Positions 1-42,368 of a stretch of 42,368 nt of DNA are shown here, piece after piece. The notes beneath the pieces are model-generated. The model was given only the letters and a program-made list of their open reading frames with translations. It searched no databases and had not been told where the DNA came from. Both the position numbers and the translations under genes were made by a program. The DNA comes from Candidatus Omnitrophota bacterium (GTDB lineage Bacteria; Omnitrophota; Gorgyraeia; Gygaellales; Profunditerraquicolaceae): positions 1 through 42,368 of the forward strand of contig JAKLQX010000059.1 in the NCBI GenBank assembly GCA_022013085.1. The letters run 5' to 3'. Position 1 is the first letter of the stretch. Every line of letters starts with the position of its first letter.

Positions 1-363
1 CGTGGATTGGCAACAACTGGAGCGACTCTAGCTTTTGGAGAATTTGGTTTAAAGGTCCTAGCTAATGGTTGGATTAAGAATACCCAGATTGAATCAGTGC
101 GCGTTATTTTGGCGCGTCAGTTACATAAAGGCGGAAAATTGTGGATTAGGATTTTTCCGGACAAATCTATAACTAAAAAACCGGCAGAAGTACGTATGGG
201 TAAGGGTAAAGGGGATCTTGATCATTGGGTGGCTGTAGTAAAAAGAGGTCGTATACTTTTTGAATTAGGTGGAGTTCCTGAAGAGTATGCTAAAGCTTGT
301 TTCCGTTTAGCCGCCTATAAGATGCCGTTACGTACCAAGTTTGTTACCAGGGTGCATAAATAA
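1..363 (+). CDS. rplP: 50S ribosomal protein L16, 5'-truncated
   Basis: L16 is a large-subunit protein that helps organise the A-site/elbow region of 23S rRNA. The frame is open from base 1 (R-G-L-A-T-T-G), matching the family's RG-LATRG segment, so roughly 17-20 N-terminal residues lie upstream of the window. Diagnostic blocks are [27 protein letters not shown] and [14 protein letters not shown]. It is followed by rpmC, as in the S10 operon, but a family I repeat element begins one base after its TAA stop. Confidence 0.97.
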
Positions 364-364
364 T

Positions 365-470
365 ATGACCCCGCACCTTCTAAAAATTCAATATGTTAAG
401 GGTGTGGAATATTCAGATATTAAAAGGCGCAGAGGATTAAAACGAATGAATAACAAAGAAGGTGCGGGGT
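365..470 (+). repeat. Family I intercistronic element, copy A (rplP-rpmC)
   Basis: A perfect 14-bp inverted repeat has its left arm at 368-381 (ACCCCGCACCTTCT) and its right arm at 457-470 (AGAAGGTGCGGGGT). The right arm contains an SD-like AAGGTG and the first two bases of the GTG start of rpmC. A second imperfect right arm, AAGGGTGTGG at 398-407, lies in the loop and can also pair with CCGCACCTT of the left arm. Four homologous copies lie at 3576, 4473, 8188 and 31926. There is no U-tract, so it is not an intrinsic terminator. Confidence 0.85.
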
Positions 471-472
471 GA
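365..472 (+). CDS. Small coupling ORF across family I copy A (35 aa)
   Basis: ATG at 365 lies one base after the rplP stop and opens an uninterrupted 35-codon frame ending at TGA 470-472. That stop overlaps the GTG start of rpmC in a GTGA junction. The peptide begins MTPHLLK and ends NNKEGAG. The KEGAG ending is shared by the uninterrupted copies because it is encoded by the repeat arm. The left arm is read in a different frame here from the other copies, yet the whole ORF still reaches the terminal TGA in frame. Its role is probably translational coupling rather than a functional peptide. No strong SD precedes it, and translation is unproven. Confidence 0.4.
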   Translation: MTPHLLKIQYVKGVEYSDIKRRRGLKRMNNKEGAG

Positions 473-660
473 AGCCACGAGAGTTAAGGAATCAGTCAGA
501 AGATGAGCTGCTGCAGAAAGAAAAAGTTTTACTAGAGGAACTTTCTAAGTTGAATATGCAGCGTTATACGGGAAGTGTTGAGAAGCCGCATAAGTTTGCA
601 CTGATAAAAAAAGATATTGCGCGCATCAGGACAATCTTAAACGAGAAGAAAGATAAATAA
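469..660 (+). CDS. rpmC: 50S ribosomal protein L29
   Basis: L29 lies near the polypeptide exit tunnel and contributes to the SRP/trigger-factor docking surface. The 63-aa length is typical. The pattern KLNMQRYTG..EKPHKFALIKKDIARIRTIL is the family signature. The GTG start at 469 lies inside the right arm of family I copy A and overlaps the TGA of the upstream small ORF. The next gene, rpsQ, begins two bases after the stop. Confidence 0.95.
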   Translation: MKPRELRNQSEDELLQKEKVLLEELSKLNMQRYTGSVEKPHKFALIKKDIARIRTILNEKKDK

Positions 661-661
661 G

Positions 662-943
662 ATGGGTAAACAAAAAGAATTTACCGGGGTAGTAATCAGC
701 GACAAAATGCAGAAAACCGTGGTGGTAAAAACTATGCATTTAACACGCCATGCAAAATATTCCAAGATAGTCAAGCGCCATAATAAATTTAAAGCGCATG
801 ATGAATTAGGCGCGGCTAAACTAGGGGATACAGTTAGAATTGTCGAAAGTAGGCCGTTATCTAAAGATAAGCGTTTTATTGTGAAACAGATCATTAAGAA
901 AGCTATTGAAGCGCAGGTTATTAGCCCTGAGGAGATTGTTTAA
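662..943 (+). CDS. rpsQ: 30S ribosomal protein S17
   Basis: S17 is a primary 16S rRNA binder with an OB fold. The 93-aa product shows the family blocks GVVISDKMQKTVVV and KYSKIVKRHNKFKAHDE, followed by GDTVRIVESRPLSKDKRF. It sits between rpmC and rplN in canonical order. Its stop directly abuts the rplN start, indicating coupled translation. Confidence 0.97.
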   Translation: MGKQKEFTGVVISDKMQKTVVVKTMHLTRHAKYSKIVKRHNKFKAHDELGAAKLGDTVRIVESRPLSKDKRFIVKQIIKKAIEAQVISPEEIV

Positions 944-1312
944 ATGCTGCAATTGCGTAGTATTTTAGATGTTGCTGATAATACTGGAGCCCGTAAAGCT
1001 TCGCTAATCTGTATATTGCGTAAAATGGGCAGTTTTAATGGCAGTATCGGAGATGTTGTAAAGGTTAATATTAAAGAGTCTATTCCGGGCGCAACGGTTA
1101 AAAAAGGGGAGATGGCCAGGGCAGTAATCGTGCGTACTAGGCACGCGATAAGAAGAGCAGATGGTTCGATATTGCGTTTTGACCGTAACGCCGTAGTGAT
1201 TATTGATGAGAAAGATAATCCCAGAGGTACGCGTGTTTTTGGGCCGGTGGCTCGCGAATTAAGGGATAAGAAGTTTAATAAAATAATTTCTTTAGCACCT
1301 GAGGTAATATAA
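944..1312 (+). CDS. rplN: 50S ribosomal protein L14
   Basis: L14 binds 23S rRNA and forms an intersubunit bridge with 16S rRNA. The 122-aa protein is of standard length. It opens with MLQLRSILDVADNTGAR and carries RAVIVRTRHAIRRADGS and NPRGTRVFGPVARELRDK, all hallmark segments. Its TAA stop overlaps the rplX start codon in a TAATG junction at 1310-1314. Confidence 0.98.
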   Translation: MLQLRSILDVADNTGARKASLICILRKMGSFNGSIGDVVKVNIKESIPGATVKKGEMARAVIVRTRHAIRRADGSILRFDRNAVVIIDEKDNPRGTRVFGPVARELRDKKFNKIISLAPEVI

Positions 1313-1623
1313 TGCAAAAAATTAAAAAGAATGATATTGTTATGATAATTGCAGGTAAGGATAAAGGTAAAAAAGGTAAGGTAATTAATGTTATTGTAAG
1401 CACAAAACGTGCTTTGGTAGAAGGTTTGAATCTGGCCAAAAAACATAAGCGTCAGAGTAGTCAGGGCCAAAAAGGTGGTATAATTTCTATTGAGATGCCG
1501 GTTAGCATATCTAATCTGATGGTTATTTGTAAGAGTTGTTCTAAGCCATCTCGTATGGGAGTTATGCTGCAAAAGGACGGGACAAAAACCAGATTTTGTA
1601 AAGCTTGTAAAGAGGCAATTTAA
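1312..1623 (+). CDS. rplX: 50S ribosomal protein L24
   Basis: L24 is an early assembly initiator of the 50S subunit. The 103-aa protein has an N-terminal KOW motif (DIVMIIAGKDKGKKGKV) and the block RALVEGLNLAKKH. The C-terminal half holds a CKSC...CKAC pair of CXXC motifs, suggesting a zinc site as in some bacterial L24 proteins. The start overlaps the rplN stop, and rplE follows after two bases. Confidence 0.96.
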   Translation: MQKIKKNDIVMIIAGKDKGKKGKVINVIVSTKRALVEGLNLAKKHKRQSSQGQKGGIISIEMPVSISNLMVICKSCSKPSRMGVMLQKDGTKTRFCKACKEAI

Positions 1624-1625
1624 AT

Positions 1626-2183
1626 ATGATACCAAGGCTATTAGAAAAATACCGTAACGAAATTGTTCCCAAACTAATGCAGGATTTTAAATTTAAGAAC
1701 AAAATGGCTGTGCCTTTAGTTAGTAAAATTGTTGTAAATATGGGTATTGGCGAAGGCGCCCAGGATATCAAGATTTTGGAAAGAGCCGTGGAAGAGTTAG
1801 CTGCGATTACCGGACAAAAACCTTTAATCAGGCGCTCAAAAAAAGCTATAGCTAATTTTAAGATTAGAGATGGCCAGGCAATCGGGGCTAAAGTTACTTT
1901 GAGAAAAACAATGATGTATGAATTTATGGATCGCTTACTTAATATTGCATTACCGCGTATTCGTGATTTCCGTGGTGTTTCTTTCGATTCTTTTGACGAG
2001 GGAGGAAATTATACAATAGGCTTAAGCGAGCAGATTATTTTTCCGGAAATTGAATATGATAGGATTACTCGCACCCAAGGTATGGATATTACATTTGTAA
2101 TTAAAAATGCTAAAAGCATTGAACAAGCAAGGGCCTTGTTAAAATATTTCGGCATGCCTTTTAAAGATAAGGAAAAGGAATAA
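1626..2183 (+). CDS. rplE: 50S ribosomal protein L5
   Basis: L5 binds 5S rRNA and contacts P-site tRNA. The 185-aa length is normal. Signature blocks are KIVVNMGIGEGAQD, AITGQKPLIRRSKKAIANFK and LPRIRDFRGVSFDSFD, with the C-terminal EQIIFPEIEYDRI. It is followed nine bases later by the zinc form of rpsN, as in many non-enterobacterial spc operons. Confidence 0.98.
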   Translation: MIPRLLEKYRNEIVPKLMQDFKFKNKMAVPLVSKIVVNMGIGEGAQDIKILERAVEELAAITGQKPLIRRSKKAIANFKIRDGQAIGAKVTLRKTMMYEFMDRLLNIALPRIRDFRGVSFDSFDEGGNYTIGLSEQIIFPEIEYDRITRTQGMDITFVIKNAKSIEQARALLKYFGMPFKDKEKE

Positions 2184-2192
2184 AGAAAAAAA

Positions 2193-2378
2193 ATGGCAAA
2201 AAATTCACAAATCGCGAGATGGAAAAGAACTCCAAAATTTTCAACACGTAAGTATAATCGTTGCTCTATTTGCGGTAGAAGCGGAGGTTACTTAAGAAGA
2301 TTCCAGCTTTGCCGTATTTGTTTTAGGGAACTTGTTTGGCAGGGGCTTATCCCTGGCGTTAAAAAAGCTAGTTGGTAG
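2193..2378 (+). CDS. rpsN: 30S ribosomal protein S14, zinc-binding (type Z)
   Basis: S14 assembles late into the 30S head. This is the short 61-aa form with four cysteines, CSIC...CRIC, forming a zinc ribbon. It ends with the typical PGVKKASW. An A-rich leader, AAAGAAAAAAA, precedes the ATG. A family II multi-hairpin element fills the gap to rpsH. Confidence 0.97.
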
Positions 2379-2527
2379 AGTTCACCCCGCGCTAAAAAGG
2401 CACCCCGCCGCTTAAGAGGAATTGCGCGGGTGTTCGCCAGGTGGCGCAAATTGCGCGGGTGTGCCCAGGTGGGCTAACACCCCGCGTTTATAAGGTATTA
2501 CGCGGGTGTACCTTTGTAGGTAAGGAG
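2379..2527 (+). repeat. Family II multi-hairpin element, copy 1 (rpsN-rpsH)
   Basis: About 150 bases of nested GC-rich hairpins. Two left arms (CACCCCGCGC at 2383-2392 and CACCCCGCCGC from 2401) face two copies of GCGCGGGTG. Small hairpins of the type TCGCCAGGTGGCG and GCCCAGGTGGGC follow. A further unit has ACACCCCGCG (2477-2486) pairing with CGCGGGTGT (2501-2509) with one bulged C, then the mini-hairpin ACCTTTGTAGGT (2510-2521). It ends in the SD AAGGAG (2522-2527) of rpsH. Related elements lie at 2930-3014 and 19080-19204. Confidence 0.85.
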
Positions 2528-2533
2528 AGTTAA

Positions 2534-2929
2534 ATGTCGAGAACAGACTTAATAGCAGATATTTTCACAATAATTCGTAATGCCACAATGATTAAAAAAG
2601 ATGTTGTGGATCTTCCGTCATCCAATAACATTAAGTCAATTATGGCAATTTTGAAGAAGAATGAGTATATTGATAATTTTAAGCTTATTGAAGATAAAAA
2701 GCAGGGTTTAGTCAGGGTTTATTTAAAGTATATCGCAGGAAAATCAGCAATCCGCAGTATTAAACGTGTTTCTAAGCCAGGATTAAGGGTTTATGTTAGT
2801 TGTAAAAAGGTTCCTATAGTGCTGCGTGGCCGGGGCTTGGCAATTGTTTCTACTTCAAAGGGCGTGATTACGGATAAGGAAGCTAGGGAGTTAGGCGTAG
2901 GCGGAGAGATTATCGGTTACATTTCATAG
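2534..2929 (+). CDS. rpsH: 30S ribosomal protein S8
   Basis: S8 is a central-domain 16S rRNA binder and, in E. coli, the translational repressor of the spc operon. The 131-aa protein has the family opening DLIADIFTIIRNA and the C-terminal GRGLAIVSTSKGVITDKEAR followed by GGEIIGYIS. It has a clear SD (AAGGAG, 2522-2527) supplied at the end of the family II element. A second family II element follows its stop directly. Confidence 0.98.
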   Translation: MSRTDLIADIFTIIRNATMIKKDVVDLPSSNNIKSIMAILKKNEYIDNFKLIEDKKQGLVRVYLKYIAGKSAIRSIKRVSKPGLRVYVSCKKVPIVLRGRGLAIVSTSKGVITDKEARELGVGGEIIGYIS

Positions 2930-3014
2930 CACTCGGCCCGAAAGGAAGTGGGCGGGGTACTCTCGTGAGTTAACACCCGGCCCGAAAGGAAGTGGCCGGT
3001 GTACTTTCGTAAGT
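2930..3014 (+). repeat. Family II element, copy 2 (rpsH-rplF), two tandem units
   Basis: Two head-to-tail units of about 43 bases (2930-2972 and 2973-3014). Each has a large hairpin with the shared interior GGCCCGAAAGGAAGTGG, followed by a mini-hairpin. The mini-hairpins are ACTCTCGTGAGT in unit 1 and ACTTTCGTAAGT in unit 2, a compensatory C-G to T-A change that preserves pairing. The large stem of unit 2 is ACACCCGGCC/GGCCGGTGT with one bulged C. The SD AAAGGA of rplF follows immediately. Confidence 0.85.
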
Positions 3015-3027
3015 AAAGGAAAAATAA

Positions 3028-3573
3028 ATGTCTAGAATTGGCAAAAAACCAGTTATAGTTCCCAAAGAAGTAAAGATTGAAGTTAAAGATGGGATTGTTT
3101 TTGTCTCCGGCCCAAAAGGTGAGCTTACCCGTAAACTTTCGGATCGTATTAGCCTGGAGATTCTCGACGGAGTATTGATGGTAAAAAGGGTTGCGGATAC
3201 TAAATTTGATAAATCTATGCATGGTTTGTTTCGTGCTTTGATTGTTAACATGATACAAGGCGTGACTGTTGGTTACGTTAAGGAGCTGGAGATTATCGGT
3301 GTGGGATTTAAAGCTGCAGTTTCTGGTAATAACTTAAATATGATGTTAGGATTTTCACATCCAGTTAATGTTGCTATTCCCGCTGGTATCAAGATTGAAA
3401 CGCCTAAGCCTACACAACTAGTTATTAAAAGTATAGATAAAGAATTAATCGGTAAGATAGCTTGCGAGATTCGTGCGATTTACCCTCCTGAGCCTTATAA
3501 AGGTAAAGGTATACGTTTTGTAGGTGAGCATGTTAAGAAGAAAGCAGGAAAAGCGCAGGCAACTGGTAAATAA
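3028..3573 (+). CDS. rplF: 50S ribosomal protein L6
   Basis: L6 lies near the factor-binding site of the 50S subunit. The 181-aa protein has the conserved start MSRIGKKPV, the two L6 repeats, and the C-terminal signature PEPYKGKGIRFVGEHVKKKAGKA. An AAAGGA SD precedes the ATG. Family I copy B begins two bases after the stop. Confidence 0.98.
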   Translation: MSRIGKKPVIVPKEVKIEVKDGIVFVSGPKGELTRKLSDRISLEILDGVLMVKRVADTKFDKSMHGLFRALIVNMIQGVTVGYVKELEIIGVGFKAAVSGNNLNMMLGFSHPVNVAIPAGIKIETPKPTQLVIKSIDKELIGKIACEIRAIYPPEPYKGKGIRFVGEHVKKKAGKAQATGK

Positions 3574-3575
3574 AT

Positions 3576-3651
3576 ATGAGCCCCGCACCTTCTTCATATC
3601 GATATATTAAGAAGCGTGGGGTTTGAATAATAAATAAGGAAGGTGCGGGGT
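3576..3651 (+). repeat. Family I intercistronic element, copy B (rplF-rplR)
   Basis: The left arm CCCCGCACCTTCTT (3581-3594) pairs with the right arm ending GAAGGTGCGGGG (3639-3650). The loop holds a second right-arm-like copy, AAGAAGCGTGGGGT (3609-3622), as an alternative partner. The upstream ATG at 3576 opens MSPAPSSYRYIKKRGV and stops at TGA 3624-3626. The same frame then continues to the TGA at 3651-3653 that overlaps the rplR GTG start. TGAG flanks both ends (3577-3580 and 3651-3654), compatible with a target-site duplication. Confidence 0.87.
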
Positions 3652-4009
3652 GAGAAAAAAAGAAGAGTTAAGGCTTAAAAGGCATAAAAGAATTAAAATG
3701 AGGATGTTGGGAACTGTCGAGAAACCTCGTCTGGTGGTGCATCGTTCCTTAAAGAATATTTCCGCTCAGGTATTAGATGATACTACGGGAAAAGTTTTAT
3801 TCTCGCTTTCTACTAAGGATAAAGTGATAAAGCAGAAATTTGTTAAAGGCGGAGATTTAAAGTCGGCTGTGCTTTTTGGCGAACTTTTTGCTAGTCAGGC
3901 GAAAGAAAAAGGGTATAGCAAGATAATTTTTGATCGAGCAGGGTATCTTTATCATGGCAGGATTAAAGCATTTGCCGAAGCCTTAAGAAAAGGTGGAATG
4001 GAGTTTTAA
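3650..4009 (+). CDS. rplR: 50S ribosomal protein L18
   Basis: L18 binds 5S rRNA and brings it into the 50S subunit. The 119-aa protein carries RLKRHKRIKMRMLGTVEKPR and the C-terminal FDRAGYLYHGRIKAFAEALRKGGMEF, both diagnostic. The GTG start at 3650-3652 is formed by the last base of family I copy B plus TG. Initiation therefore depends on the element's right arm, which carries AAGGTG as an SD-like sequence. Confidence 0.97.
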   Translation: MRKKEELRLKRHKRIKMRMLGTVEKPRLVVHRSLKNISAQVLDDTTGKVLFSLSTKDKVIKQKFVKGGDLKSAVLFGELFASQAKEKGYSKIIFDRAGYLYHGRIKAFAEALRKGGMEF

Positions 4010-4012
4010 ATT

Positions 4013-4465
4013 ATGCGTGAACTAAATATTGAACAGCATTCAGATTTAATTGAGAAGGTAATTAGTATAAATCGCGTTACTAAAGTAACTAAAGGCGGTA
4101 AAAAACTGCATTTTAGCGCTTTAGTGGTTGTGGGTGATACTAAAGGCCGGGTGGGGTTTGCTTTAGATAAAGCTAATGAAGTTGCGGATGCAATTAGAAA
4201 ATCTTTAACTAAGGCTAAAAAGAGCCTTTTTAAGGTTCCTTTAGAGGGTTCAACTATACCTCATGAGATAATTGGTAAGTTTGGCGCGGCAAGCGTTATG
4301 CTTAAACCTGCATCAGAGGGCACAGGTGTTATTGCTGCAGGGCCAGTGCGCGCAATTTGCGAGGCTGCCGGGATAAAAGATATTCTTACTAAGTGCTTAA
4401 AATCAAATAATCCAATTAATGTTATCAAGGCTACAATGCAGGGACTAATGAACCTTAAAGAGTAA
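4013..4465 (+). CDS. rpsE: 30S ribosomal protein S5
   Basis: S5 lies at the decoding region and contributes to accuracy and helicase function. The 150-aa protein has the S5 N-domain signature [20 protein letters not shown] and the C-domain [19 protein letters not shown]. In most spc operons rpmD (L30) follows, but here the next gene is rplO, with family I copy C in the intervening gap. Confidence 0.97.
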
Positions 4466-4472
4466 AAATAAA

Positions 4473-4551
4473 ATGAACCCCGCACCTTCTTTATCTTCAT
4501 CTTTTAAGAAGTGTGGGGTTTGAATAGTAAATAAGGAAGAAGGTGCGGGGT
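4473..4551 (+). repeat. Family I intercistronic element, copy C (rpsE-rplO)
   Basis: A perfect 15-bp inverted repeat: ACCCCGCACCTTCTT (4477-4491) and AAGAAGGTGCGGGGT (4537-4551). The loop contains AAGAAGTGTGGGGTT (4506-4520), which pairs with the same left arm over nearly its whole length with one bulge and one G-U pair. ATG 4473 opens [16 protein letters not shown] and stops at TGA 4521-4523. The frame is again continuous with the terminal TGA 4551-4553, which overlaps the rplO GTG. TGAA occurs at both flanks. Its interior is closest to copy B. Confidence 0.88.
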
Positions 4552-5122
4552 GAAAGAGAAAAAATTAACAGCTAAGCCGATAATTAAAAAGGAAATAGTT
4601 AAGAAACTAGTAGTTAAGAAACCAGCTATTAGGAAGGCGCTTTCTAAAAACATTGAAGAGAAGCCGCAGATAAGCTTGGTTTCTTTGCATAATATAAAGG
4701 TGCCGTATGGCGCGCATAAAAAAAGAAAACTTTTAGGGCGCGGCCCAAGTTCCGGCCATGGTAAAACATCTACGCGCGGAAGCAAGGGGCAAACCTCTCG
4801 CGCAGGAAGGCATTTTTATTTAGGTTTTGAAGGGGGACAATCTCCGCTTATCCGCAAAATGCCCAAGCGCGGTTTTGTAAGTGTTTCTAAAAAAATTTAT
4901 CAGATTGTTAATTTAGAAAATTTAAATAAAATAAAAGCAACTATAATTACTCCGCAGCTTTTAAAAGAAAATGGCTTGATTCGTAATGAGCTAGGGTGTA
5001 TCAAGATATTAGGAAATGGCTCTATTAAACATGCGGTGACTATTCAGGCGCATGTATTCTCAAAGCGTGCTGCTGCCGAGATCGTTAGTGCGGGTGGTAA
5101 AGCAGAAATCATAAATGTTTAA
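4550..5122 (+). CDS. rplO: 50S ribosomal protein L15 with N-terminal extension
   Basis: L15 is a late-assembly 50S protein. The canonical core begins near residue 45 (VPYGAHKKRKLLGRGPSSGH) and continues with GKTSTRGSKGQTSRAG and FEGGQSPLIRKMPKRGF. Ahead of it lies an extra segment of about 45 residues rich in Lys, Ile and Val, with repeated VKKPxI/IKKE-like pieces. The family normally starts close to the GRG motif. The GTG start lies in family I copy B's sister copy C, and no rpmD precedes it. The last eight bases overlap secY. Confidence 0.93.
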   Translation: MKEKKLTAKPIIKKEIVKKLVVKKPAIRKALSKNIEEKPQISLVSLHNIKVPYGAHKKRKLLGRGPSSGHGKTSTRGSKGQTSRAGRHFYLGFEGGQSPLIRKMPKRGFVSVSKKIYQIVNLENLNKIKATIITPQLLKENGLIRNELGCIKILGNGSIKHAVTIQAHVFSKRAAAEIVSAGGKAEIINV

Positions 5123-6461
5123 TGCACTGGTTAATGCATTTAAGATTCCTGATTTAAAAAGACGTTTAATCATTACGGGTGCGCTTATCGCGATTTATCG
5201 CGTAGGCTGTTATATTCCTACCCCTGGCATAGATGGTGCTGCATTAGCAGATTTTTTTAATCGTATTGCCAAAACTCAAGGTGGTACGCTCTTTGGCATA
5301 ATTAATATGTTTTCCGGTGGCGCAATGGAGCGTTTGACTATATTCGCCCTGGGAATAATGCCGTATATCTCTTCATCTATTATTATGCAGTTACTTACTG
5401 CAGTTATCCCGGCTTTAGAGAAGATGGCTAAGGAAGGTAAAGCGGGTTACGAAAAGATTAACCAGTTTACGCGTTATGGCACAGTCTTGCTTTCAGTGGT
5501 GCAATCTTATTTTATCGCTTTATGGCTTGAGAATCCAGCGCGTTTCGAAGGCTTACAGATTGTTATGCATCCTGGATGGGGTTTTCGTATTCTAACTGTA
5601 CTTACTCTTTCTACCGGTACAATTTTTATTATGTGGTTGGGAGAGCAGATCCAGGAGCGCGGGATTGGCAATGGTATATCACTGATAATTACAGCAGGCA
5701 TTATCTCAAGAATTCCTACAGCGCTTAATCAGCTTTTCGTTTTAATTTCACCTTTTGATGCTAGCCGCAGGCAGATCCAACCCATAACACTATTAGTCAT
5801 GGCCTTGTTATTAGTAGGCGTGGTGTTTGCGGTAATCATGGTTACTCAGGGCGTAAGAAAGATACCTGTGCAATATGCCCGGCGTATTGTAGGGCGCAAG
5901 ATTTACGGAGGACAAAGTACTTATATTCCGCTTAAGGTAGATACTTCCGGAGTTATTGCGATTATCTTTGCACAATCAATTATTTTATTTCCGGCTACAT
6001 TGGCTTCATTTATTCCGAATCCCGGTTTTCAGCGCTTAGCTCAAGGATTGATTCGCGGGCAATTGCTTTATACATCAGTTTATGCTCTTTTGATAATTTT
6101 CTTTTGTTATTTTTATACCGCAATTGTATTCAATCCTAATGACTTGTCTGAGAATATGAAGAAGTATGGAGGTTTTATTCCAGGAATACGTCCTGGTAAA
6201 CCTACTGCTGAGTTTCTTGATTACGTTATGACCAGGATTACTTTGGCTGGAGCATCATTTATTGCGATAATTGCTATTTTCCCGGATTTTATTATGGCTT
6301 GGCTTAAAATACCATATTTAGTTGCTTCATTTTTTGGAGGTACAGGTATTCTGATTATTGTAGGTGTTATGCTCGATACCTTAAAGCAGGTTGAATCGCA
6401 TCTTTTAACGCATCATTATGAAGGTTTTATAAAAAGCGGGCACATTAGAGGAAGAAGATAA
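5115..6461 (+). CDS. secY: Protein translocase subunit SecY
   Basis: SecY is the channel-forming inner-membrane subunit of the Sec translocon. The 448-aa length and ten hydrophobic segments are standard. Conserved pieces include MFSGGAMERLTIFALGIMPYISSSIIMQLL, shown here only as its ends MFSGG and IIMQLL, then GEQIQERGIGNGISLII, and the C-terminal HLLTHHYEGFIKSGHIRGRR. It overlaps rplO by eight bases and adk by one base (TAATG). Confidence 0.98.
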   Translation: MFNALVNAFKIPDLKRRLIITGALIAIYRVGCYIPTPGIDGAALADFFNRIAKTQGGTLFGIINMFSGGAMERLTIFALGIMPYISSSIIMQLLTAVIPALEKMAKEGKAGYEKINQFTRYGTVLLSVVQSYFIALWLENPARFEGLQIVMHPGWGFRILTVLTLSTGTIFIMWLGEQIQERGIGNGISLIITAGIISRIPTALNQLFVLISPFDASRRQIQPITLLVMALLLVGVVFAVIMVTQGVRKIPVQYARRIVGRKIYGGQSTYIPLKVDTSGVIAIIFAQSIILFPATLASFIPNPGFQRLAQGLIRGQLLYTSVYALLIIFFCYFYTAIVFNPNDLSENMKKYGGFIPGIRPGKPTAEFLDYVMTRITLAGASFIAIIAIFPDFIMAWLKIPYLVASFFGGTGILIIVGVMLDTLKQVESHLLTHHYEGFIKSGHIRGRR

Positions 6462-7108
6462 TGTATCTTGTACTTTTAGGCCCACCAGGGGCAGGTAAAG
6501 GCACGCAGGCAAAAAGGCTGGCGCAAAGTTTAGGCTTGCCGCATATCTCGACCGGAGATATCCTGAGGCAGAATGTTAAAGATAATACGGATTTAGGCAA
6601 ACAAGCCAAGGGAATCATGGAAAAAGGTTTGCTTGTTGGCGATGATTTAGTGGCCAAAATGCTTGATGAGCGTTTTAATAATCCGGATATTAAAAAAGGT
6701 TTTATTTTAGATGGGTATCCCAGGACTTTGTCTCAAGCTAAGACATTAGATGAGATTTTAAGCCACAAAAATATTTCGGTAGATTTAGTGATTTATCTTA
6801 ATACAAGTGATGCGGTAATCATCACTCGGCTTACAGGAAGATTAGTTTGTTCTAAATGCGGCGCTAACTTTCATGTCCTTAATATGCCTCCTAAATTAAA
6901 AGGGGCATGTGATAGTTGCGCTGGGGTTTTATATCAGCGTTCTGATGATAATGAAGGTACCGTACGTAAGCGCCTTGAAGTTTATAAAAACGAAGTTGCT
7001 TCTTTGATTGAGTATTATAACTTAGCTAAAAAGTTGCATAGCTTGAATGCTGATTTAGATGCTGAAATAGTTTTGGATCAGATCATCGCATTAAGCGCCA
7101 AGGTTTAG
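6461..7108 (+). CDS. adk: Adenylate kinase with zinc-type LID
   Basis: Adenylate kinase interconverts ATP + AMP and 2 ADP in the cytoplasm. The 215-aa protein has the P-loop GPPGAGKGTQAKRL near residue 7, the AMP-binding HISTGDILRQNVK and the GFILDGYPRTLSQA block. The LID carries CSKC and CDSC, a four-cysteine zinc site typical of many non-enteric bacterial enzymes. It lies between secY and map, the usual arrangement. Confidence 0.98.
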   Translation: MYLVLLGPPGAGKGTQAKRLAQSLGLPHISTGDILRQNVKDNTDLGKQAKGIMEKGLLVGDDLVAKMLDERFNNPDIKKGFILDGYPRTLSQAKTLDEILSHKNISVDLVIYLNTSDAVIITRLTGRLVCSKCGANFHVLNMPPKLKGACDSCAGVLYQRSDDNEGTVRKRLEVYKNEVASLIEYYNLAKKLHSLNADLDAEIVLDQIIALSAKV

Positions 7109-7852
7109 ATGATTCCCTTGAAGTCGGAAAAAGACCTGCAGATGTTAAGCCGATCTGGGAAAATTTTGGCAGGCGTAATGAAGAGAGTAAGAAAATTTGT
7201 GCGGGCGGGGATCACAACTGCTGATATTGATCGCTATAGCGAAGAGTTGATTTTAAAAGAAAAAGCTATACCTGCTTTTAAAGGTTATAAAGGTTTTCCG
7301 GCATCGGTTTGCGTTTCAGTAAATGATGAGATTGTGCATGGTATCCCGGGAGCAAGGGTTATTTTAGACGGGGATATTGTGAGTATAGATTTAGGTGTGA
7401 ATTATCAAGGTTATTTCTCAGATGCTGCCGTAACTTTAGCAATTGGCCGCGTTCAGAGTGATAAAAAGAAGTTGATTGAGGTAACTAGCCAGGCTCTTGA
7501 TATAGGTATTAAGCAGTGCTGCGTGGGAAATAATTTAAGTGATATTTCTCATAGTATTCAAAATTTTGTAGAAGGACGCGGGTTTCAAGTTGTGAGGCAA
7601 TTTGTTGGCCATGGGATAGGTCAAACTTTGCATGAAGAGCCTGAAATTCCTAATTTTGGGAAACCGCATTTAGGCCCACAATTAAAAAGCGGAATGGTTC
7701 TGGCAATTGAGCCGATGGTAAATATGGGTAGTTGGGAAGCTCAGATTGCCGCTAATGGTTGGACAGCAGTAACTTGCGATGGCGCAAGCTCTGCGCATTT
7801 TGAACACACAGTTGCTATTACCGATAAAGGGCCGGTAATATTGACAAAATAA
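7109..7852 (+). CDS. map: Type I methionine aminopeptidase
   Basis: This metalloprotease removes N-terminal Met from nascent proteins. The 247-aa product begins directly after the adk stop. Metal ligands are visible in VSIDLGVNYQGYFSDAAVT (two Asp), FVGHGIGQTLHEEP (His) and VLAIEPMVNMG (Glu), with a further Glu in HFEHTVAIT. A family III structured element follows before infA. Confidence 0.97.
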   Translation: MIPLKSEKDLQMLSRSGKILAGVMKRVRKFVRAGITTADIDRYSEELILKEKAIPAFKGYKGFPASVCVSVNDEIVHGIPGARVILDGDIVSIDLGVNYQGYFSDAAVTLAIGRVQSDKKKLIEVTSQALDIGIKQCCVGNNLSDISHSIQNFVEGRGFQVVRQFVGHGIGQTLHEEPEIPNFGKPHLGPQLKSGMVLAIEPMVNMGSWEAQIAANGWTAVTCDGASSAHFEHTVAITDKGPVILTK

Positions 7853-7854
7853 CA

Positions 7855-7969
7855 GTTATCTCCCTCGCGTAAACGCTTGATAATTTCTTCGAAATTATCG
7901 CGCACGCTCGGGATAAATTCACGCATTAACTTACTCACACAACGTGCTCGTAAGTTAAGCGTTCATTTA
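7855..7969 (+). repeat. Family III structured element, copy 1 (map-infA)
   Basis: The outer stem is TTATCTCCC (7856-7864) with GGGATAA (7910-7916), enclosing an ATAATTTC/GAAATTAT hairpin (7880-7898). A second stem, CGCATTAACTTAC (7922-7934) with GTAAGTTAAGCG (7950-7961), is capped by CAC-AAC-GTG (7938-7946). The element ends right at the infA ATG with no recognisable SD. Copy 2 at 8389-8510 shares the stems almost exactly but has unrelated, equally self-complementary apical hairpins. Confidence 0.85.
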
Positions 7970-8188
7970 ATGCCGAAAGAAGACCTCATAGAAACAGAAG
8001 GTAAGATTATTGAAGCATTGCCGAACGCAATGTTTAAGGTAGAGCTGGAGAATGGGCATGTGGTTTTGGCGCATGTTTCAGGTAAGATGCGTATGAATTT
8101 TATCAGGATTCTTCCGGGGGATAAAGTAAAGTTAGAACTTTCTCCTTACGATCTAACGCGTGGGAGAATTACGTTTAGGGTGAAATAA
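7970..8188 (+). CDS. infA: Translation initiation factor IF-1
   Basis: IF-1 is an OB-fold factor that binds the 30S A site during initiation. The 72-aa product, [19 protein letters not shown] onward, is nearly collinear with the family to its end ([15 protein letters not shown]). The frame is open upstream to 7877, but that stretch is family III repeat and the family begins at this Met. There is no SD directly upstream. The stop overlaps the ATG of family I copy D in a TAATG junction. Confidence 0.97.
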
Positions 8189-8266
8189 TGAACCCCGCAC
8201 CTTTTAAATATTCAACTACTAAAGCTGTCTGGTTTAATAAATTAAATATGAAAGAAGGTGCGGGGT
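8188..8266 (+). repeat. Family I intercistronic element, copy D (infA-rpmJ)
   Basis: The left arm ACCCCGCACCTT (8192-8203) pairs perfectly with AAGGTGCGGGGT (8255-8266). A diverged internal copy, AAAGCTGTCTGGTTT (8221-8235), lies in the loop. It is preceded by ATGAA overlapping the infA stop and followed by TGAA, so TGAA occurs at both ends. The right arm gives rpmJ its GTG start and SD-like AAGGTG. Confidence 0.86.
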
Positions 8267-8268
8267 GA
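8188..8268 (+). CDS. Small coupling ORF across family I copy D (26 aa)
   Basis: An uninterrupted 26-codon frame starts at an ATG overlapping the infA TAA and ends in a TGA overlapping the rpmJ GTG. The peptide starts [11 protein letters not shown] and ends NMKEGAG. Start and end match the equivalent ORF at 31926. Both junctions overlap, so a ribosome leaving infA could restart here and then restart at rpmJ. Whether the peptide itself has a function is unknown. Confidence 0.42.
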
Positions 8269-8378
8269 AAGTTAAAGCATCGGTGCGGAAGATTTGCGAT
8301 AAGTGTAAAGTAATCAGAAGAAGAGGCGTAGTGCGCGTAATTTGTGCAACTGCCAAACACAAACAAAGACAAGGGTAA
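8265..8378 (+). CDS. rpmJ: 50S ribosomal protein L36
   Basis: L36 is a small zinc-ribbon protein of the 50S subunit. The 37-aa product [20 protein letters not shown]...[12 protein letters not shown] matches the family over its full length. The cysteines CDKC, the later Cys and the His of AKHKQ form the C-C-C-H zinc site. GTG start in family I copy D. Located between infA and rpsM as in most bacteria. Confidence 0.96.
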
Positions 8379-8388
8379 GTAAGGAAGG

Positions 8389-8510
8389 TATCTCCCGCCT
8401 CAGAAGCTATGCCAAAATTTTCTACGATAATTTTGGCATATTCGGCGGGATAAATTCACGCATTAACTTACTCTCCGCCTACGGCGGATCGTAAGTTAAG
8501 CGTTCATTTA
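8389..8510 (+). repeat. Family III structured element, copy 2 (rpmJ-rpsM)
   Basis: The outer stem is TCCCGCC (8393-8399) with GGCGGGA (8444-8450), enclosing an 11-bp hairpin ATGCCAAAATT (8409-8419)/AATTTTGGCAT (8429-8439). The second stem CGCATTAACTTAC (8459-8471)/GTAAGTTAAGCG (8491-8502) is capped by TCCGCC-TAC-GGCGGA (8474-8488). The two stretches flanking the caps are identical to copy 1 over 27 and 23 bases. The rpsM SD AAGGAG (8511-8516) follows at once. Confidence 0.86.
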
Positions 8511-8521
8511 AAGGAGCAGAT

Positions 8522-8932
8522 ATGCCAAGAATTATAGGTGTTGATATACCTAAAGAAAAGAGAGTGGAGATCGCGCTTACTTATTTATATGGTGTAGGCC
8601 GGTCACTTTCGAACGTCATACTTAAAGAAGCCGGGATTAATCCAGATAAACGCGCTAAAGACTTAAGTGAAGAGGAGATTTCACGGATTACTGCTATTCT
8701 GCAAAAAAGTAGCTACCGGATTGAAGGAGATTTACGCCGTGATATATCTCAGAATATTAAACGTTTAATGGATATTGGTTCCTGGAGAGGGATGCGCCAT
8801 AAAAAGGGGCTTCCGGTTCGCGGCCAGCGTACACGTACTAATTCGCGTACCAGAAAAGGTAAACGTAGAGTAAATCTTGCAGTAACTAGGAAAGCTGAGC
8901 CAGCAAAAGCTGCGAAGCCAGCAGCAAAATAG
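8522..8932 (+). CDS. rpsM: 30S ribosomal protein S13
   Basis: S13 sits in the 30S head and bridges to the 50S subunit. The 136-aa protein has [39 protein letters not shown] and [14 protein letters not shown], the family hallmarks. Its C-terminus is extended by an Ala/Lys tail ([12 protein letters not shown]). A good SD lies at 8511-8516. rpsK follows after 15 bases. Confidence 0.98.
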
Positions 8933-8947
8933 AGGAGTAAATATAAT

Positions 8948-9337
8948 ATGGCAACAAAAGAAAAAGCAAAAAAGAAAAAAATCGCCAAAGGGATAACTTG
9001 TGGTATAGCGCATATTCAAGCAAGTTTTAATAATACGATTATTACTATAACTGATAAACAGGGTAATGTTTTGGCTTGGAGTGCTCCTGGTGTTGTGGGT
9101 TATAGTGGTTCTAAAAAATCTACTCCTTTTGCCGCGCAGATAGCAGCAACTGATGCTGCTAGAAAAGCAAAAGAAGTTGGTGTTAAGGAATTGGAAGTTT
9201 ATGTCAAAGGCCCGGGTTTCGGCAGGGAGTCAGCAATTCGCGCGCTCCAGGCAGCGGGTTTGGTGATAACTTTAATTAAGGATGTAACTCCTATTCCTCA
9301 TAATGGTTGTCGTCCCAAGAAGAAAAGGAGAGTCTAA
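8948..9337 (+). CDS. rpsK: 30S ribosomal protein S11
   Basis: S11 forms part of the 30S platform near the mRNA exit and Shine-Dalgarno helix. The 129-aa protein shows [53 protein letters not shown] and the C-terminal [15 protein letters not shown]. Standard length and alpha-operon position; rpsD follows after three bases. Confidence 0.98.
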
Positions 9338-9340
9338 TTT

Positions 9341-9970
9341 ATGGGCCGCTATATTGATGCAGTTTGCAGGTTATGTCGTAGACAGGGCGAGAAACTGTTT
9401 TTAAAAGGGACTAAGTGCCAGACTGAAAAGTGCCCGGCTAACAAAAGGCCTTATCCACCTGGTCAACATGGACAAGGTAGAAGGCAAAAGATTTCTAACT
9501 ATGGCCTGCAGCTGAAAGAAAAGCAAAAGGTTAAAAGAATTTACGGTGTTTTAGAAAAACAATTCCGTAAATATTTTAAAATTGCTTCAAAAACAAAAGG
9601 GGTAACCGGTAAAGTGCTCTTGCAATTATTAGAGCGCAGGCTTGATAATGTGGTATTTCGCATGGGATTAGGTATTTCGCGTTCACAGGCCAGGCAGATT
9701 GTTAGGCATAATTTAATTTCGGTTAATGCCCGTAGGGTTAATATTCCATCTTATCTAGTAGATAAAGATGATCTGGTCGCGATTAACTGTAAAGATAAGG
9801 TAAAGATCAAGATTAAAGATAATCTAGAACTTGCTAAAGACAGGACTGTTCCGGCCTGGCTTGCCTTTTCTGCCATAGAAATGAAAGGCACAGTTTTAAG
9901 GTTACCAGAGAAGAACGATATTCAACAGCCGATACAAGAGCAGTTGATAGTAGAACTATATTCTAAGTAA
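9341..9970 (+). CDS. rpsD: 30S ribosomal protein S4, zinc-containing form
   Basis: S4 nucleates 30S assembly and often autoregulates the alpha operon. The 209-aa protein starts MGRYIDAVCRLCRRQG and has four N-terminal cysteines (CRLC...C...C), the C+ zinc form. The S4 RNA-binding motif follows (LERRLDNVVFRMGLGISRSQ, ARQIVRHNLI). An AT-rich inverted repeat separates it from rpoA. Confidence 0.98.
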   Translation: MGRYIDAVCRLCRRQGEKLFLKGTKCQTEKCPANKRPYPPGQHGQGRRQKISNYGLQLKEKQKVKRIYGVLEKQFRKYFKIASKTKGVTGKVLLQLLERRLDNVVFRMGLGISRSQARQIVRHNLISVNARRVNIPSYLVDKDDLVAINCKDKVKIKIKDNLELAKDRTVPAWLAFSAIEMKGTVLRLPEKNDIQQPIQEQLIVELYSK

Positions 9971-10075
9971 AGTAAAAAGTTAGAACTAAAAAGTAAAAAC
10001 CAAAAGTCAAAATTCAAAAGTTTTAACTTTTAAATTGTAGTTTTACCTTTTACATTTTTACATTTTAGTTAAGAC
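9971..10075 (+). repeat. AT-rich imperfect inverted repeat (rpsD-rpoA)
   Basis: The ends AACTAAAAAGTAAAAA (9984-9999) and TTTTTACATTTTAGTT (10055-10070) are complementary at 15 of 16 positions. The interior is also partly palindromic (AAAAGTTTTAACTTTT around 10015-10030). The rest of the gap to rpoA is AT-rich and ends in a strong SD (AGGAGGA) before 10117. It could be a small palindromic repeat unit or a weak structured leader. No coding potential is seen. Confidence 0.6.
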
Positions 10076-10116
10076 AACAGATTTATTTTTTAATGAAATT
10101 TTACTAGGAGGAACAG

Positions 10117-11109
10117 ATGGGTATGAAATGGAGAGATTTTCAGTTTCCTAAAAAACTTGAATGTGATGAGTCTACTTATACAGATTCCTATGGAAAGTTT
10201 CAGGCTGCGCCTTTTGAAAGAGGTTATGGCGTAACCTTAGGCAATTCCTTAAGAAGGGTTTTACTATCTTCTATTGAAGGAAGCGCGGTTACTTCTATTA
10301 AGATCGCAGGGGTAGCGCATGAGTTTTCTACAATTCCCGGGGTATTGGAGGACGTACCGGAGATAATCTTAAATATTAAAAGTTTAGTTTTAAATTCACA
10401 TTCCAAAATACCCAAAACAATCTATTTAAAGGCAGATAAAAAGGGTGTAGTAAAAGCTAAGGATATCCAGACAGATGAAACAATAGAAATCATTAATCCT
10501 GAGCTGCATATTGCTACCCTTACTAAGGATACGAAGCTTAATATCGAGATGGAGGTTTGCCGAGGCCGTGGCTATGTGCCGGGTGAGTTGAATAAAAAGG
10601 AAGATAAAACTGCGGGGCTAATCTCGGTTGATTCTATATTTACTCCGATTAAGAAAATCAACTATTTCGTAGAGAATACTCGTGTTGGGCAACGCACGGA
10701 TTACGATAAATTAATCATAGAAATTTGGACTAACGGTAGCATTAACCCTAAAGATGCTTTGCTTTATGCTTCTAATATTTTACAGAGGCATTTGGATATC
10801 TTTGTCAACTTTGGCCAGTTACCCGAAGATATTATTGAAGAAGAGCCAGAGATGACCAAAGAGGATGTAGCGCTATATGAAAAGTTAAGGCTGCCGATTT
10901 CTGAGCTTGAGCTATCTGTTAGAAGTTCTAATTGCTTAAGAGAAGCAGGAATTAAGATTATCGCGGATTTAGTTAAGAAAAATGAAGATGAGATGCTTGG
11001 TTTTAAGAATTTTGGCAAGAAGTCGCTTACCGAGATTAAAGAGTTGCTTATGGTTATGGGGCTAACTTTAGGGATACAGGTTGATCCTAAGAAAATTAAG
11101 AAGGGCTAA
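10117..11109 (+). CDS. rpoA: RNA polymerase subunit alpha
   Basis: The alpha subunit dimer nucleates RNA polymerase assembly, and its C-terminal domain contacts DNA and activators. The 330-aa protein has the N-terminal dimerisation signature PFERGYGVTLGNSLRRVLLS and the alphaCTD with LRLPISELELSVRSSNCL and LGFKNFGKKSLTEIKELL. An AGGAGGA SD lies upstream. rplQ follows after six bases, the normal alpha-operon end. Confidence 0.98.
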   Translation: MGMKWRDFQFPKKLECDESTYTDSYGKFQAAPFERGYGVTLGNSLRRVLLSSIEGSAVTSIKIAGVAHEFSTIPGVLEDVPEIILNIKSLVLNSHSKIPKTIYLKADKKGVVKAKDIQTDETIEIINPELHIATLTKDTKLNIEMEVCRGRGYVPGELNKKEDKTAGLISVDSIFTPIKKINYFVENTRVGQRTDYDKLIIEIWTNGSINPKDALLYASNILQRHLDIFVNFGQLPEDIIEEEPEMTKEDVALYEKLRLPISELELSVRSSNCLREAGIKIIADLVKKNEDEMLGFKNFGKKSLTEIKELLMVMGLTLGIQVDPKKIKKG

Positions 11110-11115
11110 AATAAA

Positions 11116-11709
11116 ATGAGACACGCAAAGAAAAGACTCCAATTAGGCCGTTTTACCAGTTGGCATGACGCCACAATAAAAAGTTTGGCCAAGAATGTTG
11201 TTATTTGCCAAAGTATTAAAACTACTTTACACCGGGCTAAAGCAAGCAGACAGTTAATTGAAAAGCTGGTAACTCTGGCTAAAGCAAATACGCTCTTTGC
11301 CCGTAGGCAGGCGCAAAAAATTCTTGGGGAACATAAATTGGTTAATATACTTTTTAACGAGATTGGGCCGCGTTTTGCCAAAAGAAACAGCGGCTTTACC
11401 AGGATTATCAGTTTAGGCATGCGGCGCGGTGATAATGCTGAGATGGTTATTTTTGAGCTTACCGAAATAAAGAAAAAAGAGATTAAGAAGATAAAGCAAG
11501 ATAAAACGCAACGCCTTGCCGCTTCAGATGACAAACGCGCCGCTTCTGTGGTGGATGTAGAAGGCCAAGCAGAAGAAAAAACTATTGAAGAAGTTAAACT
11601 TACACCTGCGCCTGCCATTAAAGAACGGCCAGCTAAAGGTAAGAAGCCACAAACCAAGTTTCTTGGCGGTATAAGGAGCATTTTCAAGAAGAAAAGCGAT
11701 TCTTTGTAA
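11116..11709 (+). CDS. rplQ: 50S ribosomal protein L17 with C-terminal extension
   Basis: L17 lies close to the 50S exit tunnel. The core of about 115 residues (MRHAKKRLQLGRFTSWHDAT ... NSGFTRIISLGMRRGDNAEM) is typical. An extra tail of about 75 residues, rich in Lys, Glu and Ala, continues to 197 aa and ends in a basic stretch (GGIRSIFKKKSDSL). Tails of variable length occur in some L17 proteins; this one resembles nothing I recognise. Last gene of the ribosomal block. Confidence 0.95.
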   Translation: MRHAKKRLQLGRFTSWHDATIKSLAKNVVICQSIKTTLHRAKASRQLIEKLVTLAKANTLFARRQAQKILGEHKLVNILFNEIGPRFAKRNSGFTRIISLGMRRGDNAEMVIFELTEIKKKEIKKIKQDKTQRLAASDDKRAASVVDVEGQAEEKTIEEVKLTPAPAIKERPAKGKKPQTKFLGGIRSIFKKKSDSL

Positions 11710-11726
11710 ATTAAAGAAAAACTTTC

Positions 11727-12908
11727 ATGAAAATAGATACTAGGCTTGCCGAGCGTCTAAAAAAGATTAATCCTTCATCAACCTTGGCGATTACCTCTAA
11801 AGCCAAGAAGTTGAAATCTGAAGGTAAAGATATAGTTAATTTTGCCGCCGGTGAACCTGATTTTGATACCCCGGATTTTATAAAAGAAAAAGCTATTGCA
11901 GCAATAAATTCCGGATTTACGAAATATACCCCTACCACAGGCATCCTCGAATTAAAGAAACTCATCTCTGGAAAATTTCAAAAAGATAATCAGTTATACT
12001 ATTCTCCTGATCAGATTGTTGTCTCCAACGGGGCAAAGCATAGTATTTATAATACTCTGATGGTGCTTTTAAACCGGCGTGATGAAGTGCTTATACCTGC
12101 GCCTTATTGGGTAAGTTATCCTGAGATGGTCAGTCTTTGCGAAGGTATCCCGCGTTTTATTAAAACTAACGCAGAAAATAACTTTAAGATTACCGCGAAG
12201 GATCTGTCAAAACATATTACTGCCAAGTCCAAGGTATTGATTATTAATAGCCCGGCTAATCCAACTGGCGCGGTTTATAGCAGAGTAGAGTTGGAGGAGA
12301 TAGCCAAGATTTGTGTCGACAAAAACATTTTCGTCATAAGCGATGAAATTTATGAGAAGATTATTTTTGACGGGGTAATCCATGAATCCATCGCTAGTTT
12401 TAATAAAGATATTTATAAATTAACTATTACGGTTAATGGCTTATCAAAAAGCCACTCTATGACTGGTTGGCGTATCGGTTATCTTGGAGCTCCGCCTGAT
12501 GTAACCAATGCTATTTCAAATCTACAGGACCATTCAACTTCTAACCCTAATTCTATCGCGCAACATGCTGCTGTGGCTGCATTAAGTGCCCCGGAAGATT
12601 TTACGCATAAACTTTGCCAGGAGTTTGCCCGTAGAAGAGATTATCTCGCTAAGAGGCTTGGCAATTTACCAACTTTAAGTTTTTGTCTGCCGCATGGAGC
12701 CTTTTATATGTTTTGTAATATATCTAAAACAGGGCTTGATTCGATAAGCTTTGCCAGCCGTCTTTTAGATGAGCAGTATGTTTGCGTTATTCCGGGAAAT
12801 AGTTTTGGTGCTGATGATTTTATAAGGATTAGTTTTGCCACAAGCATTGAAGAGTTACAAATTGGAATGGATCGCATAGAAAAGTGGGTAGCTAAAATCA
12901 GCAGGTAG
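11727..12908 (+). CDS. Aspartate-type aminotransferase (class I, PLP-dependent)
   Basis: The 393-aa protein is a fold-type I aminotransferase of the AspB/AspC-like subgroup and probably interconverts aspartate and oxaloacetate using 2-oxoglutarate/glutamate. Visible blocks are NFAAGEPDFDTPDFIKEKA, GFTKYTPTTGILELK, INSPANPTGAVYSRVEL, the PLP-lysine motif VNGLSKSHSMTGWRIGYLG and the late substrate-Arg region FIRISFATS. It directly precedes a cluster of TCA-type genes, which fits an oxaloacetate/2-oxoglutarate link. The exact substrate cannot be fixed from sequence alone. Confidence 0.88.
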   Translation: MKIDTRLAERLKKINPSSTLAITSKAKKLKSEGKDIVNFAAGEPDFDTPDFIKEKAIAAINSGFTKYTPTTGILELKKLISGKFQKDNQLYYSPDQIVVSNGAKHSIYNTLMVLLNRRDEVLIPAPYWVSYPEMVSLCEGIPRFIKTNAENNFKITAKDLSKHITAKSKVLIINSPANPTGAVYSRVELEEIAKICVDKNIFVISDEIYEKIIFDGVIHESIASFNKDIYKLTITVNGLSKSHSMTGWRIGYLGAPPDVTNAISNLQDHSTSNPNSIAQHAAVAALSAPEDFTHKLCQEFARRRDYLAKRLGNLPTLSFCLPHGAFYMFCNISKTGLDSISFASRLLDEQYVCVIPGNSFGADDFIRISFATSIEELQIGMDRIEKWVAKISR

Positions 12909-12939
12909 TATGCAGTAGGCAGTATATAGAAAAAGAATA

Positions 12940-14193
12940 ATGTCAAAAACGATAGCAGAAAAAATATTAAGTAAACACGCGGGCAAAGATTTGTGCGCCG
13001 GAGATTTTGCCTTATGTAAAATTGATTTTTGTTTTGGCCAAGATGGCACCTCATCTATTATTATTGACCGAATCAAGGAGCTGGGAGTAAAGAATTTAAA
13101 AACTAAATTTTGCATGGTGATCGACCATTCCGCGCCAAGTCCGAGTATTGGGGTGTCTAGAGTACATAAGAAGATGCGTGATTTTTCAAAAGCGTTTTCC
13201 ACAAAGATTTTTGATATTGGTTGCGGAGTTTGCCATCAAGTTATTCCCGAATCGGGGTTGGTGCTACCGGGAGATTTAGTAATCGGCGCGGATTCACATA
13301 CTTGCACTTATGGGGCAATCGGCGCATTTTCTACCGGGATGGGTTCTACGGATTTAGCAATTGCTCTTTCTACTGGAAGAAATTGGTTTAAAGTGCCTCT
13401 AACTATAAAGATTATCATAAAAGGAAAATTACCAAGAGGCGTTTTTGCGAAGGATATTATTTTACATATTATTGGAAAACTAAAAGCTGATGGTGCAACA
13501 TATAAAGCAGTTGAATTTTCCGGCCCTGTGATTGATAATATGACTTTAGATGGCCGTTTTACTATCTCTAATATGTTGGTTGAGATGGGGGCAAAGGCAG
13601 GGTTTATGCCAGTTGATAAGAAAACTTTAGCCTGGCTTGCTCAAAGGGTTGGAAAAAATAAGCGTATTGAAAAGATAACTGCTGATAAAAGCGCATTTTA
13701 TGAAAACAAATATGAATTCGATGTTTCTAAATTAAAACCTTCTGTGTCTCTGCCGCATAGTGTTGATAATGTAGCAGATGCTCTTTCTTTAAAGAAGGTA
13801 AAGATTAACCAGGCATTTCTAGGCACATGTACTAATGGCCGGATTGAAGACCTTAAGGCTGCGGCGAAAGTTTTAAATAAACGTAAAGTGCATCCAGAGG
13901 TAAGAATGATTATTGCTCCAAGTTCGCGTCAGGTTTATCTTGATGCTATAAAGAGCGGTTTGGTTGATATATTTATTAAAGCCGGCGCGGCTATTGTTGC
14001 TCCGGGTTGCGGGCCTTGCGTGGGAACGCATAATGGGGTTCCTAGTGATGGTGAAGTAGTTATCTCAACTGCAAACCGCAATTTTAAAGGAAGAATGGGT
14101 AATCCCGCGGCATTTATTTATTTGGCTTCTCCGGCCACAGTAGCTGCTTCTGCAATAAAAGGCTATATAGCTGACCCGAGAAGTTATTTCTGA
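12940..14193 (+). CDS. Aconitase-superfamily large subunit (LeuC-type)
   Basis: This is the catalytic large subunit of a two-subunit [4Fe-4S] hydro-lyase, 417 aa. Cluster ligands are Cys297 (FLGTCTNGRIEDL) and Cys357 and Cys360 (APGCGPCVGTHNGVPSDGE). GADSHTCTYGAIGAFSTGMG is also diagnostic. Sequence type is 3-isopropylmalate dehydratase/homoaconitase. The downstream partners are a LeuD-type subunit, an isocitrate-type dehydrogenase and malate dehydrogenase, so isomerisation of citrate to isocitrate is a real alternative to leucine synthesis. No leuA or true leuB lies nearby. Its small subunit gene is separated from it by a pilT gene. Confidence 0.85.
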   Translation: MSKTIAEKILSKHAGKDLCAGDFALCKIDFCFGQDGTSSIIIDRIKELGVKNLKTKFCMVIDHSAPSPSIGVSRVHKKMRDFSKAFSTKIFDIGCGVCHQVIPESGLVLPGDLVIGADSHTCTYGAIGAFSTGMGSTDLAIALSTGRNWFKVPLTIKIIIKGKLPRGVFAKDIILHIIGKLKADGATYKAVEFSGPVIDNMTLDGRFTISNMLVEMGAKAGFMPVDKKTLAWLAQRVGKNKRIEKITADKSAFYENKYEFDVSKLKPSVSLPHSVDNVADALSLKKVKINQAFLGTCTNGRIEDLKAAAKVLNKRKVHPEVRMIIAPSSRQVYLDAIKSGLVDIFIKAGAAIVAPGCGPCVGTHNGVPSDGEVVISTANRNFKGRMGNPAAFIYLASPATVAASAIKGYIADPRSYF

Positions 14194-14214
14194 TTCTAAA
14201 AGGAGGTAAAGTTT

Positions 14215-15261
14215 ATGGAGATTCGAGATTTACTTTTATTATGTATTGAAAAGAGCGCTTCAGATTTGCATGTTACTGAGAATGAGCCACCTATTTTGCG
14301 CGTAGATGGTAGATTAGTACGCACCTTTTTGGGTGTATTAAATAAACAGGATTTAAAGAGGATGATTTATAGTGTGCTTTCAAATTTTCAAAAGGAGATA
14401 TTTGAGAGAGAATTGGAATTAGATTTTTCACTTGCCCTTCCAGGTTTAGATCGTTTTCGAGTTAATGTGCACCTGCAAAAAGGTTCCGTAGAGGCAGCTT
14501 TTCGTCGTATTCCTTTAGATGTGCCTACCGTTGAGAGCTTAGGTTTGCCGCAAATCATTATTGATCTAGCGCGCAAGCCCAATGGCCTAGTTTTAATTAC
14601 TGGGCCTACTGGTATGGGTAAAACTACTACTTTGGCTGCGATGATTAATCTTATCAATACTGAACGGGAGTGTATGGTAACTTGTATTGAAGACCCTATT
14701 GAGTTTATCTATTCTAATAAAAAAAGTATAGTTAAGCAGCGCGAAGTTTATGCGGATACGCATTCTTTTGCTCAGGCTTTGCGTCATGCTTTACGCCAGG
14801 ATCCTAATGTCATTGTAGTTGGGGAGATGCGCGATTTGGAAACTATTGCAACTGCTTTAACCGCAGCCGAGACTGGGCATCTTGTTTTAGCTACTTTGCA
14901 TACCCCTGATGCGCCACAGACGATCAGCAGAATTATTGATGTTTTTCCTCCGTACCAACAGCAGCAAGTTAAATTACAGCTTTCTGATTGTTTACAGGGA
15001 GTAGTTTCGCAGCTTTTGCTTCCGCATATATCTGGAAAGGGGAGGGTTTTAGCTACAGAGGTTATGATGGCTACTCCTGGTATCCGTAATCTTATCCGCG
15101 AACAACATATTGAACAGATCTCAACGCTTATGCAGACAGGTTTGCAGTATGGTATGCATACTATGGATAAATCTTTAAAAGAGCTAACTCATAAAGGTTT
15201 AATTTCTTTAGATATCGCCATGTCTAAGGTGAAAAACAGTGAAGAGTTTAAACAGCTATGA
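14215..15261 (+). CDS. pilT: Type IV pilus retraction ATPase (PilT/PilU family)
   Basis: A hexameric cytoplasmic motor that powers pilus disassembly. The 348-aa protein has the N-terminal PAS-like segment (KSASDLHVTENEPPILRVDG), Walker A GPTGMGKTT at residues 130-138, the Asp box TCIEDPIEFI, Walker B VIVVGEMRDLETI and the His box GHLVLATLHTPDAPQTI. The SD AGGAGG precedes the ATG. It is oddly placed between the two subunit genes of a hydro-lyase and overlaps the second by four bases. No other pilus gene is in the window. Confidence 0.92.
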   Translation: MEIRDLLLLCIEKSASDLHVTENEPPILRVDGRLVRTFLGVLNKQDLKRMIYSVLSNFQKEIFERELELDFSLALPGLDRFRVNVHLQKGSVEAAFRRIPLDVPTVESLGLPQIIIDLARKPNGLVLITGPTGMGKTTTLAAMINLINTERECMVTCIEDPIEFIYSNKKSIVKQREVYADTHSFAQALRHALRQDPNVIVVGEMRDLETIATALTAAETGHLVLATLHTPDAPQTISRIIDVFPPYQQQQVKLQLSDCLQGVVSQLLLPHISGKGRVLATEVMMATPGIRNLIREQHIEQISTLMQTGLQYGMHTMDKSLKELTHKGLISLDIAMSKVKNSEEFKQL

Positions 15262-15758
15262 TCATTACCGGTAAAAGCTTGAAATTAGGAGATAATATCA
15301 ATACGGATTTTATTATTTCCGGAAGGTATAAGTTTGCTATCACGGATATGAAAGAGCTGGCCAAGCATATTATGGAAGATATCGATCCTAATTTTACTTC
15401 TAAAATTACCCCGGGTAAATCTATTATTGTCGCCGGATCTAATTTTGGGTTAGGTTCAAGCCGCGAACAGGCTCCCCTAGTTATTAAAGAAGCAGGGATT
15501 GTGGCAGTTTTAGCAAAAGAGTTTGCGCGTATATTTTTTCGTAATGGTTTTAATATTGGTTTACCCTTAATTACAACTGATACTTCTAAGATTGATGAAC
15601 ATGATGCTTTAGAAATTGATTTAGATATTGGGGTAGTCAAGAATTTGACTAAGGGGATTGATTTAGAGATTAAGCCCATGCCAAAATTTATGCAAGAACT
15701 TTTGCGCGATGGCGGGATAATAAATTATTATAAGAAACATGGAGAATTAAAAGTTTAA
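15258..15758 (+). CDS. Aconitase-superfamily small subunit (LeuD-type)
   Basis: Small swivelling-domain subunit, 166 aa, partner of the LeuC-type protein at 12940. It has GDNINTDFIISGRYKFAI at the start, where the substrate-specificity loop lies, and the diagnostic FGLGSSREQAPLVIKEAG. The specificity residues (RYKF) are not decisive to me between isopropylmalate, homoaconitate and citrate. Its ATG overlaps the pilT stop (ATGA), and the next gene begins immediately after its stop. Confidence 0.86.
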   Translation: MIITGKSLKLGDNINTDFIISGRYKFAITDMKELAKHIMEDIDPNFTSKITPGKSIIVAGSNFGLGSSREQAPLVIKEAGIVAVLAKEFARIFFRNGFNIGLPLITTDTSKIDEHDALEIDLDIGVVKNLTKGIDLEIKPMPKFMQELLRDGGIINYYKKHGELKV

Positions 15759-16856
15759 ATGCAAAGAATGCAGCATAAGATAACTTTGATTCCTGGAGAT
15801 GGTATTGGCCTTGAGGTTTCGCTTGCAGCCAAGAGATGTATTGACGCAACAGGGGTTAATATTGAGTGGGTCCAAATGTCTGCTGGCCAAGATGCGCTAG
15901 ATAAAACAGGAGAGCTTCTGCCGCAGAGTGTCTTGGATTCGATTAAAGAGAATAAGGTGGCTTTAAAAGGCCCGATTACTACTCCAGTTGGCACGGGTTT
16001 TCGTTCGATAAACGTGGCAATCAGGCAAGCTTTAGATCTCTATGCTTGCGTGCGTCCAGCAAAAAGTTATGTAGGAGTTAAAAGTAATTTTAAAGATATC
16101 GATTTGGTTATTATCAGGGAGAATAGCGAAGATCTTTACGCGGGCATAGAATTTGAAGAGGGGGATCTTAAGACTCTGGAATTAATCCATCAAATCGAAA
16201 AAGATACTAAGAAGAAGATTCGTTCGGATTCCGGGATAACGATTAAATCGATATCTAAATTTGCTTCGGAAAGGATTGTTAGGTTTGCTTTTGAATATGC
16301 TTTAAAAAATAACCGCAAGAAAGTTACCTGTGTGCATAAAGCTAATATTATGAAATTTACTGACGGCTTATTTTTAAAAATTGCCCGCCAAGTCGCGCAA
16401 GATTTTCAGGGAAAAATAGTTTTTGAAGAAAGAATTGTTGATAATATGGCAATGCAATTAGTTCAGAAGCCGCATAATTATGATGTTTTAGTTTTGCCCA
16501 ATCTTTACGGGGATATTATTTCAGATCTTTGCGCTGGATTAATCGGCGGTTTAGGTATTGCCCCAGGGGCAAATATTGGAGATAATGCAGCGGTTTTTGA
16601 GGCTGTTCATGGATCTGCTCCAAAATATAAGGGTCAGAACAAAGTTAATCCTACTGCGATGATTTTATCGGGAGCGCTTATGTTGCGCTATATCAAGGAA
16701 GACGCAGCAGCCTTAAAATTAGAAAGGGCAGTAAAAGAGGTAATTGCTGAAGGTGAATTTGTTACGTATGATTTGAAGGCTAGTCCACTCGACGCGTCTG
16801 CTGTGGGTACAGAAGAAATGGCTGATGCGATTATTAAAAGAATAAAGGGAAAATAG
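15759..16856 (+). CDS. NAD-type isocitrate dehydrogenase
   Basis: This enzyme oxidatively decarboxylates isocitrate to 2-oxoglutarate, most likely with NAD+. The 365-aa beta-decarboxylating dehydrogenase shows [20 protein letters not shown] with Ser and Asn at the isocitrate-binding positions. It also has [25 protein letters not shown] and [15 protein letters not shown], with the metal-site [19 protein letters not shown]. This resembles the IDH3-like NAD group rather than LeuB, which has RELTGGIYFG at the equivalent place. Starts with MQRMQ, or alternatively at the second Met. Confidence 0.87.
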
Positions 16857-16858
16857 CT

Positions 16859-17776
16859 TTGAAAATATCTGTTATTGGGGCAGGAAATGTAGGTAGTTTG
16901 GCAGCTATGCGTATTGCCGGCGATGGATTAGGCGATGTCTTGCTTATTGATATAGCTAAAGGATTGGCTCATGGTAAGGCATTAGATTTAGAAGATGCGC
17001 GTGCGATTCTAAAATATAACTATAACATCAAAGGCAGCGATGATATTCGTCAAATAAGAGATTCGGATATTATAGTGATTACTGCTGGCCTTGCGCGTAA
17101 ACCTGGGATGAGCCGCGAGGAATTGTTATCTAAGAACGCCCAGATTTTAAAAGAAGTATGTTTGAATATTAAGGAATTAGCAAAGCAGGCCATAGTAATA
17201 GTTGTTACCAACCCTCTAGATATCATGACGTTTTATGCTTTAAAAATAACCGGTTTTAAGCCAGAGAAGGTCTTTGGTATGGGTATCAGCCTTGATACTG
17301 CTAGATTTGCCAATCTTATTGCTAAAGAATTAGCTATTCCTGTTACGGATGTGGAAGCATTAGTAATTGGCGCGCACGGAGAAGCGATGTTGCCTTTGCC
17401 GAGATTTACTAAAATTAAGGGTGTACTTTTAGATGAATTTATTGATGAGAAAAAAGAAGAGCTATTAGTTAGCCGTACAATTAATCGTGGTGCAGAGATT
17501 GTCGAAAGCCTTGGATCGGGAAGTGCTTTCTTTGCTCCATCTGCTGCGATTAGCGCAATTGTCAGGGCAATAGTAAAAGATGAGAAACGTACCATTGGCC
17601 TGTGTAGTTATTTAAATGGTGAGTATGGTATTAAAAATACATGTATTGGTGTTCCTTGCCGAATAGGTAAAAACGGTATTGAGAAAGTAATTGAATTAGA
17701 TCTTACCAAAGAAGAGTTAGCAAGGCTAGTTAAATCAAGCGATTTAGTGGCTAGCGCGCAAGCACAGTTGGCTTAA
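16859..17776 (+). CDS. mdh: Malate dehydrogenase (LDH-like, NAD-dependent)
   Basis: Interconverts malate and oxaloacetate with NAD+. The 305-aa protein starts with TTG at 16859, directly at the Rossmann motif (MKISVIGAGNVGSLAAMRIA). ITAGLARKPGMSREELL carries the substrate Arg, VVTNPLDIMTFYALKITG follows, and VIGAHGEAMLPLPR holds the catalytic His. The Arg in the active-site loop favours malate over lactate. It sits two bases after the isocitrate dehydrogenase gene, forming a partial TCA cluster. Confidence 0.93.
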   Translation: MKISVIGAGNVGSLAAMRIAGDGLGDVLLIDIAKGLAHGKALDLEDARAILKYNYNIKGSDDIRQIRDSDIIVITAGLARKPGMSREELLSKNAQILKEVCLNIKELAKQAIVIVVTNPLDIMTFYALKITGFKPEKVFGMGISLDTARFANLIAKELAIPVTDVEALVIGAHGEAMLPLPRFTKIKGVLLDEFIDEKKEELLVSRTINRGAEIVESLGSGSAFFAPSAAISAIVRAIVKDEKRTIGLCSYLNGEYGIKNTCIGVPCRIGKNGIEKVIELDLTKEELARLVKSSDLVASAQAQLA

Positions 17777-17779
17777 TCC

Positions 17780-19099
17780 ATGTCTATGTATGATTTGTCT
17801 ATTATCGGAGCTGGTTGGGCAGGTTTCAACGCTGTGTTCAGGGCAAAACAATTAGGCCTTAAAGTTTGTCTTATCGAAGGTAATCAAATCGGCGGAACTT
17901 GCCTTAACCGCGGTTGTATCCCTACTAAGGCTTTAATCCAATCCGCAAAAATATATTCCCTGGCAAAAAAATCATCTGTTTTTGGCATTGAGTCAGATAA
18001 TCCACGCCTTAATTTTAACAAAATTCAAGAACGGAAAGATAAAATTATTAAGCTTCTCAAGCTCGGCATGCAAAGCAGGCTTGTGGGTATTGATTTTATC
18101 AACTCTTACGCGGAAATAATTTCTGCAAATGAAATAAAAACTTCTAATGAGGTGATAAAAAGCAAATTTATACTCATTGCTACGGGAAGCCAGCCGGCGG
18201 TTATTCCTGAGTTAGCGTTTGATCATATAAAAGTAATTAATAGTGATGATATTTTGTCTTTAACTGAAATTCCACAATCCTTGTTAGTTATTGGAGGCGG
18301 GGTTATAGGCTGTGAATTTGCTAGTTTGTTTTCAATTCTAGGTAGTCAGGTATCGGTGATAGAAAAGATGCCATTTATTTTACCTAACGAGGACAAAGAA
18401 GTAGGAAGAAAAATGGGGGTAATTTTTAAGAAAAATGGGGTAAATGTTTCTGTCAATACTGATGTTTTGAATATTGATTTGAATCAATATTCAAAAATTT
18501 TGGTTTGCGTGGGTAGAACTCCTAATGTAGCAGGATTAGGTTTAGAAAAGTTGGGAGTAGCATTAGAAAGTGGGAGAGTTGTGGTTAATGACTATTTAGA
18601 AACCAGCATTCCCAATATCTATGCAAGCGGTGATTGCGCTAGTCGAGTAATGCTGGCACATTATGCAGCTTATCAAGGTGAAATAGCAGTTGGTAATATG
18701 GTAAGCAAGCTCAAGTCTAAAGCAGATAATACAGTTATTCCTAGTTGTATATTTACTGATCCTGAGATTGCTAGCGTTGGATTAAATGAAGACCAGGCAT
18801 TAAAAACTCAAATAGCAATTAAAGTGCATAAATTTGATTTTCTCAGGTCTGGGATGGCGCGTATTATGGAAGAGAGCGAAGGATTTATTAAGGTGATAAG
18901 TGATGATAAAAGCCAAGAGATAATTGGTGCGACTATTATTGGCCCAAAAGCAACGGAATTAATTGCTGTTTTTTGCGTAGCAGTTTCAGCACATCTAAAG
19001 GTTAACCAGCTTCGTGATATAATCTTTGCGCATCCTACGCTTTCAGAATCAATAGGTGAGGCTATGTGTAATAGTATCTCAGGCACCCCGCGCTTATAG
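17780..19099 (+). CDS. lpdA: Dihydrolipoamide dehydrogenase
   Basis: FAD-dependent E3 enzyme that reoxidises dihydrolipoyl groups with NAD+. The 439-aa protein has an N-terminal FAD motif (SIIGAGWAGFNAVFRA) and the redox disulfide Cys41/Cys46 in GGTCLNRGCIPTKAL. The NAD motif is VIGGGVIGCEFASLF, and the dimer-interface catalytic block is FAHPTLSESIGEAM. The last codons (GTPRL and stop) lie inside a family II repeat, so the natural C-terminus may have been trimmed by the element. Confidence 0.94.
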   Translation: MSMYDLSIIGAGWAGFNAVFRAKQLGLKVCLIEGNQIGGTCLNRGCIPTKALIQSAKIYSLAKKSSVFGIESDNPRLNFNKIQERKDKIIKLLKLGMQSRLVGIDFINSYAEIISANEIKTSNEVIKSKFILIATGSQPAVIPELAFDHIKVINSDDILSLTEIPQSLLVIGGGVIGCEFASLFSILGSQVSVIEKMPFILPNEDKEVGRKMGVIFKKNGVNVSVNTDVLNIDLNQYSKILVCVGRTPNVAGLGLEKLGVALESGRVVVNDYLETSIPNIYASGDCASRVMLAHYAAYQGEIAVGNMVSKLKSKADNTVIPSCIFTDPEIASVGLNEDQALKTQIAIKVHKFDFLRSGMARIMEESEGFIKVISDDKSQEIIGATIIGPKATELIAVFCVAVSAHLKVNQLRDIIFAHPTLSESIGEAMCNSISGTPRL

Positions 19100-19204
19100 G
19101 AATTGCGCGGGTGTTCGCCTGGTGGCGAAAATTGCGCGGGTGTGCCCTTGTGGTCTAACACCCGGCCTTAATGGAGTGGCCGGTGTGCCCTTGTGGTCAA
19201 GGAG
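19080..19204 (+). repeat. Family II multi-hairpin element, copy 3 (lpdA-lipoyl gene)
   Basis: One left arm CACCCCGCGC (19084-19093) faces two identical right arms GCGCGGGTG (19105-19113 and 19134-19142), separated by the small hairpin TCGCCTGGTGGCGA. This arrangement allows two alternative folds. A second unit, ACACCCGGCC (19158-19167) with GGCCGGTGT (19178-19186), has the same bulged C as the rpsH-rplF copy. The element ends in the SD AAGGAG (19199-19204). It overlaps the last codons of lpdA. Confidence 0.85.
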
Positions 19205-19210
19205 ACTAAT

Positions 19211-19447
19211 ATGGTAAAAGTTGTTTTGCCGGAGTTAGGGGTTGGGATTAAGAAAGCAACTGTATCCTACTGGTTTTTTAAAGATGGAGAAAGGGTAAAA
19301 GAGAAGGATGATTTAGTTGAATTGGTTACTGATAAGGCAACTTTTAATTTACCTAGCCCATGTACAGGGGTGATTGCCGAAATTATGTACAGTGAAGGTG
19401 ATGATGTAGATGTGGGACAGATATTGGCGGTAATTAATGAAGAGTAA
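19211..19447 (+). CDS. Free-standing lipoyl/biotinyl carrier-domain protein
   Basis: A 78-aa protein consisting of a single biotinyl/lipoyl domain (MVKVVLPELGVGIKKATVSY). The lysine to be modified lies in LVTDKATFNLPSP, the E-T-D-K-A-type lipoylation hairpin, and the second half is GVIAEIMYSEGDDVDVGQIL. Normally this domain is the N-terminal part of an E2 acyltransferase; no catalytic domain follows here. Next to lpdA it could act as a mobile lipoyl arm for a dehydrogenase encoded elsewhere. ATG 19211 is chosen because SD AAGGAG lies seven bases upstream; the longer open frame enters the repeat element. Confidence 0.88.
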   Translation: MVKVVLPELGVGIKKATVSYWFFKDGERVKEKDDLVELVTDKATFNLPSPCTGVIAEIMYSEGDDVDVGQILAVINEE

Positions 19448-19461
19448 TGTCCGTGCCTGCC

Positions 19462-19490
19462 TTGACAACCTATGGTTTTTCTAGTATAAG
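19462..19490 (+). promoter_or_regulatory. Sigma70-type promoter for the HD-GYP gene
   Basis: TTGACA at 19462-19467 and TATAAG at 19485-19490 are separated by exactly 17 bases. Transcription would start near 19497, about 30 bases ahead of the ATG at 19529. This suggests the lipoyl gene ends one transcription unit and the signalling/envelope genes begin another. Confidence 0.75.
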
Positions 19491-19528
19491 TATATCTATC
19501 TTGAATATATAAAACTTAAATTAAAAAT

Positions 19529-20695
19529 ATGGCGATTGATTATAAGAAGGAACTTGAAAACGCAGCTAGGAATATGATCTTTGTGCACGATCCTGATCTT
19601 TTGATTAAGATGATTGTGCGCATGGTGGTTAATAAAGCTAATATTAGCCATGCCAGTTTCTTTTTGCACAATAAAGAAAAGCAAGGTTATCTGCTTACTG
19701 TTTCTAAAGGTGCTTTAGCTAAGAAGTTACCTCTGGATTTAATTTGTATTGATAAAGACGACGTATTGGTCCGTTTTTTTAGAGAGCATAAAAACAGCTT
19801 TATTTTTGGTAGAGAGGCATTGGTTTATCAAGAGGCTAAGGCTGCATTGGTTGGCAATAAAGTTAAGCAGGAGGCTAAGCAGCAGCTAGCGCAAGTTCTT
19901 TATCAAATGGAGCTTTTGAAAACTGTAGTTTGTATACCTAGTTTTTTTCGCGATGAGTTACTCGGCCTTTTATTATTAGGAGAAAAGAATATTGGGAAAA
20001 AATTCGTTGATGAAGAATTGGATTTTTTTGAAGCGCTCAATTCTAATGTAGCTATGGTGATTAGAAACGCCCAGCTATTTAAGCAGCTGGAGTATGAGTT
20101 GGAACGAAAGCATCAGCTTTTTGTGCGCACTACAATTGCTTTGGCCGCAGCCATTGAAGCCAAAGATCATTACACTCATGGGCATACTACTCGGGTAACT
20201 AATTTTAGCCTTGAGATTGCGCAAAAAATAAATCAGAATTCCAAAAAAACATTTGATAATAAATTCTTGGAAAATTTACATATCGCTAGCCTTTTGCATG
20301 ATATTGGAAAGATTGGCGTGCCTGAGCATATTTTAAATAAGAGAAGCGGTTTAACTATTGGCGAGAGAAATCGTATTAAGGAACATCCCATGATTGGAGT
20401 GAACATTCTTAAATCCATTAAGGAGCTTGAATTTCCTATGCTTGGAGTAAAATATCACCATGAGCGGTTTGATGGCTTAGGTTATCCTGAAGGGTTAATC
20501 GGCGAACAGATTCCGCTATTAGCTTCTATAATTTCTGTCGCGGATTCATTTGATGCTATGACTACTGATAGGCCGTATCGGCCGGCTTTAGTTAGAGATG
20601 AAGCTATTAATGAAATTAAAAAATTAAGCGGACAGCAATTTTGTCCTCGGGTAGCGGACACTTTCTTAGAACTCTGCCAAGAAGGTAAAATTTAA
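19529..20695 (+). CDS. GAF plus HD-GYP domain phosphodiesterase-like protein
   Basis: A 388-aa soluble signalling protein. Residues about 10-185 look like a GAF-type sensory region. A helical linker (QLFKQLEYELERKHQLFVRT) leads to the HD-GYP domain. The domain has His257-Asp258 in LLHDIGKIGVPEHILNK, EHPMIGVNIL, and HHERFDGLGYPEG with Gly318-Tyr319-Pro320. HD-GYP proteins with all metal ligands hydrolyse cyclic di-GMP or related dinucleotides, and the motif set is complete. No SD is evident before the ATG. Confidence 0.9.
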   Translation: MAIDYKKELENAARNMIFVHDPDLLIKMIVRMVVNKANISHASFFLHNKEKQGYLLTVSKGALAKKLPLDLICIDKDDVLVRFFREHKNSFIFGREALVYQEAKAALVGNKVKQEAKQQLAQVLYQMELLKTVVCIPSFFRDELLGLLLLGEKNIGKKFVDEELDFFEALNSNVAMVIRNAQLFKQLEYELERKHQLFVRTTIALAAAIEAKDHYTHGHTTRVTNFSLEIAQKINQNSKKTFDNKFLENLHIASLLHDIGKIGVPEHILNKRSGLTIGERNRIKEHPMIGVNILKSIKELEFPMLGVKYHHERFDGLGYPEGLIGEQIPLLASIISVADSFDAMTTDRPYRPALVRDEAINEIKKLSGQQFCPRVADTFLELCQEGKI

Positions 20696-20697
20696 CA

Positions 20698-21822
20698 GTG
20701 CTCTCCATGCATCCTAAGCGTATAATCTTAATGTATATCTCAGAAGTTTCTGGCCATCGCAGTGCTACTCTGGCTATTGAGAAAGCAATTAAAGTATTCC
20801 AGCCTCAGAGCGAAATTCTAAATATAAACGCTTTTAATTATACTAATCCAATATCTGAAAAGGTTATTAATCGGATCTATATGGAGGTGATTAAGTATAC
20901 CCCTAAACTCTGGGATTACCTTTATGATAATCCTAAAGTAGTAAAAAGCCTTGAGAAGATAAAGTCAAATATTCACAAATCAAATTCCCCGAAATTAAAG
21001 AAACTTTTTGATAAATTCAATCCAGACCTGGTAGTTTGTACCCAGGCTTATCCATGCGGAATGGTAGCGGATTACAAGAAAACTTATAATGTGGATCTGC
21101 CGTTAGTTGCCGTGCTTACAGATTATATACCGCATGCTTATTGGGTGTATGACACGGTTAATTATTATATAACCCCAACGGAGGATGTTTCATTGCGTTT
21201 AGAAAAAAAAGGCGTTGAAAAGTGCAAAATCAAGTCTCTTGGTATACCTTTTGACCATAAATTTAATCAAAAATTAAATAGCGATGAAATTTATCATAAA
21301 TTAAAATTAAACCCGTATAAGCCAGTGGTTTTAATTATGGGTGGTGGCCAGGGTTTAGGCCCAGTTAAGACTATTGTGAAATCATTAGAAAAAAGCGAGC
21401 ATGATCTACAGGAGTTGATTGTTACGGGAACGAATAAAAAATTATTTCGTTCTTTAAAACGCAAGATTAAGCATTATAAGAAGGATATCCGTATTTTTGG
21501 TTTTGTGCAAAATATTCATGAGTTGATGCATATTTCTAAAGTCATTATATCTAAACCCGGAGGCGTAACTACCGCGGAAGTATTGAGCATGAAATTGCCT
21601 ATGGTTATTGTAAAACCTATTCCCGGACAGGAAATTAATAATACAAATTTTCTTACCTTTAAAGGCGCAGCTATTAAAGTAGATGAGCCAAAAGAGGTGT
21701 ATCAAGTTATTGATGAATTATTAGAGGATAAAACAAAGCTAGAGCTTCTTAAACAGGCTGCAGGCCAGATTGCCAAGCCTGATGCGAGTATGGATATTGC
21801 CAAGCTTCTCTTAAGCTTATAG
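20698..21822 (+). CDS. MGDG synthase/UgtP-like glycosyltransferase
   Basis: A 374-aa GT-B glycosyltransferase of the family of monogalactosyldiacylglycerol synthase and processive diacylglycerol glucosyltransferases. The N-terminal domain shows ISEVSGHRSATLAIEKAI. The C-terminal nucleotide-sugar domain has VVLIMGGGQGLGPVKTI and the donor-binding SKPGGVTTAEVLSMKLPMVI followed by PGQE. It probably glycosylates a membrane lipid at the inner membrane. GTG 20698 is two bases after the previous stop; an in-frame ATG lies at 20707. The next gene is an acyltransferase, which supports an envelope-lipid role. Confidence 0.85.
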   Translation: MLSMHPKRIILMYISEVSGHRSATLAIEKAIKVFQPQSEILNINAFNYTNPISEKVINRIYMEVIKYTPKLWDYLYDNPKVVKSLEKIKSNIHKSNSPKLKKLFDKFNPDLVVCTQAYPCGMVADYKKTYNVDLPLVAVLTDYIPHAYWVYDTVNYYITPTEDVSLRLEKKGVEKCKIKSLGIPFDHKFNQKLNSDEIYHKLKLNPYKPVVLIMGGGQGLGPVKTIVKSLEKSEHDLQELIVTGTNKKLFRSLKRKIKHYKKDIRIFGFVQNIHELMHISKVIISKPGGVTTAEVLSMKLPMVIVKPIPGQEINNTNFLTFKGAAIKVDEPKEVYQVIDELLEDKTKLELLKQAAGQIAKPDASMDIAKLLLSL

Positions 21823-21824
21823 TC

Positions 21825-22679
21825 GTGCTAAATTATTATATTTATCGGATAGGAAAATTTATTGCTCTAGTTTTACCATTAAGGTTGGTTTATGCTTTGG
21901 CAGTTTTCTTAGCTGATTTACATTATCTGTTTGCATTTCGTGACCGTCGTTTTGTAAAAGGAAACCTAAGGCTAATTTTTCCACAGAAATCTCTTTCCGA
22001 TCTTCGAAAATTAAGCAGGCTGGTTTTCCGTAATTTTGCCAAATACCTGACGGATTTCTTCCGTTTTGAAAAGCTTAACCAGCAATTCATAAAACAAAAT
22101 ATAAAATTAGAGAACCTGCATTATTTTGATGAAGCTTTAGCTAAGGGCAAGGGCGTAGTTGTTTTGACCGCGCATTTAGGTAATTGGGAGTTAGGTGGAG
22201 TAGTTATAGCGCAATTAGGCTATCCATTTTGGGCGGTGGCTTTGCCGCATAAAAGTAAAAAAGTTAATGCTTTTTTTGATGCGCAAAGAAATAGTAAGGG
22301 GGTTAAGGTTATTGCCATGGGTAAAGCTGTAAGAAGTTGTATCTCCGAAATCAGAAATAACCATATGGTTGCTTTAGTAGGAGATCGGGATTTCACTGAA
22401 AAAGGAATTGTGATAGATTTTTTTGGGTTACCTACGCATTTTCCCGAAGGCCCGGCAGCTTTGAGCCTTTTGACCGGCGCCCCCATTGTTCCGGGGTTTA
22501 TGCTTAGGAATGCAGACGATAGTTTTACTTTAAGAATAGAGAAGCCAGTAGAGTTTGATCCTACGGGAGATAAGGCTAAAGACCTAAAAAGCTTAACTAC
22601 TTTATGTAAAAATATCTTTGAAGATTATATACGTAAATACCCGGAACAATGGTATGTTTTCCGTAGATTCTGGATTTAA
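21825..22679 (+). CDS. LpxL/HtrB-like lipid acyltransferase
   Basis: A 284-aa member of the lysophospholipid/lipid A late acyltransferase family. A hydrophobic N-terminus (YRIGKFIALVLPLRLVYALA) anchors it in the inner membrane. The catalytic HX4E motif is His117-Glu122 in LTAHLGNWELGG, followed by VALVGDRDF and PEGPAALSLLTGAPIVPGFM. The C-terminal YPEQWYVFRRFW is also a family hallmark. GTG start two bases after the glycosyltransferase gene. The acceptor (lipid A or another glycolipid) is not determinable here. Confidence 0.87.
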   Translation: MLNYYIYRIGKFIALVLPLRLVYALAVFLADLHYLFAFRDRRFVKGNLRLIFPQKSLSDLRKLSRLVFRNFAKYLTDFFRFEKLNQQFIKQNIKLENLHYFDEALAKGKGVVVLTAHLGNWELGGVVIAQLGYPFWAVALPHKSKKVNAFFDAQRNSKGVKVIAMGKAVRSCISEIRNNHMVALVGDRDFTEKGIVIDFFGLPTHFPEGPAALSLLTGAPIVPGFMLRNADDSFTLRIEKPVEFDPTGDKAKDLKSLTTLCKNIFEDYIRKYPEQWYVFRRFWI

Positions 22680-22684
22680 TAAAT

Positions 22685-23362
22685 ATGCGTACTTGTGTAA
22701 TTATCCCGACTTATAATGAGTCAAAAACAATTGCCGGTTTAATTAAGCAGGTTCTTTCACTTGGGTTTAAGGTAATAGTAATTGATGATGGTTCGTCTGA
22801 TAGCACCGCTGATATTGCGCAAACTTCCGGCGTTACAGTTTTACGTAACCTTAAGAATCTTGGTAAGGGAGCTGCTTTAGTTAAAGGGTATAATTTTGCT
22901 GTTGCCCAAGGATTTGACGCAGTGATTAGTATGGATGGGGATGGGCAGCATGAGCCTAATGATTTAGCAGTATTTGTGCAAAAGGCAGAATCTTCGAATT
23001 GCGGAGTTATTGTTGGTAACCGTATGGCCGCGATTAGGCAGATGCCTGTTTTGCGTATTTTAACTAATCGTTTTATGTCTTGGTTAATTTCACTTATTAC
23101 CGGGCAGTATATACCTGATACGCAATGTGGGTTTCGTCTAGTGAGAGCCGATATATTGAGAAAAATTATTTTATCAACTACCAAATATGAAACTGAGTCT
23201 GAAATATTAATTCGCGCGGCCCGTTTAGGTGCAAGAATAGAAGCTGTACCTGTTAAGACAATTTACTTAGGGGGAAAAAGCCAGATTAATCCGTTTGTGG
23301 ATACTTTAAGATTTGTGCGTTTTATATTTTCGGAATTTTTTGGGGGTTGTAAACATGTTTGA
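22685..23362 (+). CDS. Family 2 glycosyltransferase (DPM/polyprenyl-phosphate type)
   Basis: A 225-aa GT-A transferase. It has IPTYNESKTIAGLIKQVLSL, the nucleotide-sugar motif VIVIDDGSSDSTADIA and the metal-binding SMDGDGQHEPNDL, then TQCGFRLVRADIL. It resembles dolichyl-phosphate mannosyltransferase-like enzymes that charge a polyprenyl carrier. There is no long C-terminal membrane region, although a moderately hydrophobic stretch lies near NRFMSWLISLITG. Its last eight bases overlap the next gene. Confidence 0.87.
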   Translation: MRTCVIIPTYNESKTIAGLIKQVLSLGFKVIVIDDGSSDSTADIAQTSGVTVLRNLKNLGKGAALVKGYNFAVAQGFDAVISMDGDGQHEPNDLAVFVQKAESSNCGVIVGNRMAAIRQMPVLRILTNRFMSWLISLITGQYIPDTQCGFRLVRADILRKIILSTTKYETESEILIRAARLGARIEAVPVKTIYLGGKSQINPFVDTLRFVRFIFSEFFGGCKHV

Positions 23363-23852
23363 TTTCCTATTGCACTGGTTAAAAGATTTACCAAAAGATT
23401 ATATTGTCATTATCGTCGCTGCTTTGCCTATCTCAGAACTAAGAGGGGCAATTCCGCTAGCTTTATCACTTGGAATGTCTTTGCCCAAGGCTTTTTGGCT
23501 TGCTGTATTAGGGAACTGTGTTATTGTCGCTCCCGCGCTTTTTCTTTTAGAACCAGTTACAAAATTCTTAAGGAAATTTAAGATTTGGTCTAGGTTTTTT
23601 GATTGGATTTTTGAACGCACCAAGAAAAACTCAGATTCTATTCAGAAATATGAAGCTTTAGGTTTGGTTATTTTTGTGGCAATTCCTTTACCTATAACTG
23701 GAGCCTGGAGCGGGGTAATTGCCGCTTCGCTATTTAAGATCCGCTTTCGTTATGCATTTTTAGCAATAGTCGCGGGAGTCATTTGCGCGGGTCTTATTGT
23801 TTCTACTTTATGCGCATTGGGCATTTTGAGCTGGAAGGCGGTAGTAAGATGA
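23355..23852 (+). CDS. Small multidrug export-type membrane protein (COG2426-like)
   Basis: A 165-aa integral membrane protein with about four hydrophobic segments. The opening region YIVIIVAALPISELRGAIPL and the PITGAWSGVIAASLF segment are characteristic of the family usually named small multi-drug export protein. That activity is poorly documented. ATG 23355 overlaps the preceding stop; the open frame further upstream lies inside the glycosyltransferase gene. Its stop overlaps the cobA start. Confidence 0.8.
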   Translation: MFDFLLHWLKDLPKDYIVIIVAALPISELRGAIPLALSLGMSLPKAFWLAVLGNCVIVAPALFLLEPVTKFLRKFKIWSRFFDWIFERTKKNSDSIQKYEALGLVIFVAIPLPITGAWSGVIAASLFKIRFRYAFLAIVAGVICAGLIVSTLCALGILSWKAVVR

Positions 23853-24352
23853 TCCAAGTTTATACAGGTAATGGCAAAGGTAAAACTACCGCGGCTCTTG
23901 GGTTAGCTTTAAGGGCAAGCGGCGCAGGTTTAAAGGTTTATATCGCTCAATTTGCCAAAGGGCGAAGTTGCAGCGAACATAAAGCATTGAAGAAATTAAA
24001 AAATATAAAGTTAGAACAGTTTGGTAGTGGTAGTTTGGTTAGATATAAACCTCAACAGGTAGATATACAGTTAGCTTGTCAGGGGTTGAAAAAAATAGAA
24101 AAGATTATTGCCAGCAAAAAATACCGGGTAATTATTTTAGATGAAATTAATATTGCCCTGAAACTTAGGCTAGTGTCTCTTAAAGATGTGCTAGGCATGA
24201 TTAAGCGCACTCCGGCGAATATTGAACTGGTTCTTACGGGCCGTTATGCTCCTGTGCAGATTATTAAAATTGCGGATTTAGTCAGCGAAATAAATGAAAT
24301 TAAGCATTATTATGTCCGTGGGATTAAAGCGAGAAAAGGTATTGAGTTATAG
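23849..24352 (+). CDS. cobA: Cob(I)yrinic acid a,c-diamide adenosyltransferase
   Basis: The CobA/BtuR-type ATP:corrinoid adenosyltransferase attaches the 5'-deoxyadenosyl ligand to cobalt. The 167-aa protein has the P-loop GNGKGKTT at residues 7-14, ASGAGLKVYIAQFAKG, and VIILDEINIALKLRLVSL with ELVLTGRYAP. It ends just upstream of the riboswitch-led cobalamin operon but is read as the last gene of the preceding unit. ATG overlaps the previous TGA (ATGA). The longer upstream frame lies within the membrane-protein gene. Confidence 0.93.
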   Translation: MIQVYTGNGKGKTTAALGLALRASGAGLKVYIAQFAKGRSCSEHKALKKLKNIKLEQFGSGSLVRYKPQQVDIQLACQGLKKIEKIIASKKYRVIILDEINIALKLRLVSLKDVLGMIKRTPANIELVLTGRYAPVQIIKIADLVSEINEIKHYYVRGIKARKGIEL

Positions 24353-24364
24353 TAAGGAAATTTA

Positions 24365-24392
24365 TTGACAAATTATTATTGGGTGTTAGAGT
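24365..24392 (+). promoter_or_regulatory. Sigma70-type promoter of the cobalamin operon
   Basis: A perfect -35 box TTGACA (24365-24370) is followed, after 16 bases, by TAGAGT (24387-24392), matching the -10 consensus at four of six positions. The predicted start near 24399 lies about 10 bases before the cobalamin riboswitch. Confidence 0.65.
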
Positions 24393-24409
24393 AAGTTAAT
24401 AAGTTAAGA

Positions 24410-24556
24410 ATATAGGTTAAGGGAAATCCGTAGATTCGGATGCGGTCCCGCCGCTGTAAGGGTATACGAAAGCTGCAAGAAGTCACTGTCCTGAGATAAA
24501 AGGATGGGAAGACGCAGTAAGTAGGTTAAAACCTGAGCCAGAAAACCTGCCTATAT
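24410..24556 (+). promoter_or_regulatory. Cobalamin riboswitch upstream of cobC
   Basis: The aptamer shows the conserved core GCGGTCCCGCCGCTGTAA (24442-24459), AGTCACTGTCCTGAG, GGGAAGACGC and GAGCCAGAAAACCTGCC. The closing helix pairs TATAGGTT near 24411 with AACCTGCCTATA near 24545. Binding of a B12 coenzyme is the established role. The intrinsic terminator at 24604-24650 makes it a transcriptional switch. It lies in the 365-base gap after cobA and would govern the genes from 24718 to 36282. Confidence 0.95.
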
Positions 24557-24603
24557 AAAGTAAGTATTGCCTCGTGGAATGGGCCAAAAGTATTATTAGG
24601 GTG

Positions 24604-24650
24604 AAGCCCGATCCAGGTACGAAAAGTACTAGGACGGGTTTTTTATTTTT
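24604..24650 (+). terminator. Intrinsic terminator of the first cobalamin riboswitch
   Basis: AAGCCCG (24604-24610) pairs with CGGGTTT (24635-24641). Inside this, TCC/GGA and GTAC/GTAC close a GAAAA loop. A T-tract (TTTTTTATTTTT) follows directly. This is the expression platform expected of a transcription-attenuating riboswitch. Confidence 0.85.
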
Positions 24651-24717
24651 AGGTATGTTTCGTCAAATTACTTTTGGTGGTAAACTAAGCAAAGTTTTTG
24701 GTCTCGAGGGAGAGATA

Positions 24718-25371
24718 ATGACGACAAAATTTGTACATTTGCGGCCACAAAGTATTAACCGTGGCAAATGTGGTAGTTGTAGGTTGATTTTAATTCGTCA
24801 TGGCATAACCGAATGGAATAAACAGGGGCGTTATTGCGGATATAAAGATGTTGGTTTAAGCAGTCAAGGCAAAGCTCAGGCGGTTAAATTGCGCAAGAGC
24901 CTTAAGAATATCAGTTTTGATAGGATCTATTGTAGTGATAGAAGACGTGCGCTTCAAACTAAGGCTATAGTTTTTGGAAGAGCAACTTTTATCAAAGTAA
25001 GTGATTTAAGAGAGATTCACTTTGGCGTACTTGAGGGGTTAAAACACGATGAGGTAATGAAAAAATACGCGCAGATTTATAAAAAGTGGCTAAAAGATCC
25101 TTTTAAAATCCGTATTCCTGAGGCAGAGTCAATGCAGGCTTTTAAGAAAAGGGTTCTAAGGGCCATGAAAAAGATTACTCATCTTAATCAAGGCAAAACC
25201 ATTGTCGTAGTCTGTCACGGTGGGGTGATCGGCATATTTGTTAGCAGTATATTAAAAAGTAGGAATTTCTGGAGCTATGTTCCGTCTCCAGCTAGCGTAA
25301 CAATTGTGGAATATAAAAAAGGCAAATTCAGGATAAAAAAGTTTAACCAGTCTAGGGTAGCGGACGTTTAA
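24718..25371 (+). CDS. cobC: Alpha-ribazole phosphatase-like histidine phosphatase
   Basis: A 217-aa histidine phosphatase of the CobC group, which removes the phosphate from alpha-ribazole phosphate or adenosylcobalamin phosphate. It has the phosphohistidine motif LILIRHGITEWNKQG and the second catalytic His in VVVCHGGVIGIF. The start is ATG 24718, behind GAGGGAGAGATA; the longer open frame from 24574 runs through the terminator hairpin and cannot be the real start. An extra N-terminal stretch (MTTKFVHLRPQSINRGKCGS) precedes the usual start. The stop codon lies inside a 26-bp palindrome. Confidence 0.87.
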   Translation: MTTKFVHLRPQSINRGKCGSCRLILIRHGITEWNKQGRYCGYKDVGLSSQGKAQAVKLRKSLKNISFDRIYCSDRRRALQTKAIVFGRATFIKVSDLREIHFGVLEGLKHDEVMKKYAQIYKKWLKDPFKIRIPEAESMQAFKKRVLRAMKKITHLNQGKTIVVVCHGGVIGIFVSSILKSRNFWSYVPSPASVTIVEYKKGKFRIKKFNQSRVADV

Positions 25372-25382
25372 ACGTCCGCTAC
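25357..25382 (+). repeat. Perfect 26-bp palindrome at the cobC-cobU junction
   Basis: Each half is GTAGCGGACGTTT followed by its exact reverse complement. The centre TTTAAA contains the cobC stop codon. It could be a short REP-like repeat or an RNA hairpin protecting the message. No T-tract follows, so it is not a typical terminator. Confidence 0.8.
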
Positions 25383-25401
25383 AATAATTATAAGGATAGT
25401 G

Positions 25402-25929
25402 ATGGGTAAAATAACTTTAATTTTGGGTGGAGCGCGCAGCGGAAAAAGTTCTCATGCTTTGAGTCTTGCTAAGAGATACAAAAAAGTCGCCTTTATCGCT
25501 ACTTGCCAGGGAAAAGATAAGGAAATGCGTGAGCGTATTAAGTTACACAAAGAAACAAGGCCAAAACATTGGGAGACTTTTGAGGAGCCTAATGAGCTGG
25601 TAAAATTAATAGGGAAGTTAAGCAATAGTTTTGATTGTATTATTATTGATTGCTTAACTCTTTTAGTTTCAAATCTTATTTTTTCCAACAATGCTCAGGA
25701 TCAGATCTTTAAAAAGATTGAAGAGTTATTGCTTGTTTTAAGTAAGAATAAAGCAAGGGTAATTATGGTTTCTAATGAAGTAGGGTTAGGATTGGTTCCT
25801 GCGAATAAACTAGGCAGGGAGTTTCGTGATATTGCCGGTAAAGTTAACCAGATTGTTGCAAGCAAGGCTAATGAGGTTTTGCTTATGGTAGCGGGGCTGC
25901 CAATGAATATTAAAAAGAAAGCGAAATAG
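25402..25929 (+). CDS. cobU: Adenosylcobinamide kinase/guanylyltransferase
   Basis: CobU/CobP phosphorylates adenosylcobinamide and then transfers GMP to give AdoCbi-GDP. The 175-aa protein has the P-loop ILGGARSGKSSHALSLA and the block VSNEVGLGLVPANKLGREFRD followed by AGKVNQIVA, which is diagnostic. DCIIIDCLTLLVSNL is Walker B-like. ATG 25402 is preferred over GTG 25399 because AAGGAT lies six to seven bases upstream. It leads into the small peptide gene. Confidence 0.95.
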   Translation: MGKITLILGGARSGKSSHALSLAKRYKKVAFIATCQGKDKEMRERIKLHKETRPKHWETFEEPNELVKLIGKLSNSFDCIIIDCLTLLVSNLIFSNNAQDQIFKKIEELLLVLSKNKARVIMVSNEVGLGLVPANKLGREFRDIAGKVNQIVASKANEVLLMVAGLPMNIKKKAK

Positions 25930-25943
25930 AAAAAGGAGGCGCT

Positions 25944-26105
25944 ATGGATTCAAAAAAGAAAAAAAATGTTTCGAAAAGTAAGCGTAATAACACTACATCG
26001 CAGCCAGGTAGCATTGCCTATCGGCTTAAATGTGCTAAGACCGCTAATGGCCTTTCGCATTTTGTAATGTATGGGGATGTGCGCAAGGATAAAGCACTGC
26101 TTTAA
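25944..26105 (+). CDS. cbpA: Putative RiPP precursor peptide (CbpA-like, 53 aa)
   Basis: A 53-codon ORF with a near-perfect SD (AAGGAGG, 25933-25939) and ATG at 25944. The N-terminal half is strongly basic (MDSKKKKNVSKSKRNN). The C-terminal half reads GSIAYRLKCAKTANGLSHFV then MYGDVRKDKALL, with one Cys. A short peptide immediately before a radical SAM/SPASM enzyme is the standard layout of a radical-SAM-modified peptide. I recall NCBI family names CbpA and CbpB for such a pair linked to cobalamin genes; the assignment rests on that memory and context, not on a search. Core and leader boundaries are unknown. Confidence 0.7.
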   Translation: MDSKKKKNVSKSKRNNTTSQPGSIAYRLKCAKTANGLSHFVMYGDVRKDKALL

Positions 26106-26111
26106 GATAAA

Positions 26112-27458
26112 ATGATTAAGGGTTTGCATATTTGGGAGAATAATGGCCGGTCTGTCATTGTAGACGCGGACAGCCTTTTTTGGGCGCAGGTAAAAGAACC
26201 ATCTGGGGATTCAATCTTTATCCCTGAGGATGTCCTGACTTTATACGAGAGGCATAGGGAAGAGCTTCTTAAGCGGATGAATGATTTCCGTTTTAGTCAA
26301 GAGCTCACCGCTATTTATATTGATCCTACGGATAAGTGTAACGCAAATTGCTCGTATTGTTACCTCCCTGTGAAGTTAAGAAAAAACGGCCGTTCGATGA
26401 CCGATCAAGAACTCGATTTTATTCTTCATAAGCTGGCGCGGCATTTTAAGGGCAGCGGAAGAAAGCAGGTTATTATTTTTCACGCGAGTGAACCACTTTT
26501 AGTAAAAGATATTATTTTCCGGGCGATAGAAAAATACAAGAATATTTTTAAGTTTGGGCTGCAAACCAACGCGCTTCTTTTGGAGAAAAAGGATGTGGAT
26601 TTTCTAAAGAAGAATTTTGTTGGAGTGGGGATTTCTCTTGATTCATACCGTTCTTCGGTTAATCAACGCCAGAGGCCTTCCGGGCAACAGAGTAGCAATT
26701 TTAACCAGGCGGTTAGGGCCTTAGAGTGGTTTGACGGATATAATGGCCTTAATGTTATCGCCACGGTGACTAAACACAATGTGAAAGATCTTCCGGGGTT
26801 GGTGCGTTTTTTGCATAAAAAGAAAGTTTCCTGCGTCCTTCTGAATCCGGCGAGGTTTACGCGCGTTCCGGTTTCCCTACTCAAGCCCAATGAAAATGAA
26901 TTTGTGAAATATTTTATCCAAGCCGTGGAAACGGCAGTTAAGTTAACCTCTAACACAGGCCGTAAGATTATCGTTGGTAATTTTGCCAATACCATTCTCG
27001 CCATAGTTGCGCCCGAAGCCCGCAGGTTGATGTGCGATATTTCACCCTGTGGCGGAGGAAGGTGTTTTTTTACCATCACGGCGGCTGGAGAGATGGTTCC
27101 CTGCGGTGAGTTTTCCGCGATCAAGGGATTTTCCGGAGGCAATATTTTCAGGGACGGTATAGCTAAGGCAATGCAATCGCCTGCTTTTGTTTCTGTGCGC
27201 GCAAGGACAGTAGAAAAAATAGATGAATGCAGCCAATGTGTATTAAGGAATATTTGTGGTGCTCCATGTCCGGCGGAACTTCATTCGCGCGGCACTATGT
27301 ATCAGAAATCAATATTTTGTGATTTTTACAAGCAGGTTATTCAATACGCTTTTAAAATGATAGCACAAGGGAAATTGAAATATCTTTTGCGTGATGAGCC
27401 GCTAAAGGATCTTAAATACGAATATAAGTTAGAGAACAATGGTTTGGCAACCAAATAG
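26112..27458 (+). CDS. cbpB: Peptide-modifying radical SAM/SPASM protein (CbpB-like)
   Basis: A 448-aa radical SAM enzyme. The first about 75 residues form a small N-terminal domain that could bind a peptide leader. The [4Fe-4S] SAM site is CNANCSYCYLP near residue 78. The C-terminal SPASM-type region holds further cysteines: CDISPCGGGRCFFTITAAG, VPCGEFS, and CSQCVLRNICGAPCPAELH then IFCDFY. These ligate auxiliary Fe-S clusters in enzymes that modify peptides. The ATG is six bases after the small peptide gene with little SD of its own, implying coupling. The modification performed is unknown. Confidence 0.82.
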   Translation: MIKGLHIWENNGRSVIVDADSLFWAQVKEPSGDSIFIPEDVLTLYERHREELLKRMNDFRFSQELTAIYIDPTDKCNANCSYCYLPVKLRKNGRSMTDQELDFILHKLARHFKGSGRKQVIIFHASEPLLVKDIIFRAIEKYKNIFKFGLQTNALLLEKKDVDFLKKNFVGVGISLDSYRSSVNQRQRPSGQQSSNFNQAVRALEWFDGYNGLNVIATVTKHNVKDLPGLVRFLHKKKVSCVLLNPARFTRVPVSLLKPNENEFVKYFIQAVETAVKLTSNTGRKIIVGNFANTILAIVAPEARRLMCDISPCGGGRCFFTITAAGEMVPCGEFSAIKGFSGGNIFRDGIAKAMQSPAFVSVRARTVEKIDECSQCVLRNICGAPCPAELHSRGTMYQKSIFCDFYKQVIQYAFKMIAQGKLKYLLRDEPLKDLKYEYKLENNGLATK

Positions 27459-27504
27459 CCAAAGCCATAATTTACGGTAGTAAAGTAATTAGAGGGAAAA
27501 GAAA

Positions 27505-28563
27505 ATGGATAGAATTAATGCTATAAGAAAGCAGATTACGTCTGTGGATATAAGTAAAATGAAAAGAGCCCAAGAGAGGCTGGATGCTCTTATTAAGCCG
27601 CGGGGAAGCCTGGGGAAGCTGGAAGAAATAGCAAAGTTGATTGTTGCTATTACCGGCAAAGAAAACCCTGTGCTCAGGAAAAAGATAATTTTTACTTTTG
27701 CCGCTGATCATGGCGTAGTTAAAGAAGGGGTAAGCGCTTTCCCTCAGGCAGTAACCGGACAGATGGTCTATAATTTCTTAAGCGGCGGGGCGGGGATCAA
27801 TGTGTTAGCGCGTCATGTGGGAGCGCGCGTGGTGGTCGCAGATTTAGGGGTGGCCAGCGACCTTAAGCCTGATAAACGGCTTATAATCAAGAAAATAAAT
27901 TATGGCACGAAAAATATGGCAGAAGGCCCGGCAATGACGCGCGATGAGGCATTACGTTCAATTGAGGTAGGGATTGAGATTTTTGAAGAGGAATTTAAGA
28001 ATGGCGTTGATATAGTCGGCATCGGTGAGATGGGTATTGGTAATACAACCGCGGCAAGCGCGATCACTGCTAGTTTTACCAATATGCCGCTTGCACAACT
28101 TACTGGCCGCGGCACTGGGCTTAATGATAAAGAGCTTGAAAATAAAATCAGAGTTATTGAAAAAGCCCTTGCCGTAAATAAGCCCGACGCTAAAGACCCT
28201 ATTGATGTACTTGCTAAAGTAGGTGGTTTTGAAATCGGCGGCCTTACGGGTCTTATCCTGGCGGCGTGCGCGCGAAAAATTCCTGTGGTTATTGATGGTT
28301 TTATTTCAAGTTCTGCCGCTTTAATCGCGTATTGCCTTGAGCCAAAAACAAAGGAGTATATGATAGCGGCGCACGCTTCTGTTGAAAACGGGCATATTTT
28401 CGTGTTAAACCATATCGGGCTTAAACCTATTTTTGATTTAGAGCTTCGCTTGGGAGAAGGCACAGGCGCGGCCCTGGCAATGGGGATTATAGACGCATCT
28501 TTAAAAATTATGACAGAGATGGCGACGTTTAAGGGCGCTCAAGTATCCGAAAGGGCCCCTTGA
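27505..28563 (+). CDS. cobT: Nicotinate-nucleotide:dimethylbenzimidazole phosphoribosyltransferase
   Basis: CobT activates the lower-ligand base by forming alpha-ribazole phosphate from nicotinate mononucleotide. The 352-aa protein has LDALIKPRGSLGKLEEIAKL, FAADHGVVKEGVSAFPQAVT, GIGEMGIGNTTAASAI and the catalytic Glu block LELRLGEGTGAALAM. A purine-rich AGAGGG lies upstream of the ATG. Its stop overlaps the cobS ATG (TGATG). Confidence 0.96.
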   Translation: MDRINAIRKQITSVDISKMKRAQERLDALIKPRGSLGKLEEIAKLIVAITGKENPVLRKKIIFTFAADHGVVKEGVSAFPQAVTGQMVYNFLSGGAGINVLARHVGARVVVADLGVASDLKPDKRLIIKKINYGTKNMAEGPAMTRDEALRSIEVGIEIFEEEFKNGVDIVGIGEMGIGNTTAASAITASFTNMPLAQLTGRGTGLNDKELENKIRVIEKALAVNKPDAKDPIDVLAKVGGFEIGGLTGLILAACARKIPVVIDGFISSSAALIAYCLEPKTKEYMIAAHASVENGHIFVLNHIGLKPIFDLELRLGEGTGAALAMGIIDASLKIMTEMATFKGAQVSERAP

Positions 28564-29300
28564 TGAGGAGTTTTTTAATTGCCCTGCAATTTCTAACTAT
28601 CTTTCCCGTAAAGTTTAAATCTGAGATAAAAAATGAAGAGTTCGGATTATCTCTACTTTATTTTCCCTTCGTTGGCCTGGCGATCGGCTTTATATTGTCT
28701 TCTAACGCCATCCTATTTTCTTTTTTGCCGATTCTTGTCAAGGGCACCTTAATTCTAACCGTTTCTGTTATTATTACCGGCGGTATTCACTTAGATGGAT
28801 TTGCCGATACTTGTGACGGGTTCTACGGGAATAAACCTAAAGAAAAAATTCTGGAAATAATGCGGGATAGCCATATTGGCGCGATGGGCGCGATTGGTTT
28901 AATTCTGCTCTTGCTTTTAAAATTTAGCATCATCATAAATCTTCAGAATGTAATCTTATGGAAAGCGTTAGTTGAAATGGCCGTATTTTCCAGGTGGTCT
29001 CAGGTTTTAGCATGCGGAATAACTCATTCCGCGCGCCAAGAAGGTAAAGCAAAATATTTTATAGAATACTCGAGTAAGAAAATCCTTATTATGGGAGGCG
29101 TATTTACCGTTGTCTTATTTTTATTAATGGCAAGGCTAAAAGGCGTTTTCTTATTTATGCTGCCCTTTCTTTGCGTATTGTTATTCATACAGTATATAAA
29201 GAGAAGGATTGGAGGCATGACAGGAGACACAATTGGCGCAATTAGTGAGATTGCCGAAGTTTCTGTGCTTTTTTCTAATCTTCTTATTGTAAATCTATGA
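28563..29300 (+). CDS. cobS: Adenosylcobalamin (5'-phosphate) synthase
   Basis: CobS is an integral membrane enzyme joining AdoCbi-GDP to alpha-ribazole (phosphate). The 245-aa protein has the Asp-rich metal site GGIHLDGFADTCDGFYG, RDSHIGAMGAIGLILLLLLK and several hydrophobic segments. ATG 28563 gives a TGATG overlap with cobT; a TTG one codon earlier is less likely. The stop overlaps the next ATG (ATGA). Confidence 0.95.
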   Translation: MRSFLIALQFLTIFPVKFKSEIKNEEFGLSLLYFPFVGLAIGFILSSNAILFSFLPILVKGTLILTVSVIITGGIHLDGFADTCDGFYGNKPKEKILEIMRDSHIGAMGAIGLILLLLLKFSIIINLQNVILWKALVEMAVFSRWSQVLACGITHSARQEGKAKYFIEYSSKKILIMGGVFTVVLFLLMARLKGVFLFMLPFLCVLLFIQYIKRRIGGMTGDTIGAISEIAEVSVLFSNLLIVNL

Positions 29301-30406
29301 TAGATAGAATACATGGTGGCAATATTTGGCCTTATCTTAAGGCGCAGGGGCGTTCTTCAAAAAATAAGGTTATTAATGGTGAGCGTAGTCGAACCATCGA
29401 TTTTAGCGTTAATATTAATCCGCTGGGGTTGCCTCCAAGAGTAGAAGAGGCTATTTTAAAAAACATAGGGGCTCTTCTCCACTATCCTGATCCTGACTCC
29501 AAGGGTTTAAAGACTATTATTTCCGCTCTTTACGATATAAATCAAAGCAATATACTGGTAGGAAACGGCTCGATAGAACTTATTCATTTGATTCCCCGGG
29601 CATTAAAAGCGAGAAACGCGTTAATCGTTGGGCCGACATTTAGCGAATATGAATTTGCGGTTAGATCAAACGGAACCAAGGTTTTTTTCGCGCAGGCTCA
29701 AGAGCAAGACGATTTTAGAATAGGTTTGCTTAAGATTAAGAAATCTATACCTAAGGCGGATTTGATTTTTCTCTGTAATCCCAATAATCCTACAGGGTAT
29801 CTTATGCCTAAAAACGAGCTGCTTGATATATTTTATATATGCAAAAGATATAATACTACTCTGGTGATAGATGAGGCATTTATTGATTTTCTCCGGAATG
29901 AGAAAAGGATAACTTTAGTAACAGAGGCGGCTAAATACAACCGTCTCCTTGTGATTAGGTCATTGACTAAGTTTTTCGCGCTTCCCGGCTTAAGGTTAGG
30001 ATACCTGGTTGGCCAACGCCGTATTATCGAACATTTATCAAAATTTCAATACCCCTGGAACGTGAATTCATTGGCGCAAGCAATAGCAGGAGATGTTTTT
30101 AAAGCTACCGAGTATATAAATTTAAGCAAAAATTTTATTGCCAGAGAGAAGGGCTATTTGTTTGAAAATCTAAGCCAGATTAAGGGATTAAAAGTATATA
30201 GCCCTGTGGTAAATTTTGTTTTTTGTAAATTAGAAAGCTGTAAGATCCGGGATTCAGTGCGATTAAACAATGGGTTGCGTAAAAACGGCATTATTATTCG
30301 TTGTTGTCATAATTTCAGGGGATTGGATAATAGATTTTTCAGGGTAGCAGTAAGAACCAGAAGTGAAAATAAGAGATTGATATCTTGTCTTAAAAAGGTT
30401 TTATAA
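29297..30406 (+). CDS. cobD: L-threonine-O-3-phosphate decarboxylase-like PLP enzyme
   Basis: This enzyme makes (R)-1-aminopropan-2-ol phosphate, the linker attached to adenosylcobyric acid. The 369-aa fold-type I PLP protein starts HGGNIWPYLKAQG, then FSVNINPLGLPP, and has LCNPNNPTGYL and the PLP-lysine region RSLTKFFALPGLRLGYLVG. HGG..(A/Y) plus DFS.N.NP.G is the CobD hallmark that separates it from histidinol-phosphate aminotransferase. Placement between cobS and cobQ agrees. Both ends overlap neighbours. Confidence 0.92.
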   Translation: MIDRIHGGNIWPYLKAQGRSSKNKVINGERSRTIDFSVNINPLGLPPRVEEAILKNIGALLHYPDPDSKGLKTIISALYDINQSNILVGNGSIELIHLIPRALKARNALIVGPTFSEYEFAVRSNGTKVFFAQAQEQDDFRIGLLKIKKSIPKADLIFLCNPNNPTGYLMPKNELLDIFYICKRYNTTLVIDEAFIDFLRNEKRITLVTEAAKYNRLLVIRSLTKFFALPGLRLGYLVGQRRIIEHLSKFQYPWNVNSLAQAIAGDVFKATEYINLSKNFIAREKGYLFENLSQIKGLKVYSPVVNFVFCKLESCKIRDSVRLNNGLRKNGIIIRCCHNFRGLDNRFFRVAVRTRSENKRLISCLKKVL

Positions 30407-31929
30407 TGAAACAGTCAAAAGCAATTCAGGTTTGCGGCACAGGTTCAGGCGTAGGCAAAAGCGTGATCGTTACTGCTTTATGCCGTATTTTCTTACAGGA
30501 TGGTTTTAAGGTGTGCCCTTTTAAAGCTCAGAATATGGCATTAAATTCTTACGTTACCAAAGACGGCGGTGAGATAGGCAGGGCGCAGGCAACTCAGGCG
30601 CAAGCGGCTAAGATTGCTCCCAGCGTGGATATGAATCCTATATTAATTAAACCTACGTCCGATAGAAAAGCCCAAATAATTGTAAAAGGACGGCCTGTAA
30701 GAAATATGTCAGTTTATGAATATGTTAATTATAAGAAAAAAGCGCAAAATATAGTATTAAAATCTTTTCGGCGTCTGGCAGAAGAATATGAGTTGGTGAT
30801 TATTGAAGGCGCGGGATCTCCGGCGGAAGTAAATCTAAAATCGCACGATATAGTTAACATGCGCATGGCAAAACACGCCAACGCCCCCGTGCTCTTGGTG
30901 GGAGATATTGATAAAGGCGGCGTTTTTGCCTGGATAGTGGGGACGCTTGAGCTTTTAACTAAAGAAGAAAGAAAAAGAATAAAAGGTATAGTGATTAATA
31001 AATTCAGGGGTGATAAAAGATTATTGAGGCCAGGCATAGATTTTCTGGAGAAAAAGACAAGAGTAAAGGTTTTAGGTGTTATACCTTATTTTAAGGACAT
31101 AAAAATCGCGGAAGAGGATTCGGTTCCCCTTGAAAAGCGGGCTGGAGGAATAAATAATCAGGAAATACAAAAAGAGGGGCAGTTAAACATAGCAGTAATC
31201 AGCCTGCCGCACATGTCTAATTTTACCGATTTTGACGCCCTGGAAAATGAACCTGGTGTCAGGTTACGCTATGTATCTTGCGAAAGCGAGCTTGGCAATC
31301 CTGACGCGATTATTATCCCGGGGACAAAAAGTACCGTTAGCGATTTAAATTACTTAAAAAAAACCGGGTTGGCAGAAAGGATAGCTTTAATTGTTAAGAA
31401 TCATCCAACAACTCATCTCATCGGGATTTGCGGTGGATACCAGATGTTGGGAGAGAGGATTAACGACCGTAGGGCAACGGAATCAGCGCAAAAGTCAGTT
31501 AAAGGTTTGAGGATCTTACCGATAGCTACTAGTTTTGAAAAAGAAAAAATTTTATCTTGCGTAAAAGCAAAAGACATGGTTTCAGGGTTAAAGGTAACGG
31601 GTTATGAAATCCACCATGGCAGGACGCGAATCCTTAAAAAGTGTAAGCCTATTTTTAGGATTACGGAACGGCAAGGGAAAAAGGTGAAAGAATTAGACGG
31701 GGCAATTTCCAAAGACGGCAGAATCTGGGGTACTTATCTTCATGGCGTTTTTGATGAGGATAATTTCAGGAGGAGTTTTCTAAACAAATTGAGGCTTAAG
31801 AATGGCTGGCCGCCTTTGGCTGTGATTTCGAGTTTTAGTCAAGATAAAGAATTTGATAAACTTGCCAGGCTTGTCAGGGAAAATATTGATATGGATTTAT
31901 TGTATAAGATTGCAGGCCTTGGACTATGA
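30406..31929 (+). CDS. cobQ: Cobyric acid synthase
   Basis: CobQ/CbiP amidates the b, d, e and g carboxylates of adenosylcobyrinic acid a,c-diamide using glutamine and ATP. The 507-aa protein has an N-terminal dethiobiotin-synthase-like domain (VCGTGSGVGKSVIVTALCRI, PFKAQNMALNSYVTKDGGEI) and a C-terminal glutaminase domain. The latter has the Cys nucleophile in LIGICGGYQMLG and His in YEIHHGRT and TYLHGVFD. The TAATG junction couples it to cobD. Its stop overlaps the ATG of family I copy E. Confidence 0.96.
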   Translation: MKQSKAIQVCGTGSGVGKSVIVTALCRIFLQDGFKVCPFKAQNMALNSYVTKDGGEIGRAQATQAQAAKIAPSVDMNPILIKPTSDRKAQIIVKGRPVRNMSVYEYVNYKKKAQNIVLKSFRRLAEEYELVIIEGAGSPAEVNLKSHDIVNMRMAKHANAPVLLVGDIDKGGVFAWIVGTLELLTKEERKRIKGIVINKFRGDKRLLRPGIDFLEKKTRVKVLGVIPYFKDIKIAEEDSVPLEKRAGGINNQEIQKEGQLNIAVISLPHMSNFTDFDALENEPGVRLRYVSCESELGNPDAIIIPGTKSTVSDLNYLKKTGLAERIALIVKNHPTTHLIGICGGYQMLGERINDRRATESAQKSVKGLRILPIATSFEKEKILSCVKAKDMVSGLKVTGYEIHHGRTRILKKCKPIFRITERQGKKVKELDGAISKDGRIWGTYLHGVFDEDNFRRSFLNKLRLKNGWPPLAVISSFSQDKEFDKLARLVRENIDMDLLYKIAGLGL

Positions 31930-32025
31930 ACCCCGCACCTTCTAAATATTCATCATTTTTTAAAGCGTTAAGATTTAAGGGAATAAATATAAGCAGAATA
32001 CTGAATACGAAAGAAGGTGCGGGGT
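31926..32025 (+). repeat. Family I intercistronic element, copy E (cobQ-cbiB)
   Basis: A perfect 14-bp inverted repeat: ACCCCGCACCTTCT (31930-31943) and AGAAGGTGCGGGGT (32012-32025). It is the only copy outside the ribosomal block, about 23 kb from copy D. TGAA occurs at both ends (31927-31930 and 32025-32028). The right arm provides the GTG start and SD-like AAGGTG of cbiB. The loop contains AAAGCGTTAAGATTT (31962-31976), a decayed relative of the internal arm copy seen in copies B and C. Confidence 0.87.
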
Positions 32026-32027
32026 GA
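31926..32027 (+). CDS. Small coupling ORF across family I copy E (33 aa)
   Basis: ATG 31926 overlaps the cobQ stop (ATGA) and opens 33 uninterrupted codons ending at TGA 32025-32027, which overlaps the cbiB GTG. The peptide starts MNPAPSKYSS and ends NTKEGAG, the same ends as copy D although the middle differs. The double overlap would let ribosomes pass from cobQ to cbiB. A peptide function is not indicated. Confidence 0.42.
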   Translation: MNPAPSKYSSFFKALRFKGINISRILNTKEGAG

Positions 32028-32968
32028 ACTACGAATTATTAATTATTCCGCTTGCGTATATTTTGGATTTGGTTTTTGGTGATCCACAGTGGTATTGGCA
32101 TCCGGTAAGGCTCATCGGAAGGCTGATAGAAAGATTAGAAAATAAATTGAACACGGAAAGGATAAATAAAATATTTTGCGGAGCTGTCCTGGTTATTTTA
32201 GTGGTGGGGTTGACTGTTTTTGGCATAGGGGGCATACTAAAGTTAGCCAGATTAATTCATCCGTTTTTGTTTTACATTGTTTCCATATTATTTATTTATT
32301 TCTCTCTCTCTATCAGGGCCCTGGCAGCCGAAGCAATTAAAATTTATAAAAACCTGGAGTCCGGAGATATCCAAAAGGCAAGAAATAATCTTTCCCTGAT
32401 TGTCGGCAGAGATACTTTAGGATTAAATGAACAGGAAATAATCCGGGCAACCGTGGAAACCGTCGCGGAAAGCACTATGGACGGTATTATCGCGCCGCTT
32501 TTTTATGCTTTTTTAGGTGGGCCGGTTATGGCCTGGGTTTATAAAGCCATCAATACTTTAGATTCTATGGTGGGATATAGGAACGAAAGATTTAAAGAGT
32601 TTGGCTATGTATCCGCGAAACTGGATGGATGGTTGAATTTTATTCCATCAAAAATAACCTGTTTTTTAATAAGTGTTTCGATTTTCTGTTCCGGGAAAAG
32701 ATGGCTTTGCTCACTTAAAGAGGCCAAAAGATTCCTGTTAAGTGGGCCGGGGGCAAATAGTGACGCGGTAGAAGCTGCTATGTCCGGCGGCCTCGGAGTC
32801 CAGTTGGGCGGCCAGAATTTTTATGATTCAGTTGCGGTGGAGAAACCGTTTATTGGGCAGGCGGTTGAGCCGTTAAGTATTAAACATATCAGGCAGAGCG
32901 TGAGCATCGCGTATATATCTTCCGCGCTGATGTTAGTTATAGGGGTAGTAGTTTTTAAAAAGGGGTAA
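32024..32968 (+). CDS. cbiB: Adenosylcobinamide-phosphate synthase
   Basis: CbiB is a membrane protein that attaches aminopropanol (phosphate) to adenosylcobyric acid. The 314-aa protein starts with the signature LAYILDLVFGDPQWYWHPVR and has TVAESTMDGIIAPLFYAFLG and LLSGPGANSDAVEAAMSGGL. Several hydrophobic segments are present. The start is GTG at 32024, provided by family I copy E. The next gene follows after three bases. Confidence 0.94.
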   Translation: MNYELLIIPLAYILDLVFGDPQWYWHPVRLIGRLIERLENKLNTERINKIFCGAVLVILVVGLTVFGIGGILKLARLIHPFLFYIVSILFIYFSLSIRALAAEAIKIYKNLESGDIQKARNNLSLIVGRDTLGLNEQEIIRATVETVAESTMDGIIAPLFYAFLGGPVMAWVYKAINTLDSMVGYRNERFKEFGYVSAKLDGWLNFIPSKITCFLISVSIFCSGKRWLCSLKEAKRFLLSGPGANSDAVEAAMSGGLGVQLGGQNFYDSVAVEKPFIGQAVEPLSIKHIRQSVSIAYISSALMLVIGVVVFKKG

Positions 32969-32971
32969 TAT

Positions 32972-33619
32972 ATGAAAGCCATAAGCCTATGGAGCGGTGG
33001 TAAAGACAGTTGTTTCGCTTGTTATAAGGCAATACAACAGGGGCATGAAGTAGTCTCTCTTTTTAATTTCACGGATACAGGTAGCAGGAATTCATTGTCG
33101 CATGGTTTGCCTTTTGAGGCTATCCATAAACAAATAACCATGACCGGATTCCCTTTTCTTCAGAAGGCAATGCCAAAAGTAAATTATCGCCAGGAATTTA
33201 AGTCCTTAATTGAGGAGTGGAAAGAAAAACAAGGCATTGAAGGAATAGTTTTTGGCGATATTTATCTAGAAGAGCATAAAGATTGGATAGATAAGGTCTG
33301 CGAAGAATTAGCGATAAAGCCAATTATGCCCTTATGGAAAAATGATACGGCGGATTTAATCAATGAAATTATAGAAGCCGGTTTTAAAGCTATGGTTGTG
33401 GCTACTAACGCGAAATACTTAGGTAAGGAATGGCTGGGACGTCAGATAGATAAAGAATTTATAGAAGATTTAAGCGCCTTGAGAAACATCGACCTCTGCG
33501 GAGAAAAAGGCGAGTTTCATACCTTTGTCTATGACGGGCCGCTATTTAAGGAAAAGGTCAAATTTAATAAGGGCAATAAGATATCGCGGGATGACCGGTG
33601 GTTTTTGGAGATTCTTTAA
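32972..33619 (+). CDS. Dph6-like ATP-binding amidoligase family protein
   Basis: A 215-aa ATP pyrophosphatase of the diphthine-ammonia ligase (Dph6, COG2102) family. The PP-loop SLWSGGKDSCFACYKAIQQG is at the N-terminus. GIVFGDIYLEEHKDWIDKVC, then MPLWKNDTADLINEIIEAGF and GEKGEFHTFVYDGPLF, are the family blocks. Bacteria do not make diphthamide, so the substrate must differ. Its position between cbiB and btuF suggests a corrinoid-related amidation or salvage step, which is inference only. Its stop overlaps the btuF start (TAATG). Confidence 0.85.
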   Translation: MKAISLWSGGKDSCFACYKAIQQGHEVVSLFNFTDTGSRNSLSHGLPFEAIHKQITMTGFPFLQKAMPKVNYRQEFKSLIEEWKEKQGIEGIVFGDIYLEEHKDWIDKVCEELAIKPIMPLWKNDTADLINEIIEAGFKAMVVATNAKYLGKEWLGRQIDKEFIEDLSALRNIDLCGEKGEFHTFVYDGPLFKEKVKFNKGNKISRDDRWFLEIL

Positions 33620-34467
33620 TGAGAAAATATGGCCTTTTTGTGCCGATCTTTTTTGTCGTTTTCATGTTCCAGGGTATATTCGTTGATGATGTGTATGCCT
33701 CAGAAAACTATCCTAAAAGAATAATTTCTTTAGGCCCTTCTATAACTAAAGCGTTATATCTTTTAGGGGTTCAGGATGAGTTGATAGCTGACACTATATA
33801 TTGCATTGATCCTCCAGAGGCAAAAAAGAAAGAGAAGATTGGCACGGTAGTAGAGGTGAATATAGAAAAGGTATTTAATTTGAAGCCGGATTTAGTTTTG
33901 GCAACATCTTTAACTAACCCCAAGGCAAAAGAGAAATTAAAGAATTTAGGCGTAAAGGTCATTACTTTTACCACGCTAAAAGATTTTAATGATATTTGTA
34001 AACAGTTCTTGGAATTAGGCAGGTTGATTGGCAAAGAAGATGAGGCAAGAGAGATTGTAAAAAGTGCTGAAAACAAGATAGTTTTAATTAAAGAAAAAAT
34101 TAACGGTTTGCATAAACCCAAAGTGTTTGTCCAGATGGGAACAAGGCCTTTGTTCGCGGCAACGGGCCGCTCTTTTATTAATGACTATATTGAATTTTCC
34201 GGCGGGATAAATATCGCTAAAGATGCAAGAGAAGGAATTTATTCCAGGGAGCAGATCCTAAAAGAAAATCCCGATGTGATAATTATTACTACTATGGGCA
34301 TGGCAGCCGACGAAGAAAAAAAGATTTGGCGGAAATATGGAACTTTAAGCGCCGCAATTTCCGGGCGAATTTATGTTTTAGATACCGAGGAAGTCACCAG
34401 TCCCACGCCGCAGAGTTTTGTAACTACTTTAAAGGATTTTGTTTGTATTTTACATCCGGGCGAATAA
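33619..34467 (+). CDS. btuF: Cobalamin ABC transporter substrate-binding protein
   Basis: A 282-aa periplasmic corrinoid-binding protein of the BtuF/FhuD type. An N-terminal signal peptide (MRKYGLFVPIFFVVFMFQGI ... VYAS) is followed by PKRIISLGPSITKALYLLGV, the class III binding-protein opening, and NLKPDLVLATSLTNP. ATG 33619 is chosen for its overlap with the previous stop and because it opens the signal peptide. It precedes the permease and ATPase genes. Preference for B12 over iron siderophores is inferred from the surrounding operon. Confidence 0.88.
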   Translation: MRKYGLFVPIFFVVFMFQGIFVDDVYASENYPKRIISLGPSITKALYLLGVQDELIADTIYCIDPPEAKKKEKIGTVVEVNIEKVFNLKPDLVLATSLTNPKAKEKLKNLGVKVITFTTLKDFNDICKQFLELGRLIGKEDEAREIVKSAENKIVLIKEKINGLHKPKVFVQMGTRPLFAATGRSFINDYIEFSGGINIAKDAREGIYSREQILKENPDVIIITTMGMAADEEKKIWRKYGTLSAAISGRIYVLDTEEVTSPTPQSFVTTLKDFVCILHPGE

Positions 34468-34468
34468 A

Positions 34469-35485
34469 ATGAGAAAAAAAGTTATTCACTGGGTTTTCTG
34501 GATATTGGTTTTGTTTTGTCTGCTTTTGGCAACCATGCTTTTCTCGTTTTGCGCGGGTTCAGTAGATGTGCCTTTAAAGAAGATTTTAAAAGTTATTTTT
34601 GAAGGAAGAGGCAGCAGTGAATATAGTATCCTTTTTGATATCCGTCTGCCTCGGATTATTCTGGGGCTTGCTATAGGCGGGGCATTGAGTTTGGCAGGCG
34701 TAATTTTACAGGGAATGTTTCGTAATCCCTTAGTTGAACCGTATACCCTTGGCATCTCAGGAGGAGCGGCTGTAGGCGTGTGTCTTAATATTGTTTTTCG
34801 CCTAAATCGCGCGTTAGGAATATTATCGCTTCCAATATGCGGGTTTTTAGGGGCTTTATGCATAGTTGTGTTTGTATATTCATTGAGTATAAAGAAAGGG
34901 ATTCTTAAGATACAAGGCCTGCTTTTGACAGGGGTGATGATTAGTTTTATTTCTTCCTCGCTGATTATGCTTATCATGGCTGTGTCGCGGACAGAAGATT
35001 TGCATGGGATAGTCTTTTGGATTATGGGGTCATTAGAAGAACCGAACAATGCTTTAATATTGATATCGTTATTTGTATCCGTTGCAGGCTTAATAGTATC
35101 ATATCTTTTTTGTATAGATCTCAATGCGTTTGCGCTGGGCGAAGAAGAGGCAATGCACCTGGGGATCAATGTGGAAAGGTCTAAGAGGTTTTTGTTTATT
35201 ATCGCATCTGTTTTGACCGGCTTTAGCGTTTCAGTTGCCGGTATTGTTGGGTTTGTGGGATTAGTCATTCCCCATTTTATGAGAATGCTTGTTGGCAGAG
35301 ACCACCGGATCCTTTTAGTGAGTTCTTTCTTAGGTGGAGCCGCTTTTTTAATTATCTGCGATACTTTGGCCAGGACAATTATCGCTCCTGTTGAGTTACC
35401 CGTGGGAGTGATTGCGGGCCTAGTGGGCGGAAGCGTTTTTGTGTATGTGCTTACCAAAAGACAAATGTTATTAAAGGGGAAATAA
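34469..35485 (+). CDS. btuC: Cobalamin ABC transporter permease
   Basis: A 338-aa polytopic inner-membrane permease of the FecCD/BtuC family. RLPRIILGLAIGGALSLAGV, MFRNPLVEPYTLGISGGAAV and GFVGLVIPHFMRMLVGRDHR are hallmark segments, the last including the ATPase-coupling loop. ATG 34469 lies two bases after the btuF stop; the open frame from 34439 is within btuF. Its stop overlaps btuD (TAATG). Confidence 0.92.
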   Translation: MRKKVIHWVFWILVLFCLLLATMLFSFCAGSVDVPLKKILKVIFEGRGSSEYSILFDIRLPRIILGLAIGGALSLAGVILQGMFRNPLVEPYTLGISGGAAVGVCLNIVFRLNRALGILSLPICGFLGALCIVVFVYSLSIKKGILKIQGLLLTGVMISFISSSLIMLIMAVSRTEDLHGIVFWIMGSLEEPNNALILISLFVSVAGLIVSYLFCIDLNAFALGEEEAMHLGINVERSKRFLFIIASVLTGFSVSVAGIVGFVGLVIPHFMRMLVGRDHRILLVSSFLGGAAFLIICDTLARTIIAPVELPVGVIAGLVGGSVFVYVLTKRQMLLKGK

Positions 35486-36282
35486 TGCTTTGCATCAGGG
35501 GATTAAGTTGCGGTTATTATGATCGCCAGATTCTGCGAGATATCAATTTAGAAGTGCCTCTTAAAGAGATGGTAGGGATTATTGGCCCTAATGGCTCAGG
35601 AAAGACTACTCTTTTGCGGGCAGTTTCCCGCCTGCTTAAACCGAAAGAAGGTTCAATATATCTTGACAATAAAGATATCTGGCAAATGAAATATAGTGAA
35701 CTGGCAAAGAAAATTGCCGTAGTTACTCAGGGATTACCCGAAGAATCTCTAACCGTAGAAGAATTTGTCCTGCTGGGAAGGATTCCATATTTTGAAGGAT
35801 TGCAGTTTCTTGAAACGAATCACGACTTTGAAGTTGCTGAAGAGTGTATGGCGCTTACTGATGTGTTAAGGCTTAAAGATAGGCCTATTGGCCAGATAAG
35901 CGGCGGAGAGCGGCAGCTTGCTTTAATTGCCCGCGCGCTGGCGCAGGAGCCGACACTGCTTTTATTAGATGAACCGACGACATATCTTGATATTGCTCAT
36001 CAGGTGGGAATACTGGATCTTATCAAAAGGTTGAACCGTAAAATGGGGCTTACTGTGCTTATGGTTTTACACGATCTTAATTTGGCTAGTGAGTATTGCG
36101 ATAAACTCGTGCTTTTATCCAACGGGAAAGTTTATAAACAAGGTGCACCCGAGGAAGTCTTGGATTATAAAACTATTGAAGAAGTGTATAAGACGGTTGT
36201 GGTTGTGGAAAAGAATCCGGTTTCTTCAAAGCCATATGTTGTTCTTGTTTCACAAGAAGAGAAAGAAAAGCGAGAGAAATAA
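35485..36282 (+). CDS. btuD: Cobalamin ABC transporter ATPase
   Basis: A 265-aa ABC ATPase. Walker A is GPNGSGKTTLLRAV, the Q-loop lies in VVTQGLPEE, the signature is ISGGERQLALIARALAQ, and Walker B is TLLLLDEPTTYLD, followed by the H-loop in VLHDLNLASEYCD. Forms an importer with the two upstream genes. It is the last gene of the riboswitch-led operon; no terminator is obvious before the second riboswitch. Confidence 0.93.
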   Translation: MLCIRGLSCGYYDRQILRDINLEVPLKEMVGIIGPNGSGKTTLLRAVSRLLKPKEGSIYLDNKDIWQMKYSELAKKIAVVTQGLPEESLTVEEFVLLGRIPYFEGLQFLETNHDFEVAEECMALTDVLRLKDRPIGQISGGERQLALIARALAQEPTLLLLDEPTTYLDIAHQVGILDLIKRLNRKMGLTVLMVLHDLNLASEYCDKLVLLSNGKVYKQGAPEEVLDYKTIEEVYKTVVVVEKNPVSSKPYVVLVSQEEKEKREK

Positions 36283-36387
36283 AGATGATGTAGCGGTTGA
36301 ACATAAAAGACTAGGTAACGATGCCAGAGGAGGTGGTATTTTTGGTATTATATAAACACAGGGTAGGAGGAATTAATTAATTTATCC

Positions 36388-36500
36388 GGATAGGTAAAGG
36401 AAGTGAAGGTGAAATTCCTTTCGCTGCCCCGCAACGGTAATGTAAATCAGTAGGTAGTAAACTGTTTTACGAGCCCGGACGATTACCTGTTCTGGAAGTA
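36388..36500 (+). promoter_or_regulatory. Cobalamin riboswitch upstream of btuB
   Basis: The core shows GAAGTGAAGGTGAAATTCC (36400-36418), the B12 box CGCTGCCCCGCAACGGTAA and GAGCCCGGACGATTACCTG, then TTCTGGAAG. The closing helix is GGTAA near 36393 with TTACC near 36484. The only platform visible is the nearby SD GGGAGG (36508-36513), and no terminator hairpin is seen, so control of translation is likelier here than attenuation. An AT-rich stretch with TATTATATAAA (about 36346-36356) may hold the -10 region. The rest of the 36283-36387 gap shows nothing else. Confidence 0.95.
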
Positions 36501-36518
36501 TTCTCGAGGGAGGAAAAA

Positions 36519-38381
36519 ATGGAAACAAATATGAGGTATTTTTTTAGAATATTAATAATATTATTAATAATATTATTAAGTTCGGTCAGTATAAAAATAG
36601 TGTGGGCCGATGATGTTAATTTGGAAAGAATAGTTGTAACTCCTTCAAGAATAGAAGAGAGTTATGGAGATACCTGTCGTAATGTAGATGTGGTTACTTC
36701 AAAAAATATAGAGTCTTTTGGCAGTAGTAATGTGGCGGAAGTGATAGCTAACATTACTTCCGTAAATATAAGGGATTATGGTGGGCCGGGAGGATTAAAG
36801 ACTATTACGATGCGCGGAGCCACTGCTTCTCAGGTTTTAGTTTTAATTGACGGCAGGCCGGTAAATAATCCCCGGAACGGGCAGGTGGATTTAAGTAGTA
36901 TTCCTTTGGATAATATTGAGAGAATTGAGGTTGTTCACGGCCCGGGTTCAAGCTTATACGGTTCGCAGGCAATGGGAGGTATGGTAAATATAATTACCAA
37001 GAGGCCGCCGAAAAAAGGCCAGAAAACCGAAGCTACCACAAGTTTCGGGACATTCAGGACTTATACGGAAAAGTTGTTGCAGGGAGCGAGGATTGGTAAA
37101 TTCGGTTATCTGGTTACCGGAGGTTATAAAAGTTCGGAGGGATTCCGCGCTAATTCGGAATTTAATTCCAAAGATGCCAATGTTAAACTGGAATATGAGG
37201 TTAATAGTAACAATAATTTGATCTTAAATTCCGGTTTTTACACAAGTAAAGCAGGGACTCCGGGTACGATTACTGCGCCGGATATAGATGATCAGCAGAA
37301 AGACCTTCAAAATTATTTCGATTTTAACTGGGATTTTAAGCCGGACAATCTAACGAGGTTTGCCGCAAAAATATACCAAAATTATGATCGGCTTGAGTTT
37401 ATGGAGAACAGCGCCGGTTCAGCAAAACAGGTTGCCAATAGTAAATCTATTCACAGTACTATATCAAGGGGGTTTGACCTTCAATTCAACAGTAAGCTGG
37501 CTGATGTTTATCAATTAGTCTGCGGGTTTAATTATGTCGGTAATTACAATGATAGCACTTCTTCTGCAAAACACAGATATTTCGTTCGCGCCGGATACCT
37601 TGAGAATCAATGGGATGCGTTGGATAATCTTAAGTTGAATCTTGGGGTAAGAGTTGATAATTATTCTAATTTTGGCACTGAAGCATCCCCGAGTTTCGGT
37701 TTCCTTTACCGGTTAGGCCAGAATAATAAAATACACGGTTTGGTTAGCCGTTCGTTTCGCGCGCCTACATTTAATGATTTGTATTGGCCGAATACTACTA
37801 CAGCCGCGGGAAACCCTGATTTAAGCCCGGAAAAAGGGATAACTGCTGAAATTGGCCTTGAAACCGAAATAAACAAATATTTATCCATGAATATTACTTA
37901 TTACAGGAATAATTTTGACAACCTTATAGATTGGGTGAAAACAGGCGAATTTAGCCAGCCGATAAATATTAAATCCGCAGCTATAGACGGTATAGAATTT
38001 AAAAACAGGGTGTTTTTAGGTTCTACTGGTTTTGAATTGGATTTAGGATATACGTATTTAAGAGCCAAGGATAAGGAAACTGGTAAATACCTTACTTATC
38101 AGCCGATGAATAAGGCAGATGCGTCTTTGAAATATAAAGATATTAACGGTTTTACGTTTGAATTCAAGGGCCAGTTTACGGATAAAAGATTTGATGATGC
38201 CAATAATACGATTTCCGTAAAAAGATTTTTTGTTTTCGGGCTGAGTTTATCCAAAAAGTTCGATAAGTACTTGACTTGTTTTGCCTCAATAGATAACCTG
38301 TTTGCAAGAAAATATCAGGTTGTTCGTGGTTACCCAATGCCGGGATTTTCCGTAACCGGCGGGTTAAAGCTGGAATTTTAA
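36519..38381 (+). CDS. btuB: TonB-dependent outer-membrane cobalamin receptor
   Basis: A 620-aa outer-membrane beta-barrel. The signal peptide is hydrophobic (YFFRILIILLIILLSSVS ... VWA). A TonB-box-like LERIVVTPSRIEE opens the mature protein. The plug domain includes GGLKTITMRGATASQVLVLI, PLDNIERIEVVHGPGSSLYG and AMGGMVNIIT. The barrel ends in an aromatic-terminated strand (GGLKLEF). ATG 36519 has SD GGGAGGA; a second ATG four codons in is possible. The B12 riboswitch immediately upstream supports BtuB rather than a siderophore receptor. Confidence 0.93.
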   Translation: METNMRYFFRILIILLIILLSSVSIKIVWADDVNLERIVVTPSRIEESYGDTCRNVDVVTSKNIESFGSSNVAEVIANITSVNIRDYGGPGGLKTITMRGATASQVLVLIDGRPVNNPRNGQVDLSSIPLDNIERIEVVHGPGSSLYGSQAMGGMVNIITKRPPKKGQKTEATTSFGTFRTYTEKLLQGARIGKFGYLVTGGYKSSEGFRANSEFNSKDANVKLEYEVNSNNNLILNSGFYTSKAGTPGTITAPDIDDQQKDLQNYFDFNWDFKPDNLTRFAAKIYQNYDRLEFMENSAGSAKQVANSKSIHSTISRGFDLQFNSKLADVYQLVCGFNYVGNYNDSTSSAKHRYFVRAGYLENQWDALDNLKLNLGVRVDNYSNFGTEASPSFGFLYRLGQNNKIHGLVSRSFRAPTFNDLYWPNTTTAAGNPDLSPEKGITAEIGLETEINKYLSMNITYYRNNFDNLIDWVKTGEFSQPINIKSAAIDGIEFKNRVFLGSTGFELDLGYTYLRAKDKETGKYLTYQPMNKADASLKYKDINGFTFEFKGQFTDKRFDDANNTISVKRFFVFGLSLSKKFDKYLTCFASIDNLFARKYQVVRGYPMPGFSVTGGLKLEF

Positions 38382-38402
38382 AAAAAAGAAAGGAGATGTT
38401 TA

Positions 38403-38825
38403 ATGAAAAGAATAGTTTGGTTTGCAGTTATGGTTGTGTTATTTGTTTTGTCTTTAGTAGTTTTAGAAGCATATGCAGTTGATCTGGCTCAACCTTCTAA
38501 GACACAATCAAAAAAGACGGCAATAGAAATTGACTATGGAGGTATTCATCCGTCGCGAACAATCGAGGTTCTTTTGGTAAAAGCAAGTACGGTTCTTGAA
38601 TTATTGCAGGCCGTTGCAGAGGTAAAGACACATCCTGTTGGCGGGTATGTTATGGTTGTATCTATTGATGGGGTAGAAGGCAAGCGCGGTGAAATGGCTT
38701 GGTATTATACCGTTGACGGTAAGTCGCCGGGTAAAGTAGCAAATTCAAATGTGCTTAATGGCGAGCACCATATAAAATGGGAATACAAAAAAGATGTTTG
38801 CTCACCAAAGGTGGATAAAAAATAA
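38403..38825 (+). CDS. Secreted DUF4430/transcobalamin-C-like protein
   Basis: A 140-aa exported protein. The N-terminal signal segment is IVWFAVMVVLFVLSLVVLEA then YA, with no lipobox Cys. The body resembles the DUF4430 domain: IEVLLVKASTVLELLQAVAE, MVVSIDGVEG, MAWYYTVDGKSPGKVANS and HIKWEYKK. This domain is related to the C-terminal cobalamin-binding domain of animal transcobalamin and intrinsic factor. SD AAAGGAGATG precedes the ATG. Directly after btuB it could help capture corrinoids in the periplasm; that is inference. Confidence 0.75.
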   Translation: MKRIVWFAVMVVLFVLSLVVLEAYAVDLAQPSKTQSKKTAIEIDYGGIHPSRTIEVLLVKASTVLELLQAVAEVKTHPVGGYVMVVSIDGVEGKRGEMAWYYTVDGKSPGKVANSNVLNGEHHIKWEYKKDVCSPKVDKK

Positions 38826-38862
38826 TTATCTTCTTTGAATAAAGGGGAAAAGGAAAAGGGAA

Positions 38863-38923
38863 AAGGGGACGTCCTGTTAGGGGACACCCTTGAAGAGGGT
38901 GTCCCCTTTTAGCACGTCCCCTT
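38863..38923 (+). repeat. Nested palindromic REP-like element
   Basis: Outer arms AAGGGGACGT (38863-38872) and ACGTCCCCTT (38914-38923) enclose a perfect inner hairpin, GGGGACACCCT (38880-38890)/AGGGTGTCCCC (38896-38906), with loop TGAAG. It is preceded by the purine run AAAGGGGAAAAGGAAAAGGG. It may also terminate the btuB transcript, as the inner stem is followed by TTTT. The next gene's promoter begins at its right edge. Confidence 0.75.
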
Positions 38924-38950
38924 GCAAGATAAGTTTCTTCGTGTTAAAAT
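38922..38950 (+). promoter_or_regulatory. Promoter giving a probable leaderless tonB message
   Basis: TTGCAA (38922-38927) and TAAAAT (38945-38950) are 17 bases apart. The ATG at 38956 lies only five bases past the -10 box, where transcription would begin, and there is no SD. The message would be leaderless or nearly so. Confidence 0.55.
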
Positions 38951-38955
38951 AGGCT

Positions 38956-39663
38956 ATGTCTTCCCATCGAATCCTGCGAGCTACTCTTGCTTTTTCACTA
39001 CTTACGCATGGGGCTATTCTTTTACAAAGCCCGCATCTAAACCCATTTTCTCCTCCTCCAAAAGAACAGACGATAAAGGTGAGGTATCTTAAGAAAGAGG
39101 AGTTAGCAGCTAAGTTAATACCTAAACAGCTAACTAATTCTAACTCAGGAAAGCCGTTTTCTAAACTTGATCCTTTTTTAAAACTTAATTCTAAAGTTGG
39201 CACGGGAAATAAAACCCCTCCGCCTTATATTGAGAGAAAGAATGTTTTAAAAGGGCCAAAGGTTATGTTAGATAAGCCTCCGAATTTTGCCAAACCAATC
39301 TTTACCAGCCCTGATCCTATAGCGATAAAAAAGAAGATTACCTTGCCTGCGATAGAGATGGCTAAGATTGATAACCCCAGTTATATCAACTATTATCAAA
39401 TCGTCAGAGAGAAGATTCGCCGCAGTGCCTATCAGAACTACACCCACAGCGAAACAGGTGAAATTTATATCTCGTTTATTATTTCCAATGACGGTTTGAT
39501 TAAGGGTGTGCGTTTAGTTGACGAGAGGTCATCTACCAATGATTACCTAAGAAATATCGCATTAAGGAGCGTTAATGACGCTGCGCCTTTTCCTAACTTT
39601 CCCAAAGAGTTGGATTATCCCCAGCTTTCTTTTAATATTATAATTTCTTTTGAAATAGAGTAA
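38956..39663 (+). CDS. TonB family energy-transducing protein
   Basis: A 235-aa protein with an N-terminal hydrophobic anchor (LRATLAFSLLTHGAILLQSP) and a Pro/Lys-rich periplasmic linker, about residues 30-145. The C-terminal domain resembles TonB: YYQIVREKIRRSAYQNYTHS, GEIYISFIISNDGLIKGVRL and DAAPFPNFPKELD. It would pass proton-motive energy to receptors such as the upstream BtuB. ExbB/ExbD are not in the window. There is no SD, consistent with a leaderless start. Confidence 0.82.
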   Translation: MSSHRILRATLAFSLLTHGAILLQSPHLNPFSPPPKEQTIKVRYLKKEELAAKLIPKQLTNSNSGKPFSKLDPFLKLNSKVGTGNKTPPPYIERKNVLKGPKVMLDKPPNFAKPIFTSPDPIAIKKKITLPAIEMAKIDNPSYINYYQIVREKIRRSAYQNYTHSETGEIYISFIISNDGLIKGVRLVDERSSTNDYLRNIALRSVNDAAPFPNFPKELDYPQLSFNIIISFEIE

Positions 39664-39678
39664 AAAGAGTGGTATATT
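39650..39678 (+). promoter_or_regulatory. Sigma70-type promoter for rpsU
   Basis: TTGAAA (39650-39655) and TATATT (39673-39678) are spaced by 17 bases. The predicted start near 39685 leaves a leader of about 29 bases with SD AAGGAG (39699-39704). The -35 box overlaps the end of the tonB-like gene. Confidence 0.7.
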
Positions 39679-39713
39679 AATTACTTAAATTAAATCGAAA
39701 GGAGATGATTATA

Positions 39714-39878
39714 TTGTCACAGGTTGAAGTCAAAAAAGACGAGTCTTTTGAATCTGCTTTGCGCCGTTTTAAGAGGAAGATTGAGCAGGAAGGGATCTTG
39801 CGGGAAGTGCGCGATCGCAAGCATTATGAAAAGCCCAGCGAACGCAAAAGAAAAAAAGCTAAGAGTACTAGAAAATAA
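39714..39878 (+). CDS. rpsU: 30S ribosomal protein S21
   Basis: S21 is a small basic protein near the 16S 3' end that aids mRNA recruitment. The 54-aa product ([20 protein letters not shown] then [19 protein letters not shown]) matches the family, ending in a Lys/Arg-rich tail. It starts with TTG at 39714, nine bases after SD AAGGAG. An overlapping open frame from 39724 has no family match and is discarded. Confidence 0.93.
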
Positions 39879-39904
39879 GTATGGCTCTAGCAATTTCTAC
39901 TTAA

Positions 39905-40726
39905 ATGAAGCAGCCTAATGAACGTAGGCCTTGCGTAGCGGGTCAGTTTTATCCCGCGGTGGCTGAAGAGCTAAATAAAATGATCGCTTCTTTTGTAGAT
40001 CGCTCTGTACAAAAGCAGGATGTAATAGGTTGTGTTTTGCCGCATGCCGGATATATTTATTCCGGGCGCGTAGCTGCTCAGACTATTGCAAGCGTAAATA
40101 TTAAAGATACTATTGTTCTCCTGGGCCCGAATCATACGGGCCAGGGGCAAACTTTTAGCATTAACTCTAGCGGGTATTGGCAGACTCCTTTGGGTAATGT
40201 AGAGGTTAACAGCGATTTGGCAGGTTTATTTTTAAGTAAGTCTAAATATTTAAAAGATGATTGTTTGGCGCATCAAGATGAGCATTCCTTAGAAGTACAG
40301 TTGCCCTTATTGCAGTATTTTAGAAAAGATTTTAAGATTGTTCCCATAGCTATCAAAAGCCAAGATTTAAGTGAGCTTAAAAGTTTCGCTCAAGAGTTGG
40401 CTGGCGTAATAGTCGAGAATGGCTTAAGCGATTCAGTCATGTTTATCGCTAGCTCAGATATGACGCATTATGCGCCGCAAAAGATCGCAGAAAAGAATGA
40501 TGCGTTAGCGATAAATGAGATAGTTGCTTTAAATGAAAATAAATTAGAAGAGGCAGTTAAGCAGTTTTCTATTTCTATGTGCGGGTTTGCGCCGATTGCG
40601 GTTTTAATAAAATCCGCTAAATTATTAGGTGCGAAAAAAGGCAGGTTAATAAAATATCAAACCAGCGGTGAGGCAAGTGGAGACAACAGGAGCGTTGTTG
40701 GCTACGCCGGAATTACAATCTATTAA
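39905..40726 (+). CDS. amrB: AmmeMemoRadiSam system protein B (Memo-like)
   Basis: A 273-aa Memo-family protein related to class III ring-opening dioxygenases. Blocks are RRPCVAGQFYPAVAEELNKM, CVLPHAGYIYSGRVAAQTIA, VLLGPNHTGQG, DEHSLEVQLPLLQYF, ASSDMTHYAP and GEASGDNRSVVGYAGI. The family occurs with AMMECR1 and radical SAM proteins in an uncharacterised system, but neither partner is in this window. The start MKQPNERRPC has no strong SD. Confidence 0.9.
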   Translation: MKQPNERRPCVAGQFYPAVAEELNKMIASFVDRSVQKQDVIGCVLPHAGYIYSGRVAAQTIASVNIKDTIVLLGPNHTGQGQTFSINSSGYWQTPLGNVEVNSDLAGLFLSKSKYLKDDCLAHQDEHSLEVQLPLLQYFRKDFKIVPIAIKSQDLSELKSFAQELAGVIVENGLSDSVMFIASSDMTHYAPQKIAEKNDALAINEIVALNENKLEEAVKQFSISMCGFAPIAVLIKSAKLLGAKKGRLIKYQTSGEASGDNRSVVGYAGITIY

Positions 40727-40729
40727 ACC

Positions 40730-41071
40730 ATGGATGAGACGGTAAAAAAAGTTGATGAGAGTTGGAAGCAGAATGTAGAAAAGGAAAAAGCCAAATCAAA
40801 ATCTGAATTTGTTCCCCCGGTTGCCGATTTTAAATTTTTTATCACCACGCTTGCCTTACAAGCATCTATTGCCCTTGGGCATATGGCTAATCCGGCAACT
40901 GAAAAGGTGGAAGAGGATTTGACTCAAGCGAAATTTCTTATTGATACATTAGGTATGTTACAAGAAAAAACTAAGAATAATTTGATTAAGGAAGAAACTG
41001 AGCTTCTTGAGAATTTGCTTTATGAATTAAGGACGGCTTATTTGGCAAAAGGTAAGGGGGAGGTAAAATGA
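40730..41071 (+). CDS. DUF1844 protein
   Basis: A 113-aa protein with an N-terminal charged segment and the conserved block DFKFFITTLALQASIALGHM ANPAT, followed by AKFLIDTLGMLQEKTKNNL. This is typical of DUF1844 proteins, whose function is unknown and which often sit near translation or housekeeping genes. It overlaps the next gene (ATGA). Confidence 0.82.
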   Translation: MDETVKKVDESWKQNVEKEKAKSKSEFVPPVADFKFFITTLALQASIALGHMANPATEKVEEDLTQAKFLIDTLGMLQEKTKNNLIKEETELLENLLYELRTAYLAKGKGEVK

Positions 41072-41223
41072 TTGATAAGGAATTGCTTGATATATTAGCC
41101 TGCCCTGCGTGCAAAGGCGATGTAGAACTTAAGGACAATAAGATTGTTTGTAAGAAATGTGCTAAAAAATATCCTGTGCGTGAAGGTATCCCGGTAATGT
41201 TAATTGACGAGGCCGAATGTTAA
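41068..41223 (+). CDS. Trm112-like zinc-ribbon protein (UPF0434/YcaR type)
   Basis: A 51-aa protein with [20 protein letters not shown] and a second pair [20 protein letters not shown], ending in DEAEC. The CPAC...CKKC cysteines form a zinc ribbon, and the length is normal. Bacterial homologues are small accessory proteins of uncertain partner; Trm112 in eukaryotes and archaea activates methyltransferases. Both ends overlap neighbours (ATGA upstream; seven bases with aroQ). Confidence 0.88.
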
Positions 41224-41660
41224 AGATATTAATTATTCACGGCCCGAATCTAAATCTTTTAGGAACCCGCGAGCCGGGAATCTATGGTGTGGTGACTTTA
41301 GCTAAGATTAATCAGATGCTTAAAAGCCAAGCCAAGAAAAGTAAAACCCGCCTAGTTATTAAACAATCTAATCATGAAGGAGAGATTGTAGATTTTATTG
41401 GTGAGGCTGGAAAGAATAAATTTCAAGGTATTTTGATTAATCCCGCAGCTTATACTCATACTAGTGTGGCTGTACGCGATGCCGTAGCTGCCTGCGGCTT
41501 GCCTGTGGTAGAAGTGCATCTTTCCAATATCTATTCCCGCGAAGAGTTCAGGCATAAATCACTGATTAGCCCGGTTGCTAGAGGCACAATCTTAGGGTTT
41601 GGCGCGCAAAGCTATCTTCTTGGCCTGGCTGCCATTTGCGATTTAATCGAATCGAAATGA
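41217..41660 (+). CDS. aroQ: Type II 3-dehydroquinate dehydratase
   Basis: Shikimate-pathway enzyme that removes water from 3-dehydroquinate. The 147-aa protein has the type II signature [20 protein letters not shown], where the catalytic Tyr sits, then [32 protein letters not shown] and [20 protein letters not shown]. The start overlaps the Trm112-like gene and the stop overlaps the peptidase gene. Confidence 0.96.
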
Positions 41661-42368
41661 ACTCTCGCCTAAAGAGCGTATATTCCCAGTTAAAGCAAAG
41701 AGGCCTTGATGCTTTGTTGGTATCTTTACCGGCAAATATCTCCTATCTTGTTGAATCTTTAAGCCGGGATTCTTATCTGCTTGTTTCTGAAAAAGAAAAT
41801 ATTTATTTTACTGATTCCCGCTATGTGGAAGAGGCGAATAGCTTTCTTAAAAATAATGCTCAGCTTAAAGAATGCAATGGATCTGTATTCAAACGTATTG
41901 CTGAGGCGGTTATTGATTTAGGGTTAAAAAAGCTGGGTATTGAAGAAAGATATTTACCATTTGCCGAATTTAATAAGATTAAAGAGCATGCAAAGGGAAA
42001 TTTTGGTTTAATTCCTACGCACAGCATTATTGAAGATAAGAGGCAGGTTAAAGACGCTGGGGAGATAGCTAAAATTAGAAAAGCAACCCAGATCACTGCT
42101 TTAGCTTTAGAATATATACAGAAGTTTCTTGTTCCCGGGGTAAAAGAGATAGAGATAGCCGCGGAAGTTGAGCGTTTTATTCGCTATCATGAGGCTCGCG
42201 CTTCTGCTTTTGATATAATTGTAGCTTCTGGGCATAATTCTAGCCAGCCGCATCACCTATCTGGCGCAAGAAAACTGCAAGATCATGAGCCAGTGCTTAT
42301 TGATTTGGGGGTTGATTACCAGGGGTACAAATCCGACTTGACAAGGGTTTTCTTTTTGGGTAAAATAA
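41657..42368 (+). CDS. Xaa-Pro aminopeptidase family protein, 3'-truncated
   Basis: An M24B metallopeptidase cleaving X-Pro bonds. The first 237 codons are present: a creatinase N-terminal domain ([30 protein letters not shown]) and the start of the pita-bread domain ([19 protein letters not shown]). [20 protein letters not shown] carries the two metal-binding Asp residues. The His and Glu ligands lie past the window edge. The ATG overlaps the aroQ stop. It often neighbours aroQ and efp in bacteria. Confidence 0.9.

Follow-up and report, generated by a model that had tools for sequence, protein, structure and literature searches.

Among the described systems closest to the repeats reported here (Family I), MITEs are likewise short and multicopy, with terminal inverted repeats and a target-site duplication, and each is a shortened form of a longer parent. 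Neither GIY-YIG nor start codons come up in a 2024 review of MITEs in prokaryotes (PMC10969869). The Rickettsia palindromic elements (RPE) are about 150 bp long, sit in unrelated genes in a translation-compatible manner and code for a conserved short peptide (PMC10969869); they are the nearest functional analogue. REP/RAYT systems also consist of dispersed palindromes, possibly served by one small enzyme. GIY-YIG homing endonucleases and the small GIY-YIG proteins of UPF0213 have in common with the Family I nuclease the catalytic domain PF01541. Well-studied GIY-YIG homing enzymes leave 2-nt 3′ overhangs.

Family I differs from each of these systems. Unlike in MITEs, the full-length copies encode only a GIY-YIG protein and no known transposase, and the target is a start codon, which the element rebuilds. 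Terminal inverted repeats occur in Family I and in two further families (II and III), and the target-site duplication has a fixed length of 4 bp, as in inverted-repeat DNA transposons, but none of the full-length copies is a same-ended parent with a DDE or other known transposase. RPE add in-frame residues inside proteins; Family I elements instead run up to the start codon, where they substitute their own start signal and do not extend the protein in frame, and they have a nuclease-coding parent. The Family I nuclease carries the GIY-YIG catalytic domain of homing endonucleases (Pfam PF01541) but, unlike these enzymes and UPF0213 proteins, is flanked by inverted repeats and a 4-bp duplication and dispersed over non-homologous genes, which is not the spread of a homing endonuclease, confined to cognate alleles and free of target duplication. 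Unlike REP/RAYT, full-length Family I elements have no Y1/HUH protein, and they show a 4-bp duplication and a start-codon site. Searches of open-access papers turned up nothing that describes this element. We file the combination of a GIY-YIG-only inverted-repeat element with start-codon rebuilding as categorically new, with a putative enzymatic role for the nuclease. Overall, we consider it likely that Family I is a mobile element that inserts into start codons and rebuilds them, with a full-length GIY-YIG parent and MITE-like short relatives.

The window, a stretch of 42,368 nucleotides, comes from a Candidatus Omnitrophota genome of 1.39 Mb (G000). The features of its five Family I copies, taken from the sequence and a copy table, are as follows.

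365–472, + strand: copy A unit (captured ATG 365–367, element 369–469, right TGA 470–472)
469–471, + strand: rebuilt GTG start of rpmC (L29), downstream of copy A
365–472, + strand: open micro-ORF of copy A, 35 codons, from the ATG to a TGA overlapping the L29 GTG (MTPHLLKIQ...MNNKEGAG), by direct sequence reading
3576–3654, + strand: copy B unit (ATG 3576–3578, left TGAG 3577–3580, element 3581–3650, right TGAG 3651–3654)
3581–3592, + strand: 5′ inverted repeat arm of copy B, typically CCCCGCACCTTC, pairing with the 3′ arm in a predicted RNA hairpin
3639–3650, + strand: 3′ inverted repeat arm of copy B, GAAGGTGCGGGG, containing a Shine-Dalgarno-like AAGGTG and the G of the rebuilt GTG
3650–3652, + strand: GTG start of rplR (L18), downstream of copy B
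4473–4554, + strand: copy C unit (ATG 4473–4475, left TGAA 4474–4477, element 4478–4550, right TGAA 4551–4554)
4550–4552, + strand: GTG start of rplO (L15), downstream of copy C; relatives have uninterrupted ATGAAAGA-type starts
8188–8269, + strand: copy D unit (ATG 8188–8190, left TGAA 8189–8192, element 8193–8265, right TGAA 8266–8269), with an open micro-ORF of 26 codons within it
8265–8267, + strand: GTG start of rpmJ (L36), downstream of copy D; empty ATGAAAGT in G003, G018 and G019, and a 3′-arm remnant in G020
31926–32028, + strand: copy E unit (ATG 31926–31928, left TGAA 31927–31930, element 31931–32024, right TGAA 32025–32028)
32024–32026, + strand: GTG start of a cobD-like gene, downstream of copy E

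Other palindromic repeat families occupy intergenic gaps in the same operon and beyond (2388–2530, 2927–3026, 7852–7972, 8393–8518 and 19098–19186). An Rfam search matched no known RNA family at the Family I sites; its only matches were two cobalamin riboswitches over the cut-off (24397–24568 and 36375–36504), consistent with the cobalamin genes near copy E.

The original prediction was that each copy follows ATGAN and precedes TGAN with N agreeing at both ends. All five copies read ATGAN-CCCCGCACCTTC...GAAGGTGCGGGG-TGAN in this way except copy A; the flanks are TGAG/TGAG in copy B and TGAA/TGAA in copies C, D and E, and copy A (ATGA-...-TGAA) shares TGA only, all as predicted. A duplication of 3–4 bp at the original start codon had been proposed. 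Insertion at the start codon stands, and the duplication is refined to 4 bp, TGNN of ATGNN.

Flank identity also holds in many more copies. In the genus-wide set of 124 two-armed copies, with arms of about 12 bp, the 4-bp flanks matched exactly in 95; when the right flanks were shuffled 5,000 times, the mean was 68 matches and no shuffle exceeded 78. Since TGAA dominates the right flanks (79% of the 124), the strict test used only copies with another right flank. Here 14 of 26 matched; the expectation was 0.96, and none of 20,000 shuffles gave more than 5. Of the matched tetramers, TGAG, TGAT, TGCG and TGGA fit the TGNN of a start codon (ATGNN), and TCAA is the opposite-strand reading of two TTGA sites. 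For families II and III together with two Family I copies of other genera, TGAA/TGAA was found in 42/44, a count in which the left flank was fixed by the search pattern and the right flank was free.

The empty sites expected in relatives, a single ATGAN directly after the upstream stop, were found as ATGAG or ATGAA at rplR, rpmC and nrdR. At rplR, 19 relatives have a single ATGAG immediately after the rplF stop, and ATGAG-element-TGAG lies at the identical base in G000 and G015; G022 has a decayed copy and G010 only the 3′ arm. At rpmC, 11 relatives have a single ATGAA, and G002 and G020 retain 3′-arm-like remnants. The rpmC start codon of G005 and G024 (loci L172 and L187) carries an insertion of a different repeat, of the GTTCGACTTCGCTCAGGGTCATCCTGAG type. 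At nrdR, about 16 relatives are uninterrupted, with ATGAA, ATGAG or ATGCG starts. An intact GIY-YIG element occupies the site in G020 (ATGAA-...-TGAA), its near relatives G001 and G016, as well as G000, have an uninterrupted ATGAA, and in G023 this start is occupied by a short copy. Since the empty sites that were predicted do occur in relatives (at rplR, rpmC, rpmJ and nrdR), it is established that Family I inserts into start codons, including those of essential ribosomal genes. Four lineages carry Family I sequence at rplR, and on a phylogeny built from ribosomal proteins and SecY they are set apart from one another by neighbours with an empty site, so insertion on several occasions is a simpler account than exact loss on several occasions. 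Family I has been mobile over evolutionary time.

Precise insertion into start codons had been predicted; most insertions are at start codons, but not exclusively so. Besides the two TTGA insertions, a 26-nt palindrome with almost no loop lies at an internal ATGAA within another copy (L029), with TGAA duplicated. Therefore nothing beyond the two arms is needed for a mobile unit, and recognition of the target depends on its sequence, not on its being a gene start. ATGAA is also a preferred target, because in a rough assignment only 5 of the 42 ATG starts in the window read ATGAA. Serial insertion occurs in G010 and G015, where elements have entered the GTGAA created by an earlier element.

Restart of translation from GTG had also been proposed. 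A repeat ending in G does give GTG, and a repeat ending in A gives ATG. The 3′ arm GAAGGTGCGGGG places AAGGTG four bases upstream of the rebuilt GTG, and in 107 of 115 copies the start triplet at the junction opens an ORF of at least 60 aa or one that runs off the locus. Insertion at the start codon leaves the host protein essentially unchanged. Where genes overlap (ATGA), the duplicated TGA keeps the upstream stop as well, as at nrdR and in copy E, whose left TGAA contains the stop TGA of the upstream cobQ-like gene.

G000 has 44 two-armed Family I copies genome-wide, typically with 73 nt between the duplications (range about 60–294 nt). A strict-pattern search found Family I ends in 36 of 384 sampled Omnitrophota genomes. 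G010 has at least 38 Family I matches and G015 at least 24; copy counts rest on the searched and retrieved stretches of each genome. Orientation, where assignable, is nearly always sense (91 copies), L074 being the clear inverted case. Length is a multiple of three in 73/93 copies, of which 57 are open, a frame bias that may come from shared descent. A functional micro-peptide is not well supported: pN/pS is 0.71 over codons 7–21 of 44 distinct 81-nt copies, and the frame is not kept in families II and III.

A look for a transposase whose ends resemble those of the copies had been suggested. What matching ends enclose is a single-domain GIY-YIG nuclease. This Family I parent, overlooked by the original prediction, exists as copies of 294–295 nt whose whole length is one ORF, running from the captured ATG to a TGA that overlaps the rebuilt start and encoding a GIY-YIG nuclease of about 90–100 residues (Pfam PF01541, E 1e-12 to 1e-15). 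Its nearest solved chains are the UPF0213 proteins BH0048 and EF2693, followed by Slx1, and no further DNA-binding domain was detected in the protein. G020 has an intact 295-nt element, whose ORF (MNPAPSLNSIMYHAYLLKSK...NSLNKKEGAG) begins with the captured ATG and ends in a TGA that overlaps the nrdR GTG. Full-length relatives occupy the same nrdR site in G022 and G025, the G025 copy having lost its inverted repeats and kept its ORF. The G000 copy (L025), before purN, has 294 nt between the duplications and a frameshifted GIY-YIG ORF. A scan for the nuclease in GTDB contigs returned the copies of G020 and G022 (Omnitrophota MAGs STD1_209 and STD1_100) plus distant relatives, most of them next to a tRNA gene; no relative turned up when viral contigs were scanned. 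The Family I GIY-YIG gene was not detectable in the copy-rich G010 and G015.

A family-wide search identified the other two families, each with different inverted repeats, its own GIY-YIG gene, the arrangement ATGAA-...-TGAA and short copies.

Family II: ends CCCCGCCCTTCC; nuclease copies L254, before hisI, and L255
Family III: ends YCCYGTTAGACC; nuclease copies L258 and L261, before a dsbD-like gene, and L260, before an efflux gene

In the nuclease copies of both families the ORF spans from repeat to repeat, and their genomes also hold short copies whose ends are related; in family III some of these (TTAGAAAC) mismatch the arms of the known nuclease copies (TTAGACC). Across the three families, full-length elements are 265–295 bp long and fully occupied by the GIY-YIG ORF. 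The protein is under selection, because dN/dS is 0.11–0.29 within families. Three independent inverted-repeat families thus each have their own GIY-YIG gene, the same anatomy, a 4-bp duplication and, for Family I, empty sites.

Insertion is mainly at ATGAA or ATGAG, the element coming to lie between ATGNN and the duplicated TGNN. The last base of the 3′ arm joins TG to form a GTG or ATG start, with AAGGTG as a Shine-Dalgarno-like site a few bases upstream, and the captured ATG and the host's former ribosome-binding site would serve the element. We infer that the GIY-YIG nuclease cuts the target, the element ends or both as the elements move, and that the copies of about 45–150 nt are non-autonomous (MITE-like) and mobilised in trans. 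The rebuilt start would be translated, partly by coupling from the upstream ORF and probably helped by termination at the overlapping TGA. Family I is probably a new class of mobile element of less than 300 bp with a GIY-YIG nuclease as its mover. Our more specific model is favoured only slightly: a lone GIY-YIG protein of about 90–100 residues would act as transposase, a single ORF that includes the inverted repeats would make up an autonomous element of less than 300 bp, targeting of start codons by an element that brings its own ribosome-binding site and start triplet would make insertion in essential genes near-neutral, and related GIY-YIG genes would similarly restore stop codons and tRNA genes.

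A first rival reading treats flank identity as an artefact, produced by common second codons and copy-to-copy conservation. It could be argued from the dominance of TGAA and from shuffled flanks that already match in 68 of the 124 copies, but the non-TGAA flanks and the single-copy empty sites already contradict it, and we give it practically no weight. Alternatively, Family I could consist of conserved RNA hairpins that attenuate translation of ribosomal protein genes by hiding the start site. A stem covering AAGGTG and the start is predicted in each of the five window copies (z −4.1 to −5.8), and four of these copies precede ribosomal protein genes. However, the same junctions lack the element in most relatives, the copies also precede unrelated genes (cobD-like, purN and nrdR), and duplications flank them. 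This reading is highly improbable and an origin as regulatory hairpins is rejected on the empty sites and duplications; a secondary regulatory effect of the hairpin is possible.

The remaining readings accept insertion and differ in what moves the element. A GIY-YIG enzyme that merely cut uninterrupted start-codon sites, with break repair copying the element from a homologous occupied locus, would suit a homing-endonuclease fold and the repeated occupation of rplR, nrdR and rpmC in different lineages. The insertions lie in tens of non-homologous genes with only ATGNN in common, though, and the duplication is not produced by homing into a cognate allele, which makes homing very unlikely. A transposase acting in trans remains the main rival to movement by the nuclease: a DDE-type enzyme encoded elsewhere would recognise the inverted repeats of classical MITEs and make the 4-bp duplication, with the GIY-YIG ORF as a passenger. 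Inverted repeats of about 12 bp with a 4-bp duplication are an ordinary DDE transposon or MITE signature, and this duplication is not simply explained by GIY-YIG, because the overhangs of homing enzymes are 2-nt and 3′. The absence of a detectable parent gene in G010 and G015, the frameshift in G000, the lost repeats in G025 and the mismatched arms of some family III short copies also count against a GIY-YIG mover. On the other hand, full-length elements are wholly GIY-YIG ORF in three families with differing inverted repeats. In G000, 31 of 32 exact 3′ arms have a partner within about 300 nt, so the assembled part of the genome showed no longer copy with a transposase. We therefore regard a DDE-type mover as unlikely, though well ahead of homing.

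Selfish DNA can thus enter essential genes without splicing or excision, by supplying a replacement for the start signal. Should the GIY-YIG protein be what mobilises these elements, few autonomous DNA mobile elements would be smaller, transposition would have a new enzymatic basis, and start-codon-targeted insertion would gain a compact tool. Gene finders will misannotate the rebuilt GTG starts and captured ATGs.

Other small GIY-YIG genes were seen in the same searches. Eight (L114, L116, L132, L135, L162, L263, L266 and L270) are no more than about 30 nt away from a tRNA gene (Ser, Arg, Pro, Glu or Gln) in Omnitrophota and Elusimicrobia, several with a partial tRNA copy on the opposite side, as if the tRNA had been split and restored. 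L113 and L277 are GIY-YIG elements with ends CCCCGTTAGAGAT and a TAAA duplication; L277 sits in a phosphoglycerate-kinase-like gene, within its final codons and shortly before the following gene, and the L277 arm gives a new TAG stop. L112, L117 and L084 are GIY-YIG genes within GTCATTGCGAG...GAAGCAATC and GTCATTCTGAG...GAATCTC palindromic repeats. A separate small GIY-YIG clade without inverted repeats (L083, L119, L123, L125 and L130) keeps a conserved place before a MANFSFDIVSEVD-type gene and probably consists of vertical housekeeping copies.
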